DNA of 64,000 nt, from positions 111,172,620-111,236,619 of the forward strand of contig OW804098.1 of the NCBI GenBank assembly GCA_942159475.1, written 5' to 3'. The translations under genes were made by a program, and so were the position numbers. Source of the stretch: Sthenelais limicola. Its lineage: Eukaryota; Annelida; Polychaeta; Phyllodocida; Sigalionidae. The notes below the pieces were generated by a model. The model had not been told where the DNA came from and ran no database searches. It was given only the letters and a program-made list of their open reading frames with translations. Below, piece by piece: positions 1-64,000 of the stretch (positions are counted from its first letter, which is position 1; every line of letters starts with the position of its first letter).

Positions 1-946
1 TCTCCTGATATTGGGATATATGTCATCCTTGAAGCCCTAATGCTTGTGGGCAGAAAATCCGGCACTGGGTAGTAATTTCTGATACCGGTAATACAATATG
101 GGTTTTGCCATATTGCAAAGTTCTTTTTATTGCAAAGGGAGATGAAGGAGACAGCTATACCTCCGGTCTACTAATTTTATTTTTGCCTTTGTAATTTGAG
201 CGTATTTGATAGACTTTCAATATCCATACCTCAGAGGTCAGTACACACAGCTCTTCTATCTTCCCTGTGCGCTTCTTTTATGCTATTGAAAATCACAGAT
301 TTTTGCCTAATCCTAGTATTGGTCTCATTGTTTATTAGCTATTGGCATTTTAGTTCACTCCTTCCAACTACTCTCTTGTACATTATCCACATATACTTTC
401 CCGTTTTCTGCAATAGTTCTGTTTGATTTACTCACTTTTTCCATAAATGTGTTGGTGAATGTGTTGTTACTTAGAGTTTTCTGTTCTGGCGTTTCTTGGC
501 TTTACGCTTCACATGATTCAGGCTATGGTGGTAGCCAAAACAAACAACATGGCCATTGGCTCTCATTGTCAATTTACTTATATTTTCTCCCAGTTGTTAT
601 TTTACGCAAGTGACTTGCGGGTGCATACATTCAGGTACTTAGAAAAGTTCCACCACAACCAGCTACAGGTAATTTTCATTTAATATTGTGCTTGTTTCAA
701 AGTTGGTAAAATCTGTATGTGGCTAAACTGATAGAAACTATGCACAGGTCTACACATACACGTTGATGCACACACCACTATTTGTGTTGGCTCAGTGGCA
801 TGAAGCATGGAGTGACTACAATTTCACATCCTCCTCCAGATACCAGAGGAAGACCACCATTGCAGTTATCTAGTCAAAAATACCCCAAGAATATCCATAT
901 AAATTCCTCTCAATCATTTTTTAGCCACTTGTTTTTTACTTTTTAG
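1..946. other. Non-coding stretch upstream of the first visible EGF exon
   Basis: No convincing exon is seen here; it is most likely an intron of gene 1, because the exon at 947 begins in phase 1 behind a splice acceptor. A short hydrophobic frame at 196-426 has no start ATG and no recognisable domain. Around 765-780 there is an A-box-like string (TGGCTCAGTGG). The text at 825-905 recurs in diverged form at 1921-1990, which suggests that the EGF-bearing segment was duplicated together with its intron. Confidence 0.5.
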
Positions 947-1066
947 GTTCAGTTCAGTGCACATCCAGCTATTGTTCTAATGGTGGACGCTGCAGTGTTG
1001 TTGGTTCAAGTCTCCAGTGCACTTGTGTATCACCGTGGTCAGGCAGCAGATGTCAGACTAGAACTA
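947..1066 (+). CDS. Exon: EGF-like domain 1 of gene 1
   Basis: Acceptor TTTTTAG precedes 947 and donor GTAAGT follows 1066. The 120-nt exon is phase 1-1 and encodes one complete EGF module with spacing C-x4-C-x5-C-x8-C-x-C-x8-C, including the YCSNGG and WSGSRC motifs typical of EGF domains. It is very similar to the exon at 7773-7892, including the QTRT end, so the two are recent duplicates. No calcium-binding D-x-[DN]-E signature is seen at its start. Confidence 0.9.
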
Positions 1067-4000
1067 GTAAGTAACACCATTAACCTTTAGTCCTTGCCAT
1101 AAATGGTCCTTCAGCTATAACCACCTTAGCCAGAGACTAAAAATATCATAACCTCCTTTATCAACATTAGAAAATGCAGTAAAGAAACAAAGTAATCATA
1201 ATGCCCCACTAATGATAAAGGAAGATATTGTACGACTGACAAATGTTCATTGTTGTAGTCTACTATCATATTTACCAGGAAACTAATTATAAGGAAATCC
1301 AACAGTATGCAGGATGAATAAATGATTTACAAGAGTATTCTGTTTTCTAGTTGCATGCAGTCCCAATCCCTGTCAGAACAATGGAGTGTGTTTTGTAAGA
1401 AATACAGGGATCAATTGCTTCTGCCAGAGAGGTTGGTCAGGGTCCAGGTGTACCACACGTAAGTTAGCCAAACACAATATATTATCTTTAGAAGGTGTTG
1501 TTACCCTATTTCTTGTTAGAATTTGTCATTATTCCTTAACCACAGCAGCCCTAAAGTAAAACTGGACAAGGTTAACTATTATTAGATGAATCCAATGTGC
1601 ATTTCTATAGGTGTGATGATAGTCTGAATATATTTAACAAGAACGTTGAGCATTTGGGGTGGGCAAGTGGTCTAAAGTGATGGGCTGGCCAGTGGCATGA
1701 ACAGGTTGTGGGTCTGAACTAGGATGTGACCATCATGTCAGCCTCCAGACCGGCGTGGAATGATAAAATCACTTTGAGTGAGATAGAACTAGAGGCTTGG
1801 CATCTCTTTCTGAATCTCTCTCTTACTACTACTAATTCTTTGTACCTGCTATTGTAATGGATGTGTATTAATCTTTAAAATTAGATAACTCACACCTAAG
1901 AACTTAATACCACCACTAGTTCACCTCCTCCCAACAGGTACTAGAGGAAGACCAACATTCCAGTTATCTGGACAAATATAGCATTAAAATATTCATATTA
2001 GATCCTCACATTTTATTTTGAAATTGAGTGCCTAAAAATGTTCTTAAATAATTTTAGTTTAAATGTCAGCCAATTCTGTATTCTGAAATGTTTACTTGAG
2101 GTTACAATGATTGATTAAAATACATATTTAGATATCCCAATATTAAATCTCACATACACTAAATCATAGTATAGCCACACTTTGTTGAATATATTGGGTC
2201 AAATTTGTTTAGAATGTACAAGGGGGCCGACCTTTCCGCACCCAGACCGAACCGCACCCAGACCAAACCGCGCACAACCCCTACCGCGACCAACCAGGGG
2301 ACCCCTTCCGCGAACAAGCTTTGCGCGCTTGCCTGCCTCAAGGCACCCGGCCTTCCCTAGACCGAGGCAGGGTCTCATAGCTCCCGCCCACAGGCATCCT
2401 GAAGCATACTGCGTCAGGTTGTAACGCCCCGGAAGGTGTTTTAACGCTGTAGAAATATGTTATAGAAATAAGCTATATAGTGTCTGTGCAACAATCAAGA
2501 AAATAGGTAGAAGAAATAGGCCTATAATAATGCTATTTTTACAGATTTGAGTGGACATATGCAGCTATGTCACACAGCTTTTCTTTTGAAATAATCTTGA
2601 ATAGTTTCTGAGATACATGTCGAAATATGTAGAGTAATTCTTTCCGCGAAACAATGTGTGGCACTGACAGCGTTTTTAATGGCCATCATATATATGGTCA
2701 AATCTCACGAAATGTGCCCTGAAAAGGCCTGAAAAGGGGACTAAAATTATTTGTTTTCAAATGGTTTCATCCTTATGTAAGACAAAGTAGAAGTACTGGA
2801 AGTTAATAATCTCAGTTTGCTATTTAATTGGACAATTGGTTTTGGGGTTACAGCCATTTAATTGAAGGGTCCTTTTAAGGGGTGTGATTATGTCGCAGAC
2901 ATGATTTCCTGTAAAATATGCATATTTTACATGATTAAATCAATAATGTATGTACATATATGTATATTATATATGTATGAGCAATTCCACCAATTGGTCG
3001 TCATTTAGCCATCCAGGGCTGAAAATGCTTAATTTTTTAGAATTGCTTCTATTGATTTATTCTTTTTCGTATATAAACTACACATATTGCAGGTATTATA
3101 TATACAAAATTGGGAATGTTAATAATGAATTTTGTAGTCAGGGCAGCTGGAATGATTCTGTGATTAGAACTCTGATGGTAAGGGCACCGAAAATTGGTAC
3201 ATATGTTTATATATATATATGAGAAATTAAATTAAGAATAGATGAAACAAATATGCACATAATGTTTTAAACTGGTGTGTACTTGATAGGTCTCGACATA
3301 AGGGTGATAACATTTATTAGTTTGTGAAAATATTCCAATTGGAAGGAATGTTATAGCCAAATAACCATTCCAGTAATTGTAATGATAATGGCAGCGGCAA
3401 GGGTGACAGGTCATTGACCCTGTGCACATATATATCTTATAACCCATTATATTTAGAATATGTATACAAAAATATATAACATTGATTCCTCCTTATTCTC
3501 TTTTTAAATTGACTTGAATACTTGTATTGGTTTGTCATGAAGGTAAATGTACGTTCTTTTTAAGTATTTAGAAGCAGAATTCCTAGGGCTAAAGGTACTC
3601 TTAATGATGTCCCAACAACAATGTAATCCTTCAAATTATTCTATACGATTTTGTTCTATCACATATTGTACTGCCCTGCCTATTGTACTTTGAGACATAT
3701 CAATCATGCGACTTGTGACTCATTTTGCTGAAACACATCACAAATAGAGACCTAATCAGATAAATTCATTATTTACAACCACCCACCTGCCCAGAGAACA
3801 AAACAAATTTGTTATATAATTAAGTGGAAAAGGACAGATATTAATCCGATTCATTTAGAATAGGTGTCATATTGAATCCCCTTTAATAGTTCTTTAACTT
3901 AGTATGGACTGTTGGATGGTGGGTTGTGGTGAGGTGGGAAGAGGCTATTGCTCATCCCCTATCACATGTCCATAAGTCTCTTTAGGGGTAGACCACAGGA

Positions 4001-7000
4001 GGAACAGGGGGTGGGGTTTATGATGGGGAACTCTATCCTCTGGTAGGATTGTCCATTAAAAAGGCAATTTAGGGACAAAACCAGACGGGAGCCCCTTAAT
4101 TAATGATTAAAAGCGTCTTTAAAATGAACAGGTAGTCAGAAATTATTTCCGTCTTATTTCAGCAAATAAGATTTTAGGACAGTCAAGTAGACATATTTGG
4201 GTATTTAACACAATTATGCATCCTTCTCTCACTTTCTTGCTCTCTATAGAGAGCAAGAGAGTGAGAGAAGGAGAGAGAGAGAGTATACTCTCTCTCTCTT
4301 CCCTCTCTCTCTCTCCTCTGACTCCCTCTCTCCTCTGACTCCCTCTCTCTCTTACTCTACCCCCTCTTCCTTATACATGTTAATCACCATGATTACTCTA
4401 ACCACCCACTTGCCCCCACACAAGAGGCAATTCATATGCTTAATGATATTAGAATGAGCCATTATGGTTGACCACCAGTATGTTCTTGTATTGTAAGACA
4501 TCAAGTGTCTATAATACCTCTCTAGCACCTCTCTGCAAAAACAGGTAGAAATAACAGCTCTATAATCATACATGTCTGTATAACTCTGGTCAAACTTACC
4601 ACCCATGCATTTCCCCTGCTAACCACCTTTATTACGATGGGGTGAACTGCCATCAAAATATAAAAAAAACATTCAGAAAAATAAACAGACAATTTAGCAT
4701 TATGCCCACACCTTGGAAATTAAAGATATAAGGTACATGAAGCTGTATGTATTTCCTCTGTAATTTCTTTGTAAGAACCATATAAAAAGAGCTATATTGT
4801 TCTGACATTGCGAGATATGATGTTAAGCTTAAATTCGTTCAAGCATCTGTTAATTCCTACTTTTAGATACAAAATTAATGAATCTGTCTTTCTCAAATGT
4901 TCAACTGTAAAGACCAGTAGAGGGTATTGAATTCAGTTGCCCCTAGCAACGGCGCTTTTTAAAGCATGTGGGAGACTTAAAACATACAGGTACATTTGGA
5001 GAAAATGTGGATCTAAATTAAACAAAAAAATGTATTCAAATCGGTGCATTCTGAGTGGAGCTTTGAGGGGGAATTAGAACCATTCCCTCTGGCAATCAGA
5101 GTCAAAACCCTGGCAAAGTTTGAGAATGTTTCCTTAGGCATATCTTAGGCCGACACGCTCCCATCAATGTATTTGCGCTGGAAAGAGGCCCATGCCAAGG
5201 CCATCTGTGACGGCCTCCCTCCCTTCCAAAATCTTAAAAGATAATTATTGGCCTTATTACTTTACAGTAATTACACTTTTGCATCAATCATTATTTTAGG
5301 AAGTTTTAAAAAATATGGATCTCCGAACATTGAAAACTTATATATGTGATTGCTATGTATTTGAAACATTCGATTTAATGTCTTAAAGGGACATTTAGAG
5401 TAATATTTATTGGGCTAAGGTTGACTGTTCATGTTCATAAATATATAAAATGCCTTCTGTGGATTAACTTGTTTACTGATTTTGGGGCTATGCTAAGGGG
5501 AATTGGGCAAAGACTTTCGAAGCAATGTTATTATTATTTCAAGTTTATTCATTGTCATGAATAAATGCTGGGGAAGGAATAAGCGATGGTTTCACAAATA
5601 TTTTAGGGTAACCATTTAATAAAGAAATGTTTTTCTCTAACACCAAGACATAGGATAAAATGCATACAATTGTTTATAATTTAAGTTTATATGATTTTGA
5701 CATGAAGAAATAATGTGGAAGAAATGGAAGATAGCAGATTGTAGAAAATATATTTCATAATCGTTAATAATGTTTAGAAAACAACGGGAATCAAACTGGA
5801 GATTCAAAAGATTTCTGTGAAGATATAACCATCAGAATCTTGCTGTAATTATAGCTTGCCCAGTATCCTTAATATTGGGGCAAATTAATCTGGATACTCT
5901 GGACGTCCTGTTTCATTATGTAAAAGTCTTATTGATTTTCAATATAAAGGGCTTTCTCACGATTCATTTTGGTAAAGAAAATACACACCCAAATGTGTAT
6001 CTCAATAGTCTAAATATTGGCGATTATTTTGTGTTTGATATGCAATTTAAATGCCAAGATCAGACGGGAGGTTATTTCCCTGGATGAGATTGGTATTCAA
6101 GACAGGAGGGGTAGTGGGGGATCCCTATTCACATACATGTGCAGGGTCTATTTTTATATTGTTTCGGTCCAAAGAAGCAAGGTTTATAGAAATAGGCTTT
6201 ACAGTTTCTAATGGGCAATCAAGTTATTGGTTACAGTTAGAAACAAACAAACATACCCATTGATCAGTTGTGTTTATTGCTCATTGAGCATAGAATCACC
6301 AGTAGGGACATAATTGTAGACATGTATACATGATTGTGGTCTGGTGATTGGCACTTAAAATTTGATCAATAAGTCCAAAACTTGACTAGTCACTGGGGTC
6401 CTGTTGTATATCAATATTAAAGGTTTACACGGGCGGACAGCGCTCTGAGGGACACCGTAACATATAGATGCTGATGGGTAATGAGGCCGGGTCGCGGCCA
6501 GGTCAAGCCACCCAGGCCCATGAAGCGTGCAATGGTAAGGTGGGCGCGAAGAGGACGTCGCGGTAAGGGATTGGCGCGACTAGGTATAGGACCATGTACA
6601 ATTGCGAATTTTGCGACCTTTGCTATTATACTGAATGGGTATTGCAAACAAATGAATAAATCCTAATGATCCTGATGTCATTGGAAAGGAGACATCCATA
6701 GCTTCATGAAAATGTGCACATTAGTATAGATAGATGTAACTCTCATATGAAAAAATGCCTTTCAATGTTGATATTCTTGTAACAACACCTCAGAATTCAC
6801 TACTTTTTCACATTGTACCTCCCTTCTGAAAAAAAAGTAACTGTTCTAGGTATCAAATTTCGCCTGGTCTTATCTTATGCATATTTATGACAACTTGGTG
6901 AAGTTGTAGCCTTATATTAGCTTTCATCAGAGTATGTCAGTCCTATACTGAAATGTCCAATCTTCAGGAGTCATTAGGGGATGCCAGGTATTAAACATAG

Positions 7001-8586
7001 ATTGTAGTATACTGGCTGAAAATATATCCTTAACATAATGATTTAAAGTATCCAAAATACTCTTTAAGATATTAGTAATTCAATTTTGGTACAATTTGGC
7101 CAGTAATATAGACAGTAGCAGGGCTATGTTTCAATGTTTACAAGACCAGTGATTTTATACAATTTGATACCGCATCTCCTGCACCACAACATAATGTAGA
7201 TCCAGTTTCACTGCAACTGGGGTGCTAGAATCCTGTATATGTACTCCTAGTGTCTATCCTAATATTCACCCCAAATGACAATCTTTCAAATAAATTTATT
7301 GGGGAGATATGAATGCAAATGATATGGAGGGGATGCCCGGTATATTGAGGGATGCCCTGTATAGAAGGAAGGGAACAACTAGCAGACGCAAAAGTAAAAT
7401 TATTATTGTATTATTATTGCTGCTTGGCTAGATCAAATACAGCTGCTTATCAAAAGAAGCTGCTGGTACAAGACTCTTTATTGGCTTTAGACATACATAA
7501 CATTGGAGCTCCTCACAGGAGCGCCATACATGGTGGGGAGTTTACCCGAGAAACATGGCATTATAATAGTAACATTTGTTAGACAATTTATCTTGATATT
7601 CATATACCAACTTTGGAAATGGAGTTCCTGAAATATAGCTAAAACAATGTTTGTTTAAGTAATCTAAAATGTTTATCAAAGGGTACAATGATTTACATAC
7701 ATATTTAGATAACACAATACTAAAACTCACTTACACCAAGGTGTTTCCAGCTGTGTTTTGTTGACTTTGTAGGTACAGTACAGTGCACACAGGGCTATTG
7801 TGCTAATGGAGGAGAGTGTAGAGTTGTTGGTTCTACTCGTGATTGTACTTGTGTACCACCATGGACGGGCAGTAGATGTCAGACTAGAACTAGTAAGTTT
7901 CACCATTGATCTTTAATCACTGCCATAAATGTTCTTGGGCTATATCCACCTTAACCAGAGACCTTTGGACCTGCTAGTGCACTTGTTAGTCCATAATCCC
8001 TAGAGGAAGTTGGTCAATTATGCACAAAATAGTCCTTTAATATTCTGGAGAGGAATTTACAGTTGTGAAAGGGTAAGTCAAGGACATATTGTTGATGGTG
8101 ACCTTTAAAAGTATATTCCAAGGTGAATCCCCCTCATTCTGTCATGTTTGCTCACTCCCCTCCTTCTGCCACAGAACCCCGGCTGTAAAATCCCAGTCTG
8201 AACCCATCCTGGATAAAAAAAAGAATTAGGGCAAAACCAAATACTCTATCCATGTATATACAAGTTAGTTAAAAATACTTAAAATTCCTTCCAACAAGCT
8301 TACGACATACAAACTATTTGAATAGTATGCACCATGCTCATTATTGACATCATTGCAGAATAATTTAAGTGAGCAGCAAGATGAAACCATAAGGTTTATG
8401 TGCATTATTGATGGTTTGCTCTACACCTTAACACATACCTTGACTGGAATGGGTCTTAATGATTGCTGGTATATTTTCACAGATTGTGCCGACCAACATC
8501 AACTCTGTCTGATTTGGGCTGGTTCTGGTCTCTGCTATAGCAGATACATATCGCGGTTCTGTCCTCAAGCCTGCAGGCTGTGCTGA
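947..8586 (+). CDS. Gene 1, 3' part: secreted protein with three EGF domains and a C-terminal ShK domain (exons 947-1066, 1351-1458, 7773-7892, 8483-8586)
   Basis: Four exons splice in phase 1 throughout and end at TGA (8584-8586). The first three are one EGF-like domain each, with six cysteines. The last is one ShK (ShKT) domain with six cysteines, immediately followed by the stop. EGF plus ShK tails are known from secreted astacin metalloproteases and other extracellular proteins of invertebrates, and gene 2 downstream is an astacin whose EGF exon ends in the same RCTT motif as the second EGF here. I therefore infer that gene 1 is the tail of a tandem astacin-like paralogue, but its catalytic exons lie outside the window. 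The protein should be secreted; the ShK fold is disulphide-rich and in this context probably binds partners. All intron borders are GT-AG. The third intron is swollen to 6.3 kb by repeats. Confidence 0.8.
1067..1350. other. Intron between EGF exons 1 and 2
   Basis: GT-AG intron of 284 nt, AT-rich, with no feature of note. Confidence 0.8.
1351..1458 (+). CDS. Exon: EGF-like domain 2 of gene 1
   Basis: A 108-nt phase 1-1 exon between TTTTCTAG and GTAAGT. It encodes CSPNPCQNNGVC, then the C-x-C pair and GWSGSRC, a canonical EGF domain. It resembles the astacin-gene EGF exon at 60943-61050 (NPC-NNG-C, ending RCTT) more than it resembles its neighbours at 947 and 7773. This suggests that the two genes share an ancestral EGF order. 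Confidence 0.9.
1656..1730 (+). repeat. Possible tRNA-derived SINE head
   Basis: The string starting GGTGGGCAAGTGGTCTAAAG resembles a polymerase III A box. A degenerate B box (GGGTCTGAACT) follows about 50 nt later. The match is imperfect, and no clear tail or target duplication was found. Confidence 0.3.
2216..2420. repeat. GC-rich CCGCACC-type island
   Basis: A sharply GC-rich block in AT-rich surroundings, with degenerate repeats of CCGCACC, ACCGCG and CAGACC. Similar islands lie at 6427-6590 and 28015-28130. None encodes a recognisable protein. They may be parts of one uncharacterised repeat family. Confidence 0.4.
2411..2700 (+). repeat. Dispersed repeat, same family as 47395-47805
   Basis: Contains GCTGTAGAAATATGTTATA, TATAGTGTCTGTGC, AGGTAGAAG and AATTCTTTCCGC in the same order and spacing as the two tandem copies near 47.4-47.8 kb. 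It is a diverged mobile-element copy without coding capacity. Confidence 0.6.
2976..3150 (+). repeat. Dispersed repeat, inverted copy at 17299-17487
   Basis: Shares GCCATCCAGGGCTGAAAAT, a GAATTGCTT/GTAATTGCTT block, AAATTGGGAA and GTCAGGGCAGC with the reverse complement of 17299-17487, collinear over about 175 nt. Non-coding. Confidence 0.65.
3685..3745 (+). repeat. End fragment of a foldback element (fuller copy at 58330-58690)
   Basis: Carries GCGACTTGTGACTCATTTT followed by AACACATCACAAAT, matching the terminal inverted repeats of the element at 58.3-58.7 kb. Only one end is seen here. Confidence 0.5.
4222..4345. repeat. CT/GA microsatellite with a near-perfect hairpin
   Basis: Positions 4222-4246 and 4247-4271 are inverted copies with one mismatch, centred on CTCTATAGAG. 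They are followed by (GA)n and then (CT)n and CTCTGACTCC tracts. A simple-sequence region. Confidence 0.8.
4346..4505 (+). repeat. Dispersed repeat, direct copy at 44605-44735
   Basis: Collinear with 44605-44735 (CTTATACATGTTAATCACC, CAATTCATATGCTTAATGAT, then TAGAATGAG). Both copies sit next to CT-rich tracts, so the CT run is probably part of the element. Confidence 0.65.
6427..6590. repeat. GC-rich island
   Basis: GC-rich block (GGCCGGGTCGCGGCCAGG and GGGCGCGAAGAGGACG-like text) inside an AT-rich intron. Both strands have short open frames, but no domain is recognised. See the related islands at 2216 and 28015. Confidence 0.35.
7773..7892 (+). CDS. Exon: EGF-like domain 3 of gene 1
   Basis: A 120-nt phase 1-1 exon between TTTGTAG and GTAAGT. 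It contains six cysteines in EGF spacing (CTQGYCANGGEC, then C-x-C, then WTGSRC) and ends in QTRT exactly as the exon at 947-1066 does. It is a clear duplicate of that exon. Confidence 0.9.
7893..8482. other. Intron between EGF exon 3 and the ShK exon
   Basis: GT-AG intron of 590 nt. Nothing coding or repetitive is recognised. Confidence 0.75.
8483..8586 (+). CDS. Last exon of gene 1: ShK (ShKT) domain and stop codon
   Basis: Acceptor TTTTCACAG, phase 1. The exon encodes one ShKT domain with cysteine pattern C-x6-C, then WAGSGLC, then FCPQACRLC, directly followed by TGA at 8584-8586. The W-A-x-x-G-x-C and C-P-x-x-C-x-x-C signatures are diagnostic. This domain is named after a sea-anemone potassium-channel toxin but is common as a non-toxic C-terminal module of secreted metalloproteases. 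In this setting an accessory role is the reasonable reading. Confidence 0.9.
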
Positions 8587-8903
8587 AATGCAGGTAAAGC
8601 TTTGGTTCTGTTACATTATTTGGTTCATTAATGCTGCCATGTCTGAACCAACTACAATTATTTTTTTTCATCATTTATATCTGTTATGTTTGTGTTGATG
8701 ATGGGGAGTCCCTCAATGTGTCCTGTATATTTATCAAGAATCTCTTGAATGACAATACTGCACATTTTTTTAAGTTAAAGTATTATTTTACCTCCTTGTT
8801 CCACGTAAAGGTTTACTTATGCTACCATGTTAATGTTAATACAAGCTGTGGCAGAAGGTACCTTGCAGAAATGAAAGGCCAATATGGTACAACTCTCCTG
8901 AAA

Positions 8904-8909
8904 AATAAA
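8904..8909 (+). promoter_or_regulatory. Poly(A) signal of gene 1
   Basis: AATAAA 318 nt after the ShK stop codon, the first such hexamer in the 3' flank. Confidence 0.6.
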
Positions 8910-9310
8910 TCTAACAAATAGACTATGAAACGATGAATAAGTATGTCATGCTCTCCGACTATAAATGGTTGAATATTATTGGGTATGAGTTTTGTTTTAT
9001 CGTATTAGAAAGCAAGCCTTTTGTCCCTCTACTTTTGACCATGTAGTAAATAGGCCCTGATCACAAAGCCTTATATAACAGATTACACTTTGAGCCTTTC
9101 ACTACAGGTTACACTTAAGAAAAAAGTATGACTTGAAACCATTACTGTAAAGAAGAACCCAATTTGTATGTTGGTAAACACAGAAGGTATAACATGCATT
9201 TGTAGAGTCAAAATTCATTATTTAGAGTAGTAACAGCAGTCGCTATCCCAGCCTGGTTGTGTTAGGCAGTAACAATAGGTGATAAAGGACAGGTGGTAGG
9301 TAACGCATCT

Positions 9311-9525
9311 GTAGGGCATTTCATAAGTAACGCAGCGCATGTTCGTTATGATAGCGCAACCATGAGTCAGGTAGCGATAAATTTAGCGAGCGTTCGTTAC
9401 AGTAACGCAACGTTATTTGCTGTCAATTTTGGCCCTTAGCGCACGCTATGTTGAAATATGTCGTTCTTTATTTGGTAACGACTGTCGTTAGGTTTGTTGT
9501 GTTACTTATGAAACGCGGCCCTGTA
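9311..9525. mobile_element. MITE with ~25-bp terminal inverted repeats
   Basis: The left end (AGGGC, then TTTCATAAGTAAC) is mirrored at the right end (GTTACTTATGAAACG, then GCCCT). The inside is rich in GTAACG and CGTTA words. About 215 bp long, non-coding. Confidence 0.65.
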
Positions 9526-10779
9526 CTTCAACCAGCCTACATGTCCTCATGGTAGCTCTCCATAGTGCTTAAAGCTTTTAGAATATTTTAGGAAGTATGT
9601 ACCTGCTACCCAATGGTATATCACTGGTGGGGATACCCATCAACGGACCATGTACCAAACTTAAGGACATAAAAATTACAGATACTTGATTTTTTTTTTA
9701 AACTTAGGATGATGAGTGCCTAAAGTGAATGTGGGGTTAGGGGTTAGGGGATATAAAGACTCATCTTATCTTATCTTATACTAGTTTAATTTATTTGTTA
9801 TAGTGCTATAATAGATTAATTTGATGTTATCATTGTTATTCCAGGCAATCATTTTATGGCTATTCGATACCAGATGAGACCATTAGAAAGTGTGCAGTAT
9901 TGCTCATTCAGAACCACAATAATGACAATGGGCATAATGTGTCCCCAACACCATTAGAACATAACTAACATGGATTATCTATCCTAGAATAAGACATCAG
10001 TTTGATAACAATCACTGCCACTAAGGATATACATTTCTTGGCAACCTAACCCATAGCCATTTTGACAACTCTCTGCGGTACCATGCTTACCTAACTCATA
10101 ATGTTTAAGCCTGATATGCCATATATCCAAGAAACCTAGATGATCAATTTATTCACTACCCTTATGAATCTTTTTGATTATGGAAATATAGGCCTTTGTT
10201 CTTGTCTGAGGATTTCCCTAAAGTATCAGTAGTTTATTGGAAACTTAACATTACCCCTCATGTGTGAGCTATAATACCAACACTATTACAATGCTACATA
10301 TGTGAGAAAGTGAGGAACAACATGTGTTATCATTTGATATCTAGTTTCTCAGATTCCAGAAAAGGATGCTCAAGATAGCAAAATGTAATGGGAATTTTTC
10401 AAATATTTACAGCTATTCCCAAACCACTAGATTCAGTCCGAAAAACTATTTGACACAGGGGAAATGAGTTTCTCTAAGAAGTTTGACTTCTATTTGTTGA
10501 TGTCCTGTCAACCCTTTGCACCATGAGCACTTTGCAATGAACCATGGTGAAACAGAACCAGAATAACCAGCCCTTCCTTCTATGGATTCCCCGTCTAGGC
10601 GAAACACAATTGCTGCACATGGAACAGAGATACAATACAGCTGTATATTTTGGCATGGTCCATCATGGTCAAGCAGTGATCCAGGGAGCAAAGGTTTGAA
10701 AGGTTTTAGACTAGAACATATGTAATAATTATGGAACTTGAATATAATACACACAGCCTGAAATAAACCACCAAGCCAG

Positions 10780-11160
10780 AAACTTGAAGAACAATTTTAT
10801 CAAGGAACAGATAGAACTAAACAGATATAACCCCAGACAATTTTGGAAAAAATGATCTCCTTTAATTGATAATAAGTAATCAACACAGAACAAAGAAATT
10901 GAACTCCTAGATGATGGGCATCTATCTAACCAAAATGAAACAGCAAATCTATCTAATGATTATTTCCCTACAATTTGAAATAAACTAACCGAAAAAATTC
11001 CAAACCCATCAAACCAAGCTATAGATAGAGACACAAAATCTACTCAGCACCATAATTACCCAAAATTCAACTACCTATCACCCTTCCAAACCTTATCAAA
11101 ATTATTAAGAGCATACCTTCAAGTAAATCATCAGGGATAGAAGACTGAACAGACTGGGTA
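10780..11160 (+). pseudogene. Decayed LINE fragment (region between endonuclease and reverse transcriptase)
   Basis: In the + frame a stretch reads YNPRQFWKK, then SNDYFPT and LTEKIPNPS, with stops between. This resembles the linker of non-LTR retrotransposon ORF2 just before the RT domain. It is a remnant only, and the assignment rests on short motifs. Confidence 0.35.
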
Positions 11161-12574
11161 AAAATTGTGTGCACCTCATTATGATATCAATATCATGAAT
11201 ACATAAATTGTAATATCAATTGTAATATTTAGATATTATGTATTGTTTATTTTTTTTCTGATTAAACATGTTATAACTAAAATAGGAGGCGATCCTCCCT
11301 AGGAGCAGTTATTTTAGGAATCCTAAAGCAATATAATAAAACAAATATTGTAATGACTTTGGATCATGAAACTTTTTGTAAGTCTACTAGATATATGATT
11401 ATGATTTGTGGCTTATAAATGCTTGTCAAAGGGATTTAATGTTTATGAGATTCTATTAGGTCAAAGCTTGATTTCCTGCAAAGCTTTGTCTGAGAGTTGA
11501 GATAAGTACTGGTGCTTTAATTGTATTCAATAAAAGCTTTTAACAAAAAAAATGGTGATGACTGTCCTCTTCTTTTAGTAAATTTTATGTTGGGGTCTCC
11601 ATAACTTAAATATACAAGTGGCTCCCCTGGTAGCATAAATGGATATTGGTGGGTTTTCAAAATACGATTGTGGACATTTAAGAAGCACTGTAGCTAAAAC
11701 AATCATATGTATTCTGGTACATTTGGGTTATAAATGAATATTCTAATCAAGGACTAAAAGTATCTTAGTTATGTTAGTCATGGCATTGAACAGTCCAAGG
11801 GCTATAAAAACGGTAGGCAGATACTACAATGATTAATAACCTCTATTTTGGGCCTGCTAGTGCACTGTTTGGTTTATGTTACTCCCTAGGATTATAAATC
11901 CAACAGTGCATCAGCTGCCCTTTAATGTTTGTCCTACCTTCAGAAACAAATTTGCTTTAGTCCTAATCAATCTGATGGTATGTGACTAAGTACACTCTAT
12001 TTGAGATCTACTTGGAATGGCTCGCTGAAGGGTTACCATTGGGTCACTTTGATCATACCTGTAAGTAGGTCTCAAACAGAGTGTATTAATATATGATTAA
12101 CATACCTCTGGTTTACTATTACCACAATAAATTCAAATCACCTAAATAGATTACATCATCGAAATATTGAATGTTACGCTCCACCATATTGCTATTTCAT
12201 TATTAAAACTTAGGACATCTTTCTTTTTAGAGAAGAAGCAAGAACTGTGTGTCAGCCAAATGTCATTGGTAGTTTGTACATTAGGTAATGCCCTATGCCC
12301 GACAACAACGTTCAAAAGGTTTGTGTTCATATCAAGAGGAATTGCAATTAACAGCTTAGTAAAGGGAAAGGTCTTAGTAAAATAAATTCTTAAATGCCCC
12401 TTTATCCAAATATACAGCCAGGCCATGCCTAAGGCATTATTTAAAGCCATAACATTATTTAGCTTGACCAATCTGTTCAAGGCATACATTAAATAGCACT
12501 CCTGGCGCCACCTGTGTGATCAGGCCATCTACCAACAAACACCACTACTTGTGAGAGTATTTACTTCTCCTTGT

Positions 12575-12900
12575 TTGTTTTAAGATTTTTATTCAGCAAG
12601 ACATTATGCAGGGTATGCACTATTCACAGAAAGGCTGATTTAAATCAATTAGAAAAAAGTTAGAAAAATTCATAGATAAATACATTTACAGATATCAATA
12701 TCTAGTTATACAGAGGTATTACGATATACAGCTTAGTCATCAGAAATGCGTAAGCTCGCAATTAATCACTGACAATATCGCGAATAGGAAGAAAAATTAA
12801 AAAATAAAAAGTTAAAAACATACACCCGGGACAGTGTCCTTTGCACAACAAGCCAAGCATAAACAAAATTAGGTAAACTACCAGTATACACAAATTTCAA
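12575..12900 (-). repeat. LINE 3'-end-like repeat
   Basis: Shares TTTAAGAT(A)TTTATTCAG, an ATTATGCA block and an ACACCCGGG(A/C)A block with 61111-61330, which is the 3' end of the minus-strand LINE at 61-63 kb. 18270-18500 looks like a third relative. No coding part is retained. Confidence 0.45.
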
Positions 12901-13029
12901 ATAATTGTTCTTATTCGAGACCATAGAAACTGCCATAGCCTCAAAGTACTCGGGGTTCAGATGTACTAATGGATAATACCTGAAAGTTTTGTGAAATATT
13001 CATATTCTTTTTTTCATTGAACACCCGCA

Positions 13030-13200
13030 TAATAATAATAATAATAATAATAAAATTCTTTTATTTCGTGACTAGTTTACAGAAATACAGGTAGTACATG
13101 TCAGGTCAAGACCTGGTCTTCCCATGCATGCCTAGTTACAGGGGGTTGACTAGCTAATTTTTTATGGGGTTGACTAGGGGTTTGGTAATGGGGCTAAGGT
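13030..13200 (-). repeat. Truncated repeat ending in an (ATA)n tract
   Basis: (ATA)n at 13030-13052 is followed by AAATTCTTTTATTTCGTGAC and a short palindrome (CAGGTCAAGACCTG). The layout is that of a short 3' end of a minus-strand retroposon with a microsatellite tail. Confidence 0.45.
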
Positions 13201-13901
13201 TGGGGGTCAGTTTACATATCATAGAGCCTCTTATCAAGTGAGAAAATATTAAAAATTATGGTCAATTCGTGTTGGGAGAATTAACCCCAAGAATTCAGAC
13301 TTTTAATGCAGTGATATTGTTCTCGTATCGGTAAAATTGCTGATTATGACCTTGCCTACGATGTGATATTGATAATAAGTACAATATATCCAGAAATGGC
13401 TATAGGGATAGATTACGTTACGTTTGTTTCAATTATGCATACAAGTATTAATGTACTAGGTGCAAATGGTTTACGCCTTTCTATAGCCCTGGGTATATCC
13501 TGAAATATCCCTAAAATTTGGGAACGATACTGTTCTGATATTGTTCCGAATTGTCAACTGCTAGAAATTAACACTGGAATTACTATAGGAAACAAAATGA
13601 TTAATATTGTGATATTAAACCAGGATTAATGATTAATTCAAAATATTATATTATTAGAAAGAATGGATTTAGGAGAACAAATTCTAATTGTAGTTAAATG
13701 GCGATTGTAGTTAATTGACGATCTCCCATATTACAAACATCATTATTGTACTTCATGGTAGAGCTCATCACTTGGGTAACATAGATAGCAACGGTTATTA
13801 TCCATCTATCATGTATTTTGATGCATTTGAAATGAATATGGATGTCAAATGGTGACAATTTGCCTGACACCATAGCATTTTGGTGGCATTCCAATACCCG
13901 T

Positions 13902-13961
13902 ATAAATAAATAAATACATAAATAAATAAATACATGAATAAATAAATAAATAAATAAATAG
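13902..13961. repeat. (AAAT)n microsatellite
   Basis: AAATAAAT repeats interrupted by two ACATA/CATG variants. The apparent transmembrane-like minus-strand frame across it is an artefact of the repeat. Confidence 0.85.
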
Positions 13962-14712
13962 AGTTGAAGGATTGTCGTTGTTTTGAAGGATAACACAATG
14001 CTTAGTTCTCATTCATAATGACACATCTTTGCATTCTGTTTATTATTTAATTTCTGAGCCTCAGCACAGTATATATAGTATGTATTGACGATAGACAATG
14101 CAGGTATAATTATTGTAGTGGTAACTGATTGGTGGCGGGGTTGCTAGGGCGATTGAATTTGTTGTGTTACACTCACTCTGCAGACGACCATGCCTTGAAA
14201 CAGTCGAGGTAGCAGGCAAAACTTTTAATAAAGACGGCCTCAATGGTCGCACCTTCTAGTCGCTCCCTTGAGTTGTGTTATTATTATTATCATAGGGAAA
14301 CATAATTGATGTGTATGTCAAATGGCAACATTTACCTACACCAGCCCATTTTGCCCCTTAATCAGACTAATTACATGAATAAATACATTATTTCTGCCAC
14401 CGTTTGATACCTAAAGACATGAGTACATGATGGGTGTATTGCTTACTAAGTAATGCCCTGGCATTGCTGCGGCCCTAGTGAGAGTCATCTACACTATCCC
14501 TCTCACCCCTGCTCCTCAGACAGGCACCCCCTGTGCTCTCCCTCACTCCTTCGCTGCTCCTCCTAGCATACACACCTACATTCTCTTCTCCTCCACGAGG
14601 TTAATCCTCTAGCCAACATTTTGGCTGCTACACACTGAAGTACTTCACAGCATCTGGACTACACAATTCCAGCTTAGCATCAGAGTGATATACGACCAGA
14701 CATATTAGCGAG

Positions 14713-16915
14713 ATGGAAGGAAGAGTACTGATAGAAGATATTGGCTCTGAGCAAGGCAACCCTCAGGGCGAAGAAAAGGCCCAGGTGGAGAAAGGCAGCA
14801 CGAGGAAGGCCGCAGGTCGGCCTCCAGCCCCTACAAAGGCCCCCACATGCAAGTCTCTACAAAAGGAGCTTACCTCTCTACAGGAGCAGATGTCACATGT
14901 AGCAAGCACCTTGAATAAGCTCGTTGAGAGAAATGATACAGACAACATTTCCACCAGATCATCATCTTCCAAAAGATCTAGGGAAAGTAGTAGATCAAAA
15001 CACAGCTCTCAGCGGTCTGAGGGGTGAGGGTCACCGGCTCGCTCAACTCCTCCACCTGCTCATGCGATGTCCAGAACTGGGTCACAGACTCAAATAAAAG
15101 GGCTCTGTCAACACCCCATGTCCTACAGGGCCAAGTGGCCACAGATGAATTTGTCAAGCGTCAACTGGATAAAGAACGATTCGCTGATGGCCTACATGGT
15201 AAGGTTATCATTATGTCAGACGTTCATAGATCTGGTATTCTATCAAAACCATACATGTATGTATACCGAGAGGGTAACCAAATAGTTAAACAGAGGTTGG
15301 ATGCCAGACCAATGCTAACATCAGTATCAGTGGAGTAATTTGACGGCTATCTGGAATTGCTCAATGACCCTCTAGCATACAAAGATGAGGATTACAAAGA
15401 TATGATGCATCATCTTCGCCAAGTAACCCAGGACACCATTGAGCACCCATGGCCAACTGTCAGATGCTGGACCCAGTACACATGGGACACCATTGACAAT
15501 GTAAAATTCCAGTGGTCAGATCGCGCGGCTATAGAGGATGAACGTGTGCGCATCTGCCTCTCTGGAGGCGGAGTCGCGATGACCACTAACCCGACTCAGG
15601 ATACCAAGAAAGCATGGGATACTAGTGGACAGCCCAAGGATAACAAGTCTGTCCAGGCTGTGTGCAGGCCATTCAACACATGGCAGGGATGTCCCCAGCC
15701 TTCCGACCATTCACAAGACGGAGTACTACAACTGCACATAAATACGCACATACTGTGACTCAGTTGGGAGAAAGGCCCACCTTGGTCTGAAGGTGTGTGC
15801 TAGTTTGCCATACTAGGCAGAACATGGACTCTAGTAATACCAATACGGGCAACAAGGCCACTACTACTCAAGGAGGCCAGAGTAACTAGGCGGCCAGATT
15901 CATGGCGGGAACAGCCCCGGATAACTCAAGCACTACCTCCACAGGTGGCACATCGACAGGCAAACCCGATGCGCCAGGCCAGGCTCCCATGCAGGATATA
16001 GGGCAGCCTGACCCAGTTCACATTAGTACACATTGCGTACATTAGTCCACGGGATCTCGCCAACCTCGAGACCTCAGGCAGTATCCGTCATGGCTGACAG
16101 TCAACAACAAAAGCCAACATCGCAGTAAGTAAGACATCATCACAGCTGAATCCTAATGCAATACCTCAACTTAATAGCCCCAAATAGGAATATATAATGA
16201 ACAGTAATCCTCAACACATACCCAATGCATACTTTGAACACGTGGAGAAGATCTGTAGCAGTAAGGAGTAGCCTGGCACTGTGCCGACACACTCAATCTA
16301 TCTCGCTGCACACAGATGCATGCAGTGACTGGATCCGTGCACAGGTGATCTAGAAAACACATATTCATTGGTGATATCATATGGTGTGCCTAATGCCATT
16401 GGGGCCAGAACCCCACTTCCTACACACCTGAACTTGACAACCTGGCACGATCACTTCGCAGTCAGACCAAGAACTCATTGACTTTATTACGTATGGTTTC
16501 CCTATGGGATATATGGGCCCCACATCCAACAATGCCCATGGGGGTAATCACTCTAGTGCAATCAAATATGCGGATAAGATTAATGACTTTATCAATGAAG
16601 AGCTCGACCTAAAGGTAATACTAGGCCCGTTTGAGCAGCCTCCTTTCCTAGAGTGGTATCACATGTCATGTCTCATGCCAAGAAGGACTCCGAGGACAGA
16701 CGGGTGAATATCGACCTCACCTTCCTGGAAGAAAACTCCAATAACAAGTTCATAGTGAAGAACTCTGTATGGGGGACAGGAAAGACCACACTCTCTCCCC
16801 ACTGTAGAAGACATAGTCAGCGAGATCAAATCAATGTCTGGAGACATACACCTCGCTATACTTGATATATCTAGGGCATATAAGAACTTTACCAGTGACC
16901 CACTCGACGAGATGT
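14713..16915 (+). pseudogene. Decayed Ngaro-like retrotransposon: ORF1 and the start of RT
   Basis: Three successive broken frames (14713-15027, 15131-15338, 15357-15758) match the organisation of ORF1 in the intact element at 33.4-38.6 kb. Both have a basic, low-complexity head and then a segment with F/IEWSD-x-A-x-I-x-DER-x-[KR] (here FQWSDRAAIEDERVRI) just before a Cys-containing tail. Farther on, 16620-16760 reads GPFEQPPFLEW, then a VNIDL segment and KNSVWG, corresponding to [21 protein letters not shown] and RNSVFGW of the intact RT. 16820-16905 reads AILDISRAYKNF, corresponding to [12 protein letters not shown]. The copy stops there, before the YxDD box, RNase H and the recombinase. 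Frameshifts and stops show it is long dead. Confidence 0.75.
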
Positions 16916-17298
16916 GACAGACCCGCCCTCTGTGGGCGGACAAGCCCTTTCTAAAATTTGTGACATCACCCAACCCACTGTTGCCGTAACGGGGGTCTAA
17001 ATTTTTTTTTAACATATAGACTTAGAAGAACTAAAAATGAAACCCCCCTTACCTCCATTACTTATATCATTGTTTATGATTACTACATCCATTGTATTCA
17101 TTGAAAAATCTCCAGCTCCAGCATTTTTTCCTGCTAAATAGAGAGGTTAGAATACTGAAAAAATTATATGGGGTAGCCTCCTGTCACCGTAACGGGGGCA
17201 ATTCATATAGAAATCTGGACCGTTCCCCTTTGCCCTTACTGTTAGAATAGAGGTCACTATGTTCGGATAAATATTATGTAATTGGCCTTTAATACAAT

Positions 17299-17487
17299 AA
17301 AAAAAAAAAGCTGCCCTGACCACAATATTCATAACTAATGTTCCCAATTTCGTCTATTAATAGTAGCAATATATCTAGTTTATGTATGAGAAAAAGTAAA
17401 TCAATGTAAGCAATTACAAAAAAAATATGAATTTTCAGCCCTGGATGGCCAAATGATGCATTTTTGGTGGAATCGCTCATATGTCGT
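17299..17487 (-). repeat. Dispersed repeat, inverted copy of 2976-3150
   Basis: The reverse complement is collinear with 2976-3150, including GCCATCCAGGGCTGAAAAT and GTCAGGGCAGC. Non-coding. Confidence 0.65.
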
Positions 17488-18269
17488 GATGAGTGTTTTC
17501 TAATCATGATGGTGCTGCTGCTAGCTTCAGAAAAGGACTAGTATAGTATTGTAGTGACACTTAATAGGGGAGTTGTATCTCTCACTGTGCATGTCTGTCC
17601 CAGTGCATGGGACGGATTCAGTTGAAGTCTGACATACAAATATTTAGCAACGTTTTTATCAAACATTGCAAAATATTTTCACAAATATAATAGCTTGTAT
17701 AAATGATCTATAAAAACCGAATGCATGATGAGAAAGATGGAGACTTGTGTTATGGAAGCATGTATAACACCCGGATATTGACATAAGAGCATTGATAAAT
17801 ACTCCATGCTGAACATGGCATGCTTTGTACCATTACTCCCATAATTTCATGCGAATCAAGTTTCAAAATGGCAGCTATGCAATTCCCCTATACTCAGTCT
17901 GTGCAATAAAATGTGCTACTTATTGTATAAACTGACATGTAATGGGTGCATAGGCTTTTGGCGACTTTCCTTTTTACATTCATTCTATATTTAGGCATTT
18001 GTCGTGATGAGTGTTTTTTAATCATGATGGGGAACATGACATGGGGAAATTCCCTGCATGTGCTCAGGGGGTGAACTGGAGGTAGAAGGGGGTGGGTGGT
18101 TAGCGGCACGGATAGAAGGGGGTGGTGGAGGGGTGTTGAAGGGATCATTCAGAGCCTGATATGGCTGAGTGGGCTTGTAGGAAAGAGAACTAGAGAAAAA
18201 TAACCATTTTGTCATACACTTGAGTCCCCATAGCTCCTTTTTATTTTCAAAGCATATCATCAACTTTTG

Positions 18270-18500
18270 TTTACGTTTTTGATATTTTATTCAGCATTGA
18301 GCATTATGTAATACACCATTCTCAGAACAAGCTGGTTTACACATACAAAAGACAAAATAATAGGAAAAGCGTGGAGTTTATAGTGAGATATAAAACCATA
18401 ACCTAGGGCTGTGTTACTGAATTCAACATACAACAACAGAACTGTCCAAGGTGACACACTTCATACACAAAATGGTGCAGACGTTAGTAGACAGATAGCA
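18270..18500 (-). repeat. LINE 3'-end-like repeat
   Basis: TATTTTATTCAGCA, an ATTATG block and TTCTCAGAACAAGCTG resemble the 12575 repeat (TTTTATTCAGCA, ATTATGCA, TTCACAGAAAGGCTG) in order. Confidence 0.4.
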
Positions 18501-19138
18501 CATTGTTTTTAAGATTTTTATCTTATTCGGTCTCTATACTTACACCTCTATATCTACATTCTCATGTTTTTGTTCATTATGATATATATTTGTAAGGGAT
18601 AAGTGGGACTTGGATAACCGATCTATCAGTCCACAAGCTTTGGTAAATTAAATTTATCACATGACCATCACTAGTAGAAAGTTCAATGTGTCATTTTTAC
18701 CCTTGCCCCCTCCCACAATCCAATTGTAATAGCTGATGTCTTGCCACACAAAAACAAATCAAATTACTCTACACCTTAAATGTAGCATGATGGTACATTA
18801 GTATTTGTATAAAGGAAACAAAGAGGAGATAACCAGAAGAACAAAGAGAGGAAAAAACATCAATATTTTTACTAAAAAAAATGTATCTGACCATCAGCCA
18901 GACATGCCTAGGGCAGCTATTAGCTGTGTTCCTGGTCTTACACTGCTATGCCTATGACATTGGTCAGAAGTTGGTGGACTTCTGCCTGCTGGCGTCAGGC
19001 TGAATGTACATCCTACCATCTACGTCTAAGGGATGTGCATTACCAATGTGCCACCGGCGCCCCCTCCGGTCATGCCTGATCGCCCCGGCGTTAGCGGCCT
19101 GCCGTGCGTCATGTTGAAAAATGTGAAAAAGCTGCTTG

Positions 19139-19210
19139 GTCTGGGATTCGACCCCACAATGTTCAGATTTGAAGTCCTAGGTGCTAACCATTTGACCATA
19201 GAGGACTGTA
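19139..19210 (-). repeat. tRNA-derived SINE head
   Basis: On the minus strand, TCCTCTATGG is followed by an A box (GGTCAAATGGTTAG, 19184-19198) and a strong B box (GGGTCGAATCCC, 19143-19155), in a tRNA-Glu-like layout. The acceptor-stem end does not pair properly, so it is a SINE head or a tRNA pseudogene rather than a working tRNA. The body would run toward 18850, where the minus strand ends in a T/A-rich tail. Confidence 0.7.
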
Positions 19211-20231
19211 GAGATGATGCCTATAAACAATGGGCATATCTGGACTTCACCTTATAGTATACCTGTATTAGTAGACCTGTTACATAATAGCTGCATTGGC
19301 GGATACCTGTGAATATTTCACACCTGTTATGGATGTCCATACATGAATGTTGGGGATTAATGTACTTCTCCCAGATGATGCTCATATTCTGAGATTCACA
19401 GTGTAATATTGGCAAGGCATTCATTCTCAATATTCATTTCTTTTTGTGTACAAAGCAGGGTCTTGGGTTATTAGTTTTTTTCATATTCTGAAACCAGAGA
19501 GGACTAATAGGGGACCTCCACTATTGGCAAGTAGCGGCTAATGGTGCCAATAGAGTTGCCAATAGATTTTCGACTGATGACCGGCGAGTAGAGGCATATT
19601 AAACAATCAGCACATCCGTCAAAAGATTTTAAGGCTGTAATTACAAAAGGAAAGGAACTAGACCTTAAGCGACACCAGATGGTGGCCTTGTTGCCGTTGA
19701 GGTAACTCTCATGAGAGGTAAGGAACTATTCCAGTCCCGGATTCAGCCTATTGTTAATCCAGGGCCGATGTCCACACAACTGTAAAATAAACAGTTTCGG
19801 CCACTTTCCGCCCCATGCCCAGCAGAAAAATTAGTCCTAAGTGGGGATATCTAGCCCTGTGGGTAGCATAAATACATGTACCTAATGTATGTGGTAGTAT
19901 TGTGCATTTATTATACCTTTCCAGAGGTTGGTATGATACTCCCATAGTCTTAAACACTGAGCGCCATATCAAAGATAGTGTAGAATACGGCTGTGGTATT
20001 ACCCGCACCCGGCCATATTACCCGCACTAGAGAAGAAATAGTCTTTGACCTAGACAATATTCGCCAGTCTGACTTAATGAGGATTAATATGATATGTATA
20101 TGAAAGAGAGGACGGTCACTGTCCCCCACGTTATTGTAATAATGATATGTTCTTTCTATTTAAAGTCTGACATAGTTTAATGGACTACACCTCCACCTTT
20201 GTGTTATGTCAATGACACCCTGTTACTCCCT

Positions 20232-20249
20232 CCCCCCCCCCCCCCCCCC
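20232..20249. repeat. Poly(C) tract
   Basis: Eighteen consecutive C residues, then GCCCCC. Purely simple sequence, about 180 nt before the astacin start codon. Confidence 0.9.
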
Positions 20250-20429
20250 GCCCCCAGTCACCTATCCCAGTCACCCCCGACAGCCCTACGCCAGAAATTC
20301 CTGGTGCAATATATCACAATCTCAGGCAAAAGGAGGGGTGAAGCTGTGTATGGATACTGTGGATAGGGGGTATTAACAAGCCAACAAGAAGGAGGAGAAG
20401 GAATATAAGATATCAACACGTTTCCTAAG

Positions 20430-20495
20430 ATGGGTCCTGCCCTCTACAGGCCATGGCTTGGCATGCTATTGGCCTTATCTCTGGTCATATTAATG
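20430..20495 (+). CDS. Astacin exon 1: start codon and signal peptide
   Basis: The ATG at 20430 is preceded by an in-frame TAA at 20406-20408. It encodes a short head and then a hydrophobic stretch ([13 protein letters not shown]) typical of a signal-peptide core. Donor GTAAGT follows 20495; phase 0. Confidence 0.8.
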
Positions 20496-23400
20496 GTAAG
20501 TTATTTATTGTGTAGGCCTATTATAAATAGGAGCATTCACTGGGTCCAGGGCCCTGTTGTATAAGCTAAGCAAGGAATTTTTTTGTTGGAATTTTTCCCT
20601 CCCTACATTCATTCCTACATAAAATCCCAGCTCTTAGGAATATTCCTTGCTGTATGGGTGTGGGTCAGCAAAGTAGAAAGTAAATAGGATGCATAGGATT
20701 CACCCATTTCTTCGGTTTAAACATTGATATAATACATTTCCTTCAATTAGATTCTCTCCCATGCTAAGGTCATGCGATGTTCACATGATAGTTGGTCCCT
20801 TGCTCTCAACCCCCCCTCCCCTCCCATTACTCTTGACCCAAGCATGAAGCCTCCCCTCCCTCCCCCAGTCTGTTTTCCCCCACCCACTAATGAGTTTAGC
20901 ACAGGGAACACTAGATAATTCTATTTCTTGTTGCTAAGACAATCAAGCATGTATATACACACAACAACAGGTGTCCAGCATTACCTCCCTCCCCCTCTCC
21001 ACCCAGGTCCCGCATGGCGGCCCAGGCCCAGGCGGAGGGGAGGGGGGGAGAGGTGGAAGGCGAGGGGAACGACCATTTTAGCTGGTAAAACCAACCCAAA
21101 AGAATGAAATTCTTTACAGCTTACCCCAACATCATAGATACTAGAGGACCAGCTTAACGCTTGAGTAGCCTCTCGCATATATGAGATTTCTCACGAACCG
21201 CCGTACTAGGTCTGAATAAAACATTTTTCCTTTCCCTAACTACCCTTATCCAGGAAATTAGAGCATGAGACAATGTTTTAAACATTTCATTTTGAGCATG
21301 AGCTACCCTTTTGATGTATGATAGTTTGTTGTCCAAATTTAGTTTGGTCGTCCGAAAATGTACTAAAGCACTTTTGACTTATTAGTCCAAAAATTAGATC
21401 ACTTTTTAACCACTAACCCCTTAAAGTTGTATTGAACAATCATATTAATTTCAGATAAAAGTACCTCATAATATATTACTCATATGTATTTTTCCATGAG
21501 CAAATATTTCATTACAATTTGTATCAAAACCACTTGATTTCATTTAGTGAAAACTACCCATTACATGTGAACACGACTTGTACTAAGATCTAGTCATAGG
21601 CGTGAACGAGAACTCATAATCCCAAGGACTATTATGTTATTGGGTGTTCATGTAGCAAAAGCTTTATAGTTAAGTAATGATTGTTGTTTTATTATCATTG
21701 CAAACATCTATAGGACACATCTTTGGTAAACAATTTCAAAGAATCAAACATAGTGTAGGCCTATATTTTAACTTTGATAGCCTCACTGTCCTTTGATACA
21801 CGAACATACCTCATTATTGTAACAAAGGGCATGAAGGGGGAGGGGAAACATGACTCATCACCACTCCTTGTACACCCTGGTCACTTGTTTTACACCTACA
21901 CCGGTAACTTGAGTTACAGACACACAAGATGGCAGCAGGTGTTTTTCACACTTTTGTATTTCATTGAATTCTTGTATTACAAATCTAAATAATACACCAG
22001 TTAAAAGGAGAATATATAATTAATGACAATATTTGGTTAGGCCTCGGCAGTTATAGCAAAGCAAGGATAAAAACAGTTGTTAACAACATAGGTAAAGCGT
22101 TGTGCTCTAGCAGAAAACCGTTGGGTTTTACTTATTTATGTCAAAGAGAAAATAATAAATATCAATACTTGCCATTTGTTCAAGACAAAGTGTTCAGGTC
22201 AAAACTACTGCACATACATGGGAGTCTGTACACAGATATAAAAAAATTAGAAGTCAATCTCTCGCAAGCATGCAACAAAAAAGGTCTTGTACCAACGTTT
22301 ATATCCTCTTGTAATTCCAAGTGTAACATATTGTATAGTAGGCCTACCCATGTAACTGAAATACATAGGACTGTAACTCAAACTGACTTCTAGACTAGTA
22401 CATCCGTAACTCATCAGGAAAGGTACCATTTTAACTCATTGAGTTGATTCTTTCAGCACATAACATTTCAATACTTATTAATTATTATTTTACCATCAAC
22501 CTCTAATAAAAATATTGTAAATCCCTTCGTCATGCAATAGAAACAGGGTAAAATAGATACTTTAGACTTTTATTTTCCCTATGACTTGTAATTTCCTTCT
22601 TCAACATCATAACTAAATATATAAAACTTCCTACTCAAGATTGTGTATGGAATATATCTTAGTGTTTCTAAGATCATTCCGTGGAGAATATATTTAGTTA
22701 TATTGACTAGTGAATGTCTATCTAGAAACATCACTTTAATTCAAACATAATCAAATATAGAAGTACTTATTAGAAATCCTAATTCAATAAAATCGTTGGA
22801 ATCCCCTTGATTTCATCCATGTGAATATGATAGTATCTCAAAATCAATTTCTTCATGGATTATGATTAGATTCTCTTAGACACTTCACACATATCAATAA
22901 AACTATGGTAGATGTGTCATAAAAACCAGAGACAAACTCACCTCTTCAGATGATTAAGATGACTTTATTATCATATTGTGTCTAATAATTATAAATTGGT
23001 ACCATAATCTCTTTACTCCCTTCATTTCCAGATGATCAACGTTGTTGGAAGTGAGAGTATCGATGAAATAATTGAGCTGTCATTTAGAAGCCGTGAGTGT
23101 TATTCCAGTAATGTCCAGAAAGCGTGCAAATCTAGAGAGTCCTGCTTTGGCATGTTATAGAATTAGATTCCACATGCAAGGTATGCTTTAATGTTTTTTC
23201 ACCATTCTTTTCAATCACCACAAGGTGAATGGGTGATTAAGGTAAACCTGAAATGTGATGAATCAATGGGTAGGCCTACTGTTTATATGCATGCTCCCTA
23301 TAGCCTGTCTCAATGGGAAAGTGGTTAGAATGTGAGAAGTCCCAGAGCAAACAGTTTTTTTCCATTTGTCTCATTTTGTAATCACTTTGTTTTAAAAATC

Positions 23401-26400
23401 GCATCAATATCTCAACATCAGGGGCTCAGTGTTCATCTTTTCAAACCATACAATAAGTTAGTTGATGCCAATCCGTTTTAATTGGCGAAAGAATTTGGGA
23501 GGCTGAGATCGAATAACGTAAGAAATGTGAGTTAAATGGGGTCTGGGAGATATAGTTTTGTCCAACCCGATCTTAGGGTGGCAGTACTAAGCTTGTGTTT
23601 TGTGAAAAATGGTTGTCACACGGAGCCATTACTTGTCTAGTTAGTTATGTGAGTCATGATTACTGAAGCTGCACGAAATACAATCTATGATTGTGTACTG
23701 AACTGTGATTCCTGCTAATGACAATTCACACAATATCCTTTCTTATCCTATTATACAGGTAGTTCTTCTGGCATTTCGGCGGACCACTCCATGGTCAGGG
23801 TTGAGTTGGATATGTTGTTTTCCATGGCAGACTATGAAGCCATGAGACAGAAGTAAGTCAAGATTTTATTTGTAATTGTTTATAGTACAGGCATTTTAGC
23901 ATGGAACCCGGAATAAAATAATGTAAAGCTGATTTTTGGATATATGATGCGGGACACATGGGGGAACATTCCCTGAAAAGTCCCCACCTGGGGACTGCAT
24001 GCTTTTTGAGATTTTGACGTTTTTGCGTCATTTTCCACAAAATAGCATTGGTCTCTATGGGAAAAAGCACCTGGCTCAGGCCATTATTGCCAATATTAAG
24101 AATATTTAGCATTGTTATTTGCAGGGAATATAAGATATATAAAATATACTGTATAGGTTGGGTTACCATAGTAAACAAGTACATATGGAGATTCCAAAAA
24201 TATATATTTCAACAAAATATCTTTATTTTTTTATTTTGTTGCCATGGCAACGGTCAGATTTTAGAGCCAGGTGCTTTTTCCCATAGAGACCAATGCTATT
24301 TTGTGGAAAATGACGCAAAAACGTCAAAATCTCAAAAAGCACGCAGTCCCCAGGTGGAGACTTTTCAGGGAATGTTCCCCCATGTGTCCCGCATCATATA
24401 TCCAAAAATCAGCTTTACATTATTTTATTCCGGGTTTGGCCTAAAATCTACCTAAAATGCCTGTATTATTATGCCTTTGCGAGATCTGGGCTTCTGAGGG
24501 ACTCATCCATACATGTAGTGGTTTAATGGAAGCTGGTTAGCCTGGGGTTACCTACGATAGTTAAATTTTTTATTGGTTAGTTTTAATTTGTTTTATTTAT
24601 ATATCAGGTGGAGCATCCCAATTGTTGTGTATTTTCTGAGGTCAATGCCATTAGTATTATTGATGTTTATATATATATATGATATAAGTAATTCTATTAC
24701 TATCACTATTAAATATTTTATTACAACATTGAACCAGTTACAAGAGGGAAAAGAAACGACAAAAATAAAGCAATTTAAAGCGACACATATCACTGAGCTC
24801 CCGATTTTTCAAAAGTTTGCTTCAATTTCCAATATGTGCTAGATGATTATGTCAGTAATCAATACCCTGAAGGATTAATGCTAGGAAAAAGGGGATTTGG
24901 AGGATTTAAGGATTTAAAACTCAATTTCTCAGGTTGCCACCGGCATCCCCCGGCATCCAAGAGAGCAGACAGTTGCTGACCTAAGTGTGTACTATAAATA
25001 GTTTCTGGGGGTCACTGTAACGGGGCTGGACTGGAGTAAGTGTAGTGGGTATTAGACTGACTCTCCCCTAGTCCTCAACCCTCCACCATATTGAGTTGGC
25101 ACCTACGAGCTGCTTCCTTCTGATTTGAATGGACCCAGCAACTCCACTCCACTCAAACTATATTTGCAAATATCAAATAATCTAATAAATACATAACTTT
25201 GATAATCCACCAAAGGATCGTATCTATGCAAGTAATGGAAATCCGCAATCACATTTAAAATTGACAGAAAGTCAACATAGTGATCTTAGCCACTTTAACA
25301 GTGGGCCCAGAGACAAAAAAAATATGCCTTCTTTGTTTGCATATCATATTTATATGTATAGACTTCATTTGATATGTTACCGTTATCAATAATCGCAAAG
25401 GATTCAAGATTCTGACAACCTTGAAAGGTAAGTATTTGTACATGGTCTTGGGCAGGGAAAGTGGTATCATATTCATGACAGCCTGTGCCCCCAAACCCAA
25501 GAACTTGCCCAAATCACGGACATTCTCATAATGTCGTTCGATGCAAATTGCCTCCTTATAACTCTACTGCTACCATACAAATGATGCCACACCTACTGTG
25601 AGGTCATGACTGCCTTCTATCCCAATCGATTCACTGCCTTCTATCCCAATCGATTCTCACCCAAGCAACACAATGTGTTGCTTAGGAAGTGCGCTAGTTT
25701 AGGCAATGGATTGCTATGTATCAAGTCGTTAGCAACGAGATTGAAAAAGAAGGACTTTCTCATGAAGTATGCCCTATGTTTTAGCAACATATAAACAGTT
25801 TCTAGATTGGCAGTGGTGTAGCATGAATTAAGATAAGCTAAAAAGCAGTTAAAAGGGAAATTGCTTAAAACAAAACAAACTTGATGTAAAAACAAGGAAA
25901 ATTAAACTAGAGTCAATATGTTTCAGAGATACATCAGTAGCAGGAGGCACAAGTGGGCGCAGACGGAAAAAGAGGAAAGCTATACGACGTACTTTCAGAC
26001 GCTGGACAAACAATGAAGTACCATTTAAAATCAGTGCAACATTCTGTAAGCATCCAATATTAGTAAAGATACCAGACTGGATATATATGTGCAGGTGAAC
26101 CATCACCGATTATATTGGAGAAGTCACGCCCCTAACTACGCCGCCTAGGTAACCACGCCCCTCTTGGTCCCCGGTTATGACGTCTCCCCCGTGTTTACAC
26201 ATGACGTCATAGTCGGTAAGCTTCCACGCCCTCCCATTCGTTCCACTCTCAACCGCTTCCTCGCCCAAGCTGCACATATAATTTTTTTTCTTTATTATTA
26301 TATTGTATTGTTATGGTGAAGATAAAACCTCCTGATGAAGGTTTCAAGGCCATTCCTCCGTTCTGTGTTCATTCCGGCGTAGTGCGGGCGTACAAGCCAT

Positions 26401-29400
26401 ATATGTAATAACAACCTGGCTTTTGGCTGGCTACCCTTTATGTTTTTGGTTTTAATGGTTTCATTCACAATAATATACTGCCTTTTACACTGGGCTTTTA
26501 CACTTCTGATGTATTTTCATGTTGTCTCCCTCCATATTTCCTTTTTTTCTTTTGTGGTACATTCACTTAAAGGGTATCTCTCAAGTTTAGGGAAACTTTC
26601 CATTTTCTATAAGTTCCTATTAATGTGATTAACTTCCTATCACAACTAAAATGTTTATTTGATATTTCATTATAAAAATAGCCAATTACAGTGGTGAGGG
26701 AGAAAAATCACAGCAGGGTGCCACTGGAGCTATATCCAGGCAAAACATGGTGGTTTGTGATGTCAGGAGAGGGACTGGTACAGCTGGTCCAGCATTGGTT
26801 CATTACTAGATACACTGAGATGCCACTGAGGATACCCAAAACCCTTCATTTTCCAAGAAATGCCTTCATCTGTCAATCTCTAATACCTACAGTATTGTAA
26901 CCACAAGTGTAGCTTCCTCTCATATAAATGGGTAATTCATAATCAAATTTTAGACATGATTTCTAGGGCAAAGAAAAAGTTATTTACATGTGCACTCACA
27001 ACTTTCAAGCCGGTCCTCAACATATGGAATTCTATCTTAATTGGGACTAACTACAATTATGTGACAGCTCTGCATGGTGCCACATGTCAAAACCCCCAGT
27101 CCAGTTGGGTCTTCAAAGCATATAGATTAGCAGCAGCTGTTGTCTGTCCCAGGAGCTGAGCTCAGTTGGGGGTAAAACCATTAAGTGAGTGACTTGAAGG
27201 GGTGATGTTGGCTCTTGACTTTGATAAGCTCCCTATATGTTATCAATTAGTCAGGTCACTCTGTCTCTGAGTCAAATGTTGTTATCCCTCTCATGAGATC
27301 ACAGATTTGGAGGGGTGAGAGTGAGGGGGCGTTGGCTTTCTGCCAATATCTGCCCATATTAATTGTGATTTTTTAGCGTTGTATTAGCATCAACATCAAA
27401 TTGAGACAAATTGAGATACATATGGAAATATGAGTAGATGAAGAAATAAAAATAAAATGATATGTAATAATCTTACCCTTTAAAGGTAAATGCCAGCGTC
27501 GTCAGTACTGCAGCAGGCGGGAATTCAAGAAACTAATGCATGAAAAAGTATAGGTCATAATATTGTTGGGGGAATATAAAAAGCAAAAAAAACCCAGATG
27601 TTATCATGATGTTTTGTGTTCTAGGGATGACTGAAGTTTACTTCCATTCACTATTGATATCAATGGGGAAAACTCATTGTAATACAAGTTCAGCTGTATA
27701 ACTGATTTTTATAGTTAATTTACCCCTATTTCTTTTCATTGGGAGGATAGAATAACATGTCAGCTATGTGTATGCAGATTTTAAAGAAAATTGCATGATT
27801 CAATTGTCTGCTATTGCGGGTAATTCCAGTTTTCCAATAGGCTTCTATAATGAACAGTAGTAAATTTCAGCAGTCCATGAAACAAAAACTAATGATATGT
27901 AGAGTAGATATTTCCTACAAATGATAACCTGGTATGTACATTTTGTCAGTGTTTTATTTCCCGACTAGTTTCGGCATAGGTTTGCCTTCTTCAGGGGACA
28001 GTTGATGGTTCCATACCTAACCGCGCTCTTGTATACCGCGCACCTGCATGCCGCAACGAAGCCTACCGCACCCTGGCCTACCGCGGTTGCGCGACCCGCT
28101 CCCTGCCTTACCCGTGCCCTGCATATTCGTGCTCTATAGACGGTGTAATGTTGAAAAGTGACCCCATCAAAAGGTGGCCCATGCATGTTCCCCCCAAAAA
28201 ATTTTGGTGGTTTGGGTGGGGGCTTTTGGGGTTTCCACAACCATGTTCTTTCTAAATCCAAAGTTTAAAAATATTCCATTCCATAATTCCTTCATTTTTG
28301 ATTAAACACTGGCATTTATCTTCATGGCACACAGAGGTAATTGTACATGCTTTTATAGACTAGAAATAACATTTTCATTTAACTCAAATACAAATGTTGA
28401 CACATATATTTATGTCTCAAGATACAATCATGATCTTTTTTTAAATAAAGATCTGAAATACATTCATCGCTTTTTCTTTCTTTTACTCTCCCTTCCTCCA
28501 AATATAGGCCTCTGACCTCCCTTTGACCTTCTCGCCCACCTTCTACCCATGCTCTTAATTTCTTAACTATTTCTTCTACAAATACAATATAGGGCCGCCC
28601 TTTATTAGTTTAATTGAAACCGAAAACAAAATCACAACCAAAATTGTTGAATGCAGAGACCTGAATGTGTGCGGTCAAGTGAGGTATGTGGCCGTGGTAT
28701 AAATACAACTATAAATGACCTTTATTTGTCCTAGACAAGGAGGCGTCAGTGTCATAATCAATTATGCATGCATAACAAACCATTTTTGTATCTCGGCCAC
28801 CATCCCGACATGATAAGTCAGGATCCGCCAAGATTTCCAAATAATGCACTATTTCCCATTTCACCGGCCTCCACTAGTTGGCATATCATGAGTATCCCAC
28901 ATCCCTTCAACACACATATTATCATTTATTTGTTTCTTATTTCTAATTTTCCAGCTTTGCGTGACTGGTCCCATTTTGACGCAGCTGTGGAGGAGTTGAA
29001 TAGATATACCTGTCTTAATATCCGACCCTACAGAAGCTCTGATAGGAACTATGTTAACGTTGTTGATGGGGATGAGTAAGTATTTTAAAGCTGTATCCTC
29101 CACTTTTGGGATCAATTTGATTGCAAAGATGTTCTTTTTCTCAACACCCAGTACCACACTTTCACTCCAATAAACTTATACATTACGGGGTATATTACAT
29201 GGACCTAATTTAGGAAATCTATGGCTTGGATCCGACCCCGCTTATGGTAGGATCAGTTTATATTCCTCCCGCAATCCTTCACTCCTCTCTCTCCACACTC
29301 TAAGAAATCAGCTGAAAATTCATCTGGATCCACGTAATTACCTGTTGTTTCCAGGTATGAACTGTAGTTTACATGGATTCAGCGTCCATGAGTGGAATCC

Positions 29401-32400
29401 ATGTAATAGCTTGTAATCCCAAGCTGATTTTACACTGTTCCCGCACACTGTTCCCACTGTTCGGTCAAGCATGCTAAGGCCACCTGCAGTGGCTAGCTAT
29501 TGTTTCAGCAGAGCTATCTAGAGCCAGAGACAGTCCATTACGTAATGGACTGTCTCTGGTATAGCTTTGTGCATGCACCAGTGATTTCTAGGTCAGCCCA
29601 ACACTGGACTGCAGGTTTGAAAACACCGACTTTTACCCTCAACCAGTGAGGGAGGACAATACAACTCACAGGAAGGATTGTTTATGCACAGGTCCATTTG
29701 AGGAATATGGCAATACTTTCAGGTAAGTAATATATGTTTTGTATTGTATTGTACGCCGATAGGAATTGTAGGGTATTGTAGGGTATTTCTGATGTATTTT
29801 CGATCGGGGAAGCAAACTGAATTGATTATTACAGGGATCATAGTAAGGGCTTTGTACTCGTAAATAACGAGTATATTTTGCTGTGGACGAGTACCATTGC
29901 TGGTGCACTCGTCCACACTTACCAGTACCAACACAGGGCAAATTAAAAGATTGTAAATTATTTTCTCTCTTCCTAGTCCCCCCTCTTTCTCTGTGACCTC
30001 TCCTCCTTATGCTCACATACATGATTACATTCAATTCAATATTTTATTTAATGATCTGCTAACATGCATTCTACAATGAATACTATTATCAATTATGTTT
30101 CAAACATTTCCAAAAGCTTTTCTAACCAACCTCTCCCTTTCCCGTCCCTCCCCCTTAATACCCTGCCCCTCCCCTTGAGGTTATTCACTACTGGTGATAC
30201 AATGTAATTGTATACTTATTATTACGAATATCCTATACAGTTTAATGTTATTTAAAGTTATACATACAATCAAATAAATGTTCTTTGTTTAGTCGTTGCT
30301 CTTTTTCATTAAGATAAAGACTTTATCTTGTTTTTACTTCTACAATTGTATATGGTTGATTCTCATGAAACGGTTCCAAAAGGGTATTTTTTTAAATGTC
30401 ATTGGAATGAAATGAAATTGCTAGCAAAGGTGCTCTATATGGGACACTTTTGAGTCCCCCATTTATGTCCCGATCTACTAAATATTTAGATGTCAGATAG
30501 ATATATATTGAGGCGTGTCAATAAGGATTGGTTTTTATACATTTTATAATCAATTTTAGATTTTACTTTGAAATAGTAAACTAACCCAGGTGAACTCTCA
30601 GCAAACTTTAATCTACAGCAACTCACAAAGGGATTGAGGCTGAACTGTTTTAAGCTGTATTTTATTCTTTACAGAAGCTGGTATGAAGAAGTACACCAAC
30701 AAGAAAATGATGAACCAAAATGATCAAATGATGATTTTCTGAGGGTAAATAAAAGACTGGGAGTGTGGGGGTTTAAATTACACAGATTTGACTGAAGGAC
30801 CGCTTACAGTGCAGTACCCACCATAACCTATGGGTGGGCCACCACGATCATCCTCTTCTCCATCCCTCCTGCGCTTACTATAACTTATAGAATGACTAAA
30901 GTAGTTTCTCCTTGAGTAACAAACATTTCTACTATTAATACCAACAGATGTTCATCTTTTGTTGGGATGATAGGTGGAGGACAAAGTCTCACCTTAAAAG
31001 GATCTTGTCGACAGGTGAGCATAACTTAATAATACTTCTTGAAGAATACTGCTCAGTTTGTCGTAAGATAAATTAGGTTCGGCAGCAGAGCAAGAAATGA
31101 ATGAATGCAAACACAAAAAAGTAGGTGTTAAGTTCAGAACAGAGAAAAGAGGAGGTCTTAATCCATTTAATCTGGGTTATTTATACCCCATAGATTCACA
31201 ATCAATAAGTCTGCCAGGTCGCGCTACTGAGTCTTTCAATAAAAAACACAAAGTTTCAATCTAAACTTAATAACCATGATTTAAACTTAATAATTTAATA
31301 ACTATGATTCATTGTATTAAAATAGGCTCTATAATCAGAAAATATAAAAAGTTGGTTCTGAAGAAAACTATGAGCCCCTATATTTCATACACTTTACATA
31401 TTTTCTTTCATCGTATCATATTCAAGTGGGCATAAGAAAAATGAATCTCAAATTGCCAAAAGGATATTTTTCAAATAGTGAGCACCACACCTAAAGACAG
31501 AAAATCACTCTGACAACCGCAGAGTGTTACCTTGTACCAGGATATCAAAATAGACCCATATGAAGTACATGTATATGAAATGCTAAGAAATTATGGGAAG
31601 ATGTATATCATGTGAGAGGGATGAAAGAAGTGTAGAATGGAGCAGCAAGTTGTTGTGATGGTGAAATCGTTTGGGCTGGTAGACGTGGGGCCTGAGTCTT
31701 AGGGACTTATGTGTGCCCTCCGTATTGTATATTCGTTTGATGAACAGCATACCCTTAATGGGATATAATGTGATATGTACGCATCTCCAAAATATATCCA
31801 CACTTCCTTTTTCCTCAGAAATCTGTCATTATACATGAGTTTGGCCATGCAATAGGGTTCTACCATGAGCACAATCGACCAGACAGAGATGATTATGTTG
31901 CCATCCAATCTGAAAACATCAAGATGGATGGGCAAGATCAATTTGTCAAAGATTTTGCTTGGCGTATCAATGATTATGGTGTGCAGTACGACTACAGGAG
32001 TGTTATGCACTATGGTCAACATGTAAGTATTAATCTGTTTCTTTTCATCAGATAACCTGTTAGTAGCATTGGATGTTGTGTGATACATTGTGGGTAGGTG
32101 CAAAGAACAGTAACATACTTTGTTGGGAAGGGAAAGTTCCTTGACCATACAGTACCATAGGGTGAACCACTTCCTACCTACCTACAGCCTGTTGTAAAGA
32201 ATGGAATTCTTTGAAGGTTGATAACTTGACCTAATTAATTCCCAGCTATGGCAGGATCCATGCCACGGGCCACCATGGTGTGGAAGAGGTAACCCCTGCA
32301 TCCCTGACTGTCACGTCTATCTCTAATTACTCGCAGTCAGAGCAAATCAGTGGCCGGATTGTAGGACTACAGAGCAGTCCTACCACTGTTGGACATCAGT

Positions 32401-35400
32401 CTCCAGGCCAATCCCTTACATCAATCAAAATAAAAAACAATATTTACTGCTATAAACTGCAAGTTCATGGATTTCCAGTGGTTTATTTTGCATTGAAATC
32501 ATTTATAATTGGTTGTTAATGTGCATTTGCCCTTTCTGCAACTAAAGGTATTAGTATTAGGCCAGGAGATTCCTTGGGCCTGCGGCCCTAGGCATAGTCC
32601 ATGGGCCAGGGGGGTCATGAGTACCATCTCGGGGGACGGATTCTCACCTATCCACAAAAATAGAAGAGGTCATGGGCTTTCAAATGAGCTATGATACGCT
32701 TTTCAAATGAGTAGCTTATTGGCCACCAGGGGGCGCTGAAGGTGAATATTTTCAGTTTTTACCCCATTTATGGTTGAAATATTATCCGTACAGCTTCATG
32801 CATGTAAAACCAATTAAGCAATGTAACATTACCTATGGATTAATGTATAACTTATGTTGATAGCATTATTAACTGATTTTTAAAATTTTTTTGAATATTT
32901 AAAAAAAAGCGGTTTTGGAAAATTTCCTGTTTTTCCATAAAAACACTTGACTTTTTCAGCATGAAATATTTGATATATTGACAGGCATACATTCAATCAT
33001 TTATTAGGCATATTCAGCTAAAGGATGGAAAGCAAACAGCTTGTCTCTATTCGCAAAATCACCAGAGATACAAATATTTTACATAAACAAGCCAAAATCA
33101 TAGAACAGCGCTAAAATCAATGCATGTTCCATAGTCATCATTGTTTAAAAAAAGAGTTAATTTGATATTACCTGCAGTCTAGAGACTATTCTTCTTCCTC
33201 ATTCTCATCATCTGATGCATCTGTTATAGTTTCAAAAGCATCAGAACCTTGGTTACTACACGATTTTAGACTGCACATGTCAGTGCATGCCATGCCATTA
33301 TTAAGGCAAACACAGTCTGGAAGTGTGCATGTTCTTCTACATAAACATGCCAGCAGGGACAAAACTGCATTTGGTGCCAATGGTTCTCTCATTTCCCGAA
33401 TGAGGGCGCATTGGGCAGAGGCTGGAGGGGGTAGTGCTCCTGGTGCCACGCTCTCTCGGACACTCGACCTCACTCCAGCGTGGTCAGCCAGACGGACAGC
33501 TTCGAAAATTACCAGACTCCCGTCCTCATCCTACAGTTAGGAGAATAATCTCTCTTAAACTCAAGAATGGCTGGCATTGGAACTAGAACACGCGGGGCTC
33601 GGATTATTCTACCCGAGGAGCCACTCAGAAATGGTCGTAAGAAACCAGGCCCAAAGCCTAAAAAGACTCCGGCCAAAAAGACCGTTAACACGCCAAAGGC
33701 TAATGGCGGCCCTGGACACGAGGTTCCTCAACCGCCAGAACAGGACCAGCAACAGCAGGCCCCTCCGCCTGACAAGTCTCTGAACGAGAAACTTGACAGA
33801 CTACTAAACATCCTAGCAACAGAAAGAAGAATCCTAGAGGGCATTCACCACGACAGAATAAACTTCATAGACGATCAGGCCATCTCCCCCCAAAATCGTA
33901 GGCCACGTGACTTGACCGGTGGTCAGGCCTACCGACGCTCGGCGAGTCAACCCCCAAGACGGCCCGATGATGTCGACGGTCTCTACCCCAGGGAAGAGGC
34001 TCCCGAGTTCATCTCACCTGACGAACTGGCCTCTTCTCCGGTCACAGACAAGCACTACCAGAAGGCTCTAAAGGAGGTTACTCTTCAGATTGTCAAGAGA
34101 GGAGGTAAGGGATACTTCTCAGATAACGATAATGATGGGGCTAAGAGTGCTAGGGACCTTATTAAAAAGTTCCTTCCCCGCTCAGTAAAACTCAAGTTGA
34201 AAGACACAGACTATACTCTCTCAGTGCAGGAGCACATTACAGGCATCACGGGTCTGGCCCTGGATACAAAAGACCAAGCCAATATGAGAAGGATAGTCTC
34301 TCATGTAAAGGAGGTGGCCGAAGACGCCACAAAATATAACTGGGACCACGTGTCTGACTGGTCAATGACAATACTCGAGCTGATTGCAGAAGAGAGGATT
34401 GAATGGTCAGATGCAGCCTTCATAAAGGACGAGCGCATGAAACTCTCTTGGTCAGCATGTGCCCCAACCGACAGAGAGGAATCCCCCCCTCTCGCTCTGT
34501 GCAAGTTGTACAACAGGGGTGAATGTGAAAACAAGAAAACTCTACACAAGCAGGCAGGAAATACTGTGTACCACTACTGTGCCCTCTGTTATTTTGTGTT
34601 CGAGAAGCGCCTGTCCCACCCCGGGAAAAGATGCAACTCTCTCCGTGGCAAGGACCAAGCAACCACCCAAGGGGACCGTAAGGAGAAACCATGGCAGAAA
34701 GGCCAGAAAGGTGGCGGCAAACGTGACAAGCAGGCCGATCGAGACAAGTCTGCTGACGCGGAGTCAAAAAACGACTAGCTGCCCCTTACGGGCACCCCTC
34801 CCCCTCGGGCAAGCCAAGCCATGCGCCCGCTGTCTTGGAAGTGACACTCGCCACCAGTAATGCCCGAGGACCCCTTCACTCAGACGAAGAAACTAGGGTT
34901 GAAGTCTCCCCTAAAAACATAGTGGTTGAAGTTCCCCACTCACACCAGCATGGATTACCCAGGATTGATGTGACTCCTGATACACCTACAAAACACAGGA
35001 CTTATGATTTGGAAAGATTCTGGGTGCAAGACGCTATATCCGACCCGCTGGGGGCAGTGCCTTTAGGGGAGTTCAAACTCCCGCCCCTTGCGGGCCCCAC
35101 GTCTGACTGCGCGCCTACGTGCAGCCGTGACTCCCAGACCTCTCAACCAATCAGAGCCCCGCTGAATGTAAACACAGACAACCCCAGCCCTGCCACTGAA
35201 TGCACTCACCAGGACCCGTCTGTATACATAAACAAGTTCATCCAGCTGTCGAGAGCAGGGAATATCCCGCAGCTCGACTGCCTGTGTCTGATTTCCGACT
35301 TTAAAACTATGAACTGCATTCATATTGACTCAAACTCCAAGAATCATGCGGACTGGCCCACTAACACACCAGTTGGCACATACGCCCATGCATTCAACCC

Positions 35401-38400
35401 AGCAGCACGCTCTAGAACTCGTGCCTTCCCTGACTGGTGCGATCCACCCCCATCAGGGCCCCTGACCCGGATATACAACACTGTCAAAGCCTCTGGAAGG
35501 CATAACGTGCTCGGAGCATGCATCCAACTACCAACACAGCTCAATGTGAAGAACTGGAGAGCTATTGCAACGGGACACATAGAGGACTATTGGCTGCTGG
35601 AATGTCTACAATTCGGATTCCCACTCCAGTTTACAGGCCCCCCCCTAAGGGCCTCCCTCTCCCAGAACCACCACTCAGCAATAGCACATGCGACACACGT
35701 CTCAGCATACATCGACACTGAGGTAAGCAACAGTGCTCTGTTTGGTCCATTTGACTCTATACCTCTGACCCCATGGGCCCATGTGAGCCCCATGATGACC
35801 CGGGACAAAAGTGACCCTGGCCAGAAACGTATTATAGTCGACCTCTCATACCCACAAGGACTATCAGTCAATGATTATGTACCCAGGAACTCTGTATTTG
35901 GATGGAAGATATGCCACGCCCTCCCCACCGTAGCGATGGCAGTATCCATGATACAACAGGCTGGTTTCGCCGTCAAACTAGCCAGCATTGACATCCAGCG
36001 GGCATACAGGAATTTCCAGATATGCCCCCTTGACTGGCCACTACTACTCGTGTCACATAAAGAACAGTTCTTCATTGATCTGTCACTTCCATTTGGCACG
36101 AGAGCGTCCTCTATGTATATGCAAAAGTTGGCTAACTTCATCCTTCGCCATCTAGCAGAGGCAGGCATCTACGGCCTGTTCTACATAGATGACCTACTTC
36201 TCATACATAAACATTCCGATGACCCATATCTGCAATTCGCCACGGCCCATGCCACCTTCAGAAGGCTGGGCCTCCCTCTCAGCTATGGCAAACTGTGTGA
36301 CCCTGCAACGTCTATCACATGGCTAGGAGTTACGTTGGATATAACTACAAGGTCAACACATCCCACAGAAAAAGCTTTCTGCCCTCACACGGGATGTACG
36401 ACGTTTAATGACAAGGGACACTCTCTCTGAAAAGGAATTACAATGTCTGGCCGGGAGGGTGAATCACGTGTCCCAGGTCATAAAGCCTGCTCGTTTGTTT
36501 ATGTGCAGAATCCTCCATGCATATCGCACATCAATACAAACGAAGGCTCCAGTTAAAATCTCCAGGCAGGTCAAGGCCGACCTTGCTTGGATTGTGAACT
36601 TCGCCCCCAAGTGCAACAGCTGCACAATGGAGGTGCCTCCTCCCCCTTCAATAGTCATATATGCTGACTCCTGCCTGGAAGGGGGCGGGGCACACACCAC
36701 TCAAAACTACTATGCGATTCAATACACAAAGAAGACCACCGAAAGACACCACATCTCTCAACTCGAGGGCCTCAACTGCCTTGTGGCCCTGCGGGCCTTT
36801 ACAGCTGATGCCCCCCCGAGAACACATGTGGAAATCTGCTGCGACAATGAGAGTAGCATAATGGTCTTCCTGCGCAACAGAGGCCGAGACCAAGTCCTCA
36901 ACGCTATAGCGAGGGGGGCGTGGTTCTGGGCCCATAGCCGAGGGCTCCACATGTCTTTCACTCATGTCCCGGGGAAGGAAATGGTCCTTTCCGATGCACT
37001 CAGTAGATCATTTAAAGACAATTCACTCAAATCATTAGCTGCCTCCATGATAAAAGACCAGAATCTAACTGAGGTTAAAGTTTCAAACAAATGTTATGAC
37101 TACTCTCTATTCATGTAATTACAGAGCCATCTCACGACTTCCTCGCTAGTAGGGCCATGGCTAGACAAGACCTCTCCATCCGCCCAGGCTCAGCTGCTAA
37201 CAGGAGGCGCGCTCTGAAACTATTCATTGGTTTCTCGACACATTACGGCTATGACTACAGGACCCCTTCACAAGTCCAAGTGTGTGTGTTCATTGAGTAT
37301 CTGGCGTTATACTTCTCCTCTCCTGCCTCAATCGCAAATTATATTGCATCTGTGAAGGCATGTCTTGCTAGGCTTGGCGCCGACGTCTCTCCATTCGATG
37401 GCTTACGTGTCAAGGATGCCCTGACAGCCATCTCACTAACCATCCGCCATGTGCCTAGACAAGCACCCCCCATATCCACGGAGGATTTAATTAAAGTGCT
37501 TAAAGTCATCCACTGGGACTATGAAGGTCCAACGCTCAGATGTGCTATTATAATCATGTTCACAACTCTGATGCGCCAGTCTAACGTGGCCATAGGTCGT
37601 GGTGAATCATTCGACCGGTCCCGCCACCTGGTGAGAAAGGATGTTACTATCAACCCATCGGACATCACTATCTCCTATAAATGGGCCAAGAACCTCCAGA
37701 GGGCGGCAGATGCTGACTACTTCACCCTGCCGGCCCTCCCTGGTTCGATCCTCTGCCCAGTGCAGGCTGCTTATGCCATGATACGCCACCGCCCTTCCTG
37801 TTCGGGTGACGCCCCCCTCTTCATGCTGGATAATGGGGCGCCACTCTCAACTACTTATCTCACAACATCATGGCGCGCGGCTCTATTGGCGGCAGGTCTC
37901 CAGGATCATCATTATACCCTTCACTCGCTTCGCCGTGGCGGGGCTTGTGCTCTCCAAGAGCACATGACCGATGACCAGGTCCGATCCCACGGAAAATGGA
38001 AATCCACTGCCTATACTTCATACGTGCGAGATAAAACAGACAAAGCTGTTCACAAAGCCCTCAAGGCGATGTCAAAACCATATTGACATTAAACAACACT
38101 AACTTTGGAGGTTATAGTTTACCATCTTCTTTGAGAACTTTCATGTATATCTCGTTTTCAACTTACATGTCTTTTCATTTGTACCACCAGGTTACTTGCA
38201 AACTGATTATATTTCTCAAGAAATAAAACTGCTTCAAACAGCCACTCCACTTCTGCCTTCCGTCTCAATGGTTCTCTCATTTCCCGAATGAGGGCGCATT
38301 GGGCAGAGGCTGGAGGGGGTAGTGCTCCTGGTGCCACGCTCTCTCGGACACTCGACCTCACTCCAGCGTGGTCAGCCAGACGGACAGCTTCGAAAATTCC

Positions 38401-41400
38401 CACCCTCCCACACCAGGGAACAAGCTTTCAGCAGTTGAGCTTAATACATAAAGCGGTTACGGTTATAGTTTACCATCTTCTTTGAGAACTTTCATGTATA
38501 TCTCGTTTTCAACTTACATGTCTTTTCATTTGTACCACCAGGTTACTTGCAAACTGATTATATTTCTCAAGAAATAAAACTGCTTCAAACAGCCACTCCA
38601 CTTCTGCCTTCCGTCTCAATGGTCATTCCATCAATGATGCAAGCACAGGACTCTGGAATTTCATTGGCAGGAGATATCACCTTCAATAGATTTATACAGG
38701 GTTGATTTGTTGGTCTTTCTTGGACAACCATCAGGTGTAGCAAGTGCCCATGGAAGAGGTCCAAGTGGATATTCAAGAACCTCTGACATGAGAAGGTTGT
38801 GTCTTTGAGCAATAAGTATCATTGACGCAAACAACTTACAATCAGCTTTCAAAATTACCTCTCAATTGCCTACTTTAATGCCAGAAGATGATTTCATGAG
38901 GCTGGAAAATGTTTTGAGCTTTTGTCATGGTATTGTAGCATACAGGCTTTTCTCATGGGTGAACAATTGTTCTTTTTCAAATGCTTTGAAGGCTTGTTGT
39001 CCAATTTTGAAAGCACCCAACAAGTCTTCAGTCACCTTCTCTGGGGCCACCCTTCCAGTTGAGATTGAGATGAGATGATCATATTCACAACTGAATGGAT
39101 TTAGCCAATTGTTTTCAAGCATGTCCATCAAGGACAAAACAGCAGTCTCATCCTTCTCTATCCTTGGGAGATGCAGATCATGATGATCATTTCTGTTGCT
39201 GGTAAGATGGATTTGTCTGCGAAGAATCTTCACAAAAGATGTCCGATATTCAGCTGTCAGGTAGTATCGCTGTAACGTTCCAGCATTTGAGCTGAATCCT
39301 TTTGTACCACCTGGAGTTTGGGTATCTTTGTTAACGGTCTCTTCAACCGTTTGGTCAATAGGAATTTTCCCAAATGTATTCAAGTTGGACAGAAATACCT
39401 CCATTGAAAAGATATTCCTGCACACATGGATTGGTATCAGGAAGGGAGGACATTGTAGCATAGTAGACAGGCAAGTATCTGGCATAGTTCACATTCTCAT
39501 ATGCAAAGCACCAAGGGATCATTGCTTTAATAGAACTGAGGTGTAGATCCAAGTTGCCTTCCCTTGATGCTCTTATCATCATAAGAAGAGTACTGACCAT
39601 ATCTAGGTAACTCATCCAAAAGGATGCCATCACTCCCTTCTCATTTCTCATCTGATTGAGGAAAATACTGTGGAGAAAAAAGACTCTTGAAAGGATCTGT
39701 CCTCAGGAAAATCTCTTGGCTTTCCTGTGTAGGCAAATTCATAAACCAGGTTTTCTATTTCTGTTAATAGATGTTGCTCTATACTATGGTTACCATTTGA
39801 GTGCAATCATTGCACTCACTTTTGTGTTCACATAGCGCAATGATTGTGCAATGTGACCGCAATGGGTGTAACCACTTATTGCGCTATGGGACCGCAATAG
39901 CCATTGCGCAATGAAAACGCGACTGCAATAGAAGGTGCTATTTTTGCACTCAGAAATCTATTTTTAGCGCAGTGGGAGCATCATGGGCCAGGCTTCAGGG
40001 GGAGACGGGGGCGGTCAATTTCGCAGGGGGGACGGGGATGGTCAATTTCGCGGGGGTGAAAACGGAAAATATTAGCTTTAATTATGGTTCATTTATATCC
40101 AATATTATAATGTAATTACTGTACTGTATTGTACTTTAATAGCAGATCTTTGGATTCTGCTGGGGTTCTGGATACTTATAAATTACTGTTTGGACAGGAA
40201 GTGGTCAAACCGGAAAACGGATGAAGTAAATTATTGTTCGGATTCAGGGGTTTATTTTGCGGATGTAGATTTATTTTGCGGATGTAGTTAAAATAAACCC
40301 CAGTCGGCGTTTCCGCTCAATCAGTCACTTACCTCATCAACTAGTTGTTTGTCGCCTAAATATCACTCCCAATAGCTCCAAAATCACCGATAATGTTCCA
40401 AATATCACTGTAGAAGGATATTCCGCTTGCTGAATGGTGGTGAACAACGAAATAGGGAATAATCCGTTTGTCAATTCCTGCAAATCATCGTCATGTTCGC
40501 CGCAAGCGGCCATGACAGTTCCAGGTTCAGGGTTCAAGGTTGGGTCTTTACTAGAGTTTTTTGGTTGTTTTTCGTCGATTCCGCGTTCAGTTTGGAACGT
40601 GTATGAAGTCCTGGTCACATTAAAGTCATTCCTCCACTGTTTCCGATGGAAATATTAGCCATTTTAAAGTAAATACAGCCTAAGCCTCGCCATAACATGA
40701 CGACAGTAGACATCGTGCACGCCTCAGTTTGTTGACGTGTGGGTCACTTTCGAATGAAATCTTCCGTGCGCTATATAGACTACCATACACAATGCAACGC
40801 CAAGTCAACATGCACATGAGTGGCTATGCCGAAGGATCTCCACATCTCTTCCGGTCGCACGTATGGGTTCTGAAATCGCCATTCATTGAATACTTGATTC
40901 CCGTACACTAAATCTTCGCTATCGGGCTAAAACTATATTTAAATCATTTCTAGCGATTCAGATTTTTTATTTATCTCTTTTTCAAGTCCGTAGACACACG
41001 CAACACGGCACTCGTAAACCGGAAGTCTCTGATGCTTTGGATAGCAAGCAGCGGATCCTTACGAAAACAGCCCGGCTCGCTGAACATAAACATAAGTAAA
41101 TACCGACCTCTGATTGGCTGTTGTACCTGGATGTTCATTCTGCCAGCCGTCGCGTTACCATTTAGATTCCGACTAAAGCGTGCAAACTTGCGGGCGTGTA
41201 AACACATGGTTTCTCAACTCGCCATTCATTTATTACTTGATTTCCATAAAGGAAAACTTCGCTATCGGGCTAAAACAACATTTAAAACATTTCTACCGAT
41301 TCAAATCTTTTATTTATTTCTTTTTTAAGTCCCTAGAGACACGGATACGGCATTCGTAAACCGGAAGTCTGATGCTTGGTTGCATGCAAAAACTGGAAGC

Positions 41401-44400
41401 TTCGTTTGTTTCTGGAACGGAGAGTGCGGCTGACGTAAACGACATTGTGAAGTTATGATTACGTGTACATATGTGATATTGGTTAGAAAGAGGTAAAATA
41501 ATCTAAATATTAGAATGTGATGGGTTAAAATGTGTAAAACATCCTGATTTGGATGTTATGAAGGCTGCATTTGACTCGGTCCTTTCCATGTCAGACGTAA
41601 AAGAGTAACCCATGTGTTCGAGTGGAGGAGCTAAATTATTGGAATTCATCCTGCTGTAAGTACATCTACAACCTTTTTTGAAGCCTAATATTGGTTAATA
41701 TGTGTTTAAACAGTAGTATTGAATCCAAAAATCGGCTATTAAAGTGATTAATTCTCTCGATTTTGTGTCTTCGGCTTTTGCTTGAAAATAAACCCCTCGG
41801 CCCTCCGGGCCTCGGGGTTTATTTTCAAGCAAATGCCTCAGACACAAAATCTCGAGAAATTAATCACATAGTACTATGCTGTATGAAAAAGAGATGAGTT
41901 ATTATCGGCGAAATTGAAACAAGTGAAGACAAAATAATGGTTACATTAAACAGTTTATTCCTTTATTATTCAATACAGTTTACCTTTTTTTTATTCAATT
42001 CAAAATTGAATTAAAACTGAACCAACATTATGAGTAACAATAATCATTACAGTTATCCAAAATGAAAGAATTCATTATTTTTATCATAATACAATAATTG
42101 TCAATGAGAAGCATTTGTAAAAAATATCAAAAGTTGTGTCATGTTACATAACATGTTATAAGAATGAATATTCAGATGCCTCTGACACAGAAGACATTGG
42201 CTAGATGATATGGGAATCAGTACATCTTAAGGCAGGTGTTAAAATACCAATTCATTAAAGCTGGAAGATTTGCTCCATTCACCGATTCAAGATTTGCTCC
42301 ATTCACCGATCACCTGTAGCATTAATGACTTAGTCTCTATAGCAATCACTGATATTTAAACCCTGGAACTCATATAGAGTGCATATTTACATACATTCGA
42401 AGCAGAGATGAGCAGATCAGTAAAGATACATAATGATGGTGTACAGATAATACTAAAAGGTATTTCACTCCTTATATTTCACTGCACTCACATTAGTTTA
42501 CAGTTTACTCATTTATCATTCATTTCAAACTCCAGTCACATATTTATACACTACTTCCATTTTCATTTTACATAGATGTGGACAAACAGTTCTTCCCTCT
42601 GCGGAGCTGATCATCCAGGGATACTATAAACATTAGAAATACTGTAAACGTATTAATATTCGCGCAGTATTTATTTTTCGCGATTTTCGCCAACACCCTT
42701 ATGTGCGCGAAAATAAATCCTGCGCAAAAGGTATAATTATTGCATAAACAAGGCGTGAGGCTTTCTTGCTGTGTGAATTTAAATCCATGCGAAACAGTGT
42801 CAAAGTACTTAGTGCACGAAAATTTATCCGCGCGAAAATAAATACGTTTACAGTACACAAACAACAATGCTCATAGAGCGAGTGGAAAGAGAATTCATCT
42901 AAACACAGCTGACAACGACATTGTTACAGGGTGTTATAAAAATGATAACGATAACAAACTGGTCCTTTCATGGGTCTTCCAAATATGCCTTACAAATAAT
43001 AACTTTTAAATTGGTGATATTATTCTTTTCCTTAACAATTTAGATTTTGGTTTTTAAATATTGTAGCATCTACTTACTGTACTGTAAGATACGCTTAACA
43101 ACGTCCATCCAGTTAATATACATTTAAAGACTGGCCGATTACTTTGACTTTATATCATCACAGATATGTCTATGTACCTTGTATTTACCCAGAAACTTTA
43201 TGCTATAACGTGTTGTGCTAAACAGCTATACAGCTTAGCCAGTCTTAACATTTAAAATTGGACGGAATCATAATAGCTACAGAGATGTAGAATGAGGCAT
43301 ACTCATGAATGTGACATAACTTATTGCATTTTCTTTAGCTTCTCATAAAGCGTTCACATGGAACAGGGAGGAGGTGGCGGAGAGGGAATGGGGTGGAGGA
43401 GGGGGTGGAGAAGGGAGGAGGAGCAGTGGGGGCTGGGTAGGTAGATGAATGGGAGAAGAGGGAAAGGTAGGAGTACATGAGGAGTAGGGAGAGGGGGAGG
43501 AGAATGCTACATGTTCCACTCTAGAACTAATCACCTGTGCTCCAAGAGAGGCTTTGTGAATATATATATATCAGTTCCTCATAATTACATCAATAATCAC
43601 ACAATTATAATATATACAAATTAGATGTGGAGGTTAGGTGATGTGAGGTCCACAGATCATGATCATGTCCGCATAATGATGTGAGGTACTAAGTTGCTAG
43701 TGTCATTCTCCTTCAATGGATTTTGAATGATTTTTAGGTTTGATTAAGAGGTAACAATTGCTTTATCATGTCTTGACACCGTCCTCTGACATCATGAATC
43801 ATATTGCTGTTTAGCGTCAAAGTTCCTGAAATGATAAGAACATGAACAGTGTGTGAAATTAACTTTCATCTATTATTTATACAGATGTATGCCTTATACA
43901 TACATATAAATTATACATACATTTATGATAATTGAGTATTTATACTTATTCATACACATGTATACGAATATCATAATTGTATACATTTACTAATTGTATG
44001 TATCAATTCCTTATGCAATACTCCTTATCTCTTCTACATTTTAGGATGATACAAATATTGTTTCAGTCGATTTTCTTAATCGTTGCTGTCAACTCAAAAT
44101 ACTAATCTTTAAATATTCAAAAACGTCATAATTATGGGACGATAAATTACGTTAATGTATAGAGATTTCCTATAAAATAAGGTAGTAAATTGGCAGGTAA
44201 ATGACCATTTTTCTTCCTGGTACTGAGATAAATTACTAAAGTTAATAATAGTAATAGTTTAGATGACAGAATTCAACGATTAATAATAAGTAGGCCTAAA
44301 TGAAAAATTCCTCAATACAATGACACAGTGATTTGGCGCGCTGTGTAGATTATGCATGAATCACATTGAGGCCAGGTGACAACAGTTTGCGAAACATGTG

Positions 44401-47400
44401 TCTACATAAGTTTGTTCTGATTTAATGACCAAATATACGAAACGCTCCCAACCAAAAGGATAGTGCATCTTCTAAGGACTGTGGAGAATTTTTAAAATCC
44501 ATTCATTATTGATCTCAATATAGACCATTTCATCCCCCCTCCGCTACAAAAAGGCCCAACCTCTCTCTCTCTTTCTCTTCTCTCACTCCCTCTTTCTCTT
44601 ATATTATTCTACCCCCTGTTCCTTATACATGTTAATCACCGTGATTACCCCAACCACCCACCTGCCCACACTCAAAAACCAATTCATATGCTTAATGATA
44701 TTAGAATGAGACACTATGGTTAACCAGCGGTATGTTACTTTTTTTTCTTCATAAATTCAAATAAATTCCATTTTCTAGAATACCTTAAAACAACCAAGTG
44801 GACAATGTATGAGACATTAAAAGTTAACTTTTTAGACACAACGATTTCTTAGTTAGGCCCTGATTAATTTATGGAAAAACATCAAATAAATAATCATATA
44901 TTTAAGGAATTGCGAACGATGTATTTGTCTAAAGGTTATCACCAATGTGTTGCCTCTGATACCACCCTTACCAAAGATGGGGCTGTGTGCCATCATACAT
45001 AGACATGGCAAGGAGTTTCTGCTCTTTGATTAATATCAAGATTTATTCGGATCAGACCAATTTAAGCGAGGAGTTAATGCTTTCTTAGCCAGTACATGGT
45101 CGAGGTCCCATGACGAAACACCAGAAAAGACCCCACACACTTAGTAGAGTTAGTATTGTGTAGACAACTCGAACATGGTCCGGTACAAAAACAGTCACCA
45201 TAAATTTAAAAATACCAATGCACCAAGCCAGAAAGAAAGTGCACCTTCTAACGATTGTGGACAAGTTTTAATTTTTAAAATCCATTAATTATTGACATCA
45301 ATGCAGACCATTTTAACACCCCTCCACTAGGCCTACAGAAAAAGCCCCAAGCACTTTGAGTAGACCGGCCGGGCTCCCTCTGAGGCAGGGCCAGCTGCGG
45401 ACAATGTTAATAATGACAATATGGTGGCCGTAACCAGTGGTGCTATATGGAGTAAGGCAAATAGTACATACTTGTAGGTATTATAGTGTACCACACTGGG
45501 ATCTTTTTTCTATTAATTAACATGCAATAAAATCGTTGTGAAGTGGGTAATTCAGCATCTCTTCTCTAATTGATGCATGTTGTGATTCCCATTGATCACA
45601 AGACTTGTCCCCCGCTCATTATTACGTTGCATAGGCCTAATGTTGGATAGATTTATGAAACGACCTCCAGTTTAGCACCCACTCAAAATAAAATGAAAAC
45701 AAAATTCACATTCCCAGCAAGAAATAACTCCCCCCAAAAAAATCTCCCATGCTACTCCTTTATGCAATTCCTAATTTCTGAAAGGAGTAGGCCTAAATAA
45801 CATCACGTTTTTTCACGGCCACCATACCTGGTCTAGCCTTTTTTTTACATGGCCGCCATTGTTTATATTGGGTTGCATAATGTTGCATAGCTTTAAAACA
45901 AAGAAACTAGGGTTATTACAAACAAGTAGTTCCTACAAATGAGCCAATCAATCCCTGTCCTGTTAATATAAAGGATGAATAACGTTAGAGTATATACAAT
46001 GTTCCTTACCTGGTGGTATTTTGGGAGAATCCAACTTGATGCGTAGTAAGGAGAGCGATGGTCGCCGCATTGTTTGTTCATTAAACAATAGCCTAGGCTC
46101 GCAGTAAAGGCTACCACACATCACACACAGGCTTTACGCTAGGTGGCGCATTGGTCACCCACATTGGTCACACCACAGCCTTTTTTAGGTGACCGTTCCT
46201 CAATATTTAGTTATATATATATAATGGTAGGTAATGAAAACAAGTAGTGCCTTGAGCCGGCAAGAAAACTCCTTTATTAAATAAGAAGCAAAAAAATTTC
46301 AATCGACTGGTACGGTGAAGTCCACTACAGCAAGTGACTGGTCAGCACAACGGTGCCGGTACTTTAATATTGATCCACCAGGTGGCGGTACCGTATACAG
46401 ACAATTATAGGCACATTCCCTATCGGTAATATGAACATATATAATATATTCACAAAAAATATGGGAAAGAATTGGCCTCACATCAGTGTATTCTAATGAT
46501 AATATAAAATGATCCTCCTTGTATTATCAGAGTCCTGGTAGTGATTTGAAGGCGCGACAGAAGTACAGATGTTTTAAGAATAAATGTCAAAATTCTGATT
46601 TCGAGGGAGCTATGAGCAATCAAGTGCATTTAGTATTGGGGGGTAGGGACGATGTATGTGTAGGTATCTTTCGATAAAACTAAAGGTTATTAGCCTATGA
46701 TGTTTATGAACTCCTGAATTCATTGAAGTGATGTTGGAATGTTTTATGTCGCGTTACAACATGTACGTTAAATCTCATACATAAAATAAAATATATTTTA
46801 TTGCAACTTCGCTGCAACTTGCAAATTCTGATGATTATTTAGGCCTGCCTGATTGTGGTAAAAGATATAGATATGATTCAGTACTGCTGTTGTTAAATTG
46901 AGGTGAGCTGGTATAATAATGTCACCCTTACGCCATGGCGTTGCCATTGCGCCATAATTATTACAGATAAAGAGACCCTGCTATTTAAACACAGTATTGG
47001 TATAGTAATAAATTTGATACCTTTACAAAATCAAGTCAAACTTCTGGTGAGGACCAAGCCTTCTTTTGCCGGACAATATCTACTTTCTAGCTCTTACTTT
47101 TCATTTAATTTTGCTAGCCAAATTAGTAAGTAATGTACCCCAATCATACACTAAATCGTTTGATTAATGAGGTGTAATATGGGCGAAATAAGGCAAAATA
47201 ATAGGGAAAATATAGGTATCTGAAGCATAGGTGTAGGAATCAAAATAATTATCACAGCCTTCCCAAACTGCGTCTGCATTATACTAATATCCCTTGCTAT
47301 TTGTACAGCAAAGATTGTAAATATTGAACACATTTTTTTTTTCTAAAAGAATGGCCTCCTGAAATCAAATGCTGCCCGTTTGGGAGAATTACTCATATAT

Positions 47401-50400
47401 AGTGTCTGTGCGATGATCAAGAAAAAAGGTAGAAGACATAAGTCTATAATGACATTACCATTACACCTTTGAGTGGTTATATATGTAGCTATGTAAAACA
47501 GATTTTTTAAACAAAATCACAGATAGTTTTTGTGATACATGCCGAAAATTGTAGACCAATTATTTCCACAGCAGGGGTTTAGCGCTGTAGAAATATGTTA
47601 TATAGTGTCTGTGCGACGATCAAGAAAAAAGGTAGAAGAATTGGGTCTATAATAATGTTACCTTCAGAGAATTGAGTGCACATATGTAGCTATGTAAAAC
47701 AGTTTTTTTAAAAAAAAAAATCTTGAATACAGTCTGAGATAAACGCCAAAACATTTAGATTAATTCTTTCCGCAAAACACTGCCTGGCACTGACGGGGGT
47801 CAGTTTAGTGGTGCACACAACACGGCACAGTGCAGTTGGGTGGAGTGAAAAGGCACAAACCAGTCTTCTGAACAACTATTTTTTAACACATTCAGAACAG
47901 GTCCTATTTAGAACCATTGATATGGCTTACAATTGCTACGAATGAATTGATCATAATATAAAAATCTGATCAAACCCATGCAGTGACTTCTTTTTATGAT
48001 TTCATCTTAACATTGTAATATTTTTGTGAGCCAAAGATCAGGCTTTTTTGTGAATAGTCCACACTATGGGTTTACTATAGCGCTTCAATCTTCCAGCATC
48101 TGTAACAATCTGCTGCAGAGGGGCCACAATACCTCCAAAATCCGGCTGGAACTCCCTATAGTAGGAAGCAAAGCCAAGAAATTGTCTAACCTCTTTAGCA
48201 GTCTTAGGGACAGGCCATTCCTGGACTTTCTTGATTTTAGCCGGATCCGCCCGGATCCCGTCACCAGAAACGATTCTGCCCAGATACTTCACTTCCCTGC
48301 GAAAGAACTCGCATTTCTTGGGTTTGAGCTTCAGCCCATACTCCCGAATACGTTCAAGCACCAACTTAAGGTTGTCCGCGCATTCCTGGACGGTTTTTCC
48401 AAAAACGACCACGTCATCCAGGTAAACCAAACAGGACTTCCAACGCAGTCCGTCCAACATACGGTCCATCTTGCGTTGGAAAGTGGCAGGGGCGTTACAC
48501 AGTCCAAAGGCCATCACCTTAAACTGGAACTGGATAAGAAAGCAGTTTTGTGCTTACTGCCCTCATCCATTGCAACCTGCCAATATCTGGACTCCAAATC
48601 CAATGTGCAAAACCACTGGTCCCCACCCAGGGCTTCAACACACTCATCAATACGGGGTAGGGGAAAGCTGTCCTTCTTAGTTACCGAATTTAGCTGTCTG
48701 TAGTCCACACAGAACCTCTGGGTTCCGTCTTTCTTAGCCACCATAACAATGGGAGCTCCCCACGGACTACTACTATGCTCAATCCGTCCTTCCTTGTACA
48801 TTTTCCAGATTTCCCCCTCTGCTCCCTCCCGCCTAGCCACTGGTAACCTGCGATAGGCTTGTTTGACAGGGATTGCATCCCCAGTGTCAACCACGTGCGT
48901 AACCAAATGAGTACACCCCACTTTGGTACCAGGCAAGGAGAAACATTCTTGGAAATCATAGAGCAGTTTTCGAACTAACTCCTTTTCTTCCTTCTTGGAC
49001 AGGTGAGCTTCCCTCAACAACTTATCCAACGGATTTTCGGCACAAGCTGGAACAACTATTTCCGGAGCGAGAAGCTCATCATCCGCCACTGGGGAATCCA
49101 TCACTTGAACGGAATTGATGATAGCAGTTCTCACTCTTTCATCAACTTCTTACCAACGCCCACCTGAGCAACACCCCCAGTTCCTATACTACTAGCAGAA
49201 TCCGTCCGAGCTGTAGTACTATGAAGCGGTGTCCCATCATCGACCCCCATCTCGCTTCTTACAAGGGTCGGCTGGGGTTTTCCGAGTCCGGATTGGAGGC
49301 GGGAACCTCCGCAGACTTCAGAAGCCCCTGGAAGACCTTGCTCTTAGGACAGCCAGCTGCCATATGGCCTTCAAGTCCACAGAGCCAACACTTGTCGTTT
49401 CCAGTCCTCCATACTCTACGAGAACCAAATTTCCCAGAGTATCTCTTCCTATCATCTCCAGCTCTTCCCTTGCTGTAGTCCGTCTTAGCCCTCCGGTCTT
49501 TCCAGGCCTGCAGAGCCTGTACAATCATGGTAGAGACGTCTTCACAAGAGTCAGGGGAAGACGCATCAGCATCTTCCAAAGCCTCCGTAAGCTGAGCTAC
49601 TGCTGAGCCAGATTTCCGTCGAGACCTAGAAACCTTTTTCCCCGTGGCATGTTCCACTATCGGTACCGGAGGAGGAAGCAGAGCAGGAACAGGTGTGGCT
49701 TCAATTTCTTGAATCACCACCCGTGAACCTGAATCCATCAAACAACCCTCGTACACTTCAGCCAAATGCAAGGCTTCTTGCAAATCGAGAGGTTCTTTGA
49801 AACGGACCCATGTAGCCATTTCCGGATCGCTTAACCCTTTGAGGAAAATTCGAAGGGCCATGTCTCTTAATGTGCCGTCCGTTTTAACTCCATGAGCATA
49901 ACGGCCCCTTTTCGCTACCTCATTCGCAAAATGACGGGGAGTTTCTTGCACTTGCTGCCTGCAGTTCCAAAATTCGGCCTGCTTTTTGCTGCGAGAGCTT
50001 TCCCCAAAGTTTGTGTCCATATGGGCAACAAACTTCTTTAGTGTCAAGTCATCGGGTAAGTCCCCCATGTCGGCTAGCTGTCTTTTACACCCACACTGCA
50101 ACTGAATCAAAAATTCATCTGCAGCCCAATTGTAGGCGCCCGCTACTACCTTCATCTCGGCAAGATAAACTCGCCACGGATCCTTCTGATCCCACGGTTT
50201 GATGATTGGCAGTCTCCCTGTCTGATGTTGTCTACCCACCCTGGGGGAGTAATCAAACAAATCATCTGAGTCCTCAGACCCATCAAAACTCATTTCCTGC
50301 ACAAGAGAATGATCTTTGCGTGTGATCTCGTCACGTCTTGCTCTTCTTGCTTTTTTCTTTTTCTTCCTTTCCGCTTTTGCAGCGTCAGAGGATTCAGAAC

Positions 50401-53400
50401 TAGAGGAATCACTAGAGGGATCTGACGGATCACCTGCACCACCTGTCGCAACTCCCTTCCTTGGCGACTTGGACTTCTTAGGTGACTTTGTCTTCCTAAG
50501 TGTCTTGGTTTTCTTAGGGACATATACATCCCCCTCAATCCGTCCTCTATCAAAATCCCCCGTACCAGTAGATTTTTCTTCCCCAGTATTTCTACTAGAG
50601 GTCTCACTAGTCTGGCTCCCAACTGAACTCAGAGAAGCCCTAGTCTTTTCAAAAACCACTGATTTCATAGGAGTCTGAGTCGGACAACTCCTTGATGCAG
50701 GAACAATCCGTCTCGTCTCCGGAACAGTCCGCACTGTATCCAACATGGTCTGGGTACCAAAACTATCAGTCACAGGGGAGGAGGTGGACATAACAGAACT
50801 TTGATGCTCTTGAAATGTTACCCTCTTGGTTGTATCCCCGGCCGGACCCACTGGTGAAGCAAAGAAATCCAAGGATGGATCCCTATGCCTATAGCCAGCA
50901 CGTCCCTCTGCAAAGGTGGAACACCCGGGTGCAGTCTTACTCAGATCAAGCGGCTGGCACTGCTTGGAAAGAGTCTCTGCCAAATTAAGGAGTGGATGCA
51001 GCTCAAAATCAGTTTGTGTCTGAACTGATTCTTCCACACCAGTAATCTGCAAACGAGAATAATCATCCATTCTCGTGACCTCACACCTTAACTTCTCGTT
51101 CTCTGCTTCGAGTCTATCCGTATACTTGGAGGAACGAGCAGTTACCACATCCAGGGTTTCTTGCAGATCCTGGTTTTGAAAAACTAGTTGTGTCACTTCA
51201 GACACAAAATCATGGCATTTATTCTTCTCTGCCTGTAAATCACGTTTAGTTTCGCATCAACTGCAAACGGATGGTACTTAACAAACTCTGATCATCAGAA
51301 TCTGTATCAGCTCGCTTTTCCCGGTAGTTGGTCCAGGTACCCTGATTATCTTCCCTTCCGGTCTGATAATCCTCTGAATCCGACACACCAGTCCCTACAT
51401 CTATAAGGCGGTCTACTGCCTAATCGGCCAAAGGCGCCACACCTCTCGGTCTCACATACCCAGGCGGGGCACGCAAGTCCGGAGCTGGGTCCGGGTACAC
51501 AGCAGCCATAATACCACTTTTAGCAAAAGGGCAAAACAGCACAAAATCACGGATTGTGAAAATCCGGCCAACCAGGGAGTTGATCTAGATCAAAGGTCAA
51601 GAGCTGGTCACGGCACCAATTGTAGTGAATTCGCTCTCTCGACGCTTCCAATAAACAAAAGTCAACAAATAGGCTACCTGCTACTTTCTGGTTTATTGTC
51701 CGGATCAACGGCCCTCCTACAAAACCCCAGTGCTAGGGTAGTCACATTCTTATGTAAGGCACAACAGGTGTCATATGATGTACATACAGTATAAAGAGGA
51801 CAAGCGTGTCCGTACATATAAGAGACTTTACTCTACAGTAAGTTGGTATAAGAATAGGTAGAAGGAATGACAATGTTATAATGAGAACTGGGTAATATAA
51901 GGGAGAATATGAATTACATTATAAGAAACCGGCCCCAGTGCGTGGGACACCTCTGGTGTAAACTAAGCACACCAGCTCTTTATGAACTGGTTGCACCTGG
52001 GGGATTGTAAAGCCACTACAATACTATTGAAGGGTAATGCAAAGTCACCCTCTATGCTCCTCCCCCCCCCCCCCCACTGCAACCTAACCCCCCACCCCCC
52101 ACCCCCAAGTAAAAATTACCCCCCACCCTCACCCCAAATATTTTATCTGCCTCTCTGTGAATACACTATCCTAGATTATGTCGCACATTTAAAGTTTAAC
52201 ACTTGTCAATGCCCCACTTCGTTCCCCTATACTCATGGGTGTCTCGCATTGTTTTCACACAGTTAATAGCTAAGGTGAAACTTAAACACAGGTTATTCTG
52301 TAGTCACAATTGTTAGTAAGTCAAACAATTGTTAATAAGCAATGATTGAGTAATGGTTTGGGAGGGTTGAAAATGTAAAAGGTGTTTTGACAGAAGGTAT
52401 ATTGCTTGAATAAGGCAGAGCTATGTATACATATACATAGCTCTGATTAAGGCTAATGTTTTTTATCATAGTAAATAATCAGTAGAGCCTGTTTTAAAAC
52501 TGGCCACTATATTACTGCAATATATATGCAATGACCATTGCGCAATGGTAGCGCAATAAAAATACACTGGCATTGCAGTCGGAATTCTTGTATAAAAATA
52601 TTGTCAATAATTTAATGGGAAAAGATCCTTTAGCGATCTAAATAATAATAATAATATAATGATAATAGATTTTTATTTCCATATTACATTTACAACAATT
52701 GTCATACAAAGTAGTTTTAAAAGAGAGAAACCTATGGAAAGAGGAATAATAAATGTAACTTGTTGATTGTTGTAGAATGTAATATAGCAAAGGAATAAGA
52801 TAATGCAATGCCAGTGCAATGGTATTGCACTGCCATTGCACTCAACTAGAGACTTGACTGCAATAGGGGTGCAATGCTATTGCATTCATATTGCATTGCA
52901 CTCCATTGCACTCGTATTGCATTCGCCATTGCACTCCATTGCACTCAGTGCCCATAGGGTAGTTCTTACCCATCCATGTCTGGAACTCTTTCCATAGAAT
53001 TCGTTGGAAGGCCTCAAATAACAACTTATGTGTTCTCACTGCCCTTTTGTAGCACTGACCTTCCGTCACCTTTGTGACTGAACCTTTTGCAACAATTCCA
53101 GATCCAATGCACAAATCCCGGAAACCAGCATCCTGAAACCGCTTACCAATTATTCCCATCATAACACAAAGTGTGTGGATTGTTCCCAGCCTTTGGACTA
53201 TGCCACGAAACCTTTCCTGCTGCTTTAATTGAACTTCTAACACCTTTGCATACAAGGCTTGGTCAAAAACTGCAACTAAATTTTTCAGATTCAAGGTTTC
53301 CATAATTTTCTTGGACTGCAGGATCTCTTGGGCTGTGTTCATAGTAGTTGCTAGAGAGTTTGTTGTAGGAAGGTAACCCACTTCATCCTGCATGATATGT

Positions 53401-56400
53401 GGGTCAGATTGTCAGAAAATGTACAATTCACTTTCACAAATTCTCTGAAATAACCCAATTTACAGACGAAAAAAAAGCTCAAAATACAGATCAACCTAAC
53501 CAAACAGATTGCTAGAGTCAATGCAATGCCAAATATAGTCAAATTTACCTAGCATTGACCAAATTGCAGTCTAATTTAGTAGAATTTACTAAATATGTAC
53601 AGCTGCCAATTGTACATTTTCTGAAGATCTGACCCATGTACATTGTTTCTTGTAATGATATTGAAACCAGTCCACCCACTGATAGTTTGGTCCTGTTGTT
53701 TATGGACCCTTGCCAAAATCCAGGTTAGGTTCTTTTCCTGGGCTTCTGATTCAACCATTGAAACCATTGAATGGTAATACTGCCCCAACACTGGAAAAGC
53801 TCTCCATTTTTTGAATGCATAGCGCAGTGTCAATCTCTCTGAGCTGAGTGTATGATGTACTGTGGCCTAACCTGTTTATGTAAAATATTTGTATCTCTGG
53901 TGATTTTGGGAATAGAGACAAGCTGTTTGCTTTCCATCATTTAGCAGAATATGCCTTATAAATAATTTAATGTATGCCTGGCAATATATCAAATATTTCA
54001 TGCTGAAAAAATGAAGTGGATATATGGAAAAACAGGAAATTTTCCAAAACTGCTTTTTTTTAAATATTCAAAAAATCATGAAAAATTAAGTTAATAATGT
54101 TATCATCATATATTATACATCAATCAATAGGTAATGTTACACTGCTTAATTGGTTTTACATGCATGAAGCTGTACGGATAATATTTCAACCATAAATGGG
54201 GTAAAAACCGAAAATATTCACATTCAGCGCCCCCTGGTGGCCAATAAGCTACTCATTTGAAAAGCGTATCATAGCTCATTTGAAAGCCCATGGCCCCTTC
54301 TATTTTTTGGGATAGGTGAGAATCCGTCCCCCGAGATGGTACTAATATCCAAAATTTGAGGCCCACGGACATTGCTGCTCGGCCAAAACATAGACCAAAC
54401 TAATATGCCTGCTGCGCAATTGGGTAGTGAAGTGGGAAGGGGCAGTTGGAGAGATTTGGGTATGGGGACGTCCATCACAGATCGTGGGCAACATACATGC
54501 TTGCGGCATGATAGCTACATGTTGCGGCCATGGCTATAATTTTGAGAAATGAGTTGATTTTACTGAAAATGTTGATTTGGCTAACTCACTTGTTATCATT
54601 AAATTAGGTATGAGTAACCAAGTATATTTTGTTCTACATACAGTGATTTGATTACAGAAAAATATAATGTACTTTGGTAATACATTAGATAATGGAATGA
54701 TTATGTTTGTAATGGCATGTTGCAGGCTTTTGGCATAGACGGGAGCATCACCATCATAACCAAGGACCCAGCCTTCCAGAATATCATTGGACAAGCCGAG
54801 GGACTTAGTTTCGCTGACATCAAACTAGCAAATCTAATGTATGATTGTGCAGGTGATTGGTTTATGTCACTCTCAATGCTATAGCCTTAACCGCAGTCAG
54901 TTCTAGGGTGACCTGGAAGACCTGTTTGCCTTTAAGCCACTAGGGACTGCTTTATTGAAATTAGTCAATGGGGGTCGTGCATTAACTTAGCTTAACTTAA
55001 TTAAAATATATTGATATTATTAAAATTATTGTTGATCATTCGGGTCAGATTGTCAGGAAATGCATAATCTACAGTCCTACACATCTCTCAAATTCTTCTA
55101 AATTCGAGTCATAAATGTATGATGAACACTGAATATATATTCTGTATCATATCCATTCAATAAATCTGTCTGGTTATGTTGACATATATTTTAAACCTGA
55201 TTTTCGTTTTAAATTTGGATTATTTGAGGGGATTGGTGAAGGCCAATTGTACATTTTCTGAAGGCTTGACCCATTTAAGTAACCATGGTATATTAACAGG
55301 AAATTGCGGAACACAAACATGTCCTGGTGAGGGGTATATGGCTATTGACTGCAAGTGCTATTGTCCAAGCAACCCAGTTGTGGTAAATGATTTTACTCTC
55401 TTTTCTCCTTTTTCTGTGATTGAGATTTCTTCATTTCTTTTAATTAATCATTTATACTTCTTGATTCTGTACATAAATGTAATGTGACAGCCTCTGAAAT
55501 TCTAAGCTGTCAAGAACAGGAGTATATCTCTGGGAATCAACAGTAACGTCACATATATTGTCAATAGTCAGGCAGCTTAATGCCAGATTTGAGATGGATG
55601 TGGACGTTCCGGACAAAAGCACCAAATTTGATCCACAAGCTGTCCATTGCCTTACCCAGGTAACAAATTGACGTTAACTTAACGGTGATTTAAACCACAT
55701 TTTAGAGCAACTATACGTCAATCGTTAACGTTAATCTTGACGTGAATGTGTTTACCCTTTCTTTTCCCACATGTTTCTGTGTGTATTTAATAGTTTATAA
55801 ATAGATAGATGGAGCCTTGCTGGGCCTAGCTGGGATGTAATCATGTGAATGTTTATTTAAGGGCTTAGTGAATGCCACCAACGGCCACTGCTAGACTGTA
55901 GACTTACAGGCTTGGTGGGCAGAGTGGGCTCTACCATCAGATAGTTATGTCTTCTGCCTCACATGTAATCAATATCTTCCTGTATTTTCCCGCCTGTAGC
56001 ATCCTCATCCATAACCGTTTTCTCTACTAAGAAAATTAAACAAAAGGTTTAGGCGTCAGGGTCACGGGTTAGACATGGTAAAATCATGAGAACGATTTTA
56101 TGATTATCAGTAAGTATTTTTGATTATCTTTAGACAGAATTCCTTATATATATAAGAAACTTTATTTCCATTTTGTTATACAGACAGTGATAACAGTTTT
56201 CTACATGGAAATCGGTTTTTGTTCTCTGTCCCAGACAAATTTCATTCCACTTTGGAGGGCTATGTGTCCTTGCAGTTTTTTGGACCAGGACTTACACACC
56301 TGCTTTTGGTTGCCCACCTATACACAAATAAGTGTGTAGTACAGTAAACAATTGACAAAATATAAATAGATATAAGTAAATAAAAAGAGTACAGGAAACG

Positions 56401-59400
56401 CCAGAGGAGCATGAAGGAGGGCGACCCAGGCTTCCTTAATCTTATTCCTCTAACACATTTCCTCTTAGGAAGGTTCTGAATTCCTTCATACTATATGATT
56501 TAACCTCATTTGTGATGCTGTTCCAAAGTATTGGTCCTCTGTAGGCCTATATCAGAGATCTTTTTATTTTACATTTTTGGGTTTAGGCACTTTTAGGTTT
56601 TTCCCTGAAGTTAACTTCGGAAGATTAATTTTTCTCCGGTCTAAATTTTCTTCATTGTTGCTCATATTGTAAGCATATTCTAATAAATGTGATTCTCTCT
56701 TCTTGGCAAGTAGAGGCATTTCTAACTCTCTATGGAGAGTTTAGACCTTCTGATATCCTTAAAGCTGTGTTATGTAATGTTTGTAATTGGTTTAAAATGT
56801 ACTTTGGGGCAGTATCATACAGTGTGTCCCCATACTCGATGATAGGGCTGATAGCTACTTTATACAGCATTCTTATGGTACTTGGTGTAGCAAACGGCCT
56901 TAACTTTGTTAGGTGGTGTATCTTGTTTTTGGCTTTTGTTATCTTATTCTGCAAGGATGCTGAGAATGTTAGGTTCTCGTCAATTGTTACTCCCAAATAG
57001 GTATAACTAATGGTTCTTTTGATTTCTTCTGTCCCTATATAAATGTTCATTGGATTTTCCTCCACTCTTCTTTTTGTTTGTGTTACAGCCATTATATTGC
57101 TTTTACCTACATTTAACGATATTTTGTTAGTTCAACGCCAAATATCAATATTCATCAGATCCCCTTGTAAATTTCGTTCTGCTACCTTTATGTCCTTATG
57201 TGCTGTATAAATCACTATATCATCTGCAAACATCTGTATGTTACATCTCTCTATAACTCTATGGATGTCATCTATGTAGATCAAGAACAAGAGCGGTCCA
57301 AGGGTTGTGCCCTGGGGCACCCCACACGTGATGTTAAATGATGTTAAACAGTATTGAAGGCATTTGAGTATAATTCAAATGTAATTATGCTACTAACATT
57401 AAATTATCCATTCCTAGAACCAAGAAAATTAACATATCATTGATATATGACTCCAACTCTTTGGAACGACATCAGCCCATGGTTACATTAATGGAGACAG
57501 ATCCTGTAAATAAAAGAAAAATGACTAATTATGAAGCATCTGATATAAGCATCTAATAGGGAAAAGTATACCAAAGTCTAAATGCCCATTTGCTGTCTTT
57601 AATTCTAATAATATCTTATCAATGCAACTGGTGCTATTCAGAGTTTTGTTCACAAACTGAACTTCAACATGAAATGGATAAGAGGTGACTTACTCTAGCA
57701 GTCAATTTGAAGTGGTCTTCCCTCCTTGGCGGTTAGGCTGGAACTAGGGGCATGCAGTGGCTCAAAGCCAGTTGTTTACCCCTCACCCCCACCCACCCAC
57801 TCTACCCATCTGGCTCCACCCCACCACCCAAAGGTGGTATGCCTCCCTCGTAAACATGTGAAGGCACTCACAACAACCTAAAGAAGCTTTGAGTTTAGAT
57901 GCATTATTGTGTCAATTGTCTGCAGACATCTGTACAATAATCTTGTTATTATCTCATTATTATTTCGTTATAATTTTGTCAGGAACCCACTTTCCAATGA
58001 ATCAAGCTTTAAAAGTGTAGAGCCGTGACGTCCTAACGGCTATGCGCGAAAGTCAGGGGTGGGGGTGGGGGGAGCAGGATGGGACAGACTAACCTCAACT
58101 ATATAAACAATGACAGCCTAGGAAGCATAGAAGTTAGAACAAATATCTCACTGGTGCCTGTACGCTTCTCAAGACTGTGACAATATAAAGATGTATGGAT
58201 GAAAATGTGAATATTGTATAGTTCTTAATATAAGGCAGGTGGTGGGAAAACCGTCTAGCGGCGACATCATAAAATGTAAAATACTGTCATGTATAATAAA
58301 ATAAATTAAAAAGAAATCAATTAAGATGATATCTCAAAATCCACTTTTTGCGACTTGTGACTCATTTCCGTGTAACACATCGTTATATTAGCCCAGTCCC
58401 TGAACATTTTGACCAGGAAAAAAGTGGTATAAAGACAGTTTTGGTGTCAAATAAAGTGGAATTCCGAGTAGAATACCATATCCTAAATCCGCAAAAATCT
58501 GCTTTGGGGAAACTTTTTTTATGTGCATTTGAATGTTTTTTTAATTGTTTTTGTAACTTAGTACAGCTAATCAAGGGGAAGGAGTTTGGTCTCATTAACT
58601 AGTAAAATGTGTTAATCAAACAATATTTGTGATGTGTTTTAGGAAAATGAGTCACAAGTCGCATAATTGATATGTTTCAAAGTATTTTATACACAGGATC
58701 TCTTTGTACGAATATTCTCATTTAAATCTGTGTATCAAATTTCAAGGTTGTGTATTAAATATATCTATGCATTCCTAAGCTCATCCTACAGGGTATATTC
58801 AGCTACTTTACTAGTAATTGGCTGAAGCAAGTATATTCATGTTCAGATATTAATGTTTAATAACCATGAAATTAACGTTCATAATTTGATGTCAACATGT
58901 AAACGTTAACTTGACAATTAAGTTAATGTTAATAATTTGACATCAATGTATTAATGTAAAGTTAATGTTGGTTATACAGAAGTACATTGATGTTAAGATA
59001 TATATATATATTGAAACTTTATTTTTCCAAAATCTTTTTTTTTACATATGGCCTACTCGGAAAAACGGGTTACATATCTCTGCCTTGACAGTTCTTCCGA
59101 CAGAACAATTGATGTAGAGTCACCATCAAATTAACGTTGGGAAGAGAATCAAGGTTAAGCTAATGTTTGCTTAACGCTAAGATAGTAACATGAACGAAAT
59201 TCACGTGAAATTAAGGTTAATATCACGTCATAATGTTAATGTTGCTGAATTAACCTTCGATTGACGTTGATCAACGTTGTGTTAACATGAATTGTTACCT
59301 GGGTAGCTTGCCTTACAAGAAAGTTTGTCTGATATTCCTAGGTGACCTTATTGTCCTTATTTGTACACAACAAAAAATGCACACAACAATTTTCAATTAA

Positions 59401-61050
59401 TTTAGTTCTAAAGAAGAACGAGTTTAGTATATTCCTGAGATGTTTGGGGGTCATTCCTCTCAACCTTCAGTTCAATGTGTTGATAAGGGCGTAAAAGATA
59501 TCAACACTCAAGCTTTTGCATCATTGCATGACATTGTATACCAAATGAAACCATTAAATTTTAATTTATTACAACAGGAATGTCCGACAGGTGAGTTCTG
59601 AATATGATTTACTTAGATTAGCATAGGTCTGTGAATTGTTTGTTGATTTAAAAAGGAAATCATAAAAATCTATCATTATAGAACTTAGAGTATACTTATA
59701 GGTTAATTTTCCCATTGGGATGGGCTGAGGGATATGGTGCTAGTCTATATTCCACTATACACCTAACTACTTTACAAACTAAACTAATCATGATGAATGG
59801 TGATGCTTTTTCTTCAGTGTTTTACGAAATTTGCTGACACTGCAGCATTAATTTCTATCCTACAATTTTGATAACAATTTTTGGTCCCCTGTCTTCCATT
59901 TTCCAAAAATATATGTTCTTGGAAATACATATCATACTAGCACATCAACCCTGCCTTATTCAATTGAGGTAAATGCATGTGTAGTGAACCGCAGATCCGT
60001 GGGCGTCACTAGTCGAAATTTTGCAAAACGTAATTTGTATGCACCAGGTTTTTTTTTTATTAAACTCAGAGTATCACTGGTTTAAATGCAACAGCAGTGG
60101 TCGTTGTTGATGTGAACAAAAGATGAATCTTGGCCCTCAGGTGGCCCTAGTCTGTAGTGTTAAGTGGAGACCGGATCCCCTTGCGAAGAAGGTGAACTCT
60201 TCGCCTACCATCTGTAGGAGGGTAGGTCTTCAGCGATGATTTCAGGTCTTCAGCGATGATTTTCCTGTAGTCATATGTCACCCCCTGTCGGAACTAGCCG
60301 GCAGTTAATATCGCGAACGGCTCTGGTAGAACTGCCCTTCGCTGCCGCTAGGCGTTAATATGGCAGAGACGTTGATGTTGATGAGCAAACCCACTACACA
60401 TGTAATTGATGGCAAGACTAATCATAAATAGAACTTACTTATGATAAAGGTAGTAACTAATGATTACTCACAATACATTTTTTAATGACAATTTCTTACA
60501 AATCCAGGATTTCCAGTTTCTGTTAGAAAGGATGACCAACAAATCAATGGTCTAATACAAGACATGAAACAAGTTGTAGATACAAAATTAAAATGCGAAA
60601 ATATAGTGAATAAGATTCCTCTGGATGTAAACAGTTTGTGCAAAGAAAAAGAAAATTGTGTATACATGAATGATGAAGAATAATTATTATTGTTTTAAGC
60701 TTCCTAAAAATGTCTAAAGTTTCATCCACAAGTTCTATTCGTATAATGAATGTTTTCATTTTACAGTGTTTAACGCTTTTACTCAAACAAATATGTGTAC
60801 CGGTGTGTGACACAAATAGTTAAACTTAACTAAATACTAGAAATTATTTCATCAAATCTAAGAGAGGAAAACGATGGGAAAGGCACATGCCTACCAACTG
60901 GGATGAATAAAATAATTAACAACAAACCAAATTCTTTTACAGATCCATGTGATCCCAATCCCTGCAGAAACAATGGTGCATGTAGTGTAATAAATGATGC
61001 AGCCAGTTGCCGCTGTGCTACAGATTGGACCGGTACAAGGTGTACTACAC
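20430..61050 (+). CDS. Gene 2: secreted astacin-family zinc metalloprotease with EGF domain (11 exons, 3' end outside or unresolved)
   Basis: Exons: 20430-20495, 23032-23092, 23759-23852, 25927-26045, 28955-29075, 30948-31014, 31819-32022, 54726-54852, 55300-55382, 59578-59590, 60943-61050. They total 1063 nt, or 354 codons plus one base, with consistent phases and GT-AG borders. Order of parts: signal peptide; short propeptide; basic furin-like site (RRKKR); catalytic domain with R-x-W near its start, four conserved cysteines, the zinc site [15 protein letters not shown] followed by DRDDYV, and the Met-turn SVMHYG; a Cys-rich CPGEGY linker; and an EGF domain. Astacins cleave extracellular proteins and growth-factor antagonists; the zinc is held by three histidines with the glutamate as base. 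All catalytic residues are present, so the enzyme should be active after propeptide removal. The intron after the Met-turn exon is 22.7 kb because of nested transposons, yet both splice sites are intact. The protein continues past 61050, where the last exon ends in phase 1, unless the alternative end at 60683 is used. Substrate is unknown. Confidence 0.9.
20496..23031. other. Astacin intron 1
   Basis: 2.5-kb GT-AG intron. It includes C- and G-rich simple tracts at 20800-21070 and otherwise AT-rich unique-looking sequence. The open frame at 22100-22393 shows no domain. Confidence 0.7.
23032..23092 (+). CDS. Astacin exon 2: end of signal peptide, start of propeptide
   Basis: Acceptor TTTCCAG, donor GTGAGT, phase 0 to 1. 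It encodes [20 protein letters not shown]. The first residues complete the signal peptide, and the acidic stretch after SES is the likely start of the mature proprotein. Confidence 0.75.
23093..23758. other. Astacin intron 2
   Basis: 666-nt GT-AG intron with nothing recognisable. Confidence 0.75.
23759..23852 (+). CDS. Astacin exon 3: propeptide
   Basis: Phase 1 to 2. It encodes [20 protein letters not shown] and then a [10 protein letters not shown] segment, in the style of the astacin propeptide helix upstream of the cleavage site. The usual propeptide zinc-blocking motif (F-x-G-D) is not obvious. Confidence 0.75.
23853..25926. other. Astacin intron 3, with a foldback element
   Basis: GT-AG intron of 2.07 kb. 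It contains the ~578-bp inverted-repeat element 23887-24464 and a short tandem repeat at 25614-25662 (CTGCCTTCTATCCCAATCGA twice). Confidence 0.75.
23887..24464. mobile_element. Foldback element with ~190-200-bp inverted arms
   Basis: The left arm 23887-24077 and right arm 24264-24464 are reverse complements over almost their full length (for example AGCACCTGGCTC versus GAGCCAGGTGCT, and GCGGGACACATGGGGGAACA versus its mirror). The ~186-bp spacer is AT-rich. It has no coding capacity, so it is a non-autonomous TIR element. The high arm identity implies a fairly recent insertion. Confidence 0.85.
25927..26045 (+). CDS. Astacin exon 4: basic cleavage site and start of the protease domain
   Basis: Acceptor TTTCAG, donor GTAAGC, phase 2 to 1. 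It encodes [13 protein letters not shown], a strong furin-type site, then [13 protein letters not shown], which matches the start of the astacin catalytic domain (R-x-W-x4-[IV]-P-[FY]). The mature enzyme probably starts just after the basic run. Confidence 0.88.
26046..28954. other. Astacin intron 4
   Basis: 2.9-kb GT-AG intron. It holds a GC-richer stretch with two TGACGTCA-like palindromes near 26190-26215, an element tail with a hammerhead-like core at 27955-28010 and a GC-rich island at 28015-28130. Confidence 0.65.
27955..28150 (-). repeat. Mobile-element tail with hammerhead-like motif and adjoining GC-rich island
   Basis: The minus strand reads CTGAAGA, a short GGC/GCC stem, then GCCGAAACTAGTCGG and GAAATAAA. 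This arrangement is common at the 3' ends of animal retroelements. The neighbouring block 28015-28130 is rich in CCGC and TACCGC words, as at 2216-2420. Confidence 0.4.
28955..29075 (+). CDS. Astacin exon 5: catalytic domain, N-terminal half
   Basis: Phase 1 to 2, acceptor TTTTCCAG, donor GTAAGT. It encodes [17 protein letters not shown] and then [13 protein letters not shown]. This is the astacin helix and beta region that holds the first conserved cysteine (TC-[IL]-x-[FI]-x-P). The small hydrophobic and acidic pattern fits the family. Confidence 0.88.
29076..30947. other. Astacin intron 5
   Basis: 1.9-kb GT-AG intron. It contains a perfect 36-bp palindrome (29524-29559). A short frame near 30675 behind a CAG ends in TGA after 15 codons and does not fit the domain, so it is not taken as an exon. 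Confidence 0.7.
29524..29559. repeat. Perfect 36-bp palindrome
   Basis: Positions 29524-29541 (ending CCATTAC) are followed immediately by their exact reverse complement at 29542-29559, with no spacer and no mismatch. Origin unknown; possibly the core of a small foldback element. Confidence 0.9.
30948..31014 (+). CDS. Astacin exon 6: second and third conserved cysteines
   Basis: Phase 2 to 0, acceptor CCAACAG, donor GTGAGC. It encodes [18 protein letters not shown] and then SCRQ. This is the family motif C-x-S-x-V-G-x-x-G-G-x-Q-x-[LV]-[ST]-L followed by G-x-C, just before the zinc-site helix. Confidence 0.9.
31015..31818. other. Astacin intron 6
   Basis: 804-nt GT-AG intron, AT-rich, nothing recognised. 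Confidence 0.75.
31819..32022 (+). CDS. Astacin exon 7: zinc-binding site and Met-turn
   Basis: A 204-nt exon, phase 0-0. It encodes [20 protein letters not shown], the full HExxHxxGxxHExxRxD signature: three zinc-binding histidines, the catalytic glutamate and the conserved glutamate after the third histidine. It continues with RDDYV, and its end carries [10 protein letters not shown], the Met-turn with the family tyrosine. No catalytic residue is missing. The donor GTAAGT opens the 22.7-kb intron. Confidence 0.95.
32023..32619. other. Astacin intron 7, left original part
   Basis: Intron sequence before the TIR element. Includes a short GC-rich palindromic stretch near 32570-32590 (CTTGGGCCTGCGGCCCTAGG). 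No exon. Confidence 0.6.
32620..33089 (+). repeat. Left ~470-bp terminal inverted repeat of the composite element
   Basis: Reverse-complement match to 53873-54343, including AGTACCATCTCGGGGGACGG, GCCACCAGGGGGCGCTGA and AAGCAAACAGCTTGTCTCTA. Small differences (indels, base changes) show the copies have aged. Confidence 0.85.
33186..33377 (-). pseudogene. C-terminal piece of the CXC-tail protein gene
   Basis: The minus-strand frame encodes [15 protein letters not shown], then [10 protein letters not shown], and ends in an acidic tail (DDENEEEE) and stop. Closely spaced cysteines in a CxC..C..CxC pattern resemble tesmin/TSO1-type CXC segments. I recall the same tail on large uncharacterised multicopy proteins of many marine animals. 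The open frame continues into the adjacent Ngaro repeat only by chance. The middle of the protein is missing between this piece and the pieces beyond 38623. Confidence 0.65.
33378..33510 (+). repeat. Ngaro-like split repeat A1
   Basis: 133 bp from CAATGGTTCTCTCATTTCCC to GGACAGCTTCGAAAATT, matching A2 at 38266-38398. Confidence 0.92.
33567..34778 (+). CDS. Ngaro-like ORF1 (Gag-like protein, 403 aa)
   Basis: The first ATG after A1 opens a 403-codon frame. Parts: a basic, Pro/Lys-rich head ([14 protein letters not shown]); a Gln/Pro linker; a globular middle with [15 protein letters not shown]; and a Cys/His cluster near residues 310-360 (CKLYNRGEC, then H...YHYCALC, H and C) that could bind zinc and RNA. 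The tail is Lys/Gly/Asp-rich. By analogy with other Ngaro elements it should package the RNA. The frame is uninterrupted. The decayed copy at 14.7-15.8 kb has the same order of parts. Confidence 0.82.
   Translation: MAGIGTRTRGARIILPEEPLRNGRKKPGPKPKKTPAKKTVNTPKANGGPGHEVPQPPEQDQQQQAPPPDKSLNEKLDRLLNILATERRILEGIHHDRINFIDDQAISPQNRRPRDLTGGQAYRRSASQPPRRPDDVDGLYPREEAPEFISPDELASSPVTDKHYQKALKEVTLQIVKRGGKGYFSDNDNDGAKSARDLIKKFLPRSVKLKLKDTDYTLSVQEHITGITGLALDTKDQANMRRIVSHVKEVAEDATKYNWDHVSDWSMTILELIAEERIEWSDAAFIKDERMKLSWSACAPTDREESPPLALCKLYNRGECENKKTLHKQAGNTVYHYCALCYFVFEKRLSHPGKRCNSLRGKDQATTQGDRKEKPWQKGQKGGGKRDKQADRDKSADAESKND
34779..36430 (+). CDS. Ngaro-like reverse transcriptase (part of pol, frameshifted at its end)
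   Basis: Open across the whole interval; the true start is unclear because no ATG near the 5' end fits well, so translation may depend on ORF1. The RT core lies about 320-520 codons in: [20 protein letters not shown], then [12 protein letters not shown] (first catalytic Asp), [10 protein letters not shown], and [11 protein letters not shown] (the Y-x-DD box with both catalytic Asp), then WLGVTLD. The final ~25 codons to the stop at 36430 are out of frame with the continuing protein. The correct frame, in which 36357-36410 reads [16 protein letters not shown], runs on into the RNase H part. One base has been gained or lost just before 36357. Confidence 0.85.
36357..37118 (+). CDS. Ngaro-like RT connection and RNase H domain
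   Basis: Continues pol in the new frame: a connection segment ([19 protein letters not shown]) and then a ribonuclease H fold with the acidic residues in place: [12 protein letters not shown] (Asp), [11 protein letters not shown] (Glu), [11 protein letters not shown] (Asp) and [10 protein letters not shown] (Asp). It removes the RNA strand during cDNA synthesis. The stop at 37116-37118 lies 38 nt before the recombinase ATG. Confidence 0.85.
   Translation, partial: HIPQKKLSALTRDVRRLMTRDTLSEKELQCLAGRVNHVSQVIKPARLFMCRILHAYRTSIQTKAPVKISRQVKADLAWIVNFAPKCNSCTMEVPPPPSIVIYADSCLEGGGAHTTQNYYAIQYTKKTTERHHISQLEGLNCLVALRAFTADAPPRTHVEICCDNESSIMVFLRNRGRDQVLNAIARGAWFWAHSRGLHMSFTHVPGKEMVLSDALSRSFKDNSLKSLAASMIKDQNLTEVKVSNKCYDYSLFM
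37157..38086 (+). CDS. Ngaro-like tyrosine recombinase (309 aa)
   Basis: Starts at ATG 37157 and ends at TGA just before repeat B1. The N-terminal helical half ([15 protein letters not shown]) is followed by the catalytic half with the recombinase signature: Arg in [11 protein letters not shown], Lys in KWAKNLQ, H-x-x-R in [12 protein letters not shown], the G-K-W box, and the nucleophile in [13 protein letters not shown] are all present and the frame is intact, so the protein could be active. It would insert the circular DNA copy without producing long target duplications. Confidence 0.92.
   Translation: MARQDLSIRPGSAANRRRALKLFIGFSTHYGYDYRTPSQVQVCVFIEYLALYFSSPASIANYIASVKACLARLGADVSPFDGLRVKDALTAISLTIRHVPRQAPPISTEDLIKVLKVIHWDYEGPTLRCAIIIMFTTLMRQSNVAIGRGESFDRSRHLVRKDVTINPSDITISYKWAKNLQRAADADYFTLPALPGSILCPVQAAYAMIRHRPSCSGDAPLFMLDNGAPLSTTYLTTSWRAALLAAGLQDHHYTLHSLRRGGACALQEHMTDDQVRSHGKWKSTAYTSYVRDKTDKAVHKALKAMSKPY
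38110..38271 (+). repeat. Ngaro-like split repeat B1
   Basis: 162 bp from GGTTATAGTTTACC to CAATGG. Matches B2 at 38461-38622 and overlaps the first six bases of A2. Confidence 0.92.
38266..38398 (+). repeat. Ngaro-like split repeat A2
   Basis: 133-bp copy of A1, beginning at the CAATGG shared with B1. Confidence 0.92.
38461..38622 (+). repeat. Ngaro-like split repeat B2
   Basis: 162-bp copy of B1. Its final CAATGG marks the 3' border of the element. Confidence 0.92.
38623..39784 (-). pseudogene. Middle pieces of the CXC-tail protein gene
   Basis: Read on the minus strand from 39784 downward: [20 protein letters not shown], then (39651 on) [20 protein letters not shown] with [14 protein letters not shown] and [11 protein letters not shown]. 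After a frame change near 39420 comes [32 protein letters not shown] and [20 protein letters not shown], then (38850-38640) [16 protein letters not shown] and [11 protein letters not shown]. The order fits one large multicopy protein that I recognise from many marine invertebrates but whose function is unknown to me. At least two frameshifts and several stops make it a pseudogene. It is cut at 39785 by the GCAAT element and at 38622 by the Ngaro element. Confidence 0.7.
39795..39960. repeat. Left GCAAT-rich subterminal array
   Basis: Dense degenerate repeats of GTGCAAT, ATTGCGC and GCAATG in both orientations, mirrored at 52800-52954 and briefly at 52520-52580. Such subterminal arrays are typical transposase-binding regions of DNA transposons; that role is inferred. 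Confidence 0.65.
40863..41378. repeat. Tandem duplication of a ~175-bp unit
   Basis: 40863-41038 and 41206-41378 share CGCCATTCATT, CTTCGCTATCGGGCTAAAAC, TTTATTTAT and CGTAAACCGGAAGTC in order, separated by about 165 bp. Both units hold ACCGGAAGT, an ETS-like promoter word, but no promoter activity can be inferred from that alone. Confidence 0.7.
41745..41866. repeat. 122-bp hairpin (inverted repeat with minimal loop)
   Basis: The arm TGATTAATT, then TTTTGTGTCT, GCTTGAAAATAAACCCC is mirrored by GGGGTTTATTTTCAAGC, AGACACAAAA, AATTAATCA around a GCC(C)TCCGGGC centre. It is a compact foldback element with a GC-rich centre. Confidence 0.85.
42640..42855. mobile_element. MITE with TACTGTAAACG termini
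   Basis: Left TACTGTAAACGTATTAAT and right ATAAATACGTTTACAGTA are terminal inverted repeats. The inside is full of TTTTCGCG/CGCGAAAA words. 216 bp, non-coding; this end sequence is common in short elements of marine invertebrates. Confidence 0.8.
44440..45350. repeat. Pair of diverged direct repeats around 44440-44555 and 45225-45350
   Basis: Both read AGTGCA(T/C)CTTCTAA, TTTTTAAAATCCATTMATTATTGA (M = C/A), AGACCATTT and CCCCTCC in the same order. Between them, 44605-44735 is a copy of the 4346-4505 repeat. Confidence 0.55.
47395..47805 (+). repeat. Two tandem copies of the 2411-type repeat
   Basis: 47395-47577 and 47578-47805 both carry TATAGTGTCTGTGCGA, AAAAAGGTAGAAG, a TGTAGCTATGTAAAACAG block and ATTCTTTCCGC or its variant. 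Related to 2411-2700. Confidence 0.65.
48017..49134 (-). pseudogene. Gypsy-like pol fragment: reverse transcriptase
   Basis: Read on the minus strand. An inactive reverse transcriptase of the Ty3/gypsy type with [43 protein letters not shown] (first catalytic Asp), then, after a frameshift near 48515, [17 protein letters not shown] and [13 protein letters not shown] (the YLDD box). It continues through [10 protein letters not shown] and [14 protein letters not shown]. The frame is lost at about 48038 and nothing of RNase H or integrase follows. Only ~125 bp separate it from Gag, so the protease has also been lost. Confidence 0.88.
49259..51205 (-). pseudogene. Gypsy-like Gag (648-codon open part)
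   Basis: Minus strand, open for 648 codons from 51205. In order: a coiled-coil head ([22 protein letters not shown]), a long Ser/Thr/Lys-rich linker with basic [11 protein letters not shown], a capsid-like core ([48 protein letters not shown]) and a CCHC zinc knuckle [14 protein letters not shown] near its end. The natural start is probably the ATG at 51509 ([13 protein letters not shown]); a TAG after about 30 codons and a frameshift near 51250 separate it from this open part, so the gene is dead. Confidence 0.85.
51600..51620 (-). other. Primer-binding site of the gypsy-like element
   Basis: Directly after the LTR on the minus strand comes ATTGGTGCCGTGACC, the usual 3'-tRNA-complementary TGG-beginning site of LTR elements, offset by two bases. 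Confidence 0.7.
51621..52020 (-). repeat. 400-bp LTR of the gypsy-like element
   Basis: Begins TGTAGTG and ends CACTACA on either strand, giving 7-bp terminal inverted repeats with TG..CA ends. It adjoins the primer-binding site at its 51621 side. Only this copy is present. Confidence 0.8.
52021..52799. other. Between LTR and right GCAAT end: low-complexity and retroposon-tail sequence
   Basis: C-rich tract at 52062-52110, a small GCAAT cluster at 52520-52580, then an (ATA)n tract followed by TTTTTATTTCCATATTAC at 52640-52690, like the 3' tail of a minus-strand retroposon. No gene. Confidence 0.5.
52800..52954. repeat. Right GCAAT-rich subterminal array
   Basis: Tandem-like CCATTGCACT/GCAATG words up to the CCCA end of the 13-kb element, followed by TA. 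Confidence 0.7.
52957..53396 (-). pseudogene. CXC-tail protein gene, second N-terminal piece
   Basis: Minus strand from 53396: [20 protein letters not shown], then [37 protein letters not shown] and [19 protein letters not shown], ending at [12 protein letters not shown] where the 13-kb element cuts in. This piece is open and well preserved. The motifs VFDQALYAK and RLG-x-[FI]-H-T are hallmarks of the family as I remember it. Function unknown. Confidence 0.72.
53401..53635. mobile_element. 235-bp MITE, GGGTCAG ends, ATGT target duplication
   Basis: Terminal inverted repeats GGGTCAGATTGTCAGAAAAT and ATTTTCTGAAGATCTGACCC. Flanked by ATGT at 53397-53400 and 53636-53639. Removing it with one ATGT restores the CXC-tail frame ([11 protein letters not shown]). 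A second copy lies at 55042-55272. Confidence 0.9.
53640..53833 (-). pseudogene. CXC-tail protein gene, first N-terminal piece
   Basis: Minus strand: [20 protein letters not shown], then [13 protein letters not shown] and [14 protein letters not shown], joining the next piece across the MITE. The codon at 53833 is TTG, so the true start is upstream or in another exon. The right terminal repeat begins 40 bp farther on. Confidence 0.65.
53873..54343 (-). repeat. Right ~470-bp terminal inverted repeat of the composite element
   Basis: Reverse complement of 32620-33089; ends GAGATGGTACT. Confidence 0.85.
54344..54725. other. Astacin intron 7, right original part
   Basis: Intron sequence leading to acceptor TTGCAG at 54725. 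No feature. Confidence 0.65.
54726..54852 (+). CDS. Astacin exon 8: end of the catalytic domain
   Basis: Phase 0 to 1. It encodes [20 protein letters not shown] and [20 protein letters not shown], then C. This is the standard astacin C-terminal subdomain with the fourth conserved cysteine. It continues exactly from the SVMHYGQH end of exon 7, proving the two belong together across the 22.7-kb intron. Confidence 0.95.
54853..55299. other. Astacin intron 8, mostly a MITE
   Basis: 447-nt intron with donor GTGATT. Half of it is the MITE at 55042-55272, which ends only 27 nt before exon 9. Confidence 0.75.
55042..55272. mobile_element. Second copy of the GGGTCAG MITE
   Basis: Starts GGGTCAGATTGTCAGGAAAT, ends CCAATTGTACATTTTCTGAAG and GACCC; 231 bp. 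Flanks ATTC and ATTT fit an aged 4-bp duplication. Inner sequence differs from the 53401 copy more than the ends do. Confidence 0.8.
55300..55382 (+). CDS. Astacin exon 9: Cys-rich linker after the protease domain
   Basis: Phase 1 to 0; acceptor TTAACAG. It encodes [20 protein letters not shown] and then CPSNPVV. The six close cysteines resemble the short EGF-like segments that follow some invertebrate astacin domains. The donor GTAAAT is weak but usable. Confidence 0.8.
56160..57330 (-). pseudogene. LINE fragment: reverse transcriptase C-terminal half
   Basis: Minus strand from 57330: [19 protein letters not shown] and [16 protein letters not shown] (the F-A-DD catalytic box), a stop at about 57131, then an open stretch with [12 protein letters not shown] and [17 protein letters not shown] to 56730. 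Domain order and motifs are those of CR1/Jockey-like non-LTR retrotransposons. The 5' part is missing and 56160-56730 is probably the 3' UTR, so it is a typical 5'-truncated insertion. Confidence 0.82.
58330..58690. mobile_element. Foldback element with GCGACTTGTGACTCATTT ends
   Basis: 58349-58380 and 58631-58664 are inverted copies (GCGACTTGTGACTCATTTCC versus GGAAAATGAGTCACAAGTCGC, plus ACACATC/GATGTGT). A related single end lies at 3685-3745. Confidence 0.65.
59578..59590 (+). CDS. Astacin exon 10: 13-nt microexon
   Basis: ACAACAG precedes and GTGAGT follows. GAA TGT CCG ACA G is phase 0 to 1, exactly what is needed to join exon 9 (phase 0 end) to the EGF exon (phase 1 start), giving [15 protein letters not shown]. 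The phase fit and the extra cysteine make it attractive, but a 13-nt exon cannot be proven from sequence alone. Confidence 0.5.
59591..60942. other. Intron between microexon and EGF exon
   Basis: 1.35-kb interval containing a short tandem repeat (GGTCTTCAGCGATGATTT twice, 60225-60261) and the candidate alternative last exon at 60508-60683. Confidence 0.55.
60508..60683 (+). CDS. Candidate alternative last exon of the astacin gene
   Basis: Behind AAATCCAG a phase 1 frame stays open for 57 codons to TAA (60681-60683), through AT-rich sequence where that is unusual. It reads [20 protein letters not shown] and later [14 protein letters not shown] with three cysteines. No known domain. If joined to the microexon it would give a short tail instead of the EGF domain. 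Needs transcript support. Confidence 0.35.
60943..61050 (+). CDS. Astacin exon 11: EGF-like domain
   Basis: A 108-nt phase 1-1 exon between TTTTACAG and GTAAGC. It encodes [17 protein letters not shown], then the C-x-C pair and WTGTRCTT: six cysteines in EGF spacing. It resembles gene 1 exon 2 (1351-1458). As in gene 1, further EGF and perhaps ShK exons may follow beyond the window. Confidence 0.92.
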
Positions 61051-61110
61051 GTAAGCTAATTCTTGGTCAATGGGGATTAATGTTCTGATAATATGATTTT
61101 ATTCTTTTTT

Positions 61111-63340
61111 TGTTTTAAAGATATTTAATCAGAAGAGTGAAATTATGCAATTATACAATATTCTCATTTGTGGCTGATGTGAGTGAAAAATTTTACAAAA
61201 ACACATTCATTACAACAAAAGGAAAATTTATAATATATTATCCATAGCCAAAAAAAAGGCATTAATCAGGAAAAAAAGAGAGACACATATAAAAACCATC
61301 ACCCGGGCAATATCCTATTACTACAATCTGAGGAGATTCGAAAATGTTTATCGTAGACAATATACACAAAATCAAAGAGAAATGCTAAAAAATCCTGGCA
61401 GGTATGAAGGAAAGGGCATTCAAAAACACAGATCAAGTCATCTCATGAAAAATAAAACAAGAGGAAATAGATATTATACCTTAATCACAGAAGGTCTTCA
61501 TGTTCTGGGATTACCCTGATATTCTGACTATTCAGAGAAAGCACCTGTAAATATTTTTTTTATTTGTTTTTTAAAAAAAGGTCTGATCATCTGCAAGGGA
61601 AAGCAAATTCCAGAATCTTAGAATTCTTCCAAAGAGGCTTTTTCTATTTTTTTCCTTCTGCAATGGCACTATTATTAGTCTATTTGCTCTCATCTATTGT
61701 AATCATGATGTGGGACATTTTCATCAAAGTTATAACAATTCCAGAAAATCGCAAAAAAACGTTGCATTCGCTTATAACATAGGGGTATAAACCATATCTC
61801 TGATGCAGTTCAATATTATTTATTTTGTAGGCTCCCTTTCTTGTTCTAACCCCCATACATAGTCTAAGGCAGCTGTTTTGTATAATCTGTAGCCTGTTTA
61901 GATCATTCTGACAACCTAAGTCCATTGTGAGGGAACTTGATTCAAGGACGGGAAGAATGAATGTTTTATAAATCAAAACAGCAATATCACATCAAATAAA
62001 ATGCCTTATTCAGGCCAATCGTTTAAACATCAAATGAGCTCGTGTACAGACATTATTGATGTGATAGGTCATTGTTAACCAACTGTCCAGAGAATATTCC
62101 AGATACCTAAAATTTTGAACAATTTCAACCTGAGTACCATCATTATAAATAATATAATCTGTGGGGTTCTTTTTGCATGTACCATTAAAGATTTGTAATT
62201 TTGTTTTGGCAGGGTTGATAGTCAAACAATTTTTCTCTGTCCATGTCTTCAATTTATTCACATCATCCTGAACAGCAGGACACATTTTATACCATGTAAT
62301 AAAACGCAATCATCTGCATAGAGTAATATTTTACCAACAAAGTTAACAGCATCTACATCATTTATATAAATGACTAGCAAAGTACCCGTCCTCCGGATGG
62401 TCAACCTCCCTCCCCATACTTCCCTCTCTCCCTTGTTTCCCTCCCCCTCTTCTCTCTCTCTTTTATACCTGTTTTTCTCTCCCAAACCCATCTCTGATTC
62501 CCCCCACTGTCTCCCTCCCCTCTTCCTCATGCTCCCCCACCCCTCTCTCCCTTCCCCTACATCCTCTCCCTCACCTCTTTCCTCCTGTTCTTTCCCCCCC
62601 TCGATCTCCTTCTCCTATTCCCCCACCCCCCTTTCCTTAACTCTATCCCTCCTACACCCTCTCCATCCCCTCCCTCTCTCCAATAACCCAACCCTCTCAC
62701 TTCCCTCTTCTTCACTCTCCCACTCCTCTGCATGTAGTTAGGTCCCCTGAAACGTTGTGGGAAATGATGTAGTGTCTCACAGGGGCTTTCCCAGGCTATA
62801 CCTCTTTTTGTAGAAACGCTCTAGCCATATATCATATGGATAAATAAAAGTTGTCCTAAAATACTGCCTTGGGCCACAACAGCAGGAAGTAATAATCTAT
62901 CTGACATGAATCCATTTATGCAAATTAGCTGTTCCCTATTTTTAGGAAATTAGCAGGGGTATCAATTTAGGACCAAAGCCCAATCTCTGCAGTTTATACA
63001 TCAAGATGTTTATGTTATTTGAATTAAAAGCTTTGGAGATATGAAAATAAGTAGCAACAGTATCTATATGTTTGTCCTTGTTCTCAATCACAGTCCTTAT
63101 GAATTCATAAATTGCAGTATCCACGCTTTTACCTTCTCTGAAACCATGTTGAGATGGTAAAAGAATATACCTGTCTAGGACTTCCGGTTGACTGAGAGAG
63201 TACCTAAACGTGTTGGAGCACTGCTCCATACTAATTCTCTTCTTTTTCAGATCCTGCCTTTGTTTTGGCTTCGGCCCACCGGGTATAAAGAAACATTTAT
63301 ACACAAAGACTCTGTACAAGCAAAAGATTGTTGAGAACAA
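61111..63340 (-). pseudogene. Decayed LINE (non-LTR retrotransposon) reverse transcriptase and 3' end
   Basis: Read on the minus strand from 63260: LPSQHGFREGKSVDTAIYEF, FHISKAFNSNNINILMYKLQ (the usual D-x-S-K-A-F-D box, both Asp lost), VAQGSILGQLLF, a SINE-like insertion, then VIYINDVDAVNF and LLYADDCVLL (catalytic Y-A-DD), LTINPAKTKLQIFNG, and, after a frame change, MIYKTFILPVLESS and LQIIQNSCLRLCMG. 61111-61560 is the probable 3' UTR. Loss of catalytic residues and several stops make it inactive. It lies in the astacin 3' region, presumably in the next intron. Confidence 0.85.
62372..62839. mobile_element. 468-bp SINE-like insertion in the LINE, ATAAAT target duplication
   Basis: Bracketed by ATAAAT at 62366-62371 and 62840-62845. 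It starts GACTAGCAAAGTACCCGTCC, holds a ~330-bp C/T-rich microsatellite (62405-62735) and ends with a unique part containing GAAACGTTGTGGGAAATG. It interrupts the LINE frame between LGQLLF and VIYIND. No coding capacity; the long open + frame across the CT tract is an artefact. Confidence 0.65.
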
Positions 63341-63710
63341 TAACGGATTATCTGAGTAGGGACATTTTAATTCTTCCCGCCTTGCAGGAAGATGACCCAG
63401 TCAGGTCGGACTGATTATCGCCCACTAGGACTGTATTGAATGAACTGTTTGAAGCTGAGCACCATAGGCAGTAAGGATAAACCAATGTAGGAAGTGTTTA
63501 AGCCATTCTGAACAATTCAAGAACTTTATTCTATGTGGATTAACGTCAAAACAAGTGCCAATACAAAAAGATTAATGTACTTTTGATCGTCACAAGCGTT
63601 GCCATTCAGAGGTGCCATCTGGTGGATACAAATTCTAAACCACGCTACACTAGACAGTAAGAAAGCGGTGGCGCCACCTATTGAAAATTGGCAGTGCTAA
63701 CCCTAGTATC
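63341..63710. other. Non-coding stretch before the terminal open frame
   Basis: Nothing coding. It could be a retroelement leader or LTR in view of the frame that follows, but no terminal repeats can be checked. Contains GTGGCGCCACC at 63668-63678. Confidence 0.35.
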
Positions 63711-64000
63711 ATGACGGAAAGGAAACCCAGGCCTAGGCCTACATATCTGGAACTGTACCCCAATCGATTGGCCTCTGTCAAAGCCTTGGCAGAGCAGTCC
63801 AAGGACCTCTACAACAAACTATTTCAGTCTATCCAACAGTGGGAGGAAATGATAGGAAACGAACAGGCAGAGATAACCATGGAAAACGCTGAAAGTGAAA
63901 CCAGTGCTGAGACGGAAACTATGGAAAAGGAACAATTAGAGGAGATTATGGAAAATGTTGAGGATATTTCGGAGACAACAAGGAACAAAATACAGCAAGT
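63711..64000 (+). CDS. Open frame running off the window: coiled-coil protein, possible retroelement ORF1
   Basis: From ATG 63711 the frame is open for 96 codons to the window end. It begins MTERKPRPRPTYLELYPNRL and becomes strongly acidic and helical (SIQQWEEMIGNEQAEITMEN, then EKEQLEEIMENVEDIS), like the coiled-coil heads of Gag proteins in LTR retrotransposons. No domain is identifiable. Base composition is more GC-rich than the surroundings. It could also be an exon of a host gene. Confidence 0.4.
   Translation, partial: MTERKPRPRPTYLELYPNRLASVKALAEQSKDLYNKLFQSIQQWEEMIGNEQAEITMENAESETSAETETMEKEQLEEIMENVEDISETTRNKIQQ

Follow-up and report, generated by a model that had tools for sequence, protein, structure and literature searches.

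The locus and its later insertions

The window, that is, the whole 64,000-bp stretch of the Sthenelais limicola genome that we analysed (C5:111172620-111236619 within a 1.13-Gb assembly), contains a pair of long inverted arms with a series of minus-strand gene fragments between them (Table 1). A sequence-only reading of this DNA had described ~470-bp inverted repeats around a single gene with a Cys-rich CXC tail. The repeats are real, since we recovered them independently as two ungapped inverted pairings (32617-32934 with 54029-54346, 88% identity; 32876-33089 with 53873-54086, 92% identity); a gapped alignment covering all 466 bp revealed that the left and right arms are 93% alike (right arm: C5:111226496-111226962). 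The spacing proposed between arms and gene (~100 bp and ~40 bp) holds roughly for this decayed copy and does not extend beyond it. The gene itself is not intact: using a full-length relative, P0001, as a tblastn query we recovered fragments in order between the arms, with residues 136-219 (containing the first catalytic Asp) and 791-1155 of P0001 missing from the window copy, and most of the 21.7 kb consists of later insertions.

Table 1. Features of the window copy (positions are those of the window; residue numbers are those of P0001)
Feature	Position	Strand	Basis
Outer terminus, CXC-tail side, TAGTCCATGGGCCAGGGGGGTCATG	32595..32619	+	Terminus common to sister copies; exact 13-mer
Long inverted-repeat arm, CXC-tail side	32620..33085	+	Arm comparisons
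CXC tail fragment (residues 1156-1224)	33207..33401	-	tblastn; open frame 33186-33530
Tyrosine-recombinase (Ngaro/PAT-like) retrotransposon, not part of the transposon	33385..38616	+	Repeats, frames, absence from sister copy L026
End of DDE domain with catalytic-Glu motif, to mid protein (residues 548-790)	38670..39398	-	tblastn
Helical insertion of DDE domain (residues 450-550)	39382..39684	-	tblastn
13.2-kb later insertion, not part of the transposon	39792..52961		Absence from sister copy L026
Gypsy-like RT and gag-like remnant inside the 13.2-kb insertion	48038..51256	-	Pfam; gag match below cut-off
Second catalytic Asp fragment, VFDQALYAK (residues 260-408)	52971..53411	-	tblastn
MITE-like sequence (235 bp, GGGTCAGAT...ATCTGACCC ends, ATGT as 4-bp duplication), not part of the transposon	53401..53635		Absence from sister copy
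Gene fragment (residues 220-263)	53639..53755	-	tblastn
N-terminal gene fragment (residues 96-135)	53766..53888	-	tblastn
Long inverted-repeat arm, N-terminal side	53873..54343	-	Arm comparisons
Outer terminus, degenerate, TGTCCGTGGGCCTCAAATTTTGGATATT (sister copies: TAGTCCATGGGCCAGGGCCTCAAATTTTG[C/G]ATATT)	54344..54371	-	Sister-copy comparison

The retrotransposon, the 13.2-kb segment, and the MITE-like sequence are all later insertions, the first two being missing from sister copy L026. The retrotransposon sits in the CXC tail and is near-complete, with split direct repeats in the order A1-ORFs-B1-A2-B2 (A1 33365-33521, B1 38110-38272, A2 38253-38409, B2 38461-38623), a reverse transcriptase frame, and a frame for the recombinase, which Pfam matches below its cut-off. 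A neighbouring copy (C5:111147403-111163569) has none of these three insertions; its flanking DNA is 97% alike to that of the window copy on both sides, and the two copies are therefore the product of a segmental duplication and not of separate insertions. The duplicated segment spans at least 31107-55292 of the window and corresponds, at 97%, to C5:~111145.9-111165 kb, ~58 kb upstream.

Copies, termini, and target duplication

An arm-derived 20-mer had 31 exact matches in the genome (15 forward, 16 reverse; reversed control: 0). Besides the window's own two, these comprised eight inverted pairs (L009-L016), spaced 4.05-4.95 kb, and 13 unpaired matches. The gene was present inside 8/8 of the further pairs, whereas among the 12 unpaired loci examined (L017-L028) it was matched at six, the other six (L018, L021, L023, L024, L025, and L027) having no gene match at E 1e-4. 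A genome search with the 466-bp arm gave 45 matches; using 40 of them, we found that 14 of the first 16 gene matches, out of 120 listed, lay within 7 kb of an arm, a zone that makes up 0.05% of the genome, while no arm match was seen near the other two (C2:101917843 and C9:67940841). Because the window copy and its segmental duplicate are counted among them, these 16 matches do not represent 16 independent insertions. The proposal that the repeats belong to the gene was thus upheld by the pairs and by the proximity of listed gene matches to arms; the observation that would have spoken against it, arms that never flank the gene, applies to the six unpaired loci and to none of the pairs.

Copies on different chromosomes remained alike past the boundary drawn earlier (32620..54343), up to TAGTCCATGGGCCAGGG...CCCTGGCCCATGGACTA, and differed beyond. 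AGTACC is ruled out as the end of the repeat because the flanks of eight copies still match outside it, for another 25 bp at one end and 35 bp at the other, and diverge at TAGTCC; the real ends of the window copy lie ~25-28 bp farther out, at 32595 and about 54371. The terminal 13-mer match at 32595 is exact, where about one match in the window with up to two mismatches would be expected by chance. Immediately beside the ends, 6/8 copies carried an exact 3-bp direct repeat (CAT, ATT, GAT, TAG, TTA, and CGG), with no exact 3-bp repeat at L011 (ATA/AGA) or L016 (GAA/AAA, end mutated). Together with two copies of a second lineage (TTA and AAT), the 3-bp duplication was present in 8/10 copies, compared to 2/90 in a control in which left and right flanks were taken from different copies. 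Duplications of 2, 4, or 5 bp were ruled out (1/10, 0/10, and 0/10 copies, respectively). The insertion at L014 lies inside a tandem array, other units of which carry the site undivided (a 30-base sequence centred on the join between the two flanks was found six times). No target duplication flanks the window copy (left: GCA; right: TTG or TGC, depending on where the mutated end is placed). Compared with one another, the copies show that the element moves as one unit, has defined ends, and is flanked by a 3-bp duplication. This agrees with the sequence-only reading, which had proposed a TIR transposon and, as a check, a search for inverted arm pairs that enclose the gene at a spacing of 3-5 kb and have a constant target duplication.

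All eight paired sister copies lack the stretch corresponding to P0001 residues 903-1119, which holds the EEAD, EDTD, and GCD motifs and represents half of the nuclease. The deletion junction is the same in the eight, small differences apart, and their gene frames are broken (L012 and L015 were looked at in detail). Since missing stretch and junction are shared and the frames are disrupted, the eight copies are one deletion derivative that multiplied and is non-autonomous, the transposase for the family presumably having come in trans. L009 and L010 are 99.86% identical, suggesting that the spread of the family was probably recent.

Predicted protein domains and related lineages

Full-length relatives of the fragmented gene are predicted to combine three parts: a catalytic DDE domain with an RNase H fold, a flap nuclease of the FEN1/XPG type, and the Cys-rich CXC tail. 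The core has a predicted RNase H-like/DDE fold, with D, D, and E conserved among the relatives; its best matches among solved structures were the P element and hAT (Hermes) transposases at ~10% identity, and no Foldseek match to the DDE region had an E under 1. The earlier reading had left transposase and cargo side by side and suggested looking for such a fold; we take the gene to be the transposase rather than cargo because the conserved core is predicted to adopt an RNase H-like transposase fold. The predicted fold of residues 716-1085 and their acidic-residue pattern match the FEN1, EXO1, and XPG nucleases at 10-15% identity, the difference being that here the nuclease is one domain of a transposase. 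Foldseek matches against viral models were mostly FEN/XRN-type nucleases.

Scanning the gene pieces and relatives revealed no Pfam domain above cut-off, and none of the Pfam matches obtained with eight relatives was to a helicase. NCBIfam gave weak matches only, far below cut-off, and profile A1 had no match up to E 10 among solved-structure sequences. DUF6589 (PF20231) matches the DDE region of some relatives weakly (best E 5.3e-6, 25.8 bits vs. a cut-off of 27); it is listed as precomputed for two of 120 relatives listed (P0078 and P0092), and 1/18 A1 members match it at E 0.01. As it stays below the curated cut-off in all proteins scanned, we rejected it as a firm link and retain it as a lead: DUF6589, whose function is unknown, may by sequence be a related transposase core. 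Database names for the relatives are "uncharacterized" or "hypothetical", with a few Tesmin/TSO1-like CXC among them, and their hosts include amphioxus, grouper, clam, whelk, sea anemone, and sea spider; no relative was confirmed among viral contigs (53 pattern matches) or prokaryote contigs (24).

Other lineages of the gene occur in the same genome. Lineage 2 (33% identity over a 187-residue query) has two copies, at C1:78961313 and C2:122649361, which are 99.6% identical across 10,022 bp and have TAGTCCAGGGGCTGG inverted repeats as their boundaries (element lengths: 10,492 and 10,371 bp; duplications: TTA and AAT, respectively). In copy A the arms pair across 1,044 bp at 95%, and copy B is without ~125 bp of one arm. 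Within the lineage 2 reading frames we found the CXC tail, the catalytic-Glu motif, and two nuclease motifs, DTD and GSD, with a stop codon between the last two frames; patterns for DNI, F/MDQ, and EEAD gave no match in them. In lineage 3 (29% identity) every motif is readable by eye within a single open frame of 1327 residues, and the one terminus that was read ends in ...CATGGCCTA. The genome thus holds recent copies of at least two lineages. The gene search also returned many more CXC-tail lineages (21-51% identity, open frames up to 1643 residues), which are likely other elements of the same superfamily; repeated scores for several of them suggest near-identical copies, and two pairs were inspected.

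Placement among known transposons

We conclude that 32595-54371 is, with high probability, a dead and heavily interrupted TIR DNA transposon of the AcademX lineage of the Academ superfamily, its single gene being the transposase. AcademX is the lineage that fits the TIRs and the 3-bp duplication when they are taken together with a DDE transposase that carries an XPG-type nuclease. The AcademX nuclease is said, in Kojima's 2020 account and in Repbase, to be of the XPG type; among the papers searched here, none named both Academ and XPG. Each feature is present: the inverted repeats, the 3-bp duplication in two lineages, the DDE domain as a predicted fold with D, D, and E in the relatives, and the nuclease in the relatives (DTD and GSD without EEAD in lineage 2; all motifs, by eye, in lineage 3). 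According to one paper (PMC10045372), AcademX elements have 3- or 4-bp duplications and a nuclease, AcademH elements have 9- or 10-bp duplications and a helicase, and these lengths are related to the encoded enzymes. Our elements resemble AcademX in being TIR DNA transposons with a DDE transposase, a 3-bp duplication, and a nuclease, and no difference from that lineage was established; the window's own family has lost half of the nuclease, and the arms measured here are ~466 bp and ~1 kb. AcademH belongs to the same superfamily but neither its duplication length nor its helicase was found here. The transposon had been proposed as a candidate undescribed one; its feature set fits that of a known lineage, and we class the element, by its features, as a probable new family of a known kind.

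That the TIR transposon belongs instead to another DDE superfamily, outside Academ, which acquired a FEN/XPG nuclease by an independent fusion, is quite unlikely. It would be favoured by the fact that the Academ link is one of features while the nearest solved fold is that of the P element; at ~10% identity, our protein is predicted to resemble P and hAT in having a DDE core that contains a large helical insertion. P element and hAT insertions have 8-bp duplications, a length with which our copies do not agree (repeats of 4 and 5 bp fail in 10/10), and neither group is known to carry a FEN nuclease. Another paper (PMC10294476) describes an expansion of Academ in bivalves and its near absence from the remaining molluscs, and relatives in the whelk fit poorly with the latter; however, the curated bivalve Academ elements of that paper have a mean length of 5565 bp, a similar size, and duplication length and nuclease, the XPG type left aside, agree with AcademX (PMC10045372). 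The more specific version, in which the multicopy CXC-tail protein is a DDE transposase plus flap nuclease of a superfamily distinct from Academ with DUF6589 as its catalytic core, is very unlikely.

If some other transposase moved the transposon, the gene could be cargo or belong to the host, a reading that draws on the database names of the relatives and on the lack of Pfam domains above cut-off in the gene pieces and relatives scanned. We regard this as highly improbable: the eight elements contain no other open frame longer than 123 residues, a lineage at 33% identity also carries the gene inside TIR elements whose terminus is similar and whose duplication is 3 bp long, and the core of the protein has the predicted DDE fold with conserved D, D, and E. 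Finally, the unpaired arms without a gene match would fit arms that are an unrelated repeat lying beside the gene by accident, but the gene in all eight arm pairs, and an arm within 7 kb of 14 of 16 gene matches against an expectation of 0.05%, leave this reading next to no credence.

In the most likely mechanism, the DDE domain would cut at the TAGTCC...GGACTA ends and join them to the target with a 3-bp stagger, as its predicted fold and conserved D, D, and E suggest; the duplication itself is observed. The probable task of the nuclease is to trim flaps, or else the non-transferred strand, at ends or gaps; the CXC tail probably binds DNA, and the window's family, a non-autonomous derivative with half of its nuclease gone, would presumably have been moved in trans. 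The uncharacterized and hypothetical genes of amphioxus and the other hosts gain an identity in this way: they are most likely transposases, and multicopy "gene families" of this kind in animal annotations should therefore be treated as mobile DNA. A genome with recent copies from at least two lineages also provides a setting in which to test what a flap nuclease does when joined to a DDE transposase.

Elsewhere in the window, 23905-24077 and 24264-24436 form the arms of a 173-bp inverted repeat (99% complementary, 186 bp apart), and the minus-strand segment 62942-63400 is a fragment that, by eye from its reading frame, resembles a non-LTR reverse transcriptase.
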